A stretch of DNA of 64,000 nucleotides from Crenobacter oryzisoli (GTDB lineage: Bacteria; Pseudomonadota; Gammaproteobacteria; Burkholderiales; Chromobacteriaceae). The position numbers and the translations under genes were made by a program. Under the pieces are notes generated by a model. That model worked only from the letters and a program-made list of their open reading frames with translations. It did no database searches and was not told the DNA's origin. The DNA lies in contig NZ_JAUEDK010000002.1 of NCBI RefSeq assembly GCF_030385785.1, positions 124,001-188,000 of the forward strand. The letters run 5' to 3'. This document shows, piece by piece, positions 1-64,000 of this stretch. The stretch's first letter is position 1; each line of letters starts with the position of its first letter.

Positions 1-411
1 CGCTGGATCGCTCGACAAGGCACTACCTGCAATAGCCTTGAACACATAGGCCAGCACCCAGGCGGCCACCTCGGAATAGAACGCCATGATCAGGAAGGCA
101 GCGATCACACCGAAGCCGCCGATCAGCCACCACGGTGTGCCCGGGGCCAGCTTTTTGAAGGTGCCGACCGAATCGGTCTTGGCCCGGCGGCCCAGCATGA
201 TCTCGGCGATCATCACCGGCAGACCAACCAGCAGCGTCGCCAGCACATAGACCAGCAAAAATCCAGCACCGCCATTGGCGCCAGTCAGATAAGGAAATTT
301 CCAGATATTACCGAGGCCGACTGCGGAGCCGAGCGTGGCAGCGAGTACACCGAAACTGGAGGAAAAACTGTCGCGCTTGGCAACAGCAAGAGAAGAGTCG
401 AGCTTGCTCAT
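1..411 (-). CDS. Sodium-dependent (NSS/SNF family) transporter, N-terminal part
   Basis: Only the first 137 residues are visible; the gene runs off the left edge. The N-terminus carries the NSS signature around residues 28-50: a GSAVGLGNIWKFPY stretch, the unwound first transmembrane helix that binds sodium and substrate in this family, followed by TGANGGAGF. Two further hydrophobic segments follow (about 52-75 and 95-125). The family consists of inner-membrane sodium symporters for amino acids or related solutes; the substrate cannot be told from this fragment. The ATG is preceded by an AGGA-type ribosome site about 10 bases upstream. The gene is monocistronic as far as visible, with argE downstream of its promoter in the same direction. 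Confidence 0.9.
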   Translation of the reverse strand, partial: MSKLDSSLAVAKRDSFSSSFGVLAATLGSAVGLGNIWKFPYLTGANGGAGFLLVYVLATLLVGLPVMIAEIMLGRRAKTDSVGTFKKLAPGTPWWLIGGFGVIAAFLIMAFYSEVAAWVLAYVFKAIAGSALSSDPA

Positions 412-668
412 CAGGGATGTCCTAAAGCAACGCAGCACTTACCGACCACGATCAGCGCCCGGCGACTGCCCCAAGACCCGCGGGTGCGGGCCAGAAGGGC
501 GAGGATTCTGCAACCATTTGCGCGCCGAGCCAAGTATTTTTTGCGGCCGACTCACACCCCCGCAGACCCAGCCCCTCCCGATTATCTCAGCGCCTTCACC
601 TCCTCATGACAGGCCGACCTGGCTTGCCAAGCACATCAAACAAGCCGGCCGTTACCCTTGTTGGCAAT

Positions 669-1844
669 TCAGTGGCCAGGCCGACTCAGGCGGTCCAGCA
701 AGTGGAGCATCCATGCAAAGCACGCCTGAAGCTGGGCGATCTCGACATACTCGTCCGGACGATGCGCCTCGCGGATCGAACCAGGTCCGCACACCACCGC
801 CGGGATGCCGGCCTGCTGAAACACCCCGGCCTCGGTCGAATAGGCCACACCACTTCCCTTGGCGTGATCGCACAATGCATCCACGTGGCAACGCACTTCG
901 CTGGCTGCATCGGCCTCGAAGGCAGGACAATGGACGACATTTTCGACTGTGATTGACGCCTCCGGCGCCACCTTACGCATTTCTATCAACAGCCGCTCGG
1001 CTTCCCCTTGCAGCGCCTCGATGAAACGTTCATGCCGCTCTCCTGGCAGCCATCGACACTCGATCAGAAACTCGCAGTCGCGCGGCACGATATTGCCGGC
1101 AATACCGCCGTGCACCAGCCCCGTTTGCAAGGTGGTATATGGCACATCATAGAGCGCCACCTGTCGGCCACCACTCGCTTCGCGATCGGCCAGCTCGCGC
1201 ACAAACGTAATCAAGCGCGCGGCGTACTCGATCGCGTTTACCCCTAACGGTGTCAACGACGAATGGGCCTCGCGCCCGGTCACGCACACCTTATAGTGAG
1301 CGATGCCCTTATGGGCGACCACCGGCTGCATCGAGGTCGGCTCGCCGACGATGCAGCCGGCAACTTTCTCCCCACGTCTCTTCAGGTCAGCCACCAGCGT
1401 GTGCACACCGAGGCAGCCAACCTCTTCGTCATAGCTCAAGGCCAGCGCCAGTGGCACGACCAGCTCTCCTCGCTCTGCCCGAGCCACCGCCTCGGGCAAC
1501 AGTGCCAGCGCGCAGGCGATGAACCCCTTCATATCCGCTGTGCCGCGACCGTACAGCCGACCGTCCCGCTCGACCACGTGAAACGGCTCGCTGCTCCACG
1601 CCTGCCCGTCTACCGGCACCACATCGGTATGGCCTGACAACACGATCGCGGGCACGTCGACCGAGCCGACCCGCGCGAACAGATTGGCCTTCTGACCGTC
1701 CTCGCTGTAACTCAACTGCGCAGCAACGCCTAACGTCGCCAGGTAATCGACCACCCAGTCGATCAACTCCCGATTGGAGAGACGACTGGTAGTATCGAAG
1801 CCCACCAGGCGGCTGAGCAGTTGGCGGATTTCCATGTTCGGCAC
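669..1844 (-). CDS. argE: Acetylornithine deacetylase (M20 family peptidase)
   Basis: 391 residues, full length for ArgE, which hydrolyses N-acetylornithine to ornithine in arginine synthesis in the cytoplasm. M20 metal-site motifs are all present: GHTDVVP at 71-77 (His72, Asp74), YGRGTADMKG at 98-107 (bridging Asp104), SYDEEVG at 137-143 (catalytic Glu140, ligand Glu141) and GEPT near 167-170; a late His lies in the C-terminal IREAHRPDEY stretch. The start taken is GTG, because an AGGAG sits seven bases before it; an ATG three codons inside is the alternative. The closely related succinyl-diaminopimelate desuccinylase is a less likely reading. No other arg gene is near. Confidence 0.88.
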   Translation of the reverse strand: MPNMEIRQLLSRLVGFDTTSRLSNRELIDWVVDYLATLGVAAQLSYSEDGQKANLFARVGSVDVPAIVLSGHTDVVPVDGQAWSSEPFHVVERDGRLYGRGTADMKGFIACALALLPEAVARAERGELVVPLALALSYDEEVGCLGVHTLVADLKRRGEKVAGCIVGEPTSMQPVVAHKGIAHYKVCVTGREAHSSLTPLGVNAIEYAARLITFVRELADREASGGRQVALYDVPYTTLQTGLVHGGIAGNIVPRDCEFLIECRWLPGERHERFIEALQGEAERLLIEMRKVAPEASITVENVVHCPAFEADAASEVRCHVDALCDHAKGSGVAYSTEAGVFQQAGIPAVVCGPGSIREAHRPDEYVEIAQLQACFAWMLHLLDRLSRPGH

Positions 1845-1928
1845 CTTGCAACTCCTGCTGATGATTGAGATTAGAGGTTAGGTCCAGTCTAACACCCTCC
1901 AGTCCGCGACATCCCGCCCCCTCTACAC

Positions 1929-2040
1929 TAGTAACAAGAGCCACTAGCAACGCCCTCCCGGCGTTGTTGCACTGCCTTGACGCACTCCAGCCACCTACAG
2001 CAGCCGCCTGGCTTCGCTGCGCTGCGTTTTGTTAGCAGCG
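1929..2040 (+). repeat. TIR-type intergenic repeat, copy A (imperfect)
   Basis: An imperfect relative of the repeat at 3024-3140, in the opposite orientation. Shared blocks are CGGCGTTGTTGC (1959-1970), CCTTG just after it, a GCTTCGCTGCG-type stretch, and the right terminus GTTTTGTTAGC (about 2026-2036). The left terminus GTAACAAGAGCC is a decayed form of the terminal inverted repeat. It holds no open reading frame. A run of 12 C residues lies at 2065-2076, between the repeat and the ffs promoter. Confidence 0.55.
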
Positions 2041-2151
2041 CCAACCTCGGCCAAGCATCGCAAGCCCCCCCCCCCCAGCGAAGCGCCCCAGCCGTGGCAC
2101 AGAACAACAGAACGCCGAAATCGCTTTCCTTTCCAGAAGCCATTATTCCGC

Positions 2152-2180
2152 TTGGCAAAGCGGCCCGAATCCGTTAGTAT
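2152..2180 (+). promoter_or_regulatory. Sigma-70 promoter of the SRP RNA gene
   Basis: A TTGGCA box (2152-2157) and a TAGTAT box (2175-2180) are separated by exactly 17 bases, and the expected start of transcription (about 2187-2191) coincides with the predicted 5' end of the SRP RNA. Confidence 0.75.
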
Positions 2181-2190
2181 CCCGTTCTCT

Positions 2191-2290
2191 ATGGCGGGTC
2201 TCCCCGCATTGCGACGCGGTCAACCTGGTCAGGTCCGGAAGGAAGCAGCCACAGCCGCTCAGCGCAAGTGCCGGGGGTCGGGCTCGCCAC
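2191..2290 (+). ncRNA. ffs: Signal recognition particle RNA (4.5S, small bacterial type)
   Basis: About 100 nt. The invariant domain IV core GGTCAGGTCCGGAAGGAAGC is present at about 2227-2246, including the GGAA tetraloop and the asymmetric internal loop that binds the Ffh M domain. The 5' end GGCGGGTC and 3' end GGGCTCGCC pair to close the hairpin. It forms the RNA part of the SRP that targets inner-membrane proteins during translation. It has its own sigma-70 promoter and is followed directly by a strong terminator, so it is an independent unit. Confidence 0.95.
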
Positions 2291-2300
2291 CCCAATTTCA

Positions 2301-2342
2301 AACTAAAGCCGCCTTGGGCCTTACCAAGGCGGCTTTAGTTTT
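2301..2342 (+). terminator. Rho-independent terminator of ffs
   Basis: A perfect 17-bp stem (2301-2317 with 2324-2340) around a six-base loop, ending in TTTAGTTTT. It lies 11 bases after the SRP RNA. Confidence 0.92.
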
Positions 2343-2562
2343 GTGACTTTACGATCCATTTGTGATATTTTGCGACACAATCCAGTTATTCCCTTGTCTT
2401 TATCAATAAGAACAGTCTAATATTTACAAGGCAAAGAATAATGCGGGAACTTTCTGTGCCCTCATGCACTCTAGGTAATCCCAAATGGATTATTTGCTAT
2501 ATTAAGAACGTCAATACGACGCATAAAATCAATTAACACCTTTAATAGATCGAGAGGAAATT

Positions 2563-2892
2563 ATGAAACTCTTTGAAAAGATCGCGAACCCACGCGAAAT
2601 CCGACGCAAACTCGGCCTGAACCAGCAAGAATTCTGGAGCCGCATTGGCGTGACCCAATCGGGCGGCTCCCGCTATGAAAGCGGTCGCAATATGCCCAAA
2701 CCGGTGCGCGAATTGCTGCGCCTTGTGCACGTTGAACAGATCGATCTGAGCAAGGTAAAACGCGAAGATTTTGAAATCGTCGAGTACCTGAAAGAGACCC
2801 ATCCGGACCTGTACAAGAGCTTGCGCAAAGCAGTACGCGCCAAGCTTGAAACGGAAGAAGGCAGCATGGGCGAGACAGCCGGCAATTTGTAA
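2563..2892 (+). CDS. XRE-type helix-turn-helix regulator
   Basis: A 109-residue protein with a helix-turn-helix region at about 10-50 (KLGLNQQEFWSRIGVTQSGG followed by RYESGR), as in the XRE/Cro family. The rest is a short charged helix that may mediate dimerisation. Such small single-domain proteins bind DNA operators in the cytoplasm; the target is unknown. The start is preceded by a strong GAGAGGAAA ribosome site, and about 220 bases of AT-rich leader lie upstream, much lower in GC than the surroundings. A terminator follows at once, so it is monocistronic. The gene and ffs are bracketed by two inverted copies of a TIR repeat. Confidence 0.82.
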   Translation: MKLFEKIANPREIRRKLGLNQQEFWSRIGVTQSGGSRYESGRNMPKPVRELLRLVHVEQIDLSKVKREDFEIVEYLKETHPDLYKSLRKAVRAKLETEEGSMGETAGNL

Positions 2893-2906
2893 TCGCTGCT
2901 TCCACC

Positions 2907-2958
2907 AAAGGGCGTTGTTCACCGACAGGCTTCTTGCCCGGTACACAACGCCCTTTTT
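2907..2958 (+). terminator. Terminator after the XRE gene
   Basis: A 12-bp stem AAAGGGCGTTGT (2907-2918) pairs with ACAACGCCCTTT (2944-2955), followed by T residues; the loop is long, about 25 bases. Confidence 0.8.
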
Positions 2959-3023
2959 GCATCTATTGATCCACTAAAGTCATCATGCCCGCCTGGGTGA
3001 GCCCCCCCCCACACACACCTAGA

Positions 3024-3140
3024 GCCGCTAACAAAACCCAGCGAAGCGCAAAGCGGTCCCGACCAGGCGCGCGCTACCGCAGACAGTACGGGCAGTATGG
3101 CAAGGCCGCGCAACAACGCCGGAAGGGTTTTGTTAGCGGC
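3024..3140 (-). repeat. 117-bp element with perfect 16-bp terminal inverted repeats, copy B
   Basis: The ends GCCGCTAACAAAACCC (3024-3039) and its exact complement (3125-3140) form a 16-bp terminal inverted repeat. The interior has no open reading frame. On the minus strand it shares CGGCGTTGTTGC, CCTTG and the GCTTCGCTG...GTTTTGTTAGC terminus with copy A at 1929-2040. No clear target-site duplication is seen. A C run (3002-3010) and an (AC)n stretch lie on its left side. It could be a MITE or a REP-like intergenic repeat; it sits between the 3' ends of the XRE and uspA-like genes. Confidence 0.7.
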
Positions 3141-3166
3141 CCTTAATTTTCTCGAACAACACGATC

Positions 3167-3619
3167 TCAACTTTCCTCAGGATTGCGAATCAACAACACC
3201 GGCACGGTGGCCTTCTTCAGCAGCCCCTCGGCGACACTCCCCATCAGTAGGTGCATCAAACCGCTCCAGCCATGCGTCCCCATTACGACCAGATCAGCCT
3301 TCCAATCGCGTGCGTCGTCAAGCAACACCGTCGCGATCTTGTCGCCCCAACTTTCCAATATCTTGGTTTCCGGCACCAGCCCCTGCATCCGAGCCCGCTC
3401 TTCAGCCTGACTCAGCACCTGCTCACCTGCGTGTTTGATCGACTTTTGTAACTCGGAAGCATCAAGAAACTCAGTCCCACCCCAGCCAAACTGCGCCAGA
3501 TCCACCACATGCACCAGCCGTACCGATGCCCCTACCTCCTTCGCCAGCTTGCACGCCTCGGCCAACGCCAGATTCGAGGTTTCACTATCGTCTACCGGAA
3601 CAAAAATTCGCTGGTACAT
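3167..3619 (-). CDS. Universal stress protein (UspA family)
   Basis: 150 residues, the typical single-domain Usp length. It begins with the strand YQRIFVPVDDSETS and has the ATP-binding signature G-x2-G-x9-GS at 114-128 (GTHG then GS), which places it among the ATP-binding Usp proteins. These are soluble cytoplasmic proteins induced by stress; the exact role is not known. The open frame extends 35 codons further upstream, but the ATG at 3619 is preceded by a GGAGGG ribosome site and starts the conserved fold, so it was chosen. It is divergent from the thioesterase gene, sharing about 120 bases of promoter region. Confidence 0.9.
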   Translation of the reverse strand: MYQRIFVPVDDSETSNLALAEACKLAKEVGASVRLVHVVDLAQFGWGGTEFLDASELQKSIKHAGEQVLSQAEERARMQGLVPETKILESWGDKIATVLLDDARDWKADLVVMGTHGWSGLMHLLMGSVAEGLLKKATVPVLLIRNPEES

Positions 3620-3741
3620 ACTGACCCTCCCTTCCCATGGATTTGAATCCGACAATTTCAGTCTATCAAATGCCTGCATCACGTGGTTGATGCACATTAA
3701 GACTGTGATTAGACTGCATGACATTCATGAACGGAGGCCGC

Positions 3742-4188
3742 ATGGCACGCGTCGAGATCACACTGCCGGATCACTGGCTGTTCCATACCGAGCTGTCGGT
3801 ACGAGTCGGCGACCTGAATTACGGCGGCCACCTTGGCAACGATGCCCTGCTGCGCCTGGCCCACGAGGCCCGGGTGCGCTTCCTTCAATCTTACGGTTAC
3901 AGTGAACTCGATGTGGAAGGCCTCGGCTTGATCATGGCCGACGCAGCAGTGATATACCGAGCCGAAGCATTTCAGGGCGACCACCTGTGCTTTGCCCTTG
4001 CATTGGGAGAAATCAGTCGCTCCAGCTTCGAATTGCTTTACCATGTGACTCGGACCTCAGACGATCGCGAGGTCGCCCGCCTGAAGACCGGAATGGTGTT
4101 TTTTGATTACGCCGCACGACAGATCTGCCGCACCCCACCGGCCTTTGTCGCGCGCCTGGCGCCAGCTCACGAAGGAATGGCAACATGA
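3742..4188 (+). CDS. Hotdog-fold thioesterase (4HBT-like)
   Basis: About 148 residues. The N-terminal half has the pattern of acyl-CoA thioesterases of the 4HBT family: RVGDLNYGGHLGND, in which Asp and the glycine-rich turn mark the active-site strand and helix, followed by an aromatic-rich beta region ending in VFFDY. It probably cleaves an acyl-CoA or related thioester in the cytoplasm; the substrate is unknown. An ATG at 3742 with GGAGG just upstream is preferred over upstream in-frame ATGs at 3718 and 3727. Its stop overlaps the start of the TerB-like gene (ATGA), so the two are translationally coupled. Confidence 0.8.
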   Translation: MARVEITLPDHWLFHTELSVRVGDLNYGGHLGNDALLRLAHEARVRFLQSYGYSELDVEGLGLIMADAAVIYRAEAFQGDHLCFALALGEISRSSFELLYHVTRTSDDREVARLKTGMVFFDYAARQICRTPPAFVARLAPAHEGMAT

Positions 4189-4604
4189 AAAACTACCCGC
4201 CCAATAGCCCGGAAGCCTTGGCACGCCTGCTCGCCATGTTCATGATCGCCGACGGCAATATGGACCCGCGCGAAATTGAAAGCCTGGATCTTCTGCACGT
4301 CTACGACGTACTCGGCATCAGCCGCAAGAAATTCATGCAGGTGCTCGTCGACTACTGCAACGACATCAGTGACGAGGCCGACCCAGAGAGCGGCACCATT
4401 CATCTCATCAACCGCGAGCGCATCGACACCCTTCTCGAAGACGTCACCGACCGTCATAAGCGCATCCTCACCTGCGCACTGGCAATTGACCTGTGCAAGT
4501 CGCACGAAGACATCAGTGAGCAGGAAATGGCCATACTGCGCTATATGATGGAGCGCTGGCTGATCTCGCTGGACGACCTGGAAAACGAGTTCGTCAAACC
4601 GTAA
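4185..4604 (+). CDS. TerB-like domain protein
   Basis: 139 residues, all helical in appearance, acidic (many Asp/Glu), with the pattern MFMIADGNMDPREIESL near the N-terminus and EDISEQEMAILRYMM near the C-terminus. This duplicated ADG...E / D...E arrangement resembles TerB/DjlA-type domains, which bind metal ions and are common in stress-related systems. No membrane segment or signal is seen. It overlaps the thioesterase stop by four bases. The assignment rests on these helix motifs only; it could be a family-specific protein of unknown function. Confidence 0.65.
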   Translation: MKNYPPNSPEALARLLAMFMIADGNMDPREIESLDLLHVYDVLGISRKKFMQVLVDYCNDISDEADPESGTIHLINRERIDTLLEDVTDRHKRILTCALAIDLCKSHEDISEQEMAILRYMMERWLISLDDLENEFVKP

Positions 4605-4621
4605 GCACCCGCTTGCCACAT

Positions 4622-4655
4622 CAGCCGTCCGCGCACCCGCCCGGGCGGCTTTTTG
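4622..4655 (+). terminator. Probable terminator after the TerB-like gene
   Basis: An AGCCGTCCG...CGGGCGGCT stem with one wobble pair, followed by TTTTGC. It separates the thioesterase/TerB pair from moxR. Confidence 0.6.
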
Positions 4656-4689
4656 CTGTTACAACCGATGACAAAAACAGACTGACACG

Positions 4690-5538
4690 ATGACCACCCG
4701 CTTCCACGGCACCGACCGCTACGTCGCCAGCGATGACCTGATGCTCGCTGTCAACGCCGCCATAACGCTTGAGCGCCCACTACTCGTCAAAGGCGAGCCC
4801 GGTACCGGCAAGACCATGCTGGCCGAAGAAATCGCCCGAGCACTCGACCGCGAGCTGATCGTCTGGCCGATCAAGTCGACCACCAAGGCACAGCACGGTC
4901 TGTACGAATACGATGCGGTATCGCGGCTGCGCGACTCGCAACTAGGCGATGCTCGCGTGCACGATATTCGCAACTACATCGTCAAAGGCAAGCTGTGGCA
5001 GGCGTTCGAAATGGACGTGGCGCCGGTGTTGCTGATCGACGAGATCGACAAGGCCGACATCGAGTTCCCCAACGACCTCTTGCACGAACTCGATCAGATG
5101 GAATTTTTCGTGCATGAAACACAAGAATTCATTCGCGCCCGGGTTAGGCCGATCATCCTGATCACGTCGAACAACGAAAAGGAGCTACCGGACGCCTTCT
5201 TGCGCCGCTGCTTCTTCCATTACATCCGCTTCCCCGACCGCGACACGCTGCAGGACATCATCGACCTGCACTACCCGCAATTGGAGAGCGCGTTGACACG
5301 AGAAGCGCTGGAGGTATTCCTCGGTCTGCGCGAGCTTAATGGCCTGAAAAAACGTCCGACCACCTCGGAACTGCTCGACTGGCTGAAGCTCCTGACCCGC
5401 GAGGCAATCAGCCCGGCAACGTTAGCCGAAGGCCGCAACAAAGGCGAGCTGCCACCACTGGCAGGTGCCCTACTGAAGAACGAACAGGACATTCAGCTAT
5501 TCGAACGACTGATGCAGATGGCACGAGGCCGCCGCTGA
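4690..5538 (+). CDS. MoxR-family AAA+ ATPase
   Basis: 282 residues. Walker A is GEPGTGKT at 35-42, Walker B LLIDEID at 114-120, and the sensor 1/arginine-finger region TSNNEKELPDAFLRRC at 159-174. This is the MoxR branch of the helix-2-insert AAA+ proteins, chaperone-like ATPases that work with VWA-domain partners to activate or insert cofactors into target proteins. The usual partner gene of this subtype, a CoxE-like VWA protein, is not adjacent here but is present at 35784-36971. The stop overlaps the start of xerC by one base, so the two are co-translated. Confidence 0.9.
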   Translation: MTTRFHGTDRYVASDDLMLAVNAAITLERPLLVKGEPGTGKTMLAEEIARALDRELIVWPIKSTTKAQHGLYEYDAVSRLRDSQLGDARVHDIRNYIVKGKLWQAFEMDVAPVLLIDEIDKADIEFPNDLLHELDQMEFFVHETQEFIRARVRPIILITSNNEKELPDAFLRRCFFHYIRFPDRDTLQDIIDLHYPQLESALTREALEVFLGLRELNGLKKRPTTSELLDWLKLLTREAISPATLAEGRNKGELPPLAGALLKNEQDIQLFERLMQMARGRR

Positions 5539-6452
5539 TGGACTGGGATACGGCGCTCACCACCTTCGACAGCGCCTTGGTGCTGCTCGGCCGCAGCGAC
5601 GCCACCCGAGCCGCCTACCGGCGTGACATCGTGCGACTAGCCGAAGTAACCAGTGAACGCCCCCCAACTTCACTGAGCAATCGAGACATCCGTCATGCGC
5701 TGGCGCGGCTACACGCTGGCGGCCTTGATGGGCGCAGCCTGTCCCGCATGCTGTCGGCGTGGCGTGGACTATATGACTGCCTGATTGATCGTGGCCTGGC
5801 CTCGGCCAACCCCTGCACCGGCGTACACCCTCCCAAGAGCGGCCACCGCCTGCCCAAGGCCTTGCCGGTCGATGCAGCCCAACAACTGCTCGATGCAGAA
5901 CTCGCCGAAGAAACCACGCTGACTTGTCGTGACCGTGCGATGTTCGAGCTGCTCTACTCGTCCGGCTTGCGTTTGACCGAACTAACCCGACTCGACGTCG
6001 AAGACGTCGATCTCGCAGAGCAACTGGTACGAGTCAGCGGCAAGGGTAACAAGGAGCGCCTAGTGCCGCTCGGCAAGCAGGCCGCAACTGCGCTGCAGCG
6101 CTGGCTGGCCGAACGGCAGGCCGTACAGGGGGAAGTAGCACTGTTCACCAACCGCAACGGCACGCGGCTGGGCGGCCGCCAGATCGAGAAACGACTGGCA
6201 CGCTGGTCTATCGTCACCGGTAGCGAGCGCCACGTGTCGCCACACATGCTACGCCACAGCTTCGCCAGCCACCTGCTGCAGTCGTCGAGCGATCTACGCG
6301 CGGTCCAGGAACTGCTCGGTCACGCCAACCTGTCCACTACCCAGATCTATACCAGCCTGGACTTCCAGCATTTGGCACAGGTGTACGACACTGCCCACCC
6401 CCGTGCGCGCAAGTCGGCGAAAGCCAGAACGGACGACGACCAATCGTCGTAA
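5538..6452 (+). CDS. xerC: Tyrosine recombinase XerC
   Basis: 304 residues, the normal XerC length. The N-terminal SAM-like core-binding domain (about 5-90) is followed by the catalytic domain with Arg145 (SGLRLTE), Lys169 (GKGNKERLVP), the HxxR box His236-Arg239, His262 (GHANLSTTQIY) and nucleophile Tyr271. With XerD it resolves chromosome dimers at dif near the terminus. Genomes of this group often have xerC in general gene neighbourhoods like this one. It starts on the last base of the moxR stop. A tight terminator follows. Being short and core-located, it reads as XerC rather than a phage integrase. Confidence 0.88.
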   Translation: MDWDTALTTFDSALVLLGRSDATRAAYRRDIVRLAEVTSERPPTSLSNRDIRHALARLHAGGLDGRSLSRMLSAWRGLYDCLIDRGLASANPCTGVHPPKSGHRLPKALPVDAAQQLLDAELAEETTLTCRDRAMFELLYSSGLRLTELTRLDVEDVDLAEQLVRVSGKGNKERLVPLGKQAATALQRWLAERQAVQGEVALFTNRNGTRLGGRQIEKRLARWSIVTGSERHVSPHMLRHSFASHLLQSSSDLRAVQELLGHANLSTTQIYTSLDFQHLAQVYDTAHPRARKSAKARTDDDQSS

Positions 6453-6454
6453 TA

Positions 6455-6483
6455 AACAAGGGCGACCGATGGTCGCCCTTGTT
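6455..6483. terminator. Bidirectional terminator between xerC and pncC
   Basis: A perfect 13-bp stem AACAAGGGCGACC/GGTCGCCCTTGTT with a three-base loop. T residues on both strands suit the two convergent genes. Confidence 0.88.
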
Positions 6484-6498
6484 ATATTCGCCATGAGA

Positions 6499-6990
6499 TC
6501 ACGCCATCAGCGGCATCGCATCGATTTCAGCCAGCAAGGCCAACAATGCCGCCTCGACCGTTTGGCGCCGCACTGCGGCGCGGTCACCGTTGAAATGGCG
6601 CTCGAACGCACGTGTCAGCCCGGCAGGACCGGCAATACCGAACCAGACCAGCCCAACAGGCTTCTCGGCACTACCGCCCCCCGGCCCGGCAACGCCCGAC
6701 ACCGCAACCGCCCAGTCAGCCCGTGCAGCGCGCAGCGCCCCGGCCGCCATCTCGCGTACCGTCGCTTCACTAACCGCTCCATGCTCGGCCAAAGTTACGG
6801 CCTCGACACCGAGCAGTTGCTGCTTGGCAGCATTGCTGTAACTGACAAAACCCATGTCGAACCAGTTGGAGCTACCGGCCACGTCGGTGATCGCCCCGGC
6901 AATCAACCCGCCGGTGCATGATTCGGCCGCAGTGACGCGCTCACCACGAGCCAAGAGCTTTGCGCCTAATTGCTCAGCCAAGCTGCTCAT
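6499..6990 (-). CDS. pncC: Nicotinamide-nucleotide amidohydrolase (CinA C-terminal family)
   Basis: 163 residues corresponding to the stand-alone C-terminal domain of CinA. The family signatures AAESCTGG (21-28) and SGVAGPGGGSAEKPVG (98-113) are present. PncC converts NMN to nicotinate mononucleotide in pyridine nucleotide salvage. The N-terminal CinA domain is absent, as in E. coli PncC (YgaD). Its start overlaps the 3' end of pgi by 17 bases on the same strand, so it is the downstream gene of a pgi-pncC operon. Confidence 0.88.
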   Translation of the reverse strand: MSSLAEQLGAKLLARGERVTAAESCTGGLIAGAITDVAGSSNWFDMGFVSYSNAAKQQLLGVEAVTLAEHGAVSEATVREMAAGALRAARADWAVAVSGVAGPGGGSAEKPVGLVWFGIAGPAGLTRAFERHFNGDRAAVRRQTVEAALLALLAEIDAMPLMA

Positions 6991-8635
6991 AGCAACTCCG
7001 GAAGTGGGCGATCAGCCCATTGGTCGAGGCGTCGTGCGACAGCGCCTGCTCATTGGTCAGCTGCGGCAAGATCTTCGCTGCCAGCTGCTTGCCATACTCG
7101 ACACCCCACTGGTCGAAGGAATTGATACCCCAGATCACACCCTGAACAAACACCTTGTGTTCGTAGAGCGCCAGCAACTTGCCGAGCGATCGTGGCGTCA
7201 GCTTGTCGACCGCCAGCGTGTTCGACGGCTGGTTGCCTGGAAACAGCTTCTGCGGAAGCAGCATGTCGATCTGCTCGCCGCTCAAGTTAAGCGTCGCCAG
7301 TTCGGCCAGCGCCTCCGCCTCGTTCTTGCCGCGCATCAACGCCTCGGTCTGGGCAAAGCCGTTGGCAACCAATACCGCATGCTGGTGATCGACCGGGTAA
7401 TGGCTGTTCATCGGAACGATGAAGTCGCTCGGCACGAGGCGGGTACCCTGGTGCAGCAACTGGAAGAATGCATGCTGGCTGTTCACCCCTTCCTCGCCCC
7501 AGATCACCGGACCGGTATCGAAATCGAGCTTCTCGCCGAAACGACCGACCTGCTTGCCGTTCGACTCCATGTCGAGCTGCTGAATATGGGCCGGCAAGCG
7601 GCGCAGGCCGTGGTCGTACGGCATGATCGCATGGGTGTGCGCACCGTAGAAGGTGTTGTACCAGACACCGATCAACGCCATCAGCACCGGCATGTTGACC
7701 GAAAACGGCGCACTGAAGAAGTGCTCGTCCATCGCCCGGCCGCCGTCCAGAAACTCGGCGAAACACTTCGGCCCGATCGCCAACATCACCGGCAAGCCGA
7801 TCGCCGACCAGGTCGAATAGCGCCCACCCACCCAGTCCCAGAACGGGAACATGTTTGCCGGGTCGATGCCGAATGTTGTCACCGCCTCGCGGTTGGTCGA
7901 TACCGCGACGAAATGCTTGGCGATATCGGCGACGCCGGCGTACTGCAGGAACCAGCTACGCGCCGCCTCGGCATTGAGCCTCGTCTCCGGCGTAGTAAAC
8001 GACTTCGACGCGACGATGAACAGCGTGGTCGCCGGGTCGAGTTGCTGCAGTGTCCTGGCGATGTGCGCACCGTCGACGTTGGAGACGAAGTGCACCCTCA
8101 ACGCTGGATGCCAATAAGGCGCCAGCGCCTCGTGCACCATCAGAGGCCCCAAATCCGACCCGCCGATGCCCAGGTTCACCACATCGGTAATGCGCTGGCC
8201 GGTGTAACCGAGCCAGCGACCGTCGCGCACCGCGTCGGCAAACGCGTAGGCCCTCTCGAGCACCTCGTGCACCTGCCGCACCACATCGACGCCGTCGACC
8301 TCCAGGCTGGCCGAGCGCGGCAACCGCAATGCGGTATGCAGCACCGCCCGATCCTCGCTGACGTTGATCCTTTCGCCACCCTTCATCCGCTGCATCCAGC
8401 CGGCAAGGTCGGCCGTTTCAGCCAACTCGATCAGCAGCTCCAGCGTGCGCTCGGTTAGGCGGTTCTTCGAATAATCGAGCAGCAGACCATCGAGCTGCAC
8501 GTTCATCCGGTCGAAACGATCTGGCTCCTGCGCGAACAGATCGCGCATATGCAGGTGCCGGGTAGCGCGCTGGTGCTGATGCAGCTTGGCCCACACCGGG
8601 GTGGTATTGATGTCGTTGTAGCGAATCGCGGCCAT
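6974..8635 (-). CDS. pgi: Glucose-6-phosphate isomerase
   Basis: 553 residues, the usual bacterial Pgi length. Landmarks are the SIS-fold phosphate-binding GIGGSDLGP, the signature FWDWVGGRYS, the QHAFFQLLHQG region with the catalytic glutamate/histidine neighbourhood, and the C-terminal FDQWGVEYGKQLA with its conserved lysine. It interconverts glucose 6-phosphate and fructose 6-phosphate in the cytoplasm. A long open frame on the opposite strand (6854-8458) is only a codon-bias shadow. The fructose PTS locus in the same window feeds the same pool through fructose 1,6-bisphosphate. Confidence 0.97.
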   Translation of the reverse strand: MAAIRYNDINTTPVWAKLHQHQRATRHLHMRDLFAQEPDRFDRMNVQLDGLLLDYSKNRLTERTLELLIELAETADLAGWMQRMKGGERINVSEDRAVLHTALRLPRSASLEVDGVDVVRQVHEVLERAYAFADAVRDGRWLGYTGQRITDVVNLGIGGSDLGPLMVHEALAPYWHPALRVHFVSNVDGAHIARTLQQLDPATTLFIVASKSFTTPETRLNAEAARSWFLQYAGVADIAKHFVAVSTNREAVTTFGIDPANMFPFWDWVGGRYSTWSAIGLPVMLAIGPKCFAEFLDGGRAMDEHFFSAPFSVNMPVLMALIGVWYNTFYGAHTHAIMPYDHGLRRLPAHIQQLDMESNGKQVGRFGEKLDFDTGPVIWGEEGVNSQHAFFQLLHQGTRLVPSDFIVPMNSHYPVDHQHAVLVANGFAQTEALMRGKNEAEALAELATLNLSGEQIDMLLPQKLFPGNQPSNTLAVDKLTPRSLGKLLALYEHKVFVQGVIWGINSFDQWGVEYGKQLAAKILPQLTNEQALSHDASTNGLIAHFRSCYEQLG

Positions 8636-8721
8636 CGGGGTGTTGCGGTGTCCTGATTAAAGATAGGTGATATTAGTCTACTCGCACCGCATCGTCATAA
8701 CAGTGGCGCGAGCAGCCCGGC

Positions 8722-9267
8722 TCACAGCTTGAGGAAGTTATCCCGGTAGTGCTTCATTTCCTCGATCGACTCGAGAATGTCGGCCAGCGCCTCGTGCTTG
8801 CCCTTCTTCACCACCCCCTTGGCCACTTCAGGCTTCCAGCGCTTGGCCAACTCCTTCAGCGTCGATACGTCGAGGTTGCGATAATGGAAATACGCTTCCA
8901 GCTTCGGCATCCAGCGCGCCATGAATCGGCGGTCCTGATGGATGGTGTTGCCGCACATCGGCGTGGTACGCGACGGCACATACTGCTCCATAAACGCTAG
9001 CAACTGCTGCTCGGCATCGGCCTCATTCACCGTCGAGGCCTTGACCTTATCGATCAGACCGGACTTTCCGTGGGTGTTCTTGTTCCAGTCGTCCATCGCA
9101 TCGAGCACCGCATCTGCCTGATGGATCACCAGTACCGGCGACTCGGCTACCACGTTGAGATGGCTGTCGGTGACGATCATCGCCACTTCGATGATGCGGT
9201 CGCTGTCAGGGTTCAGCCCGGTCATTTCCATGTCGAGCCAGATGAGGTTGTTTTGATCTTGTGCCAT
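8722..9267 (-). CDS. orn: Oligoribonuclease
   Basis: 181 residues, matching Orn. The DEDDh 3'-5' exonuclease residues are all present: Asp12 and Glu14 (WLDMEMTG), Asp112 (TIHQDRRFM), His158 ([11 protein letters not shown]) and Asp163. Orn degrades RNA dinucleotides and oligonucleotides, including pGpG from c-di-GMP breakdown, and is essential in many bacteria. That is relevant to the diguanylate cyclase at 56385-58889. It is divergent from the M48 protease gene across about 80 bases. Confidence 0.96.
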
Positions 9268-9348
9268 ACTTGCCGTTCTCTGCTAAATGCCGCTATTTTC
9301 CGTGAATGAAGCCCTGGCGGCAAACGCTCTGCCCATCTTCCCCTCTTT

Positions 9349-10596
9349 ATGGCCACTACCCTGACCCTGTTGTTCCTGATTGCCCTGGCCGTCACGCTGG
9401 CGCTGCGCCTGTGGCTCGCCAGCCGCCAGATCGCCCATGTCCGCGCCCATCGCAACGCGGTACCCGTCGAGTTTTCCGGCGAAATCCCACTTTCTGACCA
9501 TCAGAAGGCCGCCGACTATACCGTCGCCAAGACCCGGCTCGGCATGCTCAACGCCGCGACCGATACCGCGATGATCCTGCTGTTTACGCTGGGCGGCGGC
9601 CTCGAATGGCTCTGGCAGCTTTCGTCCCACTTGTTCAACGGCGACATCGCCCGCGGTCTGGCACTGGTTTGTGGCGTTACCATCATCAGTAGCCTGGTGT
9701 CGCTGCCGTTCACCATCGTCACCACATTCGGCATCGAGGCGCGTTATGGCTTCAACAAGATAACCCCAAAGCTGTTCATCGCCGACCTTCTGCGTGGCAT
9801 CCTGCTATCGGCTGCACTGGGCCTGCCAATCCTTGCACTGGTGCTGTGGCTGATGGCCAAAATGGGCAGCGCCTGGTGGCTGTGGGTGTGGCTTGCTTGG
9901 ACCGGCATCAGCCTGTTGATGCTGGTGCTCTACCCGACATTGATCGCCCCACTGTTCAACAAGTTCAGCCCACTTGATGACGCCTCGCTCAAAGAGCGCA
10001 TCGAGGCGCTATTAACCCGCACCGGCTTCGCCTCGCGCGGCGTGTACGTAATGGACGGTTCGAAGCGCTCCAGTCACGGCAACGCGTACTTCACCGGCTT
10101 TGGCGCAGCCAAGCGCATCGTGTTCTTCGACACCCTACTCAAGCAGTTGACCCCTGCCGAAATCGAGGCGGTGCTGGCGCACGAGCTTGGCCACTTCAAG
10201 CTCAAACACATCACGCAACGGATGGTGCTGACCTTCGCACTGTCGCTCGGCTTCCTGTTCGTACTGGGACTGCTGATCGATGCACCGTGGTTCTATCAGG
10301 GCCTCGGCGTCGCCACGCCGTCGACCGCGATGGCACTGGTGCTGTTCTTTATGGCGGTGCCGGCATTCACCTTCCCGCTGACACCGCTATCCAGCCTACT
10401 GTCGCGTCGTCACGAGTACCAAGCCGACGACTTCGCCGCCAAGGAAACCGACTCGGGCGAGCTGATCCACGCCCTAACCAAGCTCTATCGCGACAATGCC
10501 GCAACGCTGACGCCCGACCCGCTGCATTCGGCGTTCTACGATTCGCACCCGCCCGCTGCGCTGCGCATCGCCCACCTCAAAGGAGCCCGACCATGA
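9349..10596 (+). CDS. M48 family membrane metalloprotease (Ste24/CAAX protease 1-like)
   Basis: 415 residues with several transmembrane segments (about 2-22, 70-90, 100-125, 145-200 and two after 285). The zinc-binding HELGH motif is at 278-282 in LAHELGHFKLKH, and the third ligand lies in EYQADDFA. This is the full Ste24-like architecture with an N-terminal M48 membrane domain. Bacterial members take part in membrane protein quality control; prenylated substrates are not expected here. Its stop overlaps phhB (ATGA), starting a three-gene coupled run M48-phhB-rsgA. Confidence 0.9.
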   Translation: MATTLTLLFLIALAVTLALRLWLASRQIAHVRAHRNAVPVEFSGEIPLSDHQKAADYTVAKTRLGMLNAATDTAMILLFTLGGGLEWLWQLSSHLFNGDIARGLALVCGVTIISSLVSLPFTIVTTFGIEARYGFNKITPKLFIADLLRGILLSAALGLPILALVLWLMAKMGSAWWLWVWLAWTGISLLMLVLYPTLIAPLFNKFSPLDDASLKERIEALLTRTGFASRGVYVMDGSKRSSHGNAYFTGFGAAKRIVFFDTLLKQLTPAEIEAVLAHELGHFKLKHITQRMVLTFALSLGFLFVLGLLIDAPWFYQGLGVATPSTAMALVLFFMAVPAFTFPLTPLSSLLSRRHEYQADDFAAKETDSGELIHALTKLYRDNAATLTPDPLHSAFYDSHPPAALRIAHLKGARP

Positions 10597-10925
10597 ATCT
10601 GACTTCGCTGCGCTGTTCCACCGAGCACATGCGCGCCCCACTGGCCGACGCCACCCGTCTACAGCTGCTCGCCACCCTGCCCGACTGGCAGGTCGAAGGC
10701 ATCGAACTGGTGAAGACGTTCAAGTTCGCCAATTACCATGAAGTAATGGCGTTCGTGAACGCGCTGGCCTGGATCGCCCACCAGGAAGACCACCACCCCG
10801 ACCTGTCGGTGCACTATAACCGCGTGGTCGTGCGCTTCTCCAGCCACGACGCCGGCGCGCTGACGCTGAATGACTTCATTTGCGCCGCCAAGGCCGAAGC
10901 GCTGACCCAGCGCACCACCGCATGA
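10593..10925 (+). CDS. phhB: Pterin-4a-carbinolamine dehydratase
   Basis: 110 residues. The family core (FANYHEVMAFVNALAWIAHQ then EDHHPDLSVHYNRV) includes the [EKH]-x-x-HHP signature. The enzyme dehydrates 4a-hydroxytetrahydrobiopterin during pterin recycling, usually with phenylalanine hydroxylase, which is not in this window. The ATG used here overlaps the M48 stop and is far downstream of the frame's first possible start, whose extra sequence is a shadow of the protease gene. AAGGAG lies eight bases upstream. Confidence 0.9.
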   Translation: MNLTSLRCSTEHMRAPLADATRLQLLATLPDWQVEGIELVKTFKFANYHEVMAFVNALAWIAHQEDHHPDLSVHYNRVVVRFSSHDAGALTLNDFICAAKAEALTQRTTA

Positions 10926-11785
10926 AGAAACACGGTCAGATCGTCAAAAGCTACGGCCGCCGCTTCATCGTCGAGGCGGACGGCGACAGTTACGATTGCA
11001 CCACCCGTGGCAAGCGGGTCGACTACGCCTGCGGCGACTTCGTCGACATTCTGGTTCAGAACCGTGAACAGGCGGTGATCGAGGGCTACCACGACCGTCA
11101 CAGCCTGCTGTACCGGCAGGACGAGTGGCGCACCAAGCTGATCGCAGCCAACGTCAGTCGCATCCTGTTCGTCACCGCTGCAGTGCCGACCCCAAGCGAG
11201 GAGCTGCTCAATCGCGGACTGGTCGCCGCAGAGGCCGCCGATATCGACCCTGTGATCGTCGTCAACAAGACCGACCTGCCCGAAACCGCACTCTGGCTCG
11301 ACCGGCTCGAAGCCTATAGGACGCTTGGCTACACGGTGATCACCCTGTCGGCCAAGCAGGATATTACCCCGCTCAAGCCCCTCCTCGAAGGCCAGACCAG
11401 TGTTTTCGTCGGCCAATCCGGCATGGGCAAGTCGACGCTAACCAACGCGCTACTACCTGACGCCAACGCCCGGGTTGGCGATATTTCCGAAGCGCTCGAT
11501 TCTGGCCGGCACACCACCACCCATGCCGCGCTCTATCATCTGGACGATAACAGCCACCTGATCGATTCGCCCGGCCTGCAGGAGTTCGGGTTGAAACACC
11601 TGAAGGCGACCGACCTGGTGCATTACCTGCCGGACATGCGCCCCTATATCGGCCAGTGTCGCTTTCACAATTGCAGCCACCGCCAGGAGCCTGGCTGCGC
11701 GATCAAGGCAGCTGCCGAGAAAGGCGAGATCCGGCAATCTCGCCTCGAGTTTCTGCAGCGGCTGACCAATGAACTGTCAGGCTGA
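10922..11785 (+). CDS. rsgA: Ribosome small-subunit biogenesis GTPase RsgA
   Basis: 287 residues. It has an N-terminal OB-fold (about 1-75), then a circularly permuted GTPase with NKTD (G4) before the P-loop GQSGMGKST and DSPG (G3), and a C-terminal zinc finger with the CRFHNCSHRQEPGC cysteine/histidine set. RsgA checks maturation of the 30S subunit. The start overlaps the phhB stop as ATGA. In many beta- and gamma-proteobacteria rsgA lies beside orn and an M48 gene, as here. Confidence 0.95.
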   Translation: MKKHGQIVKSYGRRFIVEADGDSYDCTTRGKRVDYACGDFVDILVQNREQAVIEGYHDRHSLLYRQDEWRTKLIAANVSRILFVTAAVPTPSEELLNRGLVAAEAADIDPVIVVNKTDLPETALWLDRLEAYRTLGYTVITLSAKQDITPLKPLLEGQTSVFVGQSGMGKSTLTNALLPDANARVGDISEALDSGRHTTTHAALYHLDDNSHLIDSPGLQEFGLKHLKATDLVHYLPDMRPYIGQCRFHNCSHRQEPGCAIKAAAEKGEIRQSRLEFLQRLTNELSG

Positions 11786-11807
11786 TCCCACGCCATTTTC
11801 CCTTTCA

Positions 11808-11836
11808 CGGCCGGCCCTTACGTCGGCCGCTTTTTA
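11808..11836 (+). terminator. Terminator after rsgA
   Basis: A six-base CGGCCG stem (11808-11813 with 11824-11829) followed by a T run at 11831-11835. Confidence 0.6.
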
Positions 11837-11996
11837 TTGAAATTCTTGATACAAATCAAATTATTGAAACAGTTATATTTAAATTCCTTTGGAATATTTA
11901 CAAAAACATCGTCCAGACATATTCTTGTAAGAAAACCATAACAGGCTAACGCTACGCTAAACAACGCTGACCACAAGAAACCTTAGGAGACACAGC

Positions 11997-12734
11997 ATGA
12001 CCAAACGTATTGCTCTGGTAACTGGCGGGATGGGCGGCATCGGCACTGCCATTTGCCGTGCACTGGCTGAAACCGGCCACACCGTCGTGACTACCTACAG
12101 CAAGCCCGGCAAGGATCAGGCATGGCTGTCGGACATGAAGGGCCTCGACCTCGACGTACACGCCTACCAACTGGACGTGACCGACTATGACGCCTGCCAA
12201 ACCGTCATCGCCCAGATCCAGCAGGAAGTCGGCCCGATCGACGTTCTGGTCAACAACGCTGGCATCACCCGTGACGCCAGCTTCAAGAAGCTCGACAAGG
12301 CGGCCTGGGACGCAGTGATCAACACCAACCTGAACTCGGTGTTCAATATCACCAAGCCAGTGGTGGACAGCATGCTTGAGCGCGGCTTCGGCCGGGTGAT
12401 CAACATTTCGTCGATCAACGGCCAGAAAGGCCAGTTCGGCCAGACCAACTACTCCGCCGCCAAAGCCGGCATGCACGGCTTCACCATGGCGCTGGCGCAG
12501 GAAGTGGCCAAGAAGGGTGTAACCGTCAACACCATCTCGCCGGGCTACATCGGCACCGAAATGGTGATGGCCGTGCCGGAAGACGTACGCAATAAGATCG
12601 TGGCTCAGATCCCGGTCGGCCGCCTCGGCAAGCCGGAAGAAATCGCCGGGCTGGTCAACTACCTGGCCTCGGACATCGCCGCCTTCATCACTGGCGCCGA
12701 CTTCGCGATCAACGGTGGTCAGCACATGATGTAA
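11997..12734 (+). CDS. phaB: Acetoacetyl-CoA reductase (SDR family)
   Basis: 245 residues. The SDR features are the nucleotide-binding VTGGMGGIG at 8-16, NNAG at 86-89, and the catalytic set Ser138/139, Tyr152 and Lys156 (NYSAAKAG). The end IPVGRLGKPEEIAGLVNYLA...GADFAINGGQHM is characteristic of PhaB/PhbB, which reduces acetoacetyl-CoA to (R)-3-hydroxybutyryl-CoA with NADPH for polyhydroxybutyrate. A FabG is less likely because of the GQHM ending. There is no phaC or phaA nearby. TTAGGAGA precedes the start, and the 210-base upstream region is unusually AT-rich, suggesting a strong or regulated promoter. Confidence 0.9.
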   Translation: MTKRIALVTGGMGGIGTAICRALAETGHTVVTTYSKPGKDQAWLSDMKGLDLDVHAYQLDVTDYDACQTVIAQIQQEVGPIDVLVNNAGITRDASFKKLDKAAWDAVINTNLNSVFNITKPVVDSMLERGFGRVINISSINGQKGQFGQTNYSAAKAGMHGFTMALAQEVAKKGVTVNTISPGYIGTEMVMAVPEDVRNKIVAQIPVGRLGKPEEIAGLVNYLASDIAAFITGADFAINGGQHMM

Positions 12735-12762
12735 GCAAGGCTGGCGAGCGACTTGCCTCCTT

Positions 12763-12794
12763 GAAAAAGCCCGGTCGACAGCCGGGCTTTTTTC
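12763..12794 (+). terminator. Terminator after phaB
   Basis: AAAAAGCCCGG and CCGGGCTTTT arms around a seven-base loop, ending in a run of seven T residues. Confidence 0.92.
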
Positions 12795-12961
12795 ATTCCT
12801 GCAGGCCCGCCCTCCTTACCGTCACCAACAATCGTCGCAAACGAAAACCGGCACAACACCAAGACCTCCGCCGAGTCAGATGGAAAATAACGCGGTAGAT
12901 TTTTGTGGGCGCCCCCGAAGGCCGTAGAATGGGCCATCTGCCAACCAGCCCCACCCTAATC

Positions 12962-14023
12962 ATGAGCCGCTTCTGGAGCCCCGTCGTCCACAACCTGACC
13001 CCGTACGTCCCCGGCGAGCAGCCCAAGCTCACCAATCTGATCAAGCTCAACACCAACGAAAACCCCTACGGCCCGTCGCCAAAGGTACAGGCCGCGATGC
13101 AGGCCGAGATCGCCGACACGCTACGCCTGTACCCGGACCCTAACGCCGACAAGCTCAAGGCCGCCATCGCCACCTACCACGGCGTAAGTCCGGCCGAAGT
13201 GTTTGTCGGCAACGGCTCGGACGAGGTGCTTGCCCACGCCTTCCAAGCCCTGCTCAAGCACGACGCGCCGCTGCTGTTCCCGGACATTACCTATAGCTTT
13301 TACCCGGTGTACTGCGGCCTCTACGGCATCGACTACCGCACGGTAGCACTGAGCGACACACTGGAAATCAGCACCGACGATTACCGCCAGGACTGCGGCG
13401 CGATCATCTTTCCCAACCCGAACGCCCCAACCGGCCGCCTTCTGGCCCGCGATGCGATCGAAACGCTACTAAACGAGCACCCTAACCAAGTGGTCGTGGT
13501 CGACGAAGCGTATATCGACTTCGGCGGCGACAGCGCCATCCCGCTAGTGTCGCGCTACCCGAACCTGCTGGTGGTGCAGACGCTATCCAAGTCGCGATCG
13601 CTCGCCGGCCTGCGCGTTGGTTTTGCGATCGGCCATCCTGCATTGATCGAGGCGCTGGAGCGGGTGAAGAACAGCTTCAACTCCTACCCGCTCGACCGCC
13701 TTGCCATCGCAGGCGCCGCCGCCTCGTTCGAGGATGAAGCGTACTTCCGCCAGACCTGCCAGGCAGTGATCAACAGCCGCGAAACACTGGTCGGCGAGCT
13801 GACCCACCTCGGCTTCGAGGTCTTGCCATCTGCTGCCAACTTCGTCTTTGCCCGCCACCCCCTGCGCGATGCCGCGACGCTCGCCGCCGCGCTGCGCGAG
13901 CGCGCCATCATCGTGCGCCACTTCCGCCAACCAAGGATCGAGCAGTTCCTGCGCATCAGCATCGGCACCGACGCCGAGTGCGGCGCACTTGTGAAAGCGC
14001 TAGAGGAATTGCTTTCGGCCTGA
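12962..14023 (+). CDS. hisC: Histidinol-phosphate aminotransferase
   Basis: 353 residues, class II PLP aminotransferase fold. It has [12 protein letters not shown] at 29-40, the PNPNAPTG site at 151-158, Lys210 in [14 protein letters not shown] as the Schiff-base lysine, and the C-terminal phosphate-binding LRISIGT. It transfers amino groups in histidine synthesis. ATG 12962 starts the conserved N-terminus; the frame opens 19 codons earlier without homologous-looking sequence. The gene stands alone between two terminators, away from other his genes, so it may be a second HisC copy that also serves aromatic amino acids. Confidence 0.9.
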
Positions 14024-14059
14024 GCAATGCAACCTGACCCGGTTTCCGCCGAATACAGA

Positions 14060-14088
14060 GCGGCCCGCAACAAGCGGGCCGTTTTTTA
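14060..14088 (+). terminator. Terminator after hisC
   Basis: CGGCCCGC (14061-14068) and GCGGGCCG (14074-14081) stem followed by six T residues. Confidence 0.92.
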
Positions 14089-14199
14089 TCAGCTTCACGA
14101 TAAGCAGAGCCCCTTCACCATTGCGCCCCTTCCCAGACAAACCTTGCCGACATCTGGCCGGCACAGCCGCTATAACGCAAGCAGTCTGGAGAACCCGTC

Positions 14200-14661
14200 A
14201 TGCCAAGAACTCACTGGCGGCTATTGACGCTGTTGCTCGGCCTCCCCTGGGGGCAGGCTGCGCCAACTGAACGACACAACTGGTTTAACGAGCCTATCGT
14301 GCAGCTGTCATCCGAGCTACCCGACTGCCCCGCCCCCGACGGCCCCCTGCTGACCGAGGAACAGATGCGCGCGCAGGCGCACGACCGCATCGAGCGTGGC
14401 ACCACTTGCTATCTCGCCCACGAATGCCGCTACGCCAACGCTTATTCCTATGATCCGGAAATCGCCGAGGCAGCAAGACAACGCTTGCAGGACAAACCGC
14501 TACTACGCGGCAGCACGCTATGGCTGACCGTACAGCGCCGCTTCGTTCGCATCGAAGGCTGCGCCACCTCGCAGCGGCAGCTCGACTACGTGGCCCGCAC
14601 CCTGCGGGGACTGCCGGACGTGCAGCAAGTCGAAATCTACGCTCGGGTTCGCCTCCGCTAG
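14200..14661 (+). CDS. Secreted small protein with possible BON-like C-terminus
   Basis: 153 residues. A short signal peptide is apparent (hydrophobic LLTLLLGLPWGQA, likely cleaved near residue 20). The mature part has four cysteines (ELPDC, GTTCYLAHEC, EGC), so disulfides in the periplasm are plausible. The C-terminal 75 residues contain helix-strand-helix-strand patterning (WLTVQRRFVRIEG, then LPDVQQVEIYARVRL) that recalls BON domains of OsmY-like proteins. I do not recognise the protein further. It is a single gene between the hisC terminator and msrC. Confidence 0.65.
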   Translation: MPRTHWRLLTLLLGLPWGQAAPTERHNWFNEPIVQLSSELPDCPAPDGPLLTEEQMRAQAHDRIERGTTCYLAHECRYANAYSYDPEIAEAARQRLQDKPLLRGSTLWLTVQRRFVRIEGCATSQRQLDYVARTLRGLPDVQQVEIYARVRLR

Positions 14662-14832
14662 AAGCCCCCTGAAACGACCCCATTACTGCCGCACTGACGG
14701 CATGAGCAGTCCGCCTGCACCACTTCGCCGAATCTGACCACCCAGCCATATTTGAAGGCGGCGCGCTCCACGGTTGACTCTGGCCGCCAGCTTGTTAGGC
14801 TGTGCGCTTTATCGAACCAGAAAGCATGAATA

Positions 14833-15327
14833 ATGGCTGAATCGTTGATCGTAGACGGTGGCAATAAGGAAGAACGCTACCAAACGCTGCTGCCACAAGC
14901 AGAAGCGCTGATCGCCGGCGAGACCGACCTGATCGCAGCCCTTGCCAATCTGTCGGCGGCGCTCGCGACCACCTTCGACTGGTTGTGGACCGGTTTTTAC
15001 CTCGTCAAAGGCGAGCAACTGGTGCTCGGCCCGTTCCAGGGACCAATCGCCTGCACCCGTATTCCGCACGGCCGTGGCGTTTGCGGCAGCGCCTGGGCGC
15101 GCAATGAGACGCTGGTCGTGCCTGATGTCGACGCCTTCCCGGGCCATATCGCCTGCTCGTCGGCAGCACGCTCCGAGATCGTCGTACCGATCCACGACAC
15201 TACCGGCCGCGTGGTTGCCGTGCTCGATGTCGATTCGACCGAGCAGGCGAGCTTCGACGCTGTCGATGCCCGCCACCTGGAAGCGCTCGTCGCTAAACTT
15301 AGCCCGCTGTTTCCGGTAGCTGACTGA
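14833..15327 (+). CDS. msrC: Free methionine-(R)-sulfoxide reductase (GAF type)
   Basis: 164 residues forming one GAF domain. The three conserved cysteines of the fRMsr family are at 74, 84 and 108 (IACTRIPHGRGVCG and IACSSAARSEIVVP), and the TGFY/GPFQG active-site loop is present. The enzyme reduces free Met-R-sulfoxide in the cytoplasm. Its 3' end overlaps the convergent KfrA-like gene by 29 bases, so the two transcripts share an antisense overlap. Confidence 0.93.
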   Translation: MAESLIVDGGNKEERYQTLLPQAEALIAGETDLIAALANLSAALATTFDWLWTGFYLVKGEQLVLGPFQGPIACTRIPHGRGVCGSAWARNETLVVPDVDAFPGHIACSSAARSEIVVPIHDTTGRVVAVLDVDSTEQASFDAVDARHLEALVAKLSPLFPVAD

Positions 15328-16405
15328 GCGCCTCGTCGAGCAAGGCACCGAGGCGACGCGAGCGCTCGCTCTCGTCCGCCCCCTCAAGGCTGACCGACAG
15401 CGCACTGGTAAGCACCGTGCGCAGCCGGTCGGCGAGCCCCTGCCGGCCTGCGCGCAGTGCACCTAATTGCTCGCTCGCCTGCAGCAGGCGGTCGCCGGTA
15501 CGCTCGGCATCCTGACGCGCCGCATCGAGCGACGCCTGCAGCTCGAGCACCCGGGCGTCGAGCGCCTCGACCTTGGCGCCGAGCCGGCCATTTTCGCGTT
15601 CGCGCTCAACCAGTCGTTCGCGCCAAACCGTATCGATCTTGGCGCTGTCACGGCGTTGCTGCGCGAGCTCGTCCTCCAGCTTCTTGACCGACTGCTTCAT
15701 CGCCTGGCGCTCGTCCTCGATCTGTTCATAGAGTCGCACACGCAAGCCCTCCAGGCGCTCATAGGCCAGCGCTTCGCGCTTGTCCGCCGCCTGCTTTTCC
15801 GCCTGCACCCGCTCCTCGGCCCGCGCCTCGATATCGCCGACCCGAGCATCGGCCTCACGCTGCACCTCACCGAGCTGCTTGCGCGACGCTTCGAGGCTGG
15901 CCGCCAACGCGGCCAGGTTCTCGTCCTGCGCCGTTCGGCGCGCCTCCTCTGCCGCCAAGCGTTGCTCAAGCTCGGCAATACGACCGACCTTCAACTCCAG
16001 CTCGCGACCGAGCGAGACCAGCGTCGCGTCACTCTCGGCCAACCTCTGCGTCAACTGCTCGCTCTCTTCCCGTAGCACCGCCACCTCGGCCTGCGCTTCG
16101 CTACGCACCGTCGCCAGCTCAGCATCAGCCGCATCACAGGCCTTCTGCCAAATTTCTTCGAATGCCTCGGCCAGACCGCTCGGCCAATCGGGCCGGCGTG
16201 ACGACAGCGCCATCCGCGACAGGAAGTCCTGCCGCCAGGACTTCAGCGTGTTGTTTATCGTGGTGTTCGAGCCGGTGCCCAGGCGGTTGCGCACCTCAAC
16301 CACTGTCGGCCAGATGCCTTCGCCGACCAGTTCATAGGCCGCCTGGCGAATCCGAGTGTAGATATCCGTCGTCATCTTGCTATCCGTAAGGCGCGGACGC
16401 GCCAC
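15299..16405 (-). CDS. KfrA-like DNA-binding coiled-coil protein
   Basis: About 368 residues. Residues ~10-125 match the KfrA N-terminal DNA-binding region (RIRQAAYELVGEGIWPTVVE, then RNRLGTGSNTTINNTLKSWR). Residues ~100-345 are an unbroken Ala/Glu/Arg/Gln-rich heptad coiled coil. KfrA is a plasmid autoregulator and nucleoid-like protein; this one is chromosomal. Start uncertain: GTG at 16405 or ATG at 16375, neither with a clear ribosome site. It is divergent from a tyrosine recombinase across 200 AT-rich bases with palindromes, which are likely its own operator. The pairing suggests that it regulates or assists the recombinase. Confidence 0.82.
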   Translation of the reverse strand: MARPRLTDSKMTTDIYTRIRQAAYELVGEGIWPTVVEVRNRLGTGSNTTINNTLKSWRQDFLSRMALSSRRPDWPSGLAEAFEEIWQKACDAADAELATVRSEAQAEVAVLREESEQLTQRLAESDATLVSLGRELELKVGRIAELEQRLAAEEARRTAQDENLAALAASLEASRKQLGEVQREADARVGDIEARAEERVQAEKQAADKREALAYERLEGLRVRLYEQIEDERQAMKQSVKKLEDELAQQRRDSAKIDTVWRERLVERERENGRLGAKVEALDARVLELQASLDAARQDAERTGDRLLQASEQLGALRAGRQGLADRLRTVLTSALSVSLEGADESERSRRLGALLDEALSQLPETAG

Positions 16406-16510
16406 TATTGCGATCTGCGGGAGTTCGGTGACCGTTCTACCACCAGGATTCCGGCCACCTCCCTAATGAGCGGCAGCATACCACAAGCCGCCCATTACGG
16501 ATAAATCATA

Positions 16511-16577
16511 TATTACGTAATACATTATATATTTACAAAACACTTCATAATTTTTCCGATAACTATACTTATCGGAA
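16511..16577. promoter_or_regulatory. AT-rich palindromic region between kfrA-like and recombinase genes
   Basis: Contains a perfect 12-bp palindrome TATTACGTAATA (16511-16522) and an inverted repeat TTCCGATA/TATCGGAA (16554-16561 with 16570-16577, eight-base spacer). Base composition is far lower in GC than the flanks. This is the shared promoter region of the divergent pair. KfrA-type proteins bind AT-rich repeats at their own promoters, so operator function is a reasonable inference; recombinase binding is the alternative. Confidence 0.6.
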
Positions 16578-16604
16578 GTTTTTGGGCGATACTGCGCAAA
16601 ACAC

Positions 16605-17786
16605 ATGCATCGATATGCACCTGAATTCAGCCGAACACCCATGAACCCGCCCTTCTCGCCCCCGGACACCCCAGGCCCTGTCAAATCTACCGAGCCCCAC
16701 CTCATCGAACCTCGCCCGCTCATCGCCGCACGCAGCGACGAGGAACAGATCCTGACCTGGCTTGCCGAGCACACTGACAGCCCACGCACCCAGGCCAGCT
16801 ACCGCAAGGAAGCCGAGCGCCTTATGCTGTGGCTATACCCCCGGCAACTCAGCCTCGCTCAGCTTAGCCGCGAGGACGTGCTGGCCTATGAACGCTTCTT
16901 GCAGAATCCGCCGGCCGAATGGGTCGGCCCGGCACGGCCTCGCCACCACCCCGATTGGAGACCACTGACCGGCCCGCTGTCGCCCAATAGCATTCGCCAT
17001 GCGATGACGGTGCTCGGCGCTCTGTACGGCTACCTGATCGACGCTGGCGTCCTGCGCGGCAACCCGTTTCGCCTAGTGAAAAAACGCCGCTCCAACGGCA
17101 CTGCCAAACATCTAGGCGTGGAGCGCTTTCTCGACAATGCGAGCTGGCAACGGGTGCTGGACGAAATCGACCAACTCCCCAGAGACACGCCGCGCCAACA
17201 AGAACACGCCACCCGCGCCGAATGGCTGTTCACCCTGCTTTACCTGACCGGCGCCCGACGCAGCGAAATTGCACAGGCGAGGATGGGGGACTGCTTCGAG
17301 CGGCGTGGCCGCTGGTGGTGGCGCGTCTACGGCAAGGGCGGCAGCGTCGCCGACGTGCCGGTTGGCGAAGAACTGTTATTGGCGCTGACGCGATACCGGC
17401 GGCAGCTTGGCCTGCCGGAACACCCCCACCCTGGCGAAGAGAGCCCGCTGGTGGGGCGCCTCACCGGGGACAGCGAGAAGCGCCTAGAGCCGCTGTCGGA
17501 CAAAGCCATCTACCTGGTCGTGCGCGAGGTACTTCGCCGCACAGCCACACGCAGCGACGACCCAGCCATCCGACAGGTACTCGAATCGGCCAGCACCCAC
17601 TGGCTGCGCCATACCGCAGCCAGCCACCAGCTCGACGCCGGCGTGCCACTACTGATGGTCAGCCAAAACCTACGGCACGCCAGCATCCAGACCACACGAC
17701 GCTATCTGCACAGCGAGGACGACGCCCGCCACGCGGAGACCGGTCGACACAGCATGACGCGACGCAACAAGCCGGATTCGTTATGA
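16605..17786 (+). CDS. Tyrosine-type recombinase/integrase
   Basis: 393 residues. A proline-rich N-terminal tail (1-40) precedes a core-binding domain (about 45-150) and a catalytic domain with Arg218 (LTGARRSE), Lys244 (YGKGG), His332-x-x-Arg335 (HWLRHT), His358 (LRHASIQTT) and Tyr367. All catalytic residues are present, so it should be active. It is longer than XerC/XerD. There is no tRNA, excisionase or phage gene beside it, and chaA begins 31 bases downstream, so it is not an ordinary integrated island. Start may be 16605 or an internal ATG at 16641; neither has a strong ribosome site. It is the divergent partner of the KfrA-like gene. Confidence 0.85.
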   Translation: MHRYAPEFSRTPMNPPFSPPDTPGPVKSTEPHLIEPRPLIAARSDEEQILTWLAEHTDSPRTQASYRKEAERLMLWLYPRQLSLAQLSREDVLAYERFLQNPPAEWVGPARPRHHPDWRPLTGPLSPNSIRHAMTVLGALYGYLIDAGVLRGNPFRLVKKRRSNGTAKHLGVERFLDNASWQRVLDEIDQLPRDTPRQQEHATRAEWLFTLLYLTGARRSEIAQARMGDCFERRGRWWWRVYGKGGSVADVPVGEELLLALTRYRRQLGLPEHPHPGEESPLVGRLTGDSEKRLEPLSDKAIYLVVREVLRRTATRSDDPAIRQVLESASTHWLRHTAASHQLDAGVPLLMVSQNLRHASIQTTRRYLHSEDDARHAETGRHSMTRRNKPDSL

Positions 17787-17817
17787 TGCCAGCCACATAG
17801 ACCACTGCATCAACACC

Positions 17818-18900
17818 ATGCCATTGCTGAAACAAGAAAAAAGCCTGTTGTTCGCCGCGCTGATCGCCGGCGCCGGATTTGCCCTGGAACATTCTCTACT
17901 GGAAGGTGGCCGACTACTGGCTGGCGCCTGCGCCCTCGCCCTCTTGGCGGTGATCATCGGCGTTGCACTACGCGTGGCTCACCATGCCGAAATGCTGGCC
18001 GAAAAACTCGGCGAGCCGTACGGCACAATGATTCTGACGCTGGCTGCCGTGGCGGTCGAAGTGGTGATTCTGGCAATCATGATGCTGGCCGGTGGTAGTC
18101 CGACACTGGCACGCGACACGGTATACTCGGCGCTGATGCTGGATATCAACGGCATTCTCGGCATCGCCGCGATCATCGGTGGCCTGAAACATGGGGAGCA
18201 GCCGTACAACCTGGATTCGGGCAACAGCTATGTATCGATGCTGCTGGTCGCGGTTGGTGTATCGATGTTCGTTCCCGAATTTGTGCCGCACGACAAATGG
18301 CAGGCGTTCTCTGCATTCAACATCGTGGCGATGCTGGTGCTATATGGACTGTTCCTGAAGATGCAGACCGGCCGTCACAGCTATTTCTTCAGCTACAGCC
18401 AGCCCAACAAGGCGCATGACGAGGGCGAGCACGACGCAGCCACAATCCGCACCGGCCGCCACGCCGGCCTGCTGTTGGCGAGCATCGTACTGATCGGCGT
18501 ACTGTCCGAACTGATGGCCGCCTTCCTCGGCAAGGGTCTGGAAGGCAGCGGCCTGCCGGCCATCATCCCGGCCATCGTCGTCGCGCTGATCTCGGCCAGC
18601 CCGGAGATCCTCACCGCAATGCGCGCTGCGCTCGATAATCGGATGCAGGCGGTGCTGAACATCGCGCTCGGCGCCTCGCTCGCCACCGTGGTGCTAACCA
18701 TCCCGGTGATCGAGGGCATCGCGCTTTACACCGGTCAGCCGATCGAGATGGGCATGACGCCAATCCAGACCACGCTGATGCTGCTGACCCTGCTGGTCGC
18801 CTCGATCAATCTGAACGACGGCGAGACCAACGCAATCGAAGGCTATACGCACGCAGCCCTGTTCGCGACCTTCCTGTTTCTATCCGGCATCGGACTGTAG
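17818..18900 (+). CDS. chaA: Calcium/cation:proton antiporter ChaA
   Basis: 360 residues with about eleven hydrophobic segments. It contains the two repeated CaCA-type alpha motifs, around EVVILAIMM/ARDTVYSALM and in the second half ALISASPEILTAMRAAL. A charged histidine-containing loop (HDEGEHD) separates the halves, as in ChaA. The protein exports calcium, sodium or potassium in exchange for protons across the inner membrane, supporting alkaline and salt tolerance. It follows the recombinase closely. Its original terminator has been split by a MITE (see 18931-19088). Confidence 0.9.
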   Translation: MPLLKQEKSLLFAALIAGAGFALEHSLLEGGRLLAGACALALLAVIIGVALRVAHHAEMLAEKLGEPYGTMILTLAAVAVEVVILAIMMLAGGSPTLARDTVYSALMLDINGILGIAAIIGGLKHGEQPYNLDSGNSYVSMLLVAVGVSMFVPEFVPHDKWQAFSAFNIVAMLVLYGLFLKMQTGRHSYFFSYSQPNKAHDEGEHDAATIRTGRHAGLLLASIVLIGVLSELMAAFLGKGLEGSGLPAIIPAIVVALISASPEILTAMRAALDNRMQAVLNIALGASLATVVLTIPVIEGIALYTGQPIEMGMTPIQTTLMLLTLLVASINLNDGETNAIEGYTHAALFATFLFLSGIGL

Positions 18901-18946
18901 CGCCCGCCCCGGCAGACAACCAAAGACAAAGGGCACCCTATGGGTG

Positions 18947-19068
18947 TAATGCCGTTCACTTAAGCCGTTCAGTCCGGATTTTAGCTTCGAAGAACGCTTG
19001 GAAGTAACAAAAAAGCACCGTTTTTCCACCTTGGTGGGCGGTGCTTTTTCCTTAAGTGAACGGCATTA
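18947..19068. mobile_element. 122-bp MITE with 18-bp terminal inverted repeats
   Basis: The ends TAATGCCGTTCACTTAAG (18947-18964) and its exact complement (19051-19068) form an 18-bp perfect terminal inverted repeat. The element is flanked by the 12-bp direct repeat ACCCTATGGGTG (18935-18946 and 19069-19080), a target duplication of the length made by IS4-group transposases (from memory of that family). It carries no open reading frame. Inside, AAAAAGCACCG/CGGTGCTTTTT arms around a CCACC-TT-GGTGG hairpin (19010-19049) form a terminator-like structure readable on both strands. It is best read as an internally deleted IS that kept its ends and transposase terminator. Confidence 0.88.
19010..19049. 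terminator. Terminator-like hairpin inside the MITE
   Basis: An 11-bp outer stem AAAAAGCACCG/CGGTGCTTTTT encloses a second 5-bp hairpin. T runs on both strands allow it to act in either direction, which may replace the terminator the insertion broke. Confidence 0.72.
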
Positions 19069-19116
19069 ACCCTATGGGTGCCCTTTTCTATCTGAAACGC
19101 CACACGGCAAACCGGT

Positions 19117-19413
19117 TCAGAACAGCTCGCCGGTGCGCCCCGTCTGTGATTTGCACGCGATCACCAGCGCACGGTTAATCGCTTCCTTCTTGCTGACACC
19201 CCACCACTCGATCATCTTTTCGAGCGATTTCTGCGCCTCGCGCGACAACTCGACCGTCAGCGACAACTCCTGTAGGCGCGCTCGACGCAACGCCCGGCTA
19301 CGCCGCTTACGCTCGGCCACCGTCATCGCCTGCTCGCCCAGCGGCTTGCGACCGGGCTTTTTCTTGACACCGCCAATCAGGTCGAAAGTGTAATGGTCGC
19401 AGGGGTCTCGCAT
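19117..19413 (-). CDS. Small basic protein, ribbon-helix-helix-like
   Basis: 98 residues. The first half is very basic (KKKPGRKPLGEQ, then AERKRRSRALRRARLQEL). The second half reads LTVELSREAQKSLEKMIEWW then GVSKKEAINRALVIAC, a strand followed by two helices, as in ribbon-helix-helix DNA-binding proteins such as MetJ/Arc relatives. It probably binds DNA as a dimer; the target is unknown. It is convergent with chaA, with the MITE-split terminator between them, and divergent from lysP, so it is a candidate regulator of lysP by position only. Confidence 0.7.
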   Translation of the reverse strand: MRDPCDHYTFDLIGGVKKKPGRKPLGEQAMTVAERKRRSRALRRARLQELSLTVELSREAQKSLEKMIEWWGVSKKEAINRALVIACKSQTGRTGELF

Positions 19414-19655
19414 GGGATAGGTGACGGGTCACGACAGGGGGCGCAAGAATAGCACAAATCTTGGGCAAAAGGTTGATCGAACGTGCCGCTTGGCCACCCC
19501 ACTACCTCCATTCAAACAGCGATCTCTCGCAGCCACGCAGACCTCAGGCGCAGCAACACCCGCACCTTCACATGGCTTGGCGACTGTAGTCAATAATCGT
19601 TTCACCCAGCATTACCGTGTAGAATCCGCCCTTTTTTTCTTACCAGACGGACGCC

Positions 19656-21155
19656 ATGCAAGAACAAGCTGTCGCGCTACGCGACAATTCAGCGCCCTCC
19701 GGCGCGTCGGAACCAACACTGCATCGCAGCCTGAAAGCCCGGCACCTGTCGATGATCGCCATCGGCGGCTCGATCGGCACCGGCCTGTTCGTCGCCTCTG
19801 GCGCCACTGTCGCCAGCGCCGGACCGGGCGGCGCGATCGCCGCCTACCTGCTGATCGGCATCATGGTCTACTTCCTGATGACCAGCCTTGGGGAACTGGC
19901 CGCCCACATGCCTGTGTCCGGCTCGTTCGCCACCTACGGCGCCCGCTTCGTCGATCCGGCGTTCGGCTTCGCCCTCGGCTGGAACTACTGGTACAACTGG
20001 GCCGTGACGATCGCCGTAGAACTCGCAGCCGCCCAACTGGTGATGAACTACTGGTTCCCCGACGTACCCGGCATCTATTGGAGCGCCAGCTTCCTCGGAT
20101 TGATGTTCCTGCTCAACTACGTGTCGGTGAAAGGCTTCGGCGAGGCCGAGTACTGGTTTGCGCTGATCAAGGTGGTAACCGTAATCGTGTTCATCGCGAC
20201 TGGTCTCCTGATGATCGTCGGCATCCTGCACGGCGGCGCACCGGCTACTCTCGCCAACTTCACCACCGGCGACGCCCCCTTCGTCGGCGGCCTCCCGGCG
20301 ATGATCGGCGTGGCGATGATCGCCGGCTTCTCCTTCCAGGGCACCGAACTGATCGGCGTCGCGGCCGGCGAATCCGAAGATCCGCGCCGCAACATCCCGC
20401 GCGCGATCCGCAGCGTGTTCTGGCGTATCCTGCTGTTCTACGTGCTCGCGATCTTCATCATCGGCGCGCTGGTCCCGTACACCGATCCGAGCCTGCTGAA
20501 GACCGACGTGAAGGACATCGGCGTCAGCCCGTTCACCCTGGTCTTCAAGCATGCGGGCCTCGTGTTCGCCGCCGGGCTGATGAACGCGGTGATTCTGACT
20601 GCGGTGCTGTCGGCCGGCAACTCCGGCATGTACGCTTCCACCCGAATGCTGTACGTGATGGCGATCGAGGGCATGGCGCCGAAACTGTTCGGCAAGCTGT
20701 CAGAGAACGGCGTGCCGCGCAATGCGCTATACGCCACTACAGCGGTCGGCGCTTTGTGCTTCCTCACCTCGCTGTTCGGCGACAAGACCGTCTACCTGTG
20801 GCTGCTTAACACTTCGGGCATGACTGGCTTCATCGCCTGGCTCGGCATCGCGATCAGCCATTACCGCTTCCGCAAGGGCATGCAGGCCCAGGGCCGCTCG
20901 GTTGAGGACCTACCATACCGCGCCAAGCTCTTCCCCTTCGGCCCGACCTTCGCATTTGCACTGTGCATGATCATCGCACTCGGCCAGGACTACCAGGCGT
21001 TCAGCAAGGCCACAGTCGACTGGGCCGGCGTTGCGGCGACCTATGTCGGCATCCCGCTGTTCCTGGCGATCTGGTGGGGCTACCGAATCAAGCACAAGAC
21101 CCGCCTTGTCAGCTACCGGGACATGGACCTGGACGGTCACCACGTCCACCCCTGA
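19656..21155 (+). CDS. lysP: Lysine-specific permease LysP
   Basis: 499 residues, 12 predicted membrane helices, APC/AAT family. Remembered E. coli LysP segments recur nearly unchanged: KARHLSMIAIGGSIGTGLF, EAEYWFALIKVVTVIVF, FSFQGTELIGVAAGESEDP and VPYTDPSLLKTDVKDI. It imports lysine with protons across the inner membrane; in E. coli LysP also acts as the lysine sensor for CadC. No cad genes are seen here. The upstream 240 bases show a GTGTAGAAT -10-like box but no recognisable lysine riboswitch. A very long hairpin lies about 80 bases downstream. Confidence 0.93.
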   Translation: MQEQAVALRDNSAPSGASEPTLHRSLKARHLSMIAIGGSIGTGLFVASGATVASAGPGGAIAAYLLIGIMVYFLMTSLGELAAHMPVSGSFATYGARFVDPAFGFALGWNYWYNWAVTIAVELAAAQLVMNYWFPDVPGIYWSASFLGLMFLLNYVSVKGFGEAEYWFALIKVVTVIVFIATGLLMIVGILHGGAPATLANFTTGDAPFVGGLPAMIGVAMIAGFSFQGTELIGVAAGESEDPRRNIPRAIRSVFWRILLFYVLAIFIIGALVPYTDPSLLKTDVKDIGVSPFTLVFKHAGLVFAAGLMNAVILTAVLSAGNSGMYASTRMLYVMAIEGMAPKLFGKLSENGVPRNALYATTAVGALCFLTSLFGDKTVYLWLLNTSGMTGFIAWLGIAISHYRFRKGMQAQGRSVEDLPYRAKLFPFGPTFAFALCMIIALGQDYQAFSKATVDWAGVAATYVGIPLFLAIWWGYRIKHKTRLVSYRDMDLDGHHVHP

Positions 21156-21233
21156 TCTCAACTGGCCACGAGCATCTTCACATGATGAGCGCGGCCACCC
21201 CCGCTAGCCACTGCCATGGTAGGGGCACGCCTC

Positions 21234-21308
21234 TTCAGCCACGAACCCCACGAAAAAACACGAACGTTCCAGCTTTATTTCGTGTTTTTTCGTGGGGTTC
21301 GTGCTGAA
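21234..21308. repeat. Long near-perfect inverted repeat (30-bp arms), likely bidirectional terminator
   Basis: The left arm (21234-21264) and right arm (21279-21308) are complementary over 30 bases with one extra C in the left arm. The loop is 14 bases. Each arm contains CACGAACCCCACG and AAAAAACACGAA. It lies between the 3' ends of lysP and pgpA. Arms this long exceed what a terminator needs, and CACGAA-rich hairpins recur in many genomes as intergenic repeats. Confidence 0.8.
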
Positions 21309-21323
21309 AAGCCTTTTGCTTTT

Positions 21324-21812
21324 CTACATTGGCGGCAGCAGCCGCATTACGATCGCTGCCATTACCGCGGCCAACACATCGTCGACCATAACACCGAAGC
21401 CGCCGTGCACCTTAGAGTCGACCCAGCGGATCGGCCATGGTTTCGCAATATCAAACAAGCGGAACAGCAAGAACGCCACCAACCAGCCGAGTGCAGTCGG
21501 CGGCGCCAACGCGAGCACCGCCAGCATTGCGACAATCTCATCGAACACGATACCGCCGTAGTCGTGCACGCCCAACGCCCTGCCAGTGACTCCACACACC
21601 CAGCAGCCGAGCACAAACAGCGGCATGCAGGCGGCCAGCAACAGGTTGGCAGAGAGCCCCGCCCCCATCCATAGCGCTGCCAATGGCAGCGCTACCAGCG
21701 TACCCCAAGTACCCGGCGCCTTGCGCGCCAGACCTGAGCCGAAGCCGAAGGCAATGAAATGCGCCGGGTGGCGACGCAAAAAAGCCCAGTCTGGCTTAAG
21801 CGAAGTGGTCAT
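21324..21812 (-). CDS. pgpA: Phosphatidylglycerophosphatase A
   Basis: 162 residues, four hydrophobic helices. The PgpA landmarks are FGSGLARKAPGTWGTLVALP near 30-45, the DEIVAM motif, LFRLFDIAKPWPIRWVD, and GVMVDDVLAAV near the end. It removes phosphate from phosphatidylglycerol phosphate in the inner membrane to give phosphatidylglycerol. Its start overlaps the end of thiL by 17 bases, the common thiL-pgpA arrangement of proteobacteria. Confidence 0.94.
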   Translation of the reverse strand: MTTSLKPDWAFLRRHPAHFIAFGFGSGLARKAPGTWGTLVALPLAALWMGAGLSANLLLAACMPLFVLGCWVCGVTGRALGVHDYGGIVFDEIVAMLAVLALAPPTALGWLVAFLLFRLFDIAKPWPIRWVDSKVHGGFGVMVDDVLAAVMAAIVMRLLPPM

Positions 21813-22746
21813 AACCCATCCTGGTCAAGGTCAGCGGCTGGCCCGCCGCATCGGTGACGCGCAGACCGGCCTCGGCATCGATGCGGCCGATACGGGTCAG
21901 TCGCACGCCCAGTTGATTCGCCAGCGCGGCGATCGCGTCGTGCTGCCCCGGGTCGGCGGTAAACAGCAGCTCGTAATCGTCGCCACCTGCGGCGATACAG
22001 TCTGCCAGCTCCCGACGCCGCTCGGCCAGCCATGGCGCGGTCGGCAGCTCATCAAAATTCAGCGTCGCACCGACGTTGGAGCGTTCGAGGATGTGCTGCA
22101 GGTCGCCAGCAAGACCGTCCGACACATCGAGGCAGGCGCGCGCCAGCGGCAGCAGCGCCTGCCCGAGTTCGACGCGCGGGGTCGGCCAGTCGAGCCGCTG
22201 CTGCGCGGCGGCCAGTACCTCGGCCGGTGGTTCCACATCGCCCTTCAGGCGCCGGCGCACCGCCAGCGCGGCGAGGCCCAGTTCGCCGCTGACCCAGATA
22301 TCGTCGCCGACCTGAGCGGCATCGCGGCGCAGCGCCTGGCCATGTGGCGTCTCGCCGAACACCGTCACCGACAGCGTCAGCGGGCCGCGCGTGGTATCGC
22401 CGCCGATCACCGCCACGCCATAGCGTTCGGCCAGACCGAAGAAGCCATCGGCAAACGCCGCGACCCACGACTCGTCCATCGTTGGCAGCGCCACCGACAG
22501 CACCACCCAGCGTGGCACCGCGCCCATTGCTGCCATATCGGACAAATTGACCGCCAACGTCTTGTGGCCAAGCGCACGCGGGTCGACATCGGCGAAAAAG
22601 TGTCGCCCTTCCACCAGCATATCGACCGACACATGCAGGTCGCAGCCGGGCGACGGGCGGACGATCGCAGCGTCATCACCAACACCGAGTACCGCATTGG
22701 GTGCGCTGCGGGTGAAATAGCGGCGAATCAGATCAAATTCGTTCAT
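21796..22746 (-). CDS. thiL: Thiamine-monophosphate kinase
   Basis: 316 residues. The N-terminus has the family start EFDLIRRYF, GVGDDAAIV at 21-29 (metal/phosphate-binding aspartates), SVDMLVEGRHF and the NLSDMAAMGA motif; GGDTTRGP and the C-terminal AAGGDDYELLF complete the ATP site. It phosphorylates thiamine monophosphate to the active diphosphate. It lies downstream of nusB, separated by a hairpin, and is coupled to pgpA. Confidence 0.95.
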   Translation of the reverse strand: MNEFDLIRRYFTRSAPNAVLGVGDDAAIVRPSPGCDLHVSVDMLVEGRHFFADVDPRALGHKTLAVNLSDMAAMGAVPRWVVLSVALPTMDESWVAAFADGFFGLAERYGVAVIGGDTTRGPLTLSVTVFGETPHGQALRRDAAQVGDDIWVSGELGLAALAVRRRLKGDVEPPAEVLAAAQQRLDWPTPRVELGQALLPLARACLDVSDGLAGDLQHILERSNVGATLNFDELPTAPWLAERRRELADCIAAGGDDYELLFTADPGQHDAIAALANQLGVRLTRIGRIDAEAGLRVTDAAGQPLTLTRMGYDHFA

Positions 22747-22768
22747 CGTTTTACCGGTTCAGACAGCA

Positions 22769-22793
22769 AAACACCCGCCAGCGGCGGGTGTTG
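22769..22793 (-). terminator. Hairpin after nusB (partial terminator)
   Basis: ACACCCGCC and GGCGGGTGT arms with a three-base loop, followed on the minus strand by TTTTGCTGT. It probably attenuates read-through from nusB into thiL. Confidence 0.65.
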
Positions 22794-22811
22794 CAGGCAG
22801 TGCGACAGCAC

Positions 22812-23261
22812 TCAGGCATCGCGACGCTTGGCGCGCTGCGCAGCCACTTCGTCGGCTCGCACATCGGCGGCCAGCTTATCGAGCACACCGTTCACAAACT
22901 TGTGACCATCGGTGCCACCGAAGGTTTTGGCGATCTCGATCGCCTCGTTGATGATCACCGGGTACGGCGTCTCGACGTGGTTGATCAGCTCGTGCGCGGC
23001 CATCAGCAAGATGGCGCGTTCAACCGGGCTGACCTCGTCGGCCGGGCGCTCGTAGTACGGAGCAAGACGTGCGGACAAGGTATTCGGATCGTTCAGCACG
23101 CCGAACAGGATGGCGCGGAACAGCGCCTCATCGGCCTTAGAGAAGTAATCGTTCTCGCGCAGGTGCCGTTCGATGATCGAAGCCGGACGGTCGGAGTTAA
23201 GTTGCCATTCGTAGATGCCCTGAACGGCAAACTCGCGGGCACGGCGTCGTGCGGTTTTCAT
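22812..23261 (-). CDS. nusB: Transcription antitermination protein NusB
   Basis: 149 residues. Family features are RRRAREFAVQGIYEWQLN at the N-terminus and ERAILLMAAHELINHVETPYPVIINEAIEIAKTFG in pieces through the C-terminal half, ending FVNGVLDKLA. NusB binds boxA RNA with S10 in rRNA antitermination. The ATG at 23261, with AAGGAAG upstream, was chosen over a start ten codons earlier. It follows ribH, the common ribH-nusB order. Confidence 0.95.
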   Translation of the reverse strand: MKTARRRAREFAVQGIYEWQLNSDRPASIIERHLRENDYFSKADEALFRAILFGVLNDPNTLSARLAPYYERPADEVSPVERAILLMAAHELINHVETPYPVIINEAIEIAKTFGGTDGHKFVNGVLDKLAADVRADEVAAQRAKRRDA

Positions 23262-23311
23262 GAGACTTCCTTTAAAGATCGGGGCGGGCAAGACGGGCCA
23301 AATGGCCCGCC

Positions 23312-23779
23312 TTACGCGCGCAAGGCGGATTGCAGGTTGGCCATTTCCACCGCGACGCGGGCGGCGTCGGCCCCCTTCTCCAGCATGCGCACTTCGGCCT
23401 GCTCGTCGTTCTCGGTGGTGAGGATCGCATTTGCAATCGGAATACCGGCGTCGAGACCGACACGGGTAACGCCCGCGCCAGACTCGTTAGACACCAGTTC
23501 GAAGTGATAGGTCTCGCCGCGAATCACCGCACCCAGCGCCACCAGCGCATCGAAACGGCCGCTCTTGGCCATGCTCTGAAGCACCAGCGGCACTTCGAGC
23601 GCGCCAGGCACGGTCGCGAGCGTCACGTTTTCGGCCTTCACGCCCAAGCGGCTCAGCTCGGTGAGGCAAGCGTCGCGCAAGCCGTGGCAGATGTTCTCGG
23701 AAAAACGAGCCTGCACGATACCGATGCGCAGGGCTTGGCCGTCGAGGTTGGGTTCCAAGCGTTTGATAGCGTCAAGCAT
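23312..23779 (-). CDS. ribH: 6,7-dimethyl-8-ribityllumazine synthase
   Basis: 155 residues, the standard RibH length. It shows VQARFSENI near the N-terminus, [14 protein letters not shown], the [15 protein letters not shown] substrate loop with its conserved histidine, and [16 protein letters not shown]. It condenses the DHBP-derived four-carbon unit with the ribitylaminopyrimidine, and usually forms a 60-mer or decamer. It is preceded by ribB (38-base gap) and followed by nusB. Confidence 0.96.
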
Positions 23780-23816
23780 GGTGTTCTCGCAGCGAAATGT
23801 CAGAAAGGGCGCGATT

Positions 23817-24929
23817 TTAACCGATTTCGATGTGGACGTGTTCCGGCTGGATGAAGCCGGTCACTTCCAGGCCGAAGCCGGTCAGGCTAGGCAGGCTGGA
23901 TTTGCTTGCCATCAGCTTCATCTTGCCGACGCCGAGCGAGGAGAGCATCTGCGCGCCGATGCCAAAGGCCTTGCTGTCCCACTTCGGCGCCTTCGGTGCA
24001 TCAGCCGACGGCAGCGCCCGCTCCAGCAGCAGGTCGCCGGTCTCGGTACCGTGCAGCAGCACCACTACGCCACAGCCGGCCTCCTCGATCTGTTCCAGCG
24101 CGTTCGGAATGGTCCAGCTGTGCGCACGGCCGAGCGGATCGATCAGGTCCATCACCGACAGTGGCTCGTGCACGCGCACCAGCGTTTCCACGCCCGGCTG
24201 CGGCTTGCCCTTCACCAGCGCCAGGTGGGTGGCGCGGGTCAGCGCATCGCGGAAGGCGAACAGCTCGAAGTTGCCCCACGGGGTGTCGACCTGTCGCGAG
24301 CCGACCTTTTCAATCAGGCATTCGGTCTGGCTGCGGTAGTGGATCAGGTCGGCGATGGTGCCGATCTTCAGGTCGTGTTCCTTGGCGAATTCGATCAGGT
24401 CCGGCAGGCGCGCCATGGTGCCGTCGTCGTTCATGATCTCGCAGATCACGCCGGCCGGCTCCAGGCCTGCCAACTGCGACAGGTCGCAGCCAGCCTCGGT
24501 ATGGCCGGCGCGCACCAGCACGCCGCCCGGCTGCGCCTTGAGCGGGAATATGTGGCCCGGCTGCACCAGGTCGGACGGCTTGGCGTCCTTCTTCACCGCG
24601 GCGAGCACGGTGCGCGCGCGGTCGGCAGCGGAGATGCCGGTGGTCACGCCCTCGGCGGCTTCGATCGACACGGTGAAGTTGGTGCTGTAGACCGTGCCGT
24701 TGTTGCTAACCATCAGCGGCAGGTCGAGCTGGCGACAGCGCTCGGCCGACAGCGTCAGGCAGATCAGGCCGCGGCCGTACTTGGCCATGAAGTTGATCGC
24801 CTCCGGGGTGATGTGCTCGGCGGCCATCACCAGGTCACCTTCGTTCTCGCGGTCTTCGGCGTCCACCAGCACGACCATTTTGCCGGCCTTGATGTCGGCG
24901 ATGATGTCCTGAATCGGGGAAATGCTCAT
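23817..24929 (-). CDS. ribB: 3,4-dihydroxy-2-butanone-4-phosphate synthase with degenerate GTP cyclohydrolase II domain
   Basis: 370 residues, RibBA architecture. Residues 1-~200 are an intact DHBP synthase: [15 protein letters not shown] (metal-binding glutamates), TGISAADRA, and [16 protein letters not shown]. Residues ~210-370 align in length and end ([13 protein letters not shown]) with GTP cyclohydrolase II, but the zinc CxxxxxxxxCxC motif is absent (the corresponding stretch is [17 protein letters not shown]), and so is the QEGRGIG catalytic segment. It should make the four-carbon precursor of riboflavin but not open GTP; a separate ribA is expected elsewhere. It lies upstream of ribH. 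Confidence 0.9.
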
Positions 24930-24997
24930 TTCACTCTGCCTTTGTAAGCGGGCCTGCGACCGGGGCCGGGCACCCGCAATGTTGAATGCTTGACGCG

Positions 24998-25672
24998 TCA
25001 GGTGGGTGTGGCCAGCCCAAATTCAAGCATGGCGTAGCCATCCTGATGGTGTCGGGCCATTTCGACCAACGGCAAGGGGTGGCCGAACAAGGGGCCATCC
25101 ACCACCAGCGTGTGGAACTCCCCAGCCTCGCCGCACGGGTCGATGCCGTCGGCGACCATCTTCTCGATCAGCGCCACGTCGAGCGTAGCGCCCAAATAAC
25201 CGTCGGACGGCATCAGCTGTTCATTGACCACCACAATCACCGCCTTGAATCCGGCGGCGACGAATTCGTTAACCAGGTCGATGCGCTGCTCCTGCCACAG
25301 CGGCAGGTTAGCTTCGAGCCCGGCGCGCGCGCAGACCTTTTCCTCCCACTCGCGGTGGGCATCGAGATCGATATCGCCGAACACAGCGAACTGAGTGCCG
25401 TCGGCGCGAAAACGCTGCATCGACTCGAAGAAGACTTCCTCGTAGCTCTGCCAACTGGCGTTGGCGGTGACAAGCGGCAGGCCGAGCGCCGCCGCCTGCG
25501 CCTGCATTACTTCGGGACGCACGCCGTGCGAGCGGCTGCGCGCGCCGACCTCGTCGAACATATTGAAGAGCGCCAGCGGCTGCCCACCAACCTTAAGCGT
25601 GCGATACAGCGCCAGGCAGGAATCCTTGCCACCGCTCCAAGATGCCACAAAGCGCCGGCCGGCCACTGTCAT
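24998..25672 (-). CDS. Dph6-like adenine nucleotide alpha-hydrolase (ATP pyrophosphatase)
   Basis: 224 residues. The N-terminus carries the PP-loop SGGKDS (WSGGKDSCLALY) of the alpha-hydrolase superfamily, and EVGARSRSHGV and GDIDLDAHREW follow the pattern of the Dph6 (diphthine-ammonia ligase)-related ATPase family. Bacteria lack diphthamide, so the true substrate is unknown; an ATP-dependent amidation is the expected chemistry. ATG 25672 shares its A with the stop of ribE, so translation is coupled. Upstream in-frame residues are a ribE shadow. Position between ribE and ribB suggests a role near flavin metabolism or simple co-expression. Confidence 0.82.
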   Translation of the reverse strand: MTVAGRRFVASWSGGKDSCLALYRTLKVGGQPLALFNMFDEVGARSRSHGVRPEVMQAQAAALGLPLVTANASWQSYEEVFFESMQRFRADGTQFAVFGDIDLDAHREWEEKVCARAGLEANLPLWQEQRIDLVNEFVAAGFKAVIVVVNEQLMPSDGYLGATLDVALIEKMVADGIDPCGEAGEFHTLVVDGPLFGHPLPLVEMARHHQDGYAMLEFGLATPT

Positions 25673-26286
25673 CAGCCCTGGCCCCGCTGCGCCATCACCC
25701 GCTCGACGGTGTCGACGATGGCTTGGGTCTGCGGATCGATCTCGATATTGATTGCGTCGCCAGCCTTGCGCCACGCCAGGTTGGTACGCTGCAGGGTTTC
25801 CGGGATCAGGTGGACGCAGAAAGCGTCACCCTTCACCTCGCCGATGGTCAGGCTGCAGCCGTCGATGCCAATGTAGCCCTTGGTAAACACATAGCGAGCG
25901 TACTCAGCCGGCAGACGGAACCACACGGTGCGATTGTTCGGGGTATCAATCACCTCCAGCACCTCGGCCAGGGCGATGATGTGGCCGGACATCGAGTGGC
26001 CGCCGATCTCGTCGCCGAACCTGGCGGCGCGCTCAACGTTAACGCGGTCACCCACCTTGAGCTGGCCCAGGTTGGTAACGCGCAGCGTCTCCTGCATCAG
26101 GTCGAACGACACCAAGTCGCCGTCGACGCGGGTCACTGTCAGGCAACAGCCATTGTGAGCGATGGACGCGCCCAACTCGATGCCGGGCAGCAACTCGGCC
26201 GACAGGCGCAGGATGTGGGTGCGGAAATTCTGTTTTTCTTCGATGGCGACGACTTCGGCCGTGCCCTGGACGATACCGGTGAACAT
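25672..26286 (-). CDS. ribE: Riboflavin synthase, alpha chain
   Basis: 204 residues made of two lumazine-binding repeats. The first begins MFTGIVQG and contains [13 protein letters not shown]; the second begins near [13 protein letters not shown] and contains [15 protein letters not shown]. It dismutates two dimethylribityllumazine molecules to riboflavin. ATG 26286 starts the invariant MFTGI and has GAGG upstream. A stable GC-rich hairpin (26310-26331) lies in the 5' leader, but no FMN riboswitch aptamer is recognisable. Confidence 0.95.
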
Positions 26287-26309
26287 GCTAGGCCTCATGG
26301 AGACAAGAC

Positions 26310-26331
26310 CGGCCGCCGGGAGGCGGCCGGC
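26310..26331 (-). promoter_or_regulatory. GC-rich hairpin in the ribE leader
   Basis: CCGGCCGCC and GGCGGCCGG arms with a four-base loop, about 25 bases before the ribE start. It resembles the expression hairpin of an attenuator, but lacks an adjacent T run and any aptamer I can identify. Confidence 0.45.
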
Positions 26332-26549
26332 CAAAGTCTCATGATAGCCGAAACCACCCTCCCCGCCGAGCTGGCCGAACAATCGTTTGAGCCCTTGCCG
26401 CGGCTTTGGTCCTGCCGCCACACCTGCACATTGAGGAGGCTGGAGCCGGAGCCACCGCGTGCAACACGGCGACGCGAAACGCAAATCCCCCATCGCAGCA
26501 GGTTCTTAAGGTAAAATCACCTGTTTTGTTTTACGCAGCCCGAATCGCC

Positions 26550-28159
<1,610 letters not shown>

Positions 28160-28160
<1 letters not shown>

Positions 28161-29017
28161 TGGCGATCGCCGACTGGTTCAACCACCTCGAGCACGGCTA
28201 CATCGTCGATCTAACTCGGTCGGTCGGGTTGATCGTGCTCCTGGTCATCGGCCGGGCGGTGATCCTGCGCTCGCTGTCGGCCAACCCGCACATCCCGATC
28301 GAGGCGCGGCGGCGCTGGTCGGTGAATCTGCGCAACGCCGGTTTCCTGCTCGGCGTGTTCGGACTGTTGACGATCTGGGCACGCGAGCTGGAAGCGTTCG
28401 CGCTGTCGATGGTGGCGTTTGCCGCCGCGATGGTGGTCGCGACCAAGGAGCTGATCATGTGCATCGGCGGCGCGTTCCTGCGCACGATGAGCAACAGCTA
28501 CACGCTCGGCGACCATATCGAGGTTGGCCAGCACCGCGGGCGGGTGGTCGACATCACGGTGTTCTCCACCACGATCATGGAGATCGGCCCGAGCCACGCG
28601 GCGCACCAACTGACCGGGCGGGCGATCAGCCTGCCCAACAGCCTGCTCTTGACCAACGCGGTGATCCGCGAGAACTACATGGGCGATTTCGTCGTGCACG
28701 TGATCACCGTGCCGGCGTCGTACTCGCTCGATCCGGCCAGCACCGAAGCGATGCTGCTCGACACCGCGCGCAGCATCTGCGACCCCTTCCTCGCCGACGC
28801 ACGCCGCCACATGAACCACATCGAAGCGCGTTACCTGATCGACATCCCGTCGGTCGAGCCGCGAGTGGCGATCCAGCCGGTCGATGAAAAGCAGTACCGA
28901 CTGATCCTGCGCATCGCGATCCCGGCCAAGGAACGGCACCGCGTAGAGCAGGCGATCCTGCATCGTTTCATGTTCCAAACCTATGGCAAGCCCGCACCGG
29001 AAGCAACCGCTCCGTGA
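28160..29017 (+). CDS. MscS-like mechanosensitive channel family protein
   Basis: 285 residues. Two or three membrane segments lie in the first 110 residues (about 18-38, 58-76, 78-103). The pore-lining helix region AAAMVVATKELIMCIGGAFL is followed by the MscS beta domain GDHIEVGQHRGRVVDITVFSTTIMEI, and a mixed alpha/beta cytoplasmic C-terminus. It is likely an inner-membrane tension-gated channel or relative; the pore glycine/alanine pattern is less regular than in E. coli MscS. It starts on the last base of prfC and is probably co-transcribed. Confidence 0.85.
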
Positions 29018-29086
29018 ATTAGAGCAATTGCTTCAAACATGTGATATGCTTGCGTTTTACGTGACCGAATCACCCCTCCCGTTGCC

Positions 29087-29731
29087 ATGAGCAAGACGCG
29101 CATCAAGACCTACGACCGCATCGTTCAGGAGAGCCTGAAGCTCTTCAACGAGCAGGGCGAGCGCAGCATCACCACCAATCACATCGCCGCTCACCTGGGC
29201 ATCAGCCCGGGCAATCTGTACTACCACTTCCGCAACAAGGAAGAGATCGTCTACCAGATCTTCCTGCAGTATCGCGACTTCATCAACGCACGGTTGTCGG
29301 TGCCGACCGACCGCCAGATGACGACAGACGATCTGGTGAACTACCTCGATACTGCCTTCCTGGCGATGTGGCAGTTCCGCTTCATGTTCTACGACCTGCC
29401 AGGTCTCTTGGCGCGCAATCCGCAGATGCAGTCGGATTACAACCAGTTCGTGCACACAGAATTGAAGGATATCCTCGCTGGCTTCTTCCGCGAGTTCATC
29501 AAGCTGGGGCTGCTGAAGATGGACGAGGCCGACATCGAGCCGATCACGCTCAATATCTGGCTGGTGGTCAAGTTCTGGTTTGCGTTCGAGCAAACCGCTT
29601 GGCCCGACGCGCCGATTACCGAAGCATCGAGCCGCCGTGGCGTACGTCAGGTGTTGTCGCTGCTCAAGCCCTACGTCCAAGCCGATTTCATGCCGGTGTT
29701 CAACCTGTTGGCAGCCCGTTACGCGGGCTGA
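29087..29731 (+). CDS. TetR/AcrR family regulator
   Basis: 214 residues. The N-terminal helix-turn-helix (about 9-52) reads RIVQESLKLFNEQGERSITT then HIAAHLGISPGNLYYHFRNK, the standard TetR pattern. The C-terminal ligand domain is longer in aromatic residues (FRFMFYDLPGLL, WLVVKFWFAFEQTAW) and resembles the small group of TetR proteins found in Pseudomonas and Chromobacterium near membrane/fatty-acid genes. No target is evident beside it; the terminator downstream is shared with the convergent MFS gene. Confidence 0.9.
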   Translation: MSKTRIKTYDRIVQESLKLFNEQGERSITTNHIAAHLGISPGNLYYHFRNKEEIVYQIFLQYRDFINARLSVPTDRQMTTDDLVNYLDTAFLAMWQFRFMFYDLPGLLARNPQMQSDYNQFVHTELKDILAGFFREFIKLGLLKMDEADIEPITLNIWLVVKFWFAFEQTAWPDAPITEASSRRGVRQVLSLLKPYVQADFMPVFNLLAARYAG

Positions 29732-29745
29732 AGACCCCACGAATC

Positions 29746-29786
29746 AAAATGGCCTGTGCAGCGTGATGCCGCACAGGCCATTTTCT
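29746..29786. terminator. Bidirectional terminator between the TetR and MFS genes
   Basis: A 14-bp perfect stem AAAATGGCCTGTGC/GCACAGGCCATTTT (29746-29759 with 29771-29784), with T residues on both strands. Confidence 0.9.
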
Positions 29787-29800
29787 TGTTGCGAAGCGGC

Positions 29801-31033
29801 CTAAAGCGTTTCGAACACCTTTGCCGGCAAACGGCGCAGCCGCAGCGCCACCGCGAGGCTCAATAGCACGATCGCCGCCAACGCCAGGCACACCCCGGTC
29901 CACTGGTCGTGCGCCCAGAACAGCCCGGACAGCGAACCGACCAGACTGGAACCCAGGTAGTAGCAGCTCAGGTACAGCGAGGCGGCCAGCGCCTTGGCAC
30001 TGCCGGCGCGACGCCCCACCCAACTGCTCGCCACCGTGTGCCCGCCGAAAAAGGCAAAGGTGAACAGGCCGATGCCGACGATGACGAGCGGCAGCCAGTT
30101 GGCCAGCGTCAGCAGTAGGCCTGTCAGCATCAGCGCCTTCATCCCCCACAGCACATGGCGGCGGCCGATACGGTCGGCGAGCCGGCCCGACCAGGTCGAT
30201 GCAAAAGTGCCGACCAGATACAGCGTAAAGATCGCGCCGATGGTGCTGTCACGCAGGCCGAACGGTGCGGCCTCCAGTCTGAAACCGATGTAGTTGTACA
30301 GGCTGACAAAGCAACCCATCAGCAAGAAACCCACCACAAACAGCCACGGCAAGCCGGCATCGCCGAATTGGTCGCGCACCGACTGCCACAGCGACTGGCG
30401 GCCACTGGCCGACAGCGGCAGCTCGCGCGACACGAAATGGCGCGACGCCGGCAGATTGCGCCAGAACACCAGGGCCGCCAGCAAACCGACTGAGCCGACC
30501 AACGTCCCTGCAACGCGCCAGGATGTCAGGTCGGCCACCAGCGACGTCACCAGCCGGCCGCTCATGCCACCCAAGGCCGTGCCGGCGATATAGAGCCCCA
30601 TCGACGAGCCCAGCGACTCCGGATCGATCTCTTCGGCAAGGTACGCCATCGCCACCGCCGGCAAGCCGGCCAGCACGATACCGGACAACGTCCGCAGCAC
30701 CAGGAGGCTGGCAAAGCTCGGCGCCTCGGCAGTCAGTACGGTCAGCACCGCCGCCAGCAACATCGCTACGCACATCACCGGCTTGCGCCCGAAGCGATCG
30801 GACAGGAAGCTCGCCGGCAGCAGCGCCAGCGCCATACCACCGGTCGACGCCGATAACGCGACACTGCTGGCGGCCGGACTCAGCCCGAACACACGGGCAA
30901 ACAACGGCAACAGCGGCTGCACCCAGTACAGCAGCCAGAAGGTGGAAAAGCCGCCGAGAAACAAGGCGATATTGGTACGACGGTATTCGGGGGTCCCGGC
31001 ACGGATGCGGCCGGACACAAGCGGGGCGTTCAT
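29801..31033 (-). CDS. ynfM: MFS transporter of the YnfM type
   Basis: 410 residues with 12 hydrophobic segments. Loop 2-3 has the MFS motif FLSDRFGRKPVM and the second half GRLADRIGRRHVL. Segments such as YLAEEIDPESLGSSMGLYIA, FLLMGCFVSLYNYIGFRL and the C-terminal SYYLGSSL-like run match remembered E. coli YnfM, an exporter of uncertain substrate. The ATG at 31033 is preferred to a TTG five codons upstream. It is divergent from the LysR gene, exactly as ynfM is from ynfL in E. coli. Confidence 0.88.
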   Translation of the reverse strand: MNAPLVSGRIRAGTPEYRRTNIALFLGGFSTFWLLYWVQPLLPLFARVFGLSPAASSVALSASTGGMALALLPASFLSDRFGRKPVMCVAMLLAAVLTVLTAEAPSFASLLVLRTLSGIVLAGLPAVAMAYLAEEIDPESLGSSMGLYIAGTALGGMSGRLVTSLVADLTSWRVAGTLVGSVGLLAALVFWRNLPASRHFVSRELPLSASGRQSLWQSVRDQFGDAGLPWLFVVGFLLMGCFVSLYNYIGFRLEAAPFGLRDSTIGAIFTLYLVGTFASTWSGRLADRIGRRHVLWGMKALMLTGLLLTLANWLPLVIVGIGLFTFAFFGGHTVASSWVGRRAGSAKALAASLYLSCYYLGSSLVGSLSGLFWAHDQWTGVCLALAAIVLLSLAVALRLRRLPAKVFETL

Positions 31034-31134
31034 GGTTTTAACAGGCAAACGACTTCGATGAACCCATCATACGAATTGGCCAAACTGACAGTCCAATATA
31101 TATTTCTAGCTGTATTGATCGCTTAAACATATGA
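31034..31134. promoter_or_regulatory. Divergent promoter region with ATTGG-N13-CCAAT repeat
   Basis: The 101-base region between the MFS and LysR genes holds an inverted repeat ATTGG/CCAAT with a 13-base spacer (about 31075-31097), followed by an AT-rich stretch. This is where a LysR-type regulator would be expected to bind; the site itself is an inference. Confidence 0.45.
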
Positions 31135-32049
31135 ATGGAACTGCGACACCTGCGCTATTTCATCGCGGTGGCTGAGGAGCTTAACTTCACCCGTGCCGCC
31201 GAGAAACTGCACATCGGCCAGCCACCGCTCAGCCAGCAGATCCAGGCACTGGAGGCCGAGCTGGGCGTGATGCTGTTCAACCGCACCCGCCGCCGTGTCG
31301 AGCTGACCAGCGCCGGGGAGCGCTTCCTGCCCCGCGCCATCGCCATCCTGCAAGACACCGCCAGCGCCGCCGAGGATGCCCGCCGCGCAGAGCTGGGCGA
31401 AGTTGGCGAGCTGAGCATCGGTTTCACTCCGTCGCTGCCGTTCACGAGCTTTCTCCCAAGGCTGATCCACCGTTATCGCCAGCGTTACCCGGACGTGACG
31501 CTGGCCCTACGCGAGATGATGACGCAGAACCAGCTGGCCGCCATAGCCTCTAGCGAGCTCGACATCGGCATCGTGCGCCTGCCCGATGTCGACGTGCCGC
31601 AGGAAGTGGCGCTGCGCCAGCTGCTGGTCGACCCGCTGGTCGTGGTGACGCGCGACGACCATCCGCTGGCCGCGCAGAGCACCGTCAGCCTGGCGCAGCT
31701 GCGCGACGAGCCGTTTGTGATGTATCCCGCCGCGGCCGGCACGGGGCTGTACCGCCACCTGATGCACCTGTGCGACGAACTGGGTTTTCGCCCGCAAGTG
31801 GTGCAGGAAGCACGCGAAGGCACCACGCTGATCGGCTTGGTCGCGGCAGGCCTCGGCGTCAGCATCCTGCCGGGGCCGCTGTCGTGCATCCAGGTGGAGG
31901 GCGTGTGTTATCGACCGCTGAGCGATGCAGGCGCGGTGAGCATCGCCTCGCTAGCGACACGCGTGAACGACACCTCACCGCTGGTGGCGCATTTCATCGA
32001 GCTGCTCGGGGAGATGGATGCCTCCCGCTCTACAACCCCGCCCTCTTAG
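31135..32049 (+). CDS. ynfL: LysR-type transcriptional regulator of the YnfL type
   Basis: 304 residues. The winged helix N-terminus MELRHLRYFIAVAEELNFTR with PPLSQQIQALE is typical of LTTRs, and the effector domain begins near residue 90 (GELSIGFTPS). The sequence closely follows remembered E. coli YnfL, including GLVAAGLGVSILP. It probably controls the divergent MFS exporter. Its stop overlaps the convergent GMC oxidoreductase stop by four bases. Confidence 0.9.
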   Translation: MELRHLRYFIAVAEELNFTRAAEKLHIGQPPLSQQIQALEAELGVMLFNRTRRRVELTSAGERFLPRAIAILQDTASAAEDARRAELGEVGELSIGFTPSLPFTSFLPRLIHRYRQRYPDVTLALREMMTQNQLAAIASSELDIGIVRLPDVDVPQEVALRQLLVDPLVVVTRDDHPLAAQSTVSLAQLRDEPFVMYPAAAGTGLYRHLMHLCDELGFRPQVVQEAREGTTLIGLVAAGLGVSILPGPLSCIQVEGVCYRPLSDAGAVSIASLATRVNDTSPLVAHFIELLGEMDASRSTTPPS

Positions 32050-33647
32050 CCCCCCGCCATCCGCTTTTGCAAGGCATCGGCGGCCCGCAAAGCGAACGCG
32101 TACACCGACAACTGCGGGTTGGCGCCAATGCTGGTCGGGAACACCGAGCCGTCGATCACCGTCAGGTTTTTCACCTGCCAATGTTGGCCGAACGCATTGA
32201 CCACCCCGCTCTGCTCATCCGGCCCCATTGCCGCGCCGCCCATCACGTGCGCGCTGACCACCCGCGCTAGCACCGGCTTGAGCGGCAGGTTGTTGATCTG
32301 CCGCTTCGCCTCGGCCCAGCTTTTCACCGGACGGGCCAGCTCGTGCATCGTCAGCACGCTCTGCGCACCGGCGGCAAACTGCACCTCAGCCATTGTCAGC
32401 CAGGCGCGGCGGATGCCATCCCACAGCGTGTCGCTGATCGGGTAGTCGAGCACCGGCGTGCCGTCATCGCGCAACACCACCTTGCCGCCCATGCTGCCTG
32501 GGTTGAAGCCGTCGCGCAGCAGTGCCAGCGTCACCTGCATATTCGGCAGCGTCTGCATCAGCTCGGCGTGCCGTTGCCCGAAACCGCACAAGGTCACCGC
32601 GGCCAACATCGGATGCACCGGCGGCACCTCCAGCTTGTAGCCGACCGCGCCGTCGATCGCGTCGACGCGCAGGAAGTGGTCGGAATACACCGTCTGCGGC
32701 GCGCCATTGAACGGTTCGACCCGTTCGGCGAACTGCGCGCCGGACAGACAGACCGGGTGCAGAAAGGTACGCGTGCCAGTCAGCCGCAGCGGGTCCTTCA
32801 GCTGGCTGCGCAGTAGGATCGCCGGCGTGCCGATCGCACCGGCTGACAGCACGATTTCCTTGGCACGTAGCGTCACCATCCGGCCTGTCGGCCGGATTCC
32901 GGTGGCGTCGAGCGCCACGGCACCTACCAGCTCGACGCGCGAGCCGTCCTCGCTGGTCAACAGCCGCTCCACTCGCACCCGGGTCAGCAAGCGGGCGCTG
33001 GCGTCGAGCGCGTCCGGAATCGTCGTCACCAGCATCGACTGTTTGGCGTTGGTCGGACACCCCATGCCGCAGTAGCCGAGGTTCCAGCACCCCTTCACAT
33101 TGCGTCGCACCCGGCCGTGACTGATGCCGAGCGCCTCGCAGCCCTTGCCGAGCAGGCTGTTGTTCGGGTTCGGCTCGATCTGCCAGTCCGACACGCTCAG
33201 CCGCTGTTCGGCCAACTCGAACCACGGCGCGAGCGCCGCATCGGTCAGATCCTTCAGCCCCAGCCAGTCGCGCCAGTAGGCCAACGTCTCTGGCGGCGTG
33301 CGGAACGAACTGGTCCAGTTGACCACGGTGGAACCGCCGACGGTGCGCCCCTGCAGGATGGTGATACCCTTGTCGGCGGTCTGGCGGTTGGCGGCCTCCT
33401 GGTACAACTCGGGGTAAGCCTTTGCCTCGTCGAGCCGGAAGTCGCGCGAGCTTCTCAGCGCTCCCTCCTCGACCAGGATTACCGACAGCCCGGCCTTCGC
33501 AAGCCGTTCGGCCGTCATGCCGCCACCGGCGCCGCTGCCGACGATCACCACGTCGGCCGAAAGGCTCAGATCCCCGGTCAGCGTGGCGCCGTCGGTGACT
33601 TTCCAGCCACGAGCCAGCCCTTCTGCGATCGGGTCGACGATACTCAT
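32046..33647 (-). CDS. GMC family FAD-dependent oxidoreductase
   Basis: 533 residues. The FAD-binding Rossmann motif VVIVGSGAGGGMTAERLA is at about 33-50, GGSTVVNWTSSF is the second GMC signature, and the C-terminus has GGAAMGPDEQSGVVN and VIDGSVFPTSIGANPQLSVYA with the catalytic histidine region. A CGMGCPTNAKQS motif resembles that of membrane-associated alcohol dehydrogenases in Pseudomonas. It probably oxidises a hydrophobic alcohol. It is the last gene of an ALDH-Tat subunit-GMC operon and overlaps the Tat-signal gene start by four bases. No signal peptide of its own is seen, so export by hitch-hiking on its partner is possible. Confidence 0.87.
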   Translation of the reverse strand: MSIVDPIAEGLARGWKVTDGATLTGDLSLSADVVIVGSGAGGGMTAERLAKAGLSVILVEEGALRSSRDFRLDEAKAYPELYQEAANRQTADKGITILQGRTVGGSTVVNWTSSFRTPPETLAYWRDWLGLKDLTDAALAPWFELAEQRLSVSDWQIEPNPNNSLLGKGCEALGISHGRVRRNVKGCWNLGYCGMGCPTNAKQSMLVTTIPDALDASARLLTRVRVERLLTSEDGSRVELVGAVALDATGIRPTGRMVTLRAKEIVLSAGAIGTPAILLRSQLKDPLRLTGTRTFLHPVCLSGAQFAERVEPFNGAPQTVYSDHFLRVDAIDGAVGYKLEVPPVHPMLAAVTLCGFGQRHAELMQTLPNMQVTLALLRDGFNPGSMGGKVVLRDDGTPVLDYPISDTLWDGIRRAWLTMAEVQFAAGAQSVLTMHELARPVKSWAEAKRQINNLPLKPVLARVVSAHVMGGAAMGPDEQSGVVNAFGQHWQVKNLTVIDGSVFPTSIGANPQLSVYAFALRAADALQKRMAGG

Positions 33648-34171
33648 GGCAGCACCTCCATCACCCGGGCCGGCTGCTGGTAGCCGATGCCGGCCCAGCT
33701 CTTCGGATTGCCGTACCACGCCGCATTGATGAGTTTGTGCAACGCCTGGTAGCCGGTGCGCAACAGCACGAACGCGCCGTCCTGCCAGCGCGCCAGAAAT
33801 GCCGCCGCCTCGTCGGGCCGCACGTCGGCCCACGGCGAATGCACTCCCGCCAGCCAGCGTCGCAGCCAGCGGTTCTGTAGCAGGTCGAACAGCTCGCGCA
33901 CCTCCTGCTGTACCGCTATTGGCAGCGCGAGGATCGCCTTGTCGACGCCGGCGACCAGCTCGTCGAGCGATGGGTTGGCGCCGCCGGGCGCAAGGCCTAG
34001 CATCGCCGGCGCGATCGCCCGCACGATGGGCATGTCATGAGAGGTGAGAAAGCCCAGCGGCTGGGCACCCAGCACGGTGCGCTCCTCGGCCGGGCCGGCG
34101 AGATAGGCGGCAGCGACCAGCGCCACCGCGCCGACGGCGCCGGTCTTGATCAATTGTCGACGGGTCAACAT
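33644..34171 (-). CDS. Twin-arginine signal small subunit (gluconate 2-dehydrogenase subunit 3-like)
   Basis: 175 residues. The N-terminus TRRQLIKTGAVGAVALVAAAYLAG has a twin-arginine-type signal (R-R-Q-L-I-K) and hydrophobic core. The rest is helical with LGLAPGGANPSLDELVAGVD and WYGNPKSWAGIGYQQPA, a pattern of small subunits that accompany GMC dehydrogenases, such as gluconate 2-dehydrogenase subunit 3. It probably escorts the GMC subunit through the Tat pathway. It overlaps the GMC start by four bases (ATGA). Confidence 0.78.
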   Translation of the reverse strand: MLTRRQLIKTGAVGAVALVAAAYLAGPAEERTVLGAQPLGFLTSHDMPIVRAIAPAMLGLAPGGANPSLDELVAGVDKAILALPIAVQQEVRELFDLLQNRWLRRWLAGVHSPWADVRPDEAAAFLARWQDGAFVLLRTGYQALHKLINAAWYGNPKSWAGIGYQQPARVMEVLP

Positions 34172-34244
34172 CGTTGAGGGATTCCCTTGTGTAGGGCGCC
34201 AACCGGCGCCAAGGCAGTAGCAGGATGAGTTTGTTCCGCGGCTC

Positions 34245-35684
34245 TTATTTTTTACCAGCGCGGCCGAGCATGCGCTTGAGCAACCACTCGACCTTGGCGC
34301 CGTACGGCGGCCGCACCATCCACATGCCGTTCAGGCGCGGCTGGCGGAACACCGGCTTCATCTTGGAGAAGGTCACGAAGCCTTCGTGACCATGATAGTG
34401 TCCCATGCCGGACGGGCCGACGCCGCCGAACGGCAGCTCGTGCTGGCCGACATGTAGCACTGTGTCGTTGATCGTCACGCCGCCTGACACAGTGCTCTGC
34501 AGCACGTGGCGGGTGCGTAGCAGGTCGGTGTCGAACAGATAGAGCGCCAGCGGACGCGGCCGTTGGTTGACGTAGGCGAGCGCCTCCTCGAAATGCTGGT
34601 AGCTGACCACCGGCAAGATGGGGCCAAAGATCTCCTCCTGCATCAGCAGGCAGTGCTCCGGCGCGTCGAACACCAGGGTCAGCGGGAATACCCGTCCTTC
34701 GCCCAGGTCTTCGCTCGCTGGGTTGATTGTGACGATCTGTGCACCGGCCTGCCGCGCCTCTTCGAGCCAGCCGTGCAACCGCGCCATGTGGCGAGCGTTG
34801 ACGATGTAGCTGTAATCGGGGTTGTCGGCAAGCTTCGGATAAAGCCTCGCGGCCTGTTTGCCGATCGCGTCGACCAGCTCGGCGCGGTCGTCAGCGCTGA
34901 CCAGGAGGTAGTCCGGCGCGACACAGGTCTGGCCGGCGTTCATCATCTTGCCGATCACGATGCGCTCGGCAGCGCGCTGAGGGTCGAAGCCCGGCGCGAC
35001 GATCACTGGCGACTTGCCGCCCAGTTCAAGCGTCACCGGCGTCAGGTTGGCGGCAGCTGCGCGCATCACCTGACGTCCGACCGCGGTCGAGCCGGTAAAC
35101 AGCAGGTGGTCGAACGGCAGCGCCGAGAATGCCTGCGCAACCTCTGGCCCGCCGTTGACCACAGTGACTAGATCCTCGCCGAAATAGCGTTCGGCCAACC
35201 TGGCGAACAGCTCGCCGCAGGCCGGTGTGAACTCGGACATCTTCACCATCGCCCGGTTGCCGGCGGCGAGAGCGGCGTTGAGAGGACCGAGCGCGAGGAA
35301 GATCGGGTAGTTCCACGGCACCACGATGCCGACCACGCCCAAGGGTTGCGGCATTACCTCGGCAGTAGCTGGCTGGAACCACAACGACACGCCGCGCCGC
35401 TGCGACTGCATCCAACGCTTCAGTTCGCGGCGCGCCTGACGCACCCCCTCAATGGTCGGAAACAACTCGATTAGTCGTGTTTCCACCTTACTGCGCCGGC
35501 CGAAATCGGCATTCACGGCCGCGGCCCACTCGTCCTGATGCTCGAGCACCAGCTGCTCCAGAGCAGCCAACTGGCGCTGGCGCTCCTCCAGGGATGGAAA
35601 CGGTGTACGACGGCTGACCGCCTGCAGCCGCTCGAAGGCAGCCTGTAGGTCGACCATGCCGCCGGGCTGTTGCGGAACGTTCAT
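34245..35684 (-). CDS. Aldehyde dehydrogenase, coniferyl aldehyde dehydrogenase type
   Basis: 479 residues. Catalytic residues are Asn125 (VPWNYP), Glu220 (LELGGKSP) and Cys254 (NAGQTCVAPDY). The long hydrophobic C-terminus (MWMVRPPYGAKVEWLLKRML) is usual in the CalB/fatty-aldehyde group. It oxidises an aldehyde with NAD(P). It is the first gene of the operon with the Tat-signal subunit and GMC oxidoreductase, so alcohol to aldehyde to acid is a natural sequence. It is divergent from the VWA gene. Confidence 0.9.
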   Translation of the reverse strand: MNVPQQPGGMVDLQAAFERLQAVSRRTPFPSLEERQRQLAALEQLVLEHQDEWAAAVNADFGRRSKVETRLIELFPTIEGVRQARRELKRWMQSQRRGVSLWFQPATAEVMPQPLGVVGIVVPWNYPIFLALGPLNAALAAGNRAMVKMSEFTPACGELFARLAERYFGEDLVTVVNGGPEVAQAFSALPFDHLLFTGSTAVGRQVMRAAAANLTPVTLELGGKSPVIVAPGFDPQRAAERIVIGKMMNAGQTCVAPDYLLVSADDRAELVDAIGKQAARLYPKLADNPDYSYIVNARHMARLHGWLEEARQAGAQIVTINPASEDLGEGRVFPLTLVFDAPEHCLLMQEEIFGPILPVVSYQHFEEALAYVNQRPRPLALYLFDTDLLRTRHVLQSTVSGGVTINDTVLHVGQHELPFGGVGPSGMGHYHGHEGFVTFSKMKPVFRQPRLNGMWMVRPPYGAKVEWLLKRMLGRAGKK

Positions 35685-35783
35685 ATGCTATCCTCGTGTC
35701 GTGCGGCCGATTCAGCCAAACAATCGCTTAGAGTTTAAACTCTAAAAAGACTAGCACGCCAACCAGCCCCTGTCATCCGTCAC

Positions 35784-36971
35784 ATGCTGCTCGATTTTTT
35801 CTGCGCGCTGCGCGCCGCCGGCCTGCCGGTGTCGTTGAAGGAATTCCTCACCCTGCTCGAGGCGCTCGACGCGCGTCTGGCCTTCGGCAGCCTCGACGAC
35901 TTCTACGTGCTGTCGCGCGCCGCGCTGATCAAGGACGAGAAGCACTTCGACCGCTTCGACCAGGCATTCGGCGCGTTCTTCAACGGCGCGGACGGGCTGC
36001 CGCAGGATCTGACCACGGCAATCCCTGAGGACTGGCTCAAAAAGCAGGTCGAGAAATTCCTCACTGGCAAAGAGAAGCAGCAGCTCGAGGCACTCGGCTA
36101 CGACGAGCTAATGAAAAGGCTGGCCGAACGGCTGCGCGAACAGCACGAACGCCACCAAGGCGGCAACAAGTGGATAGGCACCGGCGGCACCAGTCCATTC
36201 GGCGCCTACGGCTACAACCCGGCCGGCGTGCGCATCGGCCAGCAGGAATCGCGCCACCGCAAGGCGGTCAAGGTGTGGGACCAGCGCGAGTTCCGCAACT
36301 ACGACGACTCGGTCGAGCTCGGTACTCGCAGCATCAAGCTGGCGCTGCGCCGCCTGCGCGAATTCGCCCGCCAGGGCTCCGCCGAACAGCTCGACCTCGA
36401 CGGCACCATCCATGCCACCGCCGCGCGCGGCGGCCTGCTCGACATCAAGATGGCACCGGAGCTGCACAATGCGGTAAAGGTGCTGGTGCTATTCGACGTC
36501 GGCGGCTCGATGGACGACCACGTGCGGCTGTGCGAGGAACTGTTTTCGGCAGTGAAGACCGAGTTCAAGCACCTCGACTACTTCTACTTCCACAACTGCG
36601 TGTACGAGCGGGTGTGGAAGGACAACGCACGCCGCCAGAGCAACACCATCCCGACCTGGGACCTGATCCACACTTTCGGCCGCGACTACAAGCTGATCTT
36701 CGTCGGCGACGCCGCGATGAGCCCCTATGAGATCGTCTACCCCGGCGCCAGCGTCGAGCACAACAACCCCGAGGCCGGCGAAGTCTGGCTCAAGCGCCTG
36801 ACCGACCACTTCCGCCACGTCGCCTGGCTCAACCCCGAGCCCGAGGCGCACTGGGCCTATAGCCACTCTACCGAAATCATCCGCGAGCGGATCGGCGACC
36901 GGATGTTCCCGCTGACACTGGCTGGCCTCGACGCGGCGATGCGCAGCCTGCGCGGCGGCGCCGGCACATGA
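35784..36971 (+). CDS. CoxE-like VWA domain protein (MoxR partner type)
   Basis: 395 residues. The N-terminal part (LLDFFCALRAAGLPVSLKEF) is typical of CoxE-like proteins, a charged linker (100-190) follows, and the VWA MIDAS motif is D238-V-G-G-S242 (LFDVGGSMDDHV), where the usual DxSxS reads DxGxS. Proteins of this type pair with MoxR AAA+ ATPases in cofactor insertion or complex assembly. Its likely partner is the ATPase at 4690-5538, 30 kb away. It is divergent from the ALDH operon and followed by an oxidoreductase. Confidence 0.88.
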   Translation: MLLDFFCALRAAGLPVSLKEFLTLLEALDARLAFGSLDDFYVLSRAALIKDEKHFDRFDQAFGAFFNGADGLPQDLTTAIPEDWLKKQVEKFLTGKEKQQLEALGYDELMKRLAERLREQHERHQGGNKWIGTGGTSPFGAYGYNPAGVRIGQQESRHRKAVKVWDQREFRNYDDSVELGTRSIKLALRRLREFARQGSAEQLDLDGTIHATAARGGLLDIKMAPELHNAVKVLVLFDVGGSMDDHVRLCEELFSAVKTEFKHLDYFYFHNCVYERVWKDNARRQSNTIPTWDLIHTFGRDYKLIFVGDAAMSPYEIVYPGASVEHNNPEAGEVWLKRLTDHFRHVAWLNPEPEAHWAYSHSTEIIRERIGDRMFPLTLAGLDAAMRSLRGGAGT

Positions 36972-37097
36972 CAAGCCTGCGGCCACGCAGTACCATCAAG
37001 CCCTAAAATTCGGAATTGCTTTCCATTTCACCGCTCAACAAAGACGCCATGCGGGTGGCCGAATTGGCAGGCATAAAGATCAAGAACAGGGACAATC

Positions 37098-37964
37098 ATG
37101 GAAAAAATCGGCTTCATCGGCCTGGGGTTGATGGGCACCCAAATGACCAAGCGGCTCCTCAACGTCGGTTTCGATGTCACCGTCTGGAACCGCTCCGTCG
37201 ACAAGTGCGCGCCGCTGGCTGCGGCCGGCGCCAAGGTGGCGGCCAGCGTCGCCGAGCTAGTCAATAGCGTCGACGTGGTGATGCTGTGCGTGTCGGACAC
37301 CGCCGCGGTCGAAACGCTACTGTTCGCCGAGGACGGCATTGTCACTCATGCTCGTGCCGGCCAGCTGGTGATCGACTTCTCCAGCATCGAACCGAGCGCC
37401 ACCCGCGACTTCGCCACTCGGATTGAGGCCAAATGCGGTGCGCACTGGGTCGATGCCCCGGTATCCGGCGGTGTGCCCGGTGCCGAGGCCGGCACACTAG
37501 TGATCATGGCCGGGGGCCGCGCCGAGGACGTCGAGCGCATCGCCCCGCTGGTGCTGCCGTTGTCTCAGCGTCTCACCCGCATGGGCGAGGTCGGCGCTGG
37601 CCAAGTCACCAAGGTGTGCAACCAGCTGATCGTCGCCGCCAATGCCATGCTGATCGCCGAGGCGGTGTCGCTGGCCGAACGCAACGGCGTTGACGCCGCC
37701 CTGCTCGCCCCGGCGCTCGCCGGCGGCTTCGCCGACTCCAAGCCGTTCCAGATGTTGGTGCCGCGCATGGCCACCGGCCAGCACGAACCGGTGCAGTGGA
37801 AGGTCGCCACCCTGCTCAAGGACCTCGACACCGCGGTCAAGGTGGCCCGCGAATGCGGCGCCGGCACACCGCTAGCGGCATTGGCCGATCAGCTGATGCG
37901 AGTGTTCGCCGAGCGCGACAACGCCCAGCGCGACCTGTCTAGCATCATCGAGCTATATCGCTGA
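37098..37964 (+). CDS. Beta-hydroxyacid dehydrogenase (GarR/GlxR/MmsB-like)
   Basis: 288 residues. The NAD(P) motif IGFIGLGLMGTQM is at 4-16; the substrate motif PVSGGVPGAEAGTLVIMAGG lies at 121-140, and the catalytic Lys172 is in GAGQVTKVCNQL. Typical substrates are tartronate semialdehyde or 3-hydroxyisobutyrate; which one cannot be settled from sequence alone. AGGGACA precedes the ATG. It is a single gene or the second gene after the VWA protein (126-base gap). Confidence 0.88.
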   Translation: MEKIGFIGLGLMGTQMTKRLLNVGFDVTVWNRSVDKCAPLAAAGAKVAASVAELVNSVDVVMLCVSDTAAVETLLFAEDGIVTHARAGQLVIDFSSIEPSATRDFATRIEAKCGAHWVDAPVSGGVPGAEAGTLVIMAGGRAEDVERIAPLVLPLSQRLTRMGEVGAGQVTKVCNQLIVAANAMLIAEAVSLAERNGVDAALLAPALAGGFADSKPFQMLVPRMATGQHEPVQWKVATLLKDLDTAVKVARECGAGTPLAALADQLMRVFAERDNAQRDLSSIIELYR

Positions 37965-38033
37965 TTTGCTTCATACAGAGACACTCACCGAGGCCGGCCA
38001 AACCGGCCTCGAGTGCTGCAATGCAAAAAGTTC

Positions 38034-38063
38034 TTGCCAAACAGTCACTTTGTTCGCTATAGT
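38034..38063 (+). promoter_or_regulatory. Sigma-70 promoter of the DEAD-box helicase gene
   Basis: TTGCCA (38034-38039) and TATAGT (38058-38063) with an 18-base spacer. The transcript would start near 38070, giving a leader of about 255 nt before the helicase start, as in cold-induced helicase genes. Confidence 0.65.
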
Positions 38064-38325
38064 CCGCCCTCTTGTGAGGACAGCGTCCTCCACGACTGTT
38101 TCATCGTCCCTGACCTCGCTTTTCGCCCCGTCTCTAGCCGGCTTTAGTTTCCGGCCCTTCTTCGCGGCTCTTTCAGTTCAGGTTGGTGCCGATGAGTGTT
38201 GGCCGCCAAAGATGCGGCCCGTTACCCGGCTCCAATCACGGATACTGCCCACCGATTGCCAGGCTCTGCCTACGCTATCGGCGCGCTAGTGTGTGTCCGC
38301 CGGGTACAACCCCAGGACTGACTAC

Positions 38326-39723
38326 ATGACTATCAAATTCTCCGATATCGGTTTGGCTCCGGCCCTCACCCAAGCTCTGGAAGCTGCCGGCTATGAAAGC
38401 CCGACGGGCGTTCAAGCCGAAGCGATTCCGGCGGCCTTGGCTGGCCGCGACCTGCTGGTATCGGCACAGACCGGTAGCGGCAAGACGGCCGCCTTCCTGC
38501 TGCCGTCGATGCACAAGCTGAGCAACCGTTCCGAAAAATCGGGCAAAGGCCCGCGCGTTCTGGTGCTGACCCCGACCCGCGAACTGGCCCAGCAAGTTGA
38601 AAAGAACGCCCAGACCTACGGCGAAAACATGCGCTGGATGCGCACCGCCTGCCTGGTGGGTGGCGCTTCCTTCGGTTTCCAGACCCGCGCGCTCTCGCGT
38701 CCGGTCGACATCGTTGTTGCCACCCCGGGCCGCCTGATGGACCACATGCGCCAGGGCCGCATCGACTTCTCGCGTCTGGAAGTGCTGATCCTCGACGAAG
38801 CCGACCGCATGCTGGACATGGGCTTCGTTGACGACATCGAAGAAATCGTCAAGGCCACCCCGGCAGATCGCCAGACCCTGCTGTTCTCGGCAACGCTGGA
38901 CGGCGTGGTCGGCCGCATGGCCGAGCGCATGACCCGTGACCCGCAGCGCATCGAGATCGCCCGCGTCGACGATGGCGGCAAGATCGACGAACACCTGATG
39001 TACTGCGACGACGTGCGCCACAAGGATCGCCTGATGGACGTGATCCTGAAAGAAGCCGGCTTCGACCAGTGCGTGATCTTCACCGCCACCAAAGTGGGCT
39101 CGGAAGAGCTGGCCGACAAGCTGTCCGACCAAGGTTACCAGGCCGCCTGCCTGCACGGCGACATGCCGCAAAGCTGGCGTAACCGCACCCTGAACGACCT
39201 GCGTCGCGGTCGTATCAAGGTGCTGGTTGCCACCGACGTGGCCGCCCGCGGCATCGACGTGCCGACCATCACCCACGTGGTCAACTACGACCTACCGAAG
39301 CAGGCCGAGGACTACGTGCACCGCATCGGCCGTACCGGTCGCGCCGGTCGTGACGGCACCGCCATCACCCTTGCCGAAGTGCGCGAACACCACCGCGTGC
39401 GCCGCATCGAGCAATACCTGAAGCGCACCCTGCCGGAAGGCGTGATCGACGGCATGGAGCCGACCCGTCGCGTGCCGAAGGGCGGCAGCAATGGTCCGCG
39501 CCGCAATGGCGGCGGCGGCTACGGTCGCAACGGCAAGCCGGGCGGCTACGGTCGTGGCACTGGCGGCAACGGTGGCGGCAAGCCGGGCAACGGCGGCAGC
39601 TACGCTGGTCGCAAGCCGAGCGGCAGCGGCAGCGGCAGCGGCTACGGCAACCGCGAAGGCGGTTACGGCGGTCGTGACGGCGGCAGCCGTGATCGTCGCG
39701 ACGGTGGCCGTCGCTTCGACTAA
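38326..39723 (+). CDS. rhlE: DEAD-box RNA helicase, RhlE type with Gly/Arg-rich tail
   Basis: 465 residues. Helicase motifs in order: Q-motif region (GYESPTGVQAEAIP), Walker A AQTGSGKT at 47-54, PTRELAQQ, TPGRL, DEAD (LILDEADRMLDMGF), SAT, and HRIGRTGRAG. From about residue 380 the tail is low complexity, dominated by Gly, Arg, Ser, Asn and Lys with repeated GGYGR/GSGSG units, likely an RNA-binding disordered region. It unwinds RNA in ribosome assembly or decay. ATG 38326 with AGGA upstream is chosen; the 255-nt leader suggests post-transcriptional control. The antisense Ala-rich frames are shadows of the tail. Confidence 0.92.
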   Translation: MTIKFSDIGLAPALTQALEAAGYESPTGVQAEAIPAALAGRDLLVSAQTGSGKTAAFLLPSMHKLSNRSEKSGKGPRVLVLTPTRELAQQVEKNAQTYGENMRWMRTACLVGGASFGFQTRALSRPVDIVVATPGRLMDHMRQGRIDFSRLEVLILDEADRMLDMGFVDDIEEIVKATPADRQTLLFSATLDGVVGRMAERMTRDPQRIEIARVDDGGKIDEHLMYCDDVRHKDRLMDVILKEAGFDQCVIFTATKVGSEELADKLSDQGYQAACLHGDMPQSWRNRTLNDLRRGRIKVLVATDVAARGIDVPTITHVVNYDLPKQAEDYVHRIGRTGRAGRDGTAITLAEVREHHRVRRIEQYLKRTLPEGVIDGMEPTRRVPKGGSNGPRRNGGGGYGRNGKPGGYGRGTGGNGGGKPGNGGSYAGRKPSGSGSGSGYGNREGGYGGRDGGSRDRRDGGRRFD

Positions 39724-39740
39724 GCCAAGCATCTCCAGCA

Positions 39741-39768
39741 AAAATGGCACCCTCGGGTGCCATTTTTT
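39741..39768. terminator. Bidirectional terminator after rhlE
   Basis: AAAATGGCACCC/GGGTGCCATTTT arms with a very short loop and T runs on both strands, between convergent rhlE and the 335-aa gene. Confidence 0.92.
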
Positions 39769-39789
39769 GTTTTCGTGCCTGCGGACGAC

Positions 39790-40797
39790 TCAGGTGCAGG
39801 CGACGCTGTCTTCCAGCTCGCGGATCGCCTCGCGCGTCACCCGCACCGGCACCACCACCCGCCGCACCGGAGACTCCCCTCCCGTTTCGACTTCCTCGAA
39901 ACACAGCAGGTTCTGCGCGTTGGCGTTTTCCTCTTCCTGCACGATGCCCATTCGGTCCAGGTGCAGCGAGGCACGATGCATGCCCAGCAACTGCTCGGGC
40001 GCACCGATCAGCTCGGCCACCGCGTTCAAGCGATTGGGTAACTCCGCCGCGGTCTTCAGCGACGCCAGCTCGCTCTCCACCGCAGCCAACTTCGCCGTCA
40101 TGCTGTCCAGATCGCCCTCCTCCTCACTGCCATCGCGCGTACCGTCGATCACGATACATTGCCCTTGGCGACGCGCGGCCTCCACGCGCAGCATCAGACG
40201 TTGGCGATCGGCCTCCAACTGCTGGCGCCGTCTATCCTGTGTGGCCAACTTGGCTGCCACCACCTGAGTCAACAATTGCACACTGCGGTTGCGCAGCGCG
40301 GCGGCGAACGCCTCCGGCGTCGGCTCGGCCAAGGTCAGCCGGTGTGCATTGAAGCTCACAACCTTCTGCAGCACGTCAGCGCGCAGCGTTCCATTTTCAT
40401 TGCCCATGCCGAAGCGCGACTTCTCGCTGCGCTGCATCACCAGCAGCGCATAGGCCTCGTCCCCGAGATGTGGCTGAGCGAAGAATTCGGACAGCGCCGC
40501 ACTGCTGTCGATCGTCTCGAGCAGGCTGACCGGCGAGGCAAAGAACATGCCGATCCGCGGATCCATAGTGAATTTGCGCAGCGACAGATCCAGCGGCTCG
40601 GGAATGCGCGTTGAGAAACCGTTGGCGTAATCGAGCAGACGCGACATCGGCTGTTCCAGAACCTTGCGATAGTTGGACAGCAACGCCAGCTTGGGGGCGA
40701 CCGCCTGAACGAAAGGATCGATAGCCTCCCGAACCTCGGCAGAGATCTTGGGCGAGGAACCAAACAGGCCCAAGCGGCGTAAGAAAGAAACAGACAT
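39790..40797 (-). CDS. Unrecognised cytoplasmic protein, 335 residues
   Basis: I do not recognise this protein. It has no signal peptide or membrane segment. The N-terminal ~160 residues are mixed alpha/beta (FLRRLGLFGSS, VQAVAPKLALLSNYRKVLEQ, DPRIGMFFASPVSLLETI). Residues ~165-270 are a long charged helical region with coiled-coil character (RRRQQLEADRQRLMLRVEAA, MTAKLAAVESELASL), followed by a compact C-terminal part rich in Val/Arg/Glu. ATG 40797 is chosen because it starts the hydrophilic N-terminus; the frame opens 28 codons earlier, and no site has a strong ribosome sequence. It stands between a terminator and the RND permease, and is probably its own unit. Confidence 0.72.
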   Translation of the reverse strand: MSVSFLRRLGLFGSSPKISAEVREAIDPFVQAVAPKLALLSNYRKVLEQPMSRLLDYANGFSTRIPEPLDLSLRKFTMDPRIGMFFASPVSLLETIDSSAALSEFFAQPHLGDEAYALLVMQRSEKSRFGMGNENGTLRADVLQKVVSFNAHRLTLAEPTPEAFAAALRNRSVQLLTQVVAAKLATQDRRRQQLEADRQRLMLRVEAARRQGQCIVIDGTRDGSEEEGDLDSMTAKLAAVESELASLKTAAELPNRLNAVAELIGAPEQLLGMHRASLHLDRMGIVQEEENANAQNLLCFEEVETGGESPVRRVVVPVRVTREAIRELEDSVACT

Positions 40798-40981
40798 GAC
40801 TGGCACCAATAGCTTGACATCGCAAGACATCTCAACAATGGCATGATACGACCCGAACCGGCCACTGTGAAGGAATGACACCCGCCCACCACCATTGAAA
40901 ACAAAGATTTAGTGAGCGACTTGACCTGGATCACCCGCTGGTAGATTGATGCTGGCAACTGGCCGTTTCACTGCTATCGGC

Positions 40982-43900
40982 TCACTCAGACTGCTCAGGT
41001 GACGTGCCACCATGCCGAGCCTCGCGGTGGTGGTCGGCAGCCAGGAACATATACATGGCCGGCACCACAAACAGCGTAAACAGCGTACCGATAGACAGGC
41101 CGGTAAAAATGACGAGCCCCATCGAGCGCCGTCCCGCAGCCCCAGCCCCTGAGGCGACCACCAGCGGCGCCACCCCGAGCACCATCGCCGCAGTGGTCAT
41201 CAGAATCGGCCGCAGACGCACGATGGCCGCCTGCTCCAACGCTGCTCGCTTGGGGAGCCCCGCTCTCTGCAGCTCGTTGGCGAACTGCACAATGAGAATG
41301 CCGTGCTTACTGATCAGCCCCATCAGCGTCACCAGCCCCACCTGCGTGTAAATGTTCAGCGTGGAGAACCCGAGGTTAATAAACAGCAGCGCCCCGAACA
41401 GTGCCATCGGCACCGACACGAGAATCACCACTGGGTCACGGAAGCTTTCGAATTGCGCAGCCAACACCAGCAGCACGATGATCATGGCAAACAGCAGCGT
41501 GGGGACGAAGCCGCCCGACTCCTGCACAAACTGGCGCGACAAACCAGAGTAATCAATCGAGTAACCGCTTGGCGCCACCTCGTTGGTGATGGTGCGCAGA
41601 TAATCCAGCACTTCCCCTTGCGAGACCCCCGCCACCGGAACCCCCGAGATGATCGCCGAGTTGAGCTGCTGGAAATGGTTGATCGTCTCCGGCACTACGC
41701 TTGACTCGAAACGGGCCACCGTCGAGGCCGGAAATACACTCCCATCAGGCGCGTGCAGGTAATAATCGAGGATCTGCGACGGGTTGAGGCGGTCGACCTG
41801 TTCCACCTGCGGAATCACCTTGTAAGAGCGGCCAGAGATCGAGAAGTAATTCACGTAATTCCCCCCCAGTGCCGCACTGAGCGTCGCGCCCACATCCGAT
41901 TGGTTAAGCCCCAGCGACGCCACCTTGTCGCGATCGACGACGAGCGTGCTCTGCGGCTTGTCGATCTTGAGGTCGCTATCGACAAAAAAGAACATGCCGC
42001 TGGCCCGTGCCCTATCCAGCACAGCTTGCGCCACCTCGTTCAGGTTCTGGAATGGCTCGGTGGTGTTGATAGCGAATTGCACCGGCAGTCCTCGCGCACC
42101 GGGCAACGCTGGAAACTGGAATGCTGCCACGCGCGCGCCGGCGATGTGATCCCATTTCTGCTGCAACTCCTGCTGTAGCGTCAGCGCGTCCTTCTCCCGC
42201 TGATCCCACGGTTTGAGCAATACACCGCCAATCCCCTGATTGATGGCGGGCACACCGGTCAACTGGAACATCTGCGCATATTCGGGCATATCGCGTGAAT
42301 ACTGGAAAACCTGGTCTGCATACGTCTGCATCTGCTGCAGCGTCGCGTTCGGCGGTCCTTGCAACTGCGCCAGTACGATGCCCTGATCTTCCTGCGGCGC
42401 CAGCTCGGACTTCGAGGTCATGAACAGGTAGACCACCGCCCCCAGCAGCAGCGCCCCCATGATGACCAGCACCACCCACGTTTCCATCAAGCTGTGCAGC
42501 AGTCGCTGATAGCCGTGATGCACGCGCTCGAACTGCCGGTCGACGAAGCGGACGAAACGCCCCGACTCCTGTTCGGTTCGAAAAAAGCGCGCGCACATCA
42601 TCGGCGACAGGGTCAGCGCGACGACGCCCGATACCGTCACCGCTCCGGCCAGCGTAAAGGCGAACTCGGTAAACAGCGCCCCAGTCAGCCCCCCCTGAAA
42701 GCCAATCGGCACATACACGGCCACCAGCACGACGGTCATCGCCAGGATGGGGCCACCCAACTCGCGCGCGGCCATCAAGGCGGCGTCAAGCGGTGGTCGG
42801 CCTTCCTGCTTCATGTGCCGATCGACGTTCTCCACCACGATGATCGCGTCGTCAACTACCAGCCCGATCGCGAGCACCAGCGCCAACAGTGTCAGCAAAT
42901 TGATCGAATAGCCAAGCGCCAGCATCGCGAAGAACGTGCCGATCAGCGACAGCGGCATCGCAATCACCGGGATGATCACTGCGCGCAGACTGCCAAGGAA
43001 CAGGAAAATCACGGCCATCACAATCAACAGCGCCTCGACGAGTGTCTTGATCACCTCCTTGATCGAAGTGTTAACGAATTGGGTGGCGTCATACACGATT
43101 TTGCCGGTCAAGCCGGTTGGCAGCTGAGCCTGGATAGTGGGGAACACGCTGCGCACGCGCCTGGCCACATCGAGTACGTTGGCGTCCGGCGCAGTCTTGA
43201 TACCGATAAACACTGAGCGTTTGCCGCTGAACGCGACGCTGAAATCGTAGTTGTCGGCGCCGAGCACGACGTTGGCAACGTCCTCCAGGCGCACCAGCGC
43301 ACCGTTCTTCGACTTGACCACCAGCTGCTTGAATTCGTCGACGCTATGCAGATCGGTACTGGCAGTGACATCGACGCTGACCATCTGCCCTTTGGTGGTA
43401 CCGAGCGTCGCCAAGTAATTGTTGTTTCCCAGTGCGGTATACACATCGGCAGCAGTCACACCGTGCGCAGCCATGCGCTGCGGGTCGAGCCATGCACGCA
43501 ATGCAAACTGCCGGCCGCCAAGGATTTCGGCGGTCTGCACCCCCTCCACCGCATCCAGCTTCGGCTGCACCACGCGCAGCAGATAGTCGGTCACACTATT
43601 GCCGGGCATGACATCACTGTAAAAGCCCATGTACATGGTGTCAGTGGTCTGCCCGATCTGCACGGTGATGACCGGCTGCTGGGCCTGCGGCGGCAATTGG
43701 TTGCGCACCGAATTGATCTGTGTGGAGATTTCAATCAGCGCCCGGTTCGAGTCGTAGTTGAGGCGCAGCGTCGCGGTAATGGTCGACACACCCGTCGTGC
43801 TGGTTGACGATAGATAATCGATGCCCTGAGCCTGAGCGATCGCCGCCTCCAAGGGCTGCGTGATGAAGCCAGCCACGGTATCAGCGTTGGCACCATAGTA

Positions 43901-44050
43901 GGCTGTAGTGATCGTCACCACCGCGTTCTCGGTGCGCGGATACTGCCTGACCGTCAGGCTCGTCAGCGAGCGCACGCCGAGCACCAGAATGAGCAGGCTG
44001 ACCACCGTCGCCAGCACGGGCCGCCGGATGAAGATATCGGTGAAGTTCAT
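40982..44050 (-). CDS. RND multidrug efflux permease (HAE1 family)
   Basis: 1022 residues with the duplicated six-helix RND architecture: TM1 at the N-terminus (RRPVLATVVSLLILVLG), large periplasmic loops at ~35-330 and ~560-860, and the proton-relay helix GLVVDDAIIVVENV with its two aspartates near residue 400. It exports drugs or other amphiphiles from the inner membrane and periplasm using the proton gradient. It is the last gene of a tripartite operon (outer-membrane factor, adaptor, pump), 10 bases after the adaptor. The family resembles MexW/MuxB-type pumps rather than heavy-metal RNDs; substrate unknown. Confidence 0.95.
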   Translation of the reverse strand: MNFTDIFIRRPVLATVVSLLILVLGVRSLTSLTVRQYPRTENAVVTITTAYYGANADTVAGFITQPLEAAIAQAQGIDYLSSTSTTGVSTITATLRLNYDSNRALIEISTQINSVRNQLPPQAQQPVITVQIGQTTDTMYMGFYSDVMPGNSVTDYLLRVVQPKLDAVEGVQTAEILGGRQFALRAWLDPQRMAAHGVTAADVYTALGNNNYLATLGTTKGQMVSVDVTASTDLHSVDEFKQLVVKSKNGALVRLEDVANVVLGADNYDFSVAFSGKRSVFIGIKTAPDANVLDVARRVRSVFPTIQAQLPTGLTGKIVYDATQFVNTSIKEVIKTLVEALLIVMAVIFLFLGSLRAVIIPVIAMPLSLIGTFFAMLALGYSINLLTLLALVLAIGLVVDDAIIVVENVDRHMKQEGRPPLDAALMAARELGGPILAMTVVLVAVYVPIGFQGGLTGALFTEFAFTLAGAVTVSGVVALTLSPMMCARFFRTEQESGRFVRFVDRQFERVHHGYQRLLHSLMETWVVLVIMGALLLGAVVYLFMTSKSELAPQEDQGIVLAQLQGPPNATLQQMQTYADQVFQYSRDMPEYAQMFQLTGVPAINQGIGGVLLKPWDQREKDALTLQQELQQKWDHIAGARVAAFQFPALPGARGLPVQFAINTTEPFQNLNEVAQAVLDRARASGMFFFVDSDLKIDKPQSTLVVDRDKVASLGLNQSDVGATLSAALGGNYVNYFSISGRSYKVIPQVEQVDRLNPSQILDYYLHAPDGSVFPASTVARFESSVVPETINHFQQLNSAIISGVPVAGVSQGEVLDYLRTITNEVAPSGYSIDYSGLSRQFVQESGGFVPTLLFAMIIVLLVLAAQFESFRDPVVILVSVPMALFGALLFINLGFSTLNIYTQVGLVTLMGLISKHGILIVQFANELQRAGLPKRAALEQAAIVRLRPILMTTAAMVLGVAPLVVASGAGAAGRRSMGLVIFTGLSIGTLFTLFVVPAMYMFLAADHHREARHGGTSPEQSE

Positions 44051-44060
44051 CGCCGCCCCC

Positions 44061-45197
44061 TCACTGTTCCTGCGGCATCGGGTTCGGCGAGGCCGCCGGC
44101 TGCACCTGATTGTTGATCACCAGCGGAGTGCCGTTCTTGAGCTTGAGCTGGCCACTGGTGACCACTTGCATGCCCGCCGTCAGACCTCGCTCGATGGCCA
44201 CTTGGTCGCCTCGCGTAGCACCGGGTGTGACGAAGACCTGCTGCGCCTCGGGCAGCACCTTGCCCTGCGCGTTTGGCTTGGAACCCGGCTTGACGATAAA
44301 GACCGTCGCACCGTACGGATTGTAGGTGATGGCCGTTTGCGGCAAAGTCAGGTGTTGCCGCGACGAGCCGACATCGATCTTCACGTTGGCATACATGCCG
44401 GGCAACAGTCTGCCCTCACGGTTGTCTATGCTGGCTTCCACCTGCACATTGCGTGTCGCGGTATCGACCTTGGGGTTGATCGAGGTGATCTTGCCGGTAA
44501 AGACCCTGCCACTGAACGAACTGCTCTCCACCATCACCGCCAGACCTACGGCAAGCTGGCCGATCTGTTGTTGCGGCAGATAGAAATCAACATAGACAGG
44601 GTTGATGGCCTGCAAGGTCACGATCGCATCGCCGGGGTTCAAATACTGGCCGGGATTGACCGTGGTGATGCCCAGCTGTCCGGCGAACGGCGCCCGAATG
44701 GCTTTTTTCGCGACGATGGCGGCCTGTTGAGCCACCAGGGCATCCTTGCTTTTCAAGTCGGCGGCATCGGCATCGAGCTGGGCCTTGGCAATGGCCTGAA
44801 TCTCATACTGGGCCTTGTCGCGCATATAGACGGTACGAGCCAGCTCTGCAGCGGCCTGCGAGGCGTGCAACTGAGCGATATCCGAATCGGCGTTAAGCTG
44901 CACCAGCAATTGACCGGCCTTGGCTGCATCCCCCGACTTGAAGCGAACCTCGCGTACCAGGCCGGCAATCTCGGTGGTCACATCGACGCCGCGCACGGCA
45001 CGCAAGCTGCCTACCGCCATCAGTTGCGGCTGCCAGACCTGGTAAGAAACCGTGACCGCGCTGACAGTGGCAGGCGGTGCGGCATTGCTCGCCATGAATT
45101 TCTTCATCATCTGCGCCTTGAACGCATTGAAGCCGACCAACAACGCCAGCAGTACCCCGACACAGACCAGCATGATCACCATGCGTTTTTTCATCAC
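44061..45197 (-). CDS. RND periplasmic adaptor (membrane fusion protein)
   Basis: 378 residues. A single N-terminal membrane helix (residues 5-24) anchors it. The barrel-sandwich/lipoyl halves (GLVREVRFKSGDAAKAGQLL and AIRAPFAGQLGITTVNPGQY) flank an alpha-hairpin, followed by the beta-barrel domain (NRDVQVEASIDNREGRLLPGM-like). It bridges the pump and the outer-membrane factor. The start overlaps the OMF stop by four bases (ATGA). Confidence 0.93.
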   Translation of the reverse strand: MMKKRMVIMLVCVGVLLALLVGFNAFKAQMMKKFMASNAAPPATVSAVTVSYQVWQPQLMAVGSLRAVRGVDVTTEIAGLVREVRFKSGDAAKAGQLLVQLNADSDIAQLHASQAAAELARTVYMRDKAQYEIQAIAKAQLDADAADLKSKDALVAQQAAIVAKKAIRAPFAGQLGITTVNPGQYLNPGDAIVTLQAINPVYVDFYLPQQQIGQLAVGLAVMVESSSFSGRVFTGKITSINPKVDTATRNVQVEASIDNREGRLLPGMYANVKIDVGSSRQHLTLPQTAITYNPYGATVFIVKPGSKPNAQGKVLPEAQQVFVTPGATRGDQVAIERGLTAGMQVVTSGQLKLKNGTPLVINNQVQPAASPNPMPQEQ

Positions 45198-46747
45198 GGA
45201 CTCCCCATCGGCGCCTCGGGCTTACCGGCCTTTGCCTCGGGCGACTGAGGAGCAGTCCACCACCCCCCTCCGAGTGCCTGGAACAGTGCCGCCGTATCGG
45301 CATAACGTGCCGCCTGTGCCTGCACTAGATTGACGGTGCTCTGTTGGTATTGGCGCTGCGCATCGAGTAGTGCGAGATAGCTCAGTGCACCAAGACGGTA
45401 TTGCTGTTGACTGAGCGCCAGCGTATCCCGCGCAGACAACCATGCATCCGATTGCGCAGTCAGTGCATGGGCATCGGCATCGAGCGCGCGCAAGGTATCG
45501 GCCACGTTCTGGAAAGCCAGCAACACGGTCTCGCGGTACTGGGCCGCAGCCTGGTCATACGCGGCCACGGCAGCCCGTTTCTGCGCACTCAACTGACCGC
45601 CGTGAAAAAGCGGTTGCAACAGGTTGGTGCCGAGACTCCAGATCGAGCTGGCCGGCTTGAACACACCAGCAGGTGTCAACGCCTCGCCGCCGTAACTACC
45701 TGTCAGCGTCAATTGCGGGTACATGGCGGCAGTGGCCACGCCGACCTTGGCGCTGGCTTGGTGCAACAATGCATCGGCCGCCAGGATATCGGGACGCTGC
45801 CGCACCAGCGTGGATGGCAGGCTAACCGGCAACGTTCGCGGCAGCGAAAAGTCCGACAGCTTGAATTGCGGCAAGGACGCATCGCTGGGCGGCTTACCCG
45901 CCAACACAGCCATCTGGTGACGCACCTGGTCCAGCGATTGGCGCAATGCCGGCAGACTGGCCCGCGTCTGAGCCAGTAGCGAGCGTTGTGCCAGCACCGC
46001 AGGGCGACTCGCGCCGCCTAGCTCGAACTGACGCATTACCAGATCCAACTGGGCTTGCTGGTAGCTGGCGACCTGTTCGGTGGCTTCGATCTGGGCACGC
46101 AGCGATGCCTCCCTGACACTTGCGGTGACAAGATTGGCCGTCAGCGCCAAGTAAACCGCCTCCAATTGGAAGCGCTGATAGTCAACCTGGGCGCGCAGCG
46201 CCTCAAGTTCACGTCGGGCTCCGCCGAACAGGTCGAACGAGTACGAAACGCTGACGGAAGCGTTGTAGAGAGTGAGCGGGCTCAAATCCTCCTGCCCGAA
46301 GGCAAGCCCCGCGGCTTTCGAGCGGCTCACCCCGAGGTTGGCATCAACATGGGGATAGAGCGCATTGCCCACCTCGGCATTGACGTCCTCTTTAGCCTGT
46401 CGCAACGCCGCCCATGCAGCAGCAAGGTTGGGACTATTGGCCAGTGCGTCGCGCATCAGCGCGTTGAGAGGGGCGCAATGAAAGAGCGACCACCATTCGC
46501 CGGGAATATCCTGACCCAGGACAAAATGCTGGGCCGCGCCCGCGTCGCCCGGTGAGACAGCGGTTTCACTTGGCATGGGCGCGGAAGTAAAACGGTCGCC
46601 GGCCGGCGGTGCAGGTGGGTGGTAATCCGGGCCGACGGCACAGCCCGTCAGCATCGAGACGATGAGCATCAGGGCAGTGAGGTTTATCACACCCGGCGAT
46701 CGTGGCCAGCATGCTCTGAGAATGACATGCCGCAAGTCGTCGACCAT
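45194..46747 (-). CDS. RND outer-membrane lipoprotein factor (NodT family)
   Basis: 517 residues. A lipoprotein signal ends in the lipobox LTGC (about residue 36), followed by AVGPDYHPP, the NodT-family start. Two TolC-like repeats follow with long helices (for example SLLAQTRASLPALRQSLDQV and VDYQRFQLEAVYLALTANLV). It forms the outer-membrane channel of the pump. ATG 46747 has GAGGAGG seven bases upstream and is preferred to a GTG six codons earlier. It is the first gene of the operon. Confidence 0.93.
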   Translation of the reverse strand: MVDDLRHVILRACWPRSPGVINLTALMLIVSMLTGCAVGPDYHPPAPPAGDRFTSAPMPSETAVSPGDAGAAQHFVLGQDIPGEWWSLFHCAPLNALMRDALANSPNLAAAWAALRQAKEDVNAEVGNALYPHVDANLGVSRSKAAGLAFGQEDLSPLTLYNASVSVSYSFDLFGGARRELEALRAQVDYQRFQLEAVYLALTANLVTASVREASLRAQIEATEQVASYQQAQLDLVMRQFELGGASRPAVLAQRSLLAQTRASLPALRQSLDQVRHQMAVLAGKPPSDASLPQFKLSDFSLPRTLPVSLPSTLVRQRPDILAADALLHQASAKVGVATAAMYPQLTLTGSYGGEALTPAGVFKPASSIWSLGTNLLQPLFHGGQLSAQKRAAVAAYDQAAAQYRETVLLAFQNVADTLRALDADAHALTAQSDAWLSARDTLALSQQQYRLGALSYLALLDAQRQYQQSTVNLVQAQAARYADTAALFQALGGGWWTAPQSPEAKAGKPEAPMGSP

Positions 46748-47268
46748 TGTCCGCCTCCTCGTCACACGCGTGGTTGAGGTCGGTTACCGTGTCGTTACGC
46801 CATCCAGTAATGCCTACGCATGGCATGATGAGTGAGCGATCTCATCAGGCATCCATGCGTATGTGAAGCCTATTCCAATTTCGCGGGACTGACCAATGAC
46901 CCTGTTGTGCGCAGAGACGGCCCCCTAGGCACTGGGCACAACATCACCAAGGGTGGAGCGAAGCCAGTACCACCCTATAACGGCGACACCATCAGGGACT
47001 CACGCATGACTTGAGCAGCACGAGCTGAGAATCTATTTGACTCGTAGGGCAATGATTGCAGCCTTCAAAGACATCAAAGACCGCCACCCGCTCTACTGGC
47101 GGGACTGGGCGTCTCTGGAGCTGGGACATGACAGACGATCTGCAGTTGATGGACAACTTCATGGGCTTAGGAAATGACAACTGCCAGCGGCGAACGATCT
47201 GCTGGCTGCACTGTCCGGCGGGCGCTGGGCACACAGGTCAATTCCTTTCACCGCCAAGGAACCCAGCA
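46748..47268. other. 521-base gap between the RND operon and fruR; no clear gene
   Basis: No convincing gene. It includes the RND operon promoter region and an imperfect inverted repeat (46815-46832 with 46841-46861; arms TACGCATGG...GATGAG). Short frames exist at 46832-47014 and 47056-47358, but neither has a family I recognise, and their base use differs from neighbouring genes. A 41-codon frame starting at 47052 (IKDRHPLYWRDW motif) may be a decayed gene remnant. GC is lower than the flanks. Confidence 0.5.
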
Positions 47269-48261
47269 TCACGTAGCAACACCGGCAATCGTAGAGCCTC
47301 GCACCACCAATCGACCAGACAAAACTATCTTGCGAGGAAGCAGCTCCGGGCTCTCTAAGCGCGCCATCAGCATTGCCATGGCTGTTCTTCCAATCTCATA
47401 GACCGGCTGCTCCAGCACCGTCATCCCCGACCCAATGATGTCAGTCCAGTCATCGTTGTCAAAACCAGCGAGCAATAGGTCTCGAGGGACTTCAATTTTG
47501 GCCTGCCGAGCAGCCTTCAGCGCCCCCATCAGCAACAACCCATTGCTTGCAATAAGCGCCTCCGGCCTGTCAGGCTCAACAAGCCATTGTCGTATTGCAC
47601 TTTCAGCGGCATCGAGACTTGGAGCGATGAAGCGGGCTGGAGCCGGCAATCCCCGCCTTTCAAGAGCCGCAACAAAACCGGCATGACGCTCTACCCCTGT
47701 GGTACTCGTGTTGCCGAATACACCACCGATATGCCGACACCCCTGAGATAGCAAATGCTCAACCAAAATTTCCGATGCTTGGGCGTTGTCCAGGACTACA
47801 GCATCATTGCGACCGGGAGGGCCGGCTCGGTCAATAAGGACAACGGGAAAGCCTAGCTTGTTCGAGTCCAGTGTCTCAGCCGTCTCCCTTGTAGGAGCAA
47901 AGATCAAACCCGTGACCCTCTCCTCCTGCATCAGGCTCAGATACATAGCCTCCTTGCCAGCGTCCTCATCCGTATTGCACAGAATCACCCGCATCCCTGC
48001 TTTATAAGCCGCATCCTCCACTGCGCGACTGACCGCAGTGAAGAAGGGGTTGCGGATATCTGACACGACCAGGCCAATGGTTTGCGAGTGCTGCGAGCGT
48101 AGCCGTCGGGCCGCCAGGTTGGGGCGATAACCCGTTGCTTTAATCGCAGCCTCAACCTTCTTCCTTACCTCCGCACTGACCGGCCCATTCCCGAGCACTC
48201 TCGATACAGTTGACGGGGATACCCCTGCAACTCTGGCCACATCCTTAATTTGAATCGTCAT
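47269..48261 (-). CDS. fruR: LacI-family regulator, probable fructose repressor
   Basis: 330 residues. The N-terminal LacI helix-turn-helix reads TIQIKDVARVAGVSPSTVSR then VLGNGPVSAEVRKKVEAAI with the hinge LAARRLRSQHSQTIGLVV. The periplasmic-binding-protein-like core follows. It is divergent from the fruB-fruK-fruA operon, so it most likely represses it, sensing fructose 1-phosphate or a related sugar phosphate. The ATG at 48261 begins the HTH. Two inverted 13-bp motifs with the central ATCGAT expected for LacI-type operators lie in the shared region. Confidence 0.88.
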   Translation of the reverse strand: MTIQIKDVARVAGVSPSTVSRVLGNGPVSAEVRKKVEAAIKATGYRPNLAARRLRSQHSQTIGLVVSDIRNPFFTAVSRAVEDAAYKAGMRVILCNTDEDAGKEAMYLSLMQEERVTGLIFAPTRETAETLDSNKLGFPVVLIDRAGPPGRNDAVVLDNAQASEILVEHLLSQGCRHIGGVFGNTSTTGVERHAGFVAALERRGLPAPARFIAPSLDAAESAIRQWLVEPDRPEALIASNGLLLMGALKAARQAKIEVPRDLLLAGFDNDDWTDIIGSGMTVLEQPVYEIGRTAMAMLMARLESPELLPRKIVLSGRLVVRGSTIAGVAT

Positions 48262-48375
48262 CCTGCAATCGTTCCCATACTTCCACATCACAATCGTGTA
48301 CTACACACAGCAAGGTTACAAGCATTTTTCCCATCCCTTCTACTACCCTTCAATCACCATTGATCCGATGGTTTG

Positions 48376-48404
48376 TTGACATTCGTTGTGGTATCGATTT
48401 CAAT
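48376..48404 (+). promoter_or_regulatory. Promoter of the fru operon
   Basis: A consensus TTGACA (48376-48381) and TTCAAT (48399-48404) with a 17-base spacer. Operator 1 covers the spacer and most of the -10 box, so repression by occlusion is expected. Confidence 0.65.
48389..48401 (+). promoter_or_regulatory. Probable FruR operator 1
   Basis: TGGTATCGATTTC with central palindrome ATCGAT. The same 13 bases occur in inverted orientation at 48468-48480. Confidence 0.6.
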
Positions 48405-48467
48405 GGAATTGCAAGCAAGCATCAGTATGCCGTGCAAAACACAAGCAAAGGCCAAGCTGACAAAGAA

Positions 48468-48480
48468 GAAATCGATACCA
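48468..48480 (-). promoter_or_regulatory. Probable FruR operator 2
   Basis: GAAATCGATACCA, the exact reverse complement of operator 1, ending three bases before the GAGGAGA ribosome site of fruB. Spacing between the centres is 79 bases, compatible with looping. Confidence 0.6.
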
Positions 48481-48500
48481 ATCGAGGAGACCGCCGCACC

Positions 48501-51008
48501 ATGACCCAAGACCTGATCCGCCCCGAACTGATCCGCCTGCAAAGCCGTGCAGCAGACAAGGACAGCGCGATCCGTGAAGCCGGCGAATTGCTCGTCGCCG
48601 CCGGCTGTATCGAGCCCGGCTATGTCGACAGCCTGCTGCGGCGCGAGTCGCTCGCGAATACCTTCCTCGGACACGGCGTGGCGATCCCGCACGGCATGGC
48701 GGCCGACCGCCACCTGATCCACCAGACCGGCATTGCCGTGGTACAGATTCCCGCCGGTTTGGAGTGGAACCCGGGGCAGGAGACCCGGCTGGTGTTCGCG
48801 ATCGCCGCGCAGTCGGACGAGCACATCGTGCTGCTGCGCCGTCTGACTCGACTACTGCAGGACGAGGTGAGGCTCACCAGCCTGTTCGCGACCGACCACG
48901 CTGGCGAACTGATCGCCGCGCTAACCGACGGCGCGGCCTCTGCAGTGGTCGACGGCATGTCCCGTGACGACTACGCGGAGCGTTTCGAGTGGATGCTCGA
49001 CTACCCGAACGGTCTGCACGCCCGCCCGGCTACGCAATGGGTCGAGACCGCCCGACAGTTCGCTGCGCATATCCAGCTACGCCACGGCAGCGAAACGGCC
49101 GACGCGAAGAACCTGATTTCTCTCCTGCAGCTGGGCCTCGTACATGGCGACATGCTGACCGTGTCGGCCGAAGGTGGTGACGCAACAGCGGCGCTCGCCA
49201 AGCTGCAGGATGTGATGCGCCGGCTGTCGGCGCAGGAACAGACCGAGGCGGCGCTGGCCGCGCAGAAGGCGCAGGCGCACGCCGCCCAACAGGGCTGGGT
49301 GCCGCCCGGTCAGCCACTGGCGCTCGCCGGCATCGCGGCGAGCCCGGGCCTGACGATCGGCCGCGTGCATGTGCTGAGTCAGGGCGAGGTCAACGTATCC
49401 GACCATCCACAGACACTCAGTGAGGGCGGCGACCGCCTCGACGCGGCACTGGCTGCGACCCGCGCCGAACTGAGGACGTTGGCTGACGACACCGCACGAC
49501 GGCTCAGCAAAACCGAGGCGGCGATCTTTAAGGCTCATGCGGAACTGCTCAACGACACCGACCTACTGACTTTGACCTGCCAGTTGATGGTCGAGGGGCA
49601 CGGTGTAGCCTGGTCGTGGCACCAAGCGGTGGGTCGTCTCGCCGACCGGCTGGCGGCGCTGGGCAACCCGCTCCTGGCGGCCCGTGCCGCCGACCTGCGC
49701 GATGTTGGCCGGCGCGTACTCGGCCAGATAGAGCCAACATTGCGCTTCACTTCGCTGAACGAACTGCCAAGTGACAACTGCATTCTGATCGCGACCGACC
49801 TGTCCCCGTCCGACACCGCCGCGCTCGACACCTCGAAAGTCATCGGCCTGGCCACCGCACAGGGCGGGCCGACCTCGCACACCGCCATTCTGGCCCGCAC
49901 GCTGGGCCTGCCGGCGATGGTAGCCGGCGGGGCCGCATTGCTCGACATCGCCGACGGTACTCCGGCCATCCTGGATGGCCAGACCGGACGGCTGTACCTC
50001 AACCCGTCCGAGGCCGACATCGGCGCGGCGCGCGACTGGGTAGCGACGCAGAACCACCGCAAGGAGCGTGAGGCGGCTGAGCGCGCGCTGCCGGCGCAGA
50101 CCCGCGACGGCCACGTGATCGAGATCGCCGCCAACGTCAACCGCCCGGACCAGGTAGCAGCCGCGCTTGCCGACGGCGCCGAGGGCGTCGGGCTGATGCG
50201 CACCGAGTTCTTGTTCCTCGAGCGCGACCACGCGCCGGATGAGGAGGAGCAGTTCGAGGTTTACCAAGGCATGCTAGAGGCGTTGGGCGGCCGACCGCTA
50301 ATCGTGCGCACGCTCGACATCGGCGGCGACAAACAGGTGCCGCACCTGAACCTGCCGCATGAGGAGAACCCCTTCCTCGGTGTGCGTGGCGCGCGGCTGC
50401 TCTTGCGCCGTCCAGACCTGTTGGAGCCGCAGTTGCGCGCGCTGTACCGCGCGGCCAAATCGGGCCACCCGCTGTCGATCATGTTCCCGATGATCACCTC
50501 TCTGAAGGAGGTGATCACACTGCGCGCGATCTGTGAACGGATCCGTGCCGAGCTCGATGCGCCGTCGGTGGCGCTGGGCATCATGGTCGAGGTGCCGGCG
50601 GTCGCAGCGCTGGCCGACAGGCTGGCCGAACATGTTGACTTCTTCTCGATCGGCACCAACGACCTGACCCAATACGTGCTGGCAATCGACCGCCAGCACC
50701 CGGAACTGGCCGCCGAAGCGGACAGCTTGCACCCAGCAGTGCTGCGGCTGATCCAGCAGACTGTCAACGGCGCGGCGCTGCACCAGCGCTGGGTCGGCGT
50801 GTGCGGCGGCTTGGCCGGTGACCCGTTCGGCGCTGCCTTGCTGGTGGGCCTGGGCGTGTCCGAGCTGTCGATGAGCCCGCGCGATGTCGCGGCGGTGAAG
50901 GCGCGGTTACGCTCGAGCAGCCAGAGCTCGCTCGTCGATCTGGCCGCCCGCGCACTCGACTGCGATAGCGCCGAAGCAGTGCGTGCGCTGGAAGGAGAGC
51001 TGGCATGA
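48501..51008 (+). CDS. fruB: Fructose PTS multiphosphoryl transfer protein (EIIA-HPr-EI fusion)
   Basis: 835 residues. Domains in order: EIIA-Fru (1-~150, phospho-His64 in GVAIPHG), HPr (~163-245, His173 in GLHARPATQW), and enzyme I (~270-835, His460 in GGPTSHTAILARTLGLPAM, with GTNDLTQYVLAIDR and the PEP-binding region). A single protein therefore carries phosphate from PEP to FruA. ATG 48501 has GAGGAGA ten bases upstream; a TTG start 47 codons earlier would run through the operator region. The stop overlaps fruK by four bases. Confidence 0.96.
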   Translation: MTQDLIRPELIRLQSRAADKDSAIREAGELLVAAGCIEPGYVDSLLRRESLANTFLGHGVAIPHGMAADRHLIHQTGIAVVQIPAGLEWNPGQETRLVFAIAAQSDEHIVLLRRLTRLLQDEVRLTSLFATDHAGELIAALTDGAASAVVDGMSRDDYAERFEWMLDYPNGLHARPATQWVETARQFAAHIQLRHGSETADAKNLISLLQLGLVHGDMLTVSAEGGDATAALAKLQDVMRRLSAQEQTEAALAAQKAQAHAAQQGWVPPGQPLALAGIAASPGLTIGRVHVLSQGEVNVSDHPQTLSEGGDRLDAALAATRAELRTLADDTARRLSKTEAAIFKAHAELLNDTDLLTLTCQLMVEGHGVAWSWHQAVGRLADRLAALGNPLLAARAADLRDVGRRVLGQIEPTLRFTSLNELPSDNCILIATDLSPSDTAALDTSKVIGLATAQGGPTSHTAILARTLGLPAMVAGGAALLDIADGTPAILDGQTGRLYLNPSEADIGAARDWVATQNHRKEREAAERALPAQTRDGHVIEIAANVNRPDQVAAALADGAEGVGLMRTEFLFLERDHAPDEEEQFEVYQGMLEALGGRPLIVRTLDIGGDKQVPHLNLPHEENPFLGVRGARLLLRRPDLLEPQLRALYRAAKSGHPLSIMFPMITSLKEVITLRAICERIRAELDAPSVALGIMVEVPAVAALADRLAEHVDFFSIGTNDLTQYVLAIDRQHPELAAEADSLHPAVLRLIQQTVNGAALHQRWVGVCGGLAGDPFGAALLVGLGVSELSMSPRDVAAVKARLRSSSQSSLVDLAARALDCDSAEAVRALEGELA

Positions 51009-51955
51009 GCGGCCCGGTCATCACCGTCACGCTGAACCCCGCGATCGACCAGACCGTCACGCTGGACGGCCTGTATCCGGGCAGCGTCAACCTGGCGAAG
51101 TCGGTCACCAGCAACGCTGGCGGCAAGGGCGTGAACGTTGCCAGTTGCCTCGCCGACTGGGGCACGCCGGTGCTCGCGACAGGCTTGCTAGGAAAGAGCA
51201 ACAGCGAGCCGTTCGAGACGCTGTTTGAAGCCAAGGGCATTCTCGACCGCTTCCTGCGCGTGCCTGGTAGTACCCGCGTCAACATCAAGATCGCCGATAC
51301 CTGCCGCAACGAGACAACCGACATCAACCTGCCTGGACTCGATGTCGACGAGGAGGATCTGGACCGGCTGATGGAGCGGCTAGGCGACTTGACCGAACTC
51401 GGCCGCGACGTGGTGCTGGCCGGCAGCCTGCCGGCCGGCCTGCCGGCCGACAGCCACGCCCGCGTGATCGCGCGGCTGAACCAGTTCGGCGCAAGGGTAC
51501 TGCTCGATACTAGCGGCGCACCGCTGGTCGCCGCGCTTGCCGCTCCGCGCGAGGCGCTGCCGGCGTGCATCAAGCCGAACCGTCACGAGCTGGAACAGTG
51601 GGCCGGCCGGCCACTACCGACGCTCGACGACGTCGTGTCGGCAGCGTTCGAATTGCAACAGCGTGGCATCGAAAAGGTGGCGGTCTCGCTCGGCGAGGAT
51701 GGAGCGCTGTTCGTCGACGGCAAGAGTGCGCTGCTCGCCAGCTTGCCGGTGATCAACGCGGTCAGCACGGTCGGTGCCGGCGACGCACTGGTCGCCGGCC
51801 TGATCAGCGCCTGGCGTTCCGGTGCCGACGCCGAGGGCATCGCCCGACGCGCGGTGGCGTTTGCCGCGGCCAAACTCGGTCGCATCGGCCCGCACCTGCC
51901 GGACGCAACCGAGGTGATCAATCTGGGCGAAACGGTAACGATCCAGAAACTCTAA
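51005..51955 (+). CDS. fruK: 1-phosphofructokinase
   Basis: 316 residues, PfkB family. It has TLNPAIDQT at the N-terminus, GGKGVNVAS near 38-46, VLAGSLPAGLPAD, and the catalytic GAGDALVAGLISAW near 257-270. It phosphorylates fructose 1-phosphate made by the PTS to fructose 1,6-bisphosphate. It overlaps fruB (ATGA) and is followed by fruA 53 bases later. Confidence 0.96.
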   Translation: MSGPVITVTLNPAIDQTVTLDGLYPGSVNLAKSVTSNAGGKGVNVASCLADWGTPVLATGLLGKSNSEPFETLFEAKGILDRFLRVPGSTRVNIKIADTCRNETTDINLPGLDVDEEDLDRLMERLGDLTELGRDVVLAGSLPAGLPADSHARVIARLNQFGARVLLDTSGAPLVAALAAPREALPACIKPNRHELEQWAGRPLPTLDDVVSAAFELQQRGIEKVAVSLGEDGALFVDGKSALLASLPVINAVSTVGAGDALVAGLISAWRSGADAEGIARRAVAFAAAKLGRIGPHLPDATEVINLGETVTIQKL

Positions 51956-52008
51956 ATAACAAGGCCGCCTTCCATACGAACGGCACCGACATAGCAAGGA
52001 GGAGACTC

Positions 52009-53733
52009 ATGGCAAACCTATTGGCCGTGATCGCCGCGGGCGATCGCAACACCCAATCGATGCTGGCCGGCGAAGCGCTGCGCCAGAGTGCGGCGCGGCT
52101 CAGCCACCGCCTGGAGCTGGAAATTCACACTGCCGAAGGCGTGCAGAAACCACTACCCCCCACGAGCATCGCCGATGCCGACGCAGTGCTCCTGGTCGGC
52201 AGCGCTAAGGCCGACGAACGCTTCACCGGTCGCACCCATTTGGAGGTCACGCTCGACGCGGTGCTGCGCGATGCGGAAGCAGTGATCCGCCACGCGCTCG
52301 ACGCACTGGCAGGGAGCGCGGCACCGGTTGGCAAGGCAGACGACAAAGCGCTCAGCATCGTCGCGATCACCTCATGCCCGACCGGCATCGCCCACACCTT
52401 CATGGCGGCCGAAGGACTGACCCAGGCAGCCAATGCGCTCGGGCACAGCATCCGCGTCGAGACCCAGGGCTCGGTCGGCGCGCAGGACACACTGACCGCC
52501 GACGAGATCGCCAGCGCCGACCTGGTGGTGATCGCTGCCGACACCCAGGTGGATCTGACGCGCTTCGTCGGCAAACGGCTCTACAAGAGCGGCACCAAGG
52601 CGGCGATCAACGATGGTGAGGGCCTGCTGCACCGCGCAGCCGCCGAGGCTCAGCCACATGCGACCGCTTCGACCGATGTCAAGGCCGCTTCCGAACCCGC
52701 CGAATCGAGCAGCAAGCGTACTGGGCCATACCAGCACCTGATGACCGGCGTGTCGTTCATGCTGCCCTTCGTCACTGCCGGCGGCATCCTGATCGCACTG
52801 GCATTTGCGCTGGGCGGCATCTACGCGTTCGACGACGCACACAAGGGCACGCTCGCCTGGTCGCTGTTCCAGATCGGCGCCAAGTCGGCGTTCGCACTGA
52901 TGGTGCCGATCCTGGCCGGCTACATCTCGTACTCGGTCGCCAACCGCCCCGGCATCGCGCCGGGCATGGTCGGCGGCATGCTGGCGGCGAGCCTGGGTTC
53001 GGGCTTCCTTGGCGGCATCGCCGCGGGCTTCATCGCCGGTTATGGCACCGACTGGCTGAACCGCCACATCAAGCTCGGCCGCAACCTCGACGGTCTCAAG
53101 CCGGTGCTGATCCTGCCGGTATTGGGTTCCTTGCTGGTTGGCTTGCTGATGATCTATGTGGTCGGCTCACCGGTGGCGGCGGTGCTGGCCGCATTGACCG
53201 AGTGGCTCAAGAGCATGCAGGGCAGCAGCGCGCTGGTGCTCGGCGCCTTGCTCGGTGCGATGATGGCGTTCGACATGGGTGGCCCGGTCAACAAGGCGGC
53301 GTATGCATTCAGTACCGGCCTGATCGCGAGCCAGGTCTATACCCCGATGGCCGCAACAATGGCCGCCGGGATGGTTCCGCCGCTGGGCATCGCGCTCGCG
53401 ACCAAACTGTTCGCCGACCGATTCACCTTCGACGAACGCGAGGCTGGCAACGCCGCCGCGGTACTGGGCCTGTCTTTCATCAGTGAAGGCGCGATCCCAT
53501 TCGCCGCACGTGACCCGTTCCGGGTGATCCCGGCATTGGTAGCCGGTGCCGCGCTGACCGGCGCGATCTCGATGGTGATTGGCGCCGAGTTGAAGGTGCC
53601 GCACGGCGGCGTGTTCGTACTGCCGATCCCGAATGCGGTCACACATCTCACCGGCTACGTCGGCGCGCTGGTGGCCGGCACGGTTCTGACGGCGCTGCTG
53701 CTGCGGGTGCTGAAGAAGCCTGCGCAGAACTGA
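52009..53733 (+). CDS. fruA: PTS fructose transporter, EIIB'BC component
   Basis: 574 residues. Residues 1-~100 form a degenerate EIIB' domain without the phosphorylated cysteine; ~113-215 are an active EIIB with Cys123 in TSCPTGIAHTFMAAE; ~240-574 are the EIIC membrane channel. The layout is that of E. coli FruA. It imports fructose as fructose 1-phosphate. A strong AAGGAGGAGA precedes the ATG; the open frame begins 148 codons earlier only as a shadow of fruK. Confidence 0.95.
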   Translation: MANLLAVIAAGDRNTQSMLAGEALRQSAARLSHRLELEIHTAEGVQKPLPPTSIADADAVLLVGSAKADERFTGRTHLEVTLDAVLRDAEAVIRHALDALAGSAAPVGKADDKALSIVAITSCPTGIAHTFMAAEGLTQAANALGHSIRVETQGSVGAQDTLTADEIASADLVVIAADTQVDLTRFVGKRLYKSGTKAAINDGEGLLHRAAAEAQPHATASTDVKAASEPAESSSKRTGPYQHLMTGVSFMLPFVTAGGILIALAFALGGIYAFDDAHKGTLAWSLFQIGAKSAFALMVPILAGYISYSVANRPGIAPGMVGGMLAASLGSGFLGGIAAGFIAGYGTDWLNRHIKLGRNLDGLKPVLILPVLGSLLVGLLMIYVVGSPVAAVLAALTEWLKSMQGSSALVLGALLGAMMAFDMGGPVNKAAYAFSTGLIASQVYTPMAATMAAGMVPPLGIALATKLFADRFTFDEREAGNAAAVLGLSFISEGAIPFAARDPFRVIPALVAGAALTGAISMVIGAELKVPHGGVFVLPIPNAVTHLTGYVGALVAGTVLTALLLRVLKKPAQN

Positions 53734-53744
53734 TATCCCTTTTT

Positions 53745-53776
53745 CCCCACGGCGCCCACAGGCGCCGTGGTTCTTT
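53745..53776 (+). terminator. Terminator after fruA
   Basis: CCACGGCGCC and GGCGCCGTGG arms (53747-53756 with 53761-53770) with a four-base loop, followed by TTCTTTCT. Confidence 0.78.
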
Positions 53777-53788
53777 CTGAGGACTCCC

Positions 53789-54616
53789 ATGTACGCTGCG
53801 ATCGCCTCCGACCTGGACGGTACCCTGCTCGATACCAGGCACTCCATCAACCCGTTCACCGCCGATACGCTACGCGCGGCTGCGGAGCGTAACATCCACC
53901 TGATCATCGCCACCGGCCGCCACCAGCTCGACGTGTACCGACTGACTGCCGGGCTCGACCTGCCATTCCACCTGATCACATCGAATGGCGCGCGCGTGCA
54001 TGCGCACGACGGCACGCTGCTTTATGCGGCCGACGTACCGGCACCGCTGGTACGCTCACTGATCCAACCCGAATTTGCGCAGGGCACGCTGCTCAGCCTC
54101 TATCTGGACAGCGGGGCACTGCGCTGCATAAACCAGGGCTACGATCATCCGCGTCGGGTGGCGGAATTAGGGGAAGTGGACGAGCACCTGTCGCGGCACC
54201 ACGGCGAAGGAGTGGCTAAGATCATGTATACCGCACCGCCGGCCCGATTGACCGAAATCGAGCACGCCATCGCCGAGCGCTTTGCCGGACAAGTGTCATT
54301 GACCTATTCGCAACCCGACTATCTGGAAGTGATGGCGCTTGGTGTGAGCAAGGGGCAGGCGCTGCGCCGGCTCGCGGAGGCGCTCGGCATTGCGCTCGAA
54401 GACTGCGCGGCATTCGGGGACGGACTCAACGACTATGAAATGCTGCAGGCCGTTGGTCATCCGTACCGGATGGCCAACGCCAGCCCGCGCCTTACCGCCT
54501 TGTTGCCGGATACGGCAGAAGCCGGGTATCACGGCGACGCCGGCGTGGCGTGGCAGGTCCGGCAAGCGCTTGGCCTAACCGAACCACCGCCGGCTCGTCA
54601 TCTATCAGCCGAGTAA
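53789..54616 (+). CDS. Cof-type HAD-IIB sugar phosphatase
   Basis: 275 residues. Motif I is SDLDGTLLDT (nucleophile Asp8, Asp10), motif II IIATGR, and motif III/IV LGVSKGQALRRL with FGDGLNDYEML. HAD-IIB phosphatases of this type dephosphorylate sugar phosphates and similar compounds. TGAGGA precedes the ATG. Its position after the fru terminator suggests it could relieve sugar-phosphate accumulation, but partial read-through would be needed for co-expression. Confidence 0.88.
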   Translation: MYAAIASDLDGTLLDTRHSINPFTADTLRAAAERNIHLIIATGRHQLDVYRLTAGLDLPFHLITSNGARVHAHDGTLLYAADVPAPLVRSLIQPEFAQGTLLSLYLDSGALRCINQGYDHPRRVAELGEVDEHLSRHHGEGVAKIMYTAPPARLTEIEHAIAERFAGQVSLTYSQPDYLEVMALGVSKGQALRRLAEALGIALEDCAAFGDGLNDYEMLQAVGHPYRMANASPRLTALLPDTAEAGYHGDAGVAWQVRQALGLTEPPPARHLSAE

Positions 54617-54959
54617 AACGAAAACCCCTGCCTGGGGCAAGCCTGGGCGGGGATCGGAGCAGGAAAGAGAAAGTCTGCCCCCCAAAGCGACCCATCAAGA
54701 ATACAGGGACCTCAGCCTAGCCTGTCGATCCGAATCACTGCCAGTCGGTCAATACCGAGGTTGGCCGGCTAGGCTGTGCAAGCGCTTCGCAAAATCCAGT
54801 GGGCCGCTCATAAGTTACATGGGCAATATGAAAACAGCCTATCGCGGCGACCTGCCCTACTACTAATAAGCCTCAGCCAAATTCATCTCCTGACACGATA
54901 ATTAACCCGTGAGTCTTTGTGCGTCGCAAGCTCAATCTACAAAGATGGAGATATGACGT
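54617..54959. other. 343-base intergenic region before the antiporter
   Basis: No gene is seen. It contains an inverted repeat CAGCCTAGCC (54713-54722) with GGCTAGGCTG (54767-54776), a 44-base spacer between them, and an AT-rich stretch (about 54830-54910) that probably carries the promoter of the antiporter gene. GC is lower than on the left side. Confidence 0.55.
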
Positions 54960-56219
54960 ATGGCCATCATCGCGGCATTCATTTCTCTTGTCTTTCTCTA
55001 CAGCCTAGTCTCACGACGGCTGGAGCGAACAGTGGTGACCGCCCCCATCCTCTTCACCTCGGCTGGCGCTGCGCTCATGGCAATTTCAACGGAAGCCCTG
55101 AACGAACTGGCGCTCGACCTAAAAAGCTTGCTGCTGATTGCCGAACTGGGGCTCGTCATGACACTTTTTACCGACGCATCCCGCGTTAGTCCTAATTTGT
55201 TGAAAGGCCACGCCAATCTACCCATTCGCCTGTTGAGCACGGGCATGCTTCTCACCATCCTACTTGGCACCCTGTGTGCCATGCTGGTTTTCGGAGAGCT
55301 CACTTGGCAGGAAGCGGGCATCCTGTCCTCGATTCTGGCCCCAACCGACGCGGGGCTCGGCCAGGTGATCGTGAGCAGTCCGCATGTGCCACAGCGAATC
55401 CGTCAGGCGTTGAATGTTGAGGCTGGACTAAACGACGGGCTCTCGGTGCCTTTTCTCATGTTCTTCATCGCATTGGCAGTTGCCAGCGAAGAAAGATCGG
55501 GCGGCGCAGTGCTCTCAGGCTTTCTCATCGAGCAGCTTGGTTATGGAGTGCTGATTGGGCTCGGCATCGGGATTGCGGGAGGCTGGCTGCTCGGCCTTGC
55601 AGCCAGCAAGGAGTGGATGGCAGAACCCCTTGGACAACTCGGCGTGGTAGCGCTGGCACTCGCTTGTGAGCTGGCTTCAAAAGTAAGCGGCGCAAGCATG
55701 TTCATCGCCGCATTTGTCGCAGGGCTTTCAATACAAGTGGGGTTCAGGGATGTTGCCAAACACAGCATCGAGTTTACCGAGGAGTGGGGACAACTATTTA
55801 ACTTCTTCGTCTTCTTTCTCTTTGGCATGCTTGTCGCCCGGGCTTGGACGCAATTCAGTTTTGTCATCGTGGCCTATGGCGTATTGAGTCTGACGTTGGT
55901 TCGGATCATCCCGGTGGCAATTGCATTACGAGGCACTCGACTCAGCCGACCAACTGTACTGTTCATGGGCTGGTTCGGTCCGAGGGGGCTGGCTTCCATC
56001 GTTCTTGGCCTTGTCTATCTCGAAGAGGAGGCACACTTGTCCCAAGAATCAACCATCAAACTCGCCACCATGGCGACAGTGCTACTCAGCATTTTCGCTC
56101 ACGGGCTTACCGCGCTCCCTGGGATCAACCGTTACGCCAAAGCCATCTCGCCATTGGACAACAGTGCGCCAGAGCATGAAGCGACAAGTCCCGACGTAGA
56201 AGAGACCAAAAGGGTTTGA
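54960..56219 (+). CDS. Cation:proton antiporter (CPA1/NhaP-like)
   Basis: 419 residues with about 12 hydrophobic segments. Family features include ILAPTDAGLGQVIV (the conserved aspartate of helix 5), NVEAGLNDGLSVPFLMFF (the ND motif with its asparagine-aspartate pair) and GWFGPRGLASIVLGLVY in the later helices. It exchanges sodium or potassium for protons across the inner membrane. Codon use is less GC-rich than in the fru genes, consistent with later acquisition. GGAGAT lies 6-11 bases before the ATG. No antiporter regulator is adjacent. Confidence 0.88.
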   Translation: MAIIAAFISLVFLYSLVSRRLERTVVTAPILFTSAGAALMAISTEALNELALDLKSLLLIAELGLVMTLFTDASRVSPNLLKGHANLPIRLLSTGMLLTILLGTLCAMLVFGELTWQEAGILSSILAPTDAGLGQVIVSSPHVPQRIRQALNVEAGLNDGLSVPFLMFFIALAVASEERSGGAVLSGFLIEQLGYGVLIGLGIGIAGGWLLGLAASKEWMAEPLGQLGVVALALACELASKVSGASMFIAAFVAGLSIQVGFRDVAKHSIEFTEEWGQLFNFFVFFLFGMLVARAWTQFSFVIVAYGVLSLTLVRIIPVAIALRGTRLSRPTVLFMGWFGPRGLASIVLGLVYLEEEAHLSQESTIKLATMATVLLSIFAHGLTALPGINRYAKAISPLDNSAPEHEATSPDVEETKRV

Positions 56220-56384
56220 GCCGCAATGCCTAATAATTGCACCTCGGCACGAGAATCGGGAATGTCCCTGGCTCTAGAGACAGTCCACTTACTGATTCAC
56301 CGCCCTCGCCCATCCCGCTCTTCAAGCTCCCCATTCGGTCTCCCGAGTTGACCCAATACACTCAGGATGCTTCGGCCGCCCCCG

Positions 56385-58889
56385 TCAGCTATAGGCCACC
56401 CCATCCTTGCCCGACTGCTTGGCCCGATACATCGCCATGTCCGCTCGCGACAGGACCGAGTCGGGACTCTCGTCCGGCGATGAACCGAAGACGGCAATGC
56501 CAATGCTGGTGGACATGCGCACATTCTGCTGGGCGATCAGCACCGGCCGGGAAAGGTTGTCGATGACTTTGCGGGCCACCTCCCGTGCATCCGTGGAAGG
56601 ATCGGCGAGCCCTTCAAGGATGATGGTGAATTCATCCCCCCCAAGGCGCGCAACACTGTCGATCTTGCGCACGGATTCCTGCAGCCGCAGAGCAAACTGC
56701 CGCAACACCTGGTCACCGGCTTCGTGGCCGAATGCATCATTGATCTGCTTGAAACCATCCATATCCATGTACAACACCGCCCCAGACTGCTGGCTACGTT
56801 GTGCTCGCAAAATGGCCTGCTGCAGGCAATCCATGAAATAGCGACGGTTGGGTAGCTCAGTCAGGGCGTCGTAGAAGGCTTGGCGCCGAAGCTTGCCTTC
56901 CAAAGCCTTTCTTTCGGAAATGTCCCGGAAGACAATGACGGCCCCCTCACTCTGCCCACCCCGGACAATCGGGCTGGCACAGACCTCTACCGGCAGCGAA
57001 CGGCCGTCCTGCCGCCAGAACACCTCCTCGCCCCGATAAACCTGCTGGGTCCACAACACAGACATCATCGCGCAGGCATCGGCGGACAGCTGCGCGCTGT
57101 CCGCCCGCCGGTGGTGGAACAAGGCGTGTGCATCACTGTTCTGCAGCTCCCGCTCACTCCAACCCAGTAAGCGATGCGCCTCCGGATTAGAAAACACGAT
57201 TCGACCATGCCGATCGATGACATACACCCCTTCACCCAACGCCGCAGTGATTTCGCGCACGCGGGCCTCGCTCTCGCGCAATTCGGCCGTACGCTGTTCA
57301 ACCTTCAATTCCACGCGCGCCGTGTGGCCGGTCCCCAGCATCAGCAACGCACCGAGCAAGCCGGTGCCAAGGGTGCCCGCAGCCAGCACCACCCAGCTTT
57401 GCCAGCCTGAGTGACGAGCCCGATAGGCAGGACTCGGCGCGGTTTCGAGCCGGTAGTGGCGCCCTCCCAGTTCGAGCATCTGACTGAGCAACACAGGTGG
57501 CTTGGTCGCCGGAAAACTGTCATACACCGTCTGCCGAGCGCCGATGTCCACCATCCGCACGAACAATTGATCCATATTGGCCGTCAGCAGTTTCGCCATG
57601 AAACTGTTTACCTTGATGACGCTGAGCACCAACCCCTGCTGACCGCTACGGGTCGTGACGCTCTGTAGGAGCAGAAAGCCGGACTGCTCGCCTACTCCCC
57701 CCTGGACCAACCGCACCGGCGCTGACGCCAAGATGCTGCCCTTTCGCTCCGTTTCGACAATGGCGGTGCGGCGCGACAGTGAAGAAGCCAGGTCGAACCC
57801 AGCAGCCTGTCGGTTACCCGTCAAAGGCTCCAGGTAGCTGACTGGATAGTAATAGTCACGCTCTCCAGCTCGCTGCAGGCCACCCTGTGCATCGCGCTCA
57901 CGGATCTGGTAGCCGGGAATGCGCCGACGCTGCGCGGTCTCGAAAGCGTTACGCTCCGCCGCAGTGATACGTGGCGCCCACTCGATCGCCTGGACCATTG
58001 GAAAACGCTGCAGGGCTTTCCGGGTGAAATGGTAGAAAGTGTCGGGAGAAACATCGTCTTCATTCGCGAACAGACGCTCAATCTGTTCTAGCAGCGCCTC
58101 CTGTTCGTCCAGTCGAGACTGGACATTGTCCGCGAGCCGTTGGGACTGCAGCCTGAATTCGACCAGGGAGTCGTTATGCTCCCATCGGCTGATATTGACG
58201 TACAGCACCACCAGTAGCGAGAACGCCAGGGCCATCGGCATAGCCAGGGTGATGGCGCGCCGGCGCCACAGGGCCCGCGGCTCGCCAGCCACCACCAGCG
58301 TCAGGGGAAGGATAACGAGCACTCCGAGCGTGTCGCCGACCCACCATATGAGCCAGTGCATGCCAAACCGGGGCGGCGCAATGATGCCAAGAGCGGTTAG
58401 GCTGGCGACCGACAGCGTGGCGCTGATCAAGCAGATAAACGGCGACAACAGCTGGAAGCGCGCAACATCGCGAATATTGTCGAACGCCGCCGGATAGGTA
58501 ATGGCTTTGCGCAGGGCCCATCCCCCCGCGGCGGCCTGGACAGTGGACGACAGTGCGATCAACAGGGCGGCCAGCAGACCAGTGACATCGTGATGCCCCC
58601 CTTCGGCGTAGCTGACCCAAAGATTGAGCAGCGTCGAACCGAGGAACACCCCCGGGTAGGCCCGCCATCCTATGATGAATGCCGCACCGACTGCAACGCC
58701 AGCAGGCGGAAAGATCGCCGAGGCATAGCCGGGAGAGATCGCCAGCAACAGGCACAACTTGCCCGTTCCGGCATAAGCGACAATGAGCACTAATGTGACC
58801 AACCACATCGGCCACACCGAACTGGCGCCGAACGCTTGCCTTGCTGGCAAAGTGAAACGGTCGATGACCCGCTCTGCTAATGACTGCAT
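56385..58889 (-). CDS. MASE1-CHASE-PAS diguanylate cyclase
   Basis: 834 residues. Domains in order: MASE1 membrane sensor (about 28-235, eight hydrophobic helices), periplasmic CHASE domain (about 255-470, with MVQAIEWAPRITAAERNAFE), a transmembrane helix (about 505-525), PAS (about 545-660, ALGEGVYVIDRHGRIVFSNPEA), and GGDEF (about 670-834). The GGDEF motif at 750-754 is intact and the RxxD inhibitory I-site is present at 741-744 (RKID, five residues before). It should make c-di-GMP under product inhibition in response to an external signal. Orn in this window degrades the downstream pGpG. Confidence 0.93.
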   Translation of the reverse strand: MQSLAERVIDRFTLPARQAFGASSVWPMWLVTLVLIVAYAGTGKLCLLLAISPGYASAIFPPAGVAVGAAFIIGWRAYPGVFLGSTLLNLWVSYAEGGHHDVTGLLAALLIALSSTVQAAAGGWALRKAITYPAAFDNIRDVARFQLLSPFICLISATLSVASLTALGIIAPPRFGMHWLIWWVGDTLGVLVILPLTLVVAGEPRALWRRRAITLAMPMALAFSLLVVLYVNISRWEHNDSLVEFRLQSQRLADNVQSRLDEQEALLEQIERLFANEDDVSPDTFYHFTRKALQRFPMVQAIEWAPRITAAERNAFETAQRRRIPGYQIRERDAQGGLQRAGERDYYYPVSYLEPLTGNRQAAGFDLASSLSRRTAIVETERKGSILASAPVRLVQGGVGEQSGFLLLQSVTTRSGQQGLVLSVIKVNSFMAKLLTANMDQLFVRMVDIGARQTVYDSFPATKPPVLLSQMLELGGRHYRLETAPSPAYRARHSGWQSWVVLAAGTLGTGLLGALLMLGTGHTARVELKVEQRTAELRESEARVREITAALGEGVYVIDRHGRIVFSNPEAHRLLGWSERELQNSDAHALFHHRRADSAQLSADACAMMSVLWTQQVYRGEEVFWRQDGRSLPVEVCASPIVRGGQSEGAVIVFRDISERKALEGKLRRQAFYDALTELPNRRYFMDCLQQAILRAQRSQQSGAVLYMDMDGFKQINDAFGHEAGDQVLRQFALRLQESVRKIDSVARLGGDEFTIILEGLADPSTDAREVARKVIDNLSRPVLIAQQNVRMSTSIGIAVFGSSPDESPDSVLSRADMAMYRAKQSGKDGVAYS

Positions 58890-59157
58890 CTGGCTTAATC
58901 TAGGCTCGAATCAAAATGACGGATGGGAGCGCAATGTGCAGTTACGGAAGCAGTTTGTCAAAAACGACTGTTCGCTTCGTGCCTCCACACTGGAATGATC
59001 AAGCCAAGCCTAACACAGCACCCACGCCGCATGACATAGTCCTGCCCACCTTTATGACACAGCGCAAGTAACCGACGTAAGAGCCTGTCCATGCGGACGA
59101 CAGCGGCGGAGTGAAATCGTCAAAAAGGAGCCACGGCGCAACAACCGTGTGCAGTCA

Positions 59158-60126
59158 TCACCGTGAGTGGAGTCCGTTGGTCAAGGGCTTCAGGATGCTG
59201 GAGAGTAAGGCGGTGGTTTCCTTCGGTTTTTCCACCGGCAGGTTATGGCCGGCCCCCGGCACCACTCGTACGGGCGCTCCGATCGCCTCTCCCAACCGCA
59301 GGCCAATCGGCAATGGGAAAATCTGGTCGTGATCGCCCCAGATCAGCTCGGTACGCGGCCAACTGGCACCGCTCATCCGCGCCTGGTAATACTCACGTCC
59401 GTCGATCAGATCACGCATCAAGAGGCGCAACGCATCTTCGCGCCCAACGTAATACTGATTGCGCATCTCCTCTAGCACCGACGTCGGTATGGGAATTGGT
59501 GGCTGTTCGGCTAACGTCATGCGTAGCAAGCGGGCGATATCGGTCGGCTGCTCGGGGATGAACAGCGCTTCGGCGGAGCTAACGCTGGCGCGGGCCAGCA
59601 GACTGTCGAGGTCGGACTGTCGATAGACGGTGCCTGGCGAATTGATGATCACCATCGAACTGACCCGTTGCGCCAGGCGATGCGCCAGCTCCATGGCAAC
59701 GAAACCACCGTACGACACACCCACCAGCGCTACGCTGCCGATATCGAGATGGTCGATCAAACTCTCCATCGCATCGGTCTGCGCCGACAGTGTCGGCGCA
59801 CGCTGCGACTGGCTCTCGCCGAACCAGAGCAGATCGGGCACGATCACCCTGTGTGTCTTGGCCAGCCTGGTCATTTGCGCGCGCCAGCTGACCACGCCGT
59901 TGGCACCGAAGCCATGGATCAACAGCACCGCAGGGCCGCGCCCAGCCTGACGGTAACTGAGCTGGCCATCCGGCAATTCCAACGTCTTCGACGCAAAACC
60001 GGCAGCCCGCACCAGCAGCTCGGTCCACCAGGTGTACGCTGTAACCGGGGCAAAAGCCGCCGCCCCCCCACCGGCCACCAGAGCGGTCGCGACCAGGGCG
60101 CTGACATATTTGACCGTGGTTTTCAT
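59158..60126 (-). CDS. Alpha/beta hydrolase with signal peptide
   Basis: 322 residues. An N-terminal signal or anchor (residues 5-30) precedes the hydrolase fold. The oxyanion motif HGFG is at 71-74, the nucleophile Ser138 in GVSYGG, the acid in WGDHDQIFP, and the histidine in GAGHNLPVEKP. It resembles MhpC/haloperoxidase-like esterases; substrate unknown. ATG 60126 with GGAGG upstream is chosen over a start six codons earlier. Monocistronic. Confidence 0.87.
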   Translation of the reverse strand: MKTTVKYVSALVATALVAGGGAAAFAPVTAYTWWTELLVRAAGFASKTLELPDGQLSYRQAGRGPAVLLIHGFGANGVVSWRAQMTRLAKTHRVIVPDLLWFGESQSQRAPTLSAQTDAMESLIDHLDIGSVALVGVSYGGFVAMELAHRLAQRVSSMVIINSPGTVYRQSDLDSLLARASVSSAEALFIPEQPTDIARLLRMTLAEQPPIPIPTSVLEEMRNQYYVGREDALRLLMRDLIDGREYYQARMSGASWPRTELIWGDHDQIFPLPIGLRLGEAIGAPVRVVPGAGHNLPVEKPKETTALLSSILKPLTNGLHSR

Positions 60127-60206
60127 TGACCGCCCCCTCCGCATTGCAATCAGGCTAACTCAATCTTAGCGGGGTTTCATCGGGGCCGACAGCAGCGTGA
60201 AAAGCA

Positions 60207-60232
60207 TAACGGCCCGCAATGGGGCCGTCGCT
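60207..60232 (-). terminator. Weak terminator after the pseudouridine synthase gene
   Basis: ACGGCCC/GGGCCGT stem with a short loop, read on the minus strand, with only a modest T-rich tail. Confidence 0.5.
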
Positions 60233-60253
60233 CTAGAGGGAATGTAATGTTGT

Positions 60254-60982
60254 TTAGAAGCGTTCGTTCGGCTTCAGGTAGCGCCACTTGCCTTGCGGCA
60301 AGTCGCCCAGCATCACCTTGCCGATACGGACGCGCTTGAGACCCACCACTTTCAGGCCGACCAATTCGCACATGCGGCGGATCTGGCGCTTCTTGCCCTC
60401 GCGCAGGATAAAGCGCAGCTGATCTTCGTTCTGCCACCATACCTTTGCCGGCAACAGCGGTTGACCATCAAGCTCCAGACCGTGATTGAGCAGCTTCAAT
60501 CCAGCGTCGCTCAGGCTGCCACTCACCCGCACCAGATACTCCTTTTCCACCTCTGAGTTCTCGCCGATGATGGTCTTGGCGACGCGGCCATCCTGAGTCA
60601 GCACCAACAGGCCCACCGAGTCGATATCGAGCCGCCCGGCCGGCGCCAACCCCTTCAGGTGCTCGGGCGAAAAGCGGGTTCGGCTATCATCGCCTCGCCA
60701 TTGATTCTGCGGTGTAACCAACACCGCTGCAGGCTGATAGCCCTTTTCCGCCTGGCCAGAGACATAGCCGACCGGCTTGTTGATCAGGATGGTAACCCGT
60801 TCGGACTGACTGCGTTTTGCACGGCTGTCCAGTTCGATGCGCTGCCCCGGCACCACCTTCTGCCCGAGCACCGCCACTTGGCCGTCTACAGTAACCCAGC
60901 CCTTCTCGATGTACGCGTCCGCTTCACGGCGCGAACACAGGCCGAGCTCGGCAAGGCGTTTAGACAGGCGGACTGGTTCCAT
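60254..60982 (-). CDS. RsuA/RluB/RluF-family pseudouridine synthase
   Basis: 242 residues. An N-terminal S4 RNA-binding domain ([20 protein letters not shown]) is followed by the synthase domain with catalytic Asp119 in [13 protein letters not shown] and the C-terminal [16 protein letters not shown]. It isomerises a uridine in rRNA; the pattern is closest to RluF as I remember it, but RsuA, RluB or RluE cannot be excluded. ATG 60982 with GGGAG upstream starts the S4 domain; a GTG 11 codons earlier is less likely. Confidence 0.88.
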
Positions 60983-61129
60983 ACTGCGGTGCTCCCAAAT
61001 GGCAAGGGGCGGCACAAGCCGCCCCAGGCTGCAATGTTTCTTGAATCAGGCGAGGCAGCAACCGACTAGCAGCGCCTCTTCTCGCCATTTTAACGCAAGC
61101 CACGTCGTTGCGTCGCGCCGGGAGCAGAC

Positions 61130-61161
61130 AAAAAAAGACGGCTAGCCGGAGGAGCTAGCCG
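61130..61161 (-). terminator. Strong terminator read on the minus strand
   Basis: An 8-bp CGGCTAGC stem (61139-61146 with 61154-61161) with a seven-base loop, followed on the minus strand by TCTTTTTTTG. It has no protein gene upstream, so it terminates the small RNA candidate. Confidence 0.85.
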
Positions 61162-61307
61162 CGAATTAGATCGAGAGGATGCCAAACAGTCGAGATCGCA
61201 CCGAAGTGCGATAAACAGGAAAACGACGAAATCTCAACATATCAGGGCCCACTCCCTAAGGTGGACCACCCCTGTTAGAGGGCGCGCACTAATCCTAGCC
61301 CAAGTGC
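61130..61307 (-). ncRNA. Candidate structured small RNA, about 180 nt
   Basis: On the minus strand a TATAAC box (61315-61320) lies upstream, the predicted transcript passes a UUCG hairpin (TCGCACTTCGGTGCGA, about 61195-61213) and ends in a strong terminator (61130-61161: an 8-bp CGGCTAGC/GCTAGCCG stem and seven T). A 24-codon frame (61166-61240; MLRFRRFPVYRTSVRS...) exists within it, but the hairpins suggest an RNA product. No known RNA family could be assigned; 6S RNA was considered and does not fit. There is no larger gene on this strand before the terminator. Confidence 0.5.
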
Positions 61308-61320
61308 CATTGGCGTTATA

Positions 61321-61749
61321 TACGTACTAACACTTATAAATTGTCATATTTTGTCGGGCACCCCGCAAAACCGACCATTTGCGGGTCAAATACGAATTTC
61401 CAGATAAAACTAAATATTTTCAAGCAAAAACAGTTCAGCGAATCAAGGTGCTTCAAGAGCGTATCATCCTATGCGCTTGTCGAAGCCTCACGGCTCGAAC
61501 CTGGTTTGCCGATTAGCTGGACCATCGTCATGACCATGATGAGCCGCTCTGGACGGCGCCTAATGTAAGCAGAAGTCAGAAACGATTCGAGCAATTGCGC
61601 AGCGCACTAACGCTTCGTGTTCTGGAAATCCCTCCCTTCACGGACCAAAATCTAATGTCTGTTGAACCATCTGCTGGCTACCCTGAAAAAGGAATATTGG
61701 TATCGGCGTGATCCGACGTTGAGCTGACTCCCCGAATCGAGGCCTTACC
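61321..61749. other. 429-base region before the SulP gene, no clear gene
   Basis: AT-rich near 61320-61440, then mixed. An open frame at 61341-61568 on the plus strand has no recognisable domain, unusual composition and no ribosome site; I do not treat it as a gene. The region probably holds the SulP promoter and the small RNA promoter. Confidence 0.5.
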
Positions 61750-63537
61750 GTGACTGAAGAACCCCGCCCAGCCAGTGAAGTCGCGAAGACCGCGCCGGTC
61801 ACCGGTTGGCGCGCCATCTTTCCTCCCGTGCAATGGCTAGCTACGTACCAGCTCCGCTGGCTTAGACACGATGTGATCGCCGGCGTGACCCTCGCAGCCT
61901 ATGGCATACCGGTGTCGCTGGCCTACGCAACGCTCGCAGGGCTGCCGCCGCAATATGGCATCTATTGCTATTTGGCCGGCGGTTTGGCTTACGCTTTGTT
62001 TGGTTCTTCGCGCCAGCTCGCAATCGGCCCCACGTCGGCCATCTCGATGCTTGTCGGCGTGACAGTCGCCGACATGGCCGGCGGCGACCTGGCACATTTT
62101 GCCGCGATCGCGGCCCTGACCGCGATGCTCATCGCGGGCATGTGCGTGGTGGCCTGGATTCTGCGCCTGAGTTCGCTTGTCAACTTCATCAGCGAAACTA
62201 TCCTGCTCGGCTTCAAGGCGGGTGCCGCGCTCACGATTGCCCTCACACAACTACCCAAGCTGTTCGGCACCAAGGGAGGTGGCGAACAGTTCTTCGAGCG
62301 CGTCGTCGTCCTCGCCGGCCAGCTTCCTGATACCCATTACGCGGTGCTCGCTTTTGGACTTACCGCACTGGTGCTCCTGCTGCTAGGGGAAAAGCTCCTG
62401 CCAGGAAGGCCGGTCGCGCTACTGGTAGTGGTGGTGTCGATCATCCTGCTGTCCTTCACACCGTTGCGCGACATGGGTTTCAAGGTCGTCGGCAATTTGC
62501 CACGCGGGCTGCCCGAGTTTCATTTGCCGGGTCTGCGTCCGCGAGACGTCGACGGCGTCATCCCGCTCGCATTTGCCTGTCTGCTGCTGTCCTATGTCGA
62601 AAGCGTGTCAGCCGCGCGCGCGATTGCACGGGCGAACGGCTATGAAATCGATTCACGTCAGGAGCTGCTCGGGCTGGGCGCCGCCAATCTTGCAGCCAGC
62701 CTATTCCAGGCCTACCCCGTAGCGGGTGGTCTCTCGCAGTCCTCCGTTAACGACAAGGCGGGGGCGAAGACGCCGCTTTCCCTGGTGTTCGCGTCGATCA
62801 CGATCGGTCTGTGCCTGATGTTCCTGACTGATCTGCTGAGCAATCTGCCGAGCGTGGTACTCGCTGCGATCGTGCTGGTCGCCGTGAAGGGGCTGATCGA
62901 CGTTCGTGAATTGCACCACGTATGGCAAGTCAGCCGCTATGAGTTCTTCGTCTCCATGGTGGCGTTTGCTGGTGTGCTGCTACTTGGCATCCTGAAAGGC
63001 GTGATCCTCGCGATGATCGTCTCAATGTTGCTGCTGATCACGCGTGCGGCCCGCCCGCACGTCGCCATTCTTGGACGTATTCCCGGCACGCGTCGGTTCT
63101 CGGACATCGAACGCAACCCCGACAACGAAGTCACTCCAGGCGTTCTGATGTTCCGCGTGGAGGCGTCGCTGCTCTACTTCAACACCGAACACGTGCACGC
63201 CACGGTATGGGAGAAGATCCGTGCGAACCCGGAAACGCTCAAGCTCGTGATCTGCGATCTGTCGACCTCGCCCATCGTCGATCTGGCCGGAACCCGCATG
63301 CTCGCGACGCTGCATGCGGAGCTAAAGGCAATAGCCATCAGCTTGCGAGTCGTCGACGCCCATGCGGCCGTGCGGGACATCCTGCGGGCAGAGGGGTTCG
63401 AAGAGCTGATTGGCCACCTGGGGCGCCGCATTACGGTGGCCGATGTGATCGACGAGTTCACGGGTGCGGAGAAAACAAGTACCTCACCACCGTCGGGAAA
63501 GCCCTCTGGCACGTTGCCGGGCGGCTCTGTTACATAA
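61750..63537 (+). CDS. SulP family inorganic anion transporter
   Basis: 595 residues. Membrane part (about 20-430) shows the SulP signature AYATLAGLPPQYGIYCYLAG and FGSSRQLAIGPTSAISMLVG; the later SAARAIARANGYEIDSRQEL and FQAYPVAGGLSQSSVN are further SulP landmarks. A C-terminal STAS domain lies at about 455-570 (DLSTSPIVDLAGTRML). It moves sulfate, bicarbonate or another anion across the inner membrane; no carbonic anhydrase is adjacent. The last 25 residues are a Ser/Pro/Gly-rich tail. Confidence 0.92.
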   Translation: MTEEPRPASEVAKTAPVTGWRAIFPPVQWLATYQLRWLRHDVIAGVTLAAYGIPVSLAYATLAGLPPQYGIYCYLAGGLAYALFGSSRQLAIGPTSAISMLVGVTVADMAGGDLAHFAAIAALTAMLIAGMCVVAWILRLSSLVNFISETILLGFKAGAALTIALTQLPKLFGTKGGGEQFFERVVVLAGQLPDTHYAVLAFGLTALVLLLLGEKLLPGRPVALLVVVVSIILLSFTPLRDMGFKVVGNLPRGLPEFHLPGLRPRDVDGVIPLAFACLLLSYVESVSAARAIARANGYEIDSRQELLGLGAANLAASLFQAYPVAGGLSQSSVNDKAGAKTPLSLVFASITIGLCLMFLTDLLSNLPSVVLAAIVLVAVKGLIDVRELHHVWQVSRYEFFVSMVAFAGVLLLGILKGVILAMIVSMLLLITRAARPHVAILGRIPGTRRFSDIERNPDNEVTPGVLMFRVEASLLYFNTEHVHATVWEKIRANPETLKLVICDLSTSPIVDLAGTRMLATLHAELKAIAISLRVVDAHAAVRDILRAEGFEELIGHLGRRITVADVIDEFTGAEKTSTSPPSGKPSGTLPGGSVT

Positions 63538-63850
63538 GCTTGGATAGGTCGAACTTCCCCTTTCCCCAGATACAGAGTTCGCCACCATCCGGCGGCGGCC
63601 CAGCTAGCTGAAGCGGTTCAAGATAACGGCAAAGACCTGTAACTACGCCACCTGACGCTCTAAGCCCTTTGCCACCACCCGCTTCCTCCTGCAACTTGAG
63701 CAACGCGTTCTGGCCCCACCAGACTGCAACGATGGCAGCCGCTAAGGAATCTTGACCTGCGGCGTCTTTTTTCGATGCGACAACTGCAGCATTCTGGTGC
63801 CGGCTAGTCCCACACTGCGCAATTACGTAGCGGAATTCCGACCATGCCAA
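63530..63850 (-). CDS. Uncertain open frame, 106 residues
   Basis: A minus-strand frame overlapping the SulP 3' end by eight bases. The translation has a plausible globular part (AAAIVAVWWGQNALLKLQEE then AGGGKGLRASGGVVTGL), but it starts with TTG, lacks a clear ribosome site, and no family is recognised. Upstream in-frame sequence is stopped soon before the TTG. It may be a real small gene or part of a decayed one. Confidence 0.3.
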   Translation of the reverse strand: MAWSEFRYVIAQCGTSRHQNAAVVASKKDAAGQDSLAAAIVAVWWGQNALLKLQEEAGGGKGLRASGGVVTGLCRYLEPLQLAGPPPDGGELCIWGKGKFDLSKLM

Positions 63851-64000
63851 TGATCTGCCATAGAGGCAGACAGAACAGGCATTTCATGATGAGACTGCCT
63901 TGGACGCAACACCCAGCGCGACGAAGTCTCCTCTCAAATCAGGACGCCTTGGCCGGAGGTTGACCGAACAACTCGGCACCAGTTAACAGCGCCTTTCGTT
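63851..64000. other. Right end of the window, no gene recognised
   Basis: 150 bases without a recognisable gene or repeat. A gene may begin beyond the window. Confidence 0.4.

Follow-up and report, generated by a model that had tools for sequence, protein, structure and literature searches.

The insertion locus

In the window, by which we mean the whole 64-kb stretch of Crenobacter oryzisoli DNA analysed here, a gene for a ChaA-like calcium/sodium-proton exchanger and a convergent open reading frame (ORF) share a bidirectional terminator that has been split by a MITE (Table 1). The exchanger scores above the Pfam cut-off for Na_Ca_ex, whereas the caca2 and ChaA models both score below their curated cut-offs; the first-pass annotation, which named the gene chaA, was therefore right about the family, and "ChaA-like" is the safer label. 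The convergent ORF found no match in a Pfam search. Just upstream of the exchanger gene, at window positions 16605-17786, lies a tyrosine-recombinase ORF (Phage_integrase).

Table 1 Features at the insertion site, in window coordinates.
Feature	Position	Strand	Basis or remark
ChaA-like calcium/sodium-proton exchanger gene	17818..18900	+	ORF; Pfam Na_Ca_ex, E 4.6e-25; 3′ end served by the split terminator
Left outer stem half of the ancestral bidirectional terminator, AAAGGGC	18928..18934	.	Sequence; intact at the empty site of congener G001
Target-site duplication, copy 1, ACCCTATGGGTG, centre of the old hairpin	18935..18946	.	
MITE, 122 bp, with the build of an IS4-family IS left-end module	18947..19068	+	23 full copies in the genome
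Left terminal inverted repeat, TAATGCCGTTCACTTAAG	18947..18964	+	
Internal bidirectional intrinsic-terminator-like hairpin	19009..19049	.	Folding; diverged copies carry a related hairpin in this position
Right terminal inverted repeat, 18 bp	19051..19068	-	
Target-site duplication, copy 2	19069..19080	.	
Right outer stem half and T tract of the ancestral terminator, CCCTTTT	19081..19087	.	Sequence; G001
Convergent ORF, 98 aa	19117..19413	-	Shares the terminator with the ChaA-like gene

The anatomy that the first-pass annotation had described from the letters alone is borne out throughout. The terminal inverted repeats (TIRs) are 18 bp long and perfect, the flanking duplication of 12 bp is exact, and removal of the element together with one duplicate leaves AAAGGGCACCCTATGGGTGCCCTTT between the convergent genes, a perfect hairpin with an 11-bp stem and a 3-nt loop; the stretch restored in this way folds at -21.5 kcal/mol. 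The interior of the element reads AAAAAAGCACCG...CGGTGCTTTTT, a bidirectional terminator-like hairpin whose 11-bp stem (AAAAAGCACCG/CGGTGCTTTTT) is accompanied by a T run on each strand. Folding gives -20.9 and -23.4 kcal/mol for the two strands, and on both of them a GC-rich hairpin is followed by 5-6 T, as in an intrinsic terminator. The insertion has split the host hairpin, as described, but the old signal has not been fully erased, and the left duplicate still makes a short minus-strand hairpin with a CCCTTT tail. A scan of positions 18800-19200 returned two terminator-like sites against 0.5 expected, which are the inner part of the internal hairpin and the minus-strand remnant of the old terminator, and found no sigma-70 promoter-like site.

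With its length of 122 bp, its perfect TIRs and target duplications, its multiple copies and no transposase of its own, the element has the properties of a MITE. A class C group II intron was considered and ruled out, as an element of 122 bp with TIRs and duplications lacks the intron RNA and reverse transcriptase that define such an intron; an Rfam search of positions 18700-19300 matched nothing up to E 1.

A congener, G001, gave no match to the 122-bp element in a genome search, and its counterpart of the window site is empty: it reads AAAGGGCACCCTAGGGTGCCCTTT, with the terminator intact and the same neighbours on either side. The terminators at the sites of two further copies (L013 and L020) are intact in G001 as well, which makes three of the four sites searched; the flanks of the fourth copy (L012) have homologues in G001, and this site was not counted as intact. 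Whether relatives without the element have the joined terminator had been named in the first-pass annotation as a test that could overturn its reading, and in G001 the terminator is joined.

Copies and target choice

The genome that contains the window (G000; 4.93 Mb in 117 contigs) has 25 matches to the element, comprising 23 full copies and two partial ones near contig ends. Full copies are 99-100% alike; six carry a single difference from the query and 17 are identical to it over all 122 bp, which implies a recent spread. Duplications of 10-13 bp are exact in 22/23 full copies, the remaining one (L018) having a single mismatch, and they measure 12 bp in twelve cases (L018 being counted here), 11 bp in nine, and 10 bp and 13 bp in one each. 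Matches to the terminator half only (e.g., L064, L221 and L228) may be unrelated terminators and were left out of the copy count. With 23 full copies and their duplications, the arrangement in the window is confirmed as real and not a product of chance.

Target sites were scored with a script that requires a hairpin centred on the duplication and a flank rich in A or T; random positions drawn from these loci served as controls. A terminator-like hairpin was found at 22 of the 23 copies, compared to 1540/46000 random positions (3.3%). Site L002 is a weak pass that has no clean T tract; L017 fails the script, yet AAAAAAAGCGG...CCGCTTTTA is visible there by eye. Counting from the duplication, A occupies positions -7, -6 and -5 in 21/23, 22/23 and 22/23 copies, and T occupies positions +4 and +5 (the fifth and sixth bases past the duplication) in 23/23 and 23/23. 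The hairpin axis falls within 1 nt of the centre of the duplication in 21/23 copies, a count that includes L017, where the axis is placed on 2 pairs only. According to a crude ORF call, 17 of the sites lie outside ORFs of at least 90 aa (9 between convergent, 7 between tandem and 1 between divergent ORFs), and the six others lie inside such ORFs, which may be spurious in GC-rich DNA. Across G000, an A tract and an in-register hairpin are present at 55 of 63 distinct flanks versus 2.7% of controls, some elements supplying two flanks, and the right ends of IS copies have both in 5/5 cases.

The A and T arms would not by themselves account for 22 of 23: non-coding AAA-N18-21-TTT sites in the 64-kb window coincide with a hairpin in three of nine instances, a small sample in which one of the three is the element's own target. 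The window also holds two unoccupied terminator-like hairpins with A/T arms of the kind apparently favoured by the transposase, at 12764-12790 and, as AAAAATGGCACCCTCGGGTGCCATTT, at about 39740 (39606 in numbering without the element).

In Chromobacterium amazonense (G067), whose genus shares a family with the organism of the window, at least 14 of 26 candidates are full copies, and the 14 that were scored all sit on terminators; some of the duplications in this genome are imperfect. The first-pass annotation had proposed that the element targets terminators, and had set beforehand, as a possible refutation, that other copies might show neither duplications nor enrichment at terminators. Both are found, and on these site counts a preference of the element for terminators appears well supported.

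Target sites of E. coli IS4

The inverted-repeat ends in G000 resemble those of E. coli IS4. From 2,739 records of that element, with 5,360 places in all, we examined 14 matches picked by hand together with the K-12 copy, which represent nine distinct loci and are not a random sample. By eye, six of these nine sites are terminators (at glgP, pdxK/crr, bamD, a cold-shock gene, adhE and fumB), and E. coli IS4 seems to home to terminators too. The remaining three sites (a 2Fe-2S gene, yicI and the K-12 insG site) are no terminators, but by eye each of them keeps A and T arms. An IS4 insertion in the pheST attenuator was reportedly described in 1984.

These sites bear on two other explanations of the target pattern. 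One is survivorship, in which insertion would be wide and only the copies in terminators would persist, insertions into genes and promoters having been lost. Insertions into terminators probably do the least harm, and the imperfect duplications of C. amazonense point to copies of an age at which selection could have acted; the identity of 17 of the 23 G000 copies nevertheless implies recent spread, and still their A/T register is fixed within a base. By eye, A and T arms are also present at the K-12 site of E. coli IS4 and at its two sites inside genes. We consider this account very improbable. The second explanation is coupled to transcription: the transposase would be drawn to terminating RNA polymerase, to the nascent hairpin or to supercoiled cruciforms, and not to a DNA sequence. 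In its favour, the duplication is centred on the hairpin axis, and palindromes do matter beyond the arms (3/9 arm-bearing sites are hairpins, against 22/23 real sites). The in-gene E. coli IS4 insertions, however, retain their A/T arms without any terminator, which fits recognition of DNA, possibly still in cruciform form. We regard coupling to transcription as unlikely, if less so than survivorship.

Candidate parent IS and probable origin of the MITE

A search of G000 for the inverted repeat, allowing up to three mismatches, gave 94 matches: 48 ends of MITE copies, 3 with three mismatches and about 43 others. We read 23 of these others, and they are the ends of a resident IS whose left end is TAATGCCGTTCACTTAAGCAAGTGAACGGCATTTTTC and whose right end is TAATGCCGTTCACTTAGC or its -AAC variant. 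The ends of the MITE match those of this autonomous element (TAATGCCGTTCACTTAAG / TAATGCCGTTCACTTAGC), so that an IS with the same ends, which the first-pass annotation had suggested looking for, does exist in the form of IS4-family elements resident in the same genome; pieces of the resident IS ORF match Nterm_IS4 and DDE_Tnp_1. A 634-bp internal-deletion derivative of the resident IS (L186:1703-2336, i.e., G000:C35:62202-62835) accounts for one pair of the ends read, lies inside a terminator with an 11-bp duplication and represents a second non-autonomous form. Among the resident IS left ends read in G000, none carries the 122-bp module; they have a short form instead, and this form, too, folds into a hairpin followed by T residues (-20.7 kcal/mol).

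An intact IS is present in C. amazonense. It is 1,497 bp long, is inserted in a terminator with a 10-bp duplication, and encodes a 434-aa transposase that scores 258.5 bits with NF033592 (cut-off 115); the Y(2)R(3)E(6)K signature, YQERWRIETSYRELK, can be made out by eye in the IS transposase ORF. The duplications of this IS and of the 634-bp derivative (10 and 11 bp) are about one helix turn long, as in the IS4 family. The first 122 bp of the C. amazonense IS are a MITE, consisting of the inverted repeat, the terminator and an inverted copy of the repeat, and differ from a free MITE in the same species (L115) in the last base only. The MITE of the window has the same build in a diverged form and is 74% identical to the C. 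piscinae version. On the simplest reading, the inverted copy inside the left end would act as a second end, so that the module could move alone; alternatively, gene conversion may have put a MITE into the IS end. A split MITE copy in G075 (L263:139-1641) was examined as a candidate parent IS and rejected, as Pfam identifies an IS110-family transposase within it; a split copy in G000 (C2/C116; L025:466-494 and L024:123-219) likewise looks by eye like an IS110-family insertion.

Terminator-like hairpins at the ends are not confined to these two species. Among the matches listed across genera, 105 ends extend far enough to be judged, and at 70 of them the repeat has an inverted copy beside it with a T run behind; E. 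coli IS4 shows a comparable hairpin and T run at its right end (-18.7 kcal/mol). The hairpin probably sits at different ends in different lineages, since in the other genera with a transposase match the ORF reads towards the scanned end, as that of E. coli IS4 does.

Same-ended elements in other genera

The 18-bp end was searched across 84,980 species and gave at least 109 stretches. Among the matches listed, an A tract together with an in-register hairpin is present at 80 of 114 distinct flanks versus 4.3% of 10586 controls, some elements supplying two flanks; taken separately, the A tract is found at 104/114 flanks (26.7% of controls) and the hairpin at 88/114 (21.2%). From 57 ORFs listed beside such ends, 23 were picked and scanned. 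Ten match DDE_Tnp_1, four of them Nterm_IS4 as well, and all ten read towards the end; they come from Colwellia, Psychromonas, Thaumasiovibrio (two), Shewanella (two), Psychrobium, Alteromonas and Vibrio (two). The other half of the 20 scanned ORFs that read towards the end are host genes or had no match, with no transposase among them, and the three that read away from it gave no transposase match. Judged by their sequences, same-ended elements in many genera behave alike, some of them with IS4-type transposases.

Small elements of 84-198 bp with the same inverted ends also occur in other genera and carry unrelated palindromic repeats (L173:2150-2325, L107:6452-6649, L096:5708-5803, L104:5744-5827, L135:1299-1471, L153:1207-1390 and L161:5565-5705, as well as L078, L088, L094 and L143); several of their flanks resemble split terminators. 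The palindromic repeat in the small element of Pseudomonas guariconensis is one that we take to be REP-like. A relative of the MITE in G068 (L216:1501-1623) has inverted ends with the CAGTCAGTTAAG variant, and its terminator stem shows a matching replacement of G-C by A-T.

Fate of the internal terminator

In four species of a related genus (g6), namely G014, G034, G025 and G020, one and the same 3′ end is served by a terminator derived from the element, with an eroded inverted repeat behind it; in the first three of them, the eroded repeat is followed in turn by GGCCGGTGCGC(A/G)GTTT, an apparent remnant of the old terminator. The inner stem of G025 is different and still folds, at -23.6 kcal/mol. 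In the sister species G030, G062, G063 and G061, a plain terminator, AAAAAACCGGGC...GCCCGGTTTTTT, occupies that 3′ end, G006 has neither terminator there, and G064, a genome that is 61% complete, gave no match. This comparison supports a history in which the host terminator of the g6 clade would have been replaced, and the replacement retained after the element decayed.

The same observation bears on whether the internal terminator is a by-product of transposon biology. It may be nothing but an insulator that guards the IS end against outside transcription; the MITE would then retain the hairpin by virtue of being an end module, with no role for host benefit. Several facts agree with this: the 70 of 105 ends noted above, among the matches listed, carry a hairpin terminator that reads into the element, the short left end of the resident IS is such a hairpin too, E. 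coli IS4 bears one on its right, and the transposase ORFs of several other genera likewise read towards the repeat end. The decayed copy in the four g6 species, however, has kept its hairpin (with the different stem in G025) while the repeats and the old half eroded, which suggests retention at the level of the host. We regard the by-product explanation as a real possibility, though one that we would not bet on.

We also looked for covariation in the internal stem, for which 17 distinct cores of 29 collected were aligned. Double changes occur at 3/15 pairs and in 4/250 cells, values that 96 and 62 of 500 shuffles reach, respectively; as this is not significant, covariation was not used as evidence. 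Conservation of the stem is in part ascertained, because the 17 cores were gathered with a pattern that requires most of it.

Discussion

The explanation that we favour, and hold to be likely, is that an IS4-family transposase mobilises the MITE into terminators, that the MITE has the build of an IS left end, and that its own terminator replaces the one it splits. The MITE, in short, looks like a mobile terminator module. The features on which this explanation draws are visible in the sequences themselves, namely the copy number, the duplications, the target register, the empty sites, an IS with the end module and a persistent element-derived terminator. The transposase of the resident IS would mobilise a MITE that is built as an IS left-end module, with an outer inverted repeat, an intrinsic terminator and an inverted repeat copy. 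The target of this transposase would be approximately AAA-N4-(10-13 bp duplicated)-N4-TT, i.e., an A-tract, a GC-rich palindrome and a T-tract, which bidirectional intrinsic terminators would supply. Insertion would split the host hairpin, and RNA polymerase arriving from either side would first meet the element's own complete hairpin and T tract; as this hairpin is the first complete one met from both directions, termination should be replaced and not lost. From these features we infer that the MITE descends from an IS end and is mobilised in trans by the resident transposase, that its hairpin terminates transcription in vivo, and that this has a fitness consequence, a benefit to the host.

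A broader proposal is that proteobacteria harbour a widespread class of terminator-homing DNA transposons that has gone unrecognised and is made up of IS4-type transposons and their MITEs. Over evolution these would remodel terminators, leave domesticated ones behind and, with the same ends, move unrelated small repeats, including REP-like ones. With a terminator within or next to one repeat end, each insertion would swap a host terminator for a transposon-borne one. To us the odds of this broader proposal seem about even.

Target preferences of mobile elements have been described before. The target of IS231A is GGG-N5-CCC. Strong arm specificity is reported for some subgroup IS4 elements by De Palmenaer et al. 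(2008; PMC2266710), in whose main text the words "terminator" and "MITE" do not occur; here, the arms match the A and T tracts of terminators. Class C group II introns (Robart et al. 2007, cited in PMC4424553) are likewise mobile and have intrinsic terminators as a target motif. As described in the part of PMC4424553 considered here, they are retroelements that insert after the terminator, whereas the MITE, a DNA transposon, enters and splits the hairpin itself, with duplication of the hairpin centre, and carries in a new hairpin. The pneumococcal SPRITE (PMC3049150) resembles the MITE in being a dispersed repeat that is like a Rho-independent terminator and has been suggested to be co-opted as one; it differs in that no target duplication could be demonstrated for it, and the passages on it considered here name no parent IS and no terminator targeting. 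ISRm22 and the REP-targeting ISs (Tobes and Pareja 2006, PMC1525189) include, as here, an IS4-family member at the axis of a palindrome, but their targets are REP repeats and not terminators, and no replacement signal is described in the portions of that account considered. The MITE-like R0 and R2 repeats of P. fluorescens (PMC2718517) are hairpins biased towards positions between gene tails, with a suspected role as terminators and a proposed mobilisation in trans; unlike for the MITE, insertion into terminators is not described in the sections on them considered here. Among titles and abstract openings, we found neither terminator targeting by an IS4-type element nor a terminator-carrying MITE in terminators, although the subscription literature lies mostly outside this search and absence is unproven.

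"Safe haven" transposons are known, and one that inserts into a regulatory signal while supplying what looks like a functional copy of it would be a particularly clear case of a self-compensating insertion. The favoured explanation also offers a testable account of arm specificity in the subgroup IS4, one that bears on E. coli IS4 itself, and it suggests a route by which intrinsic terminators may be replaced in evolution.
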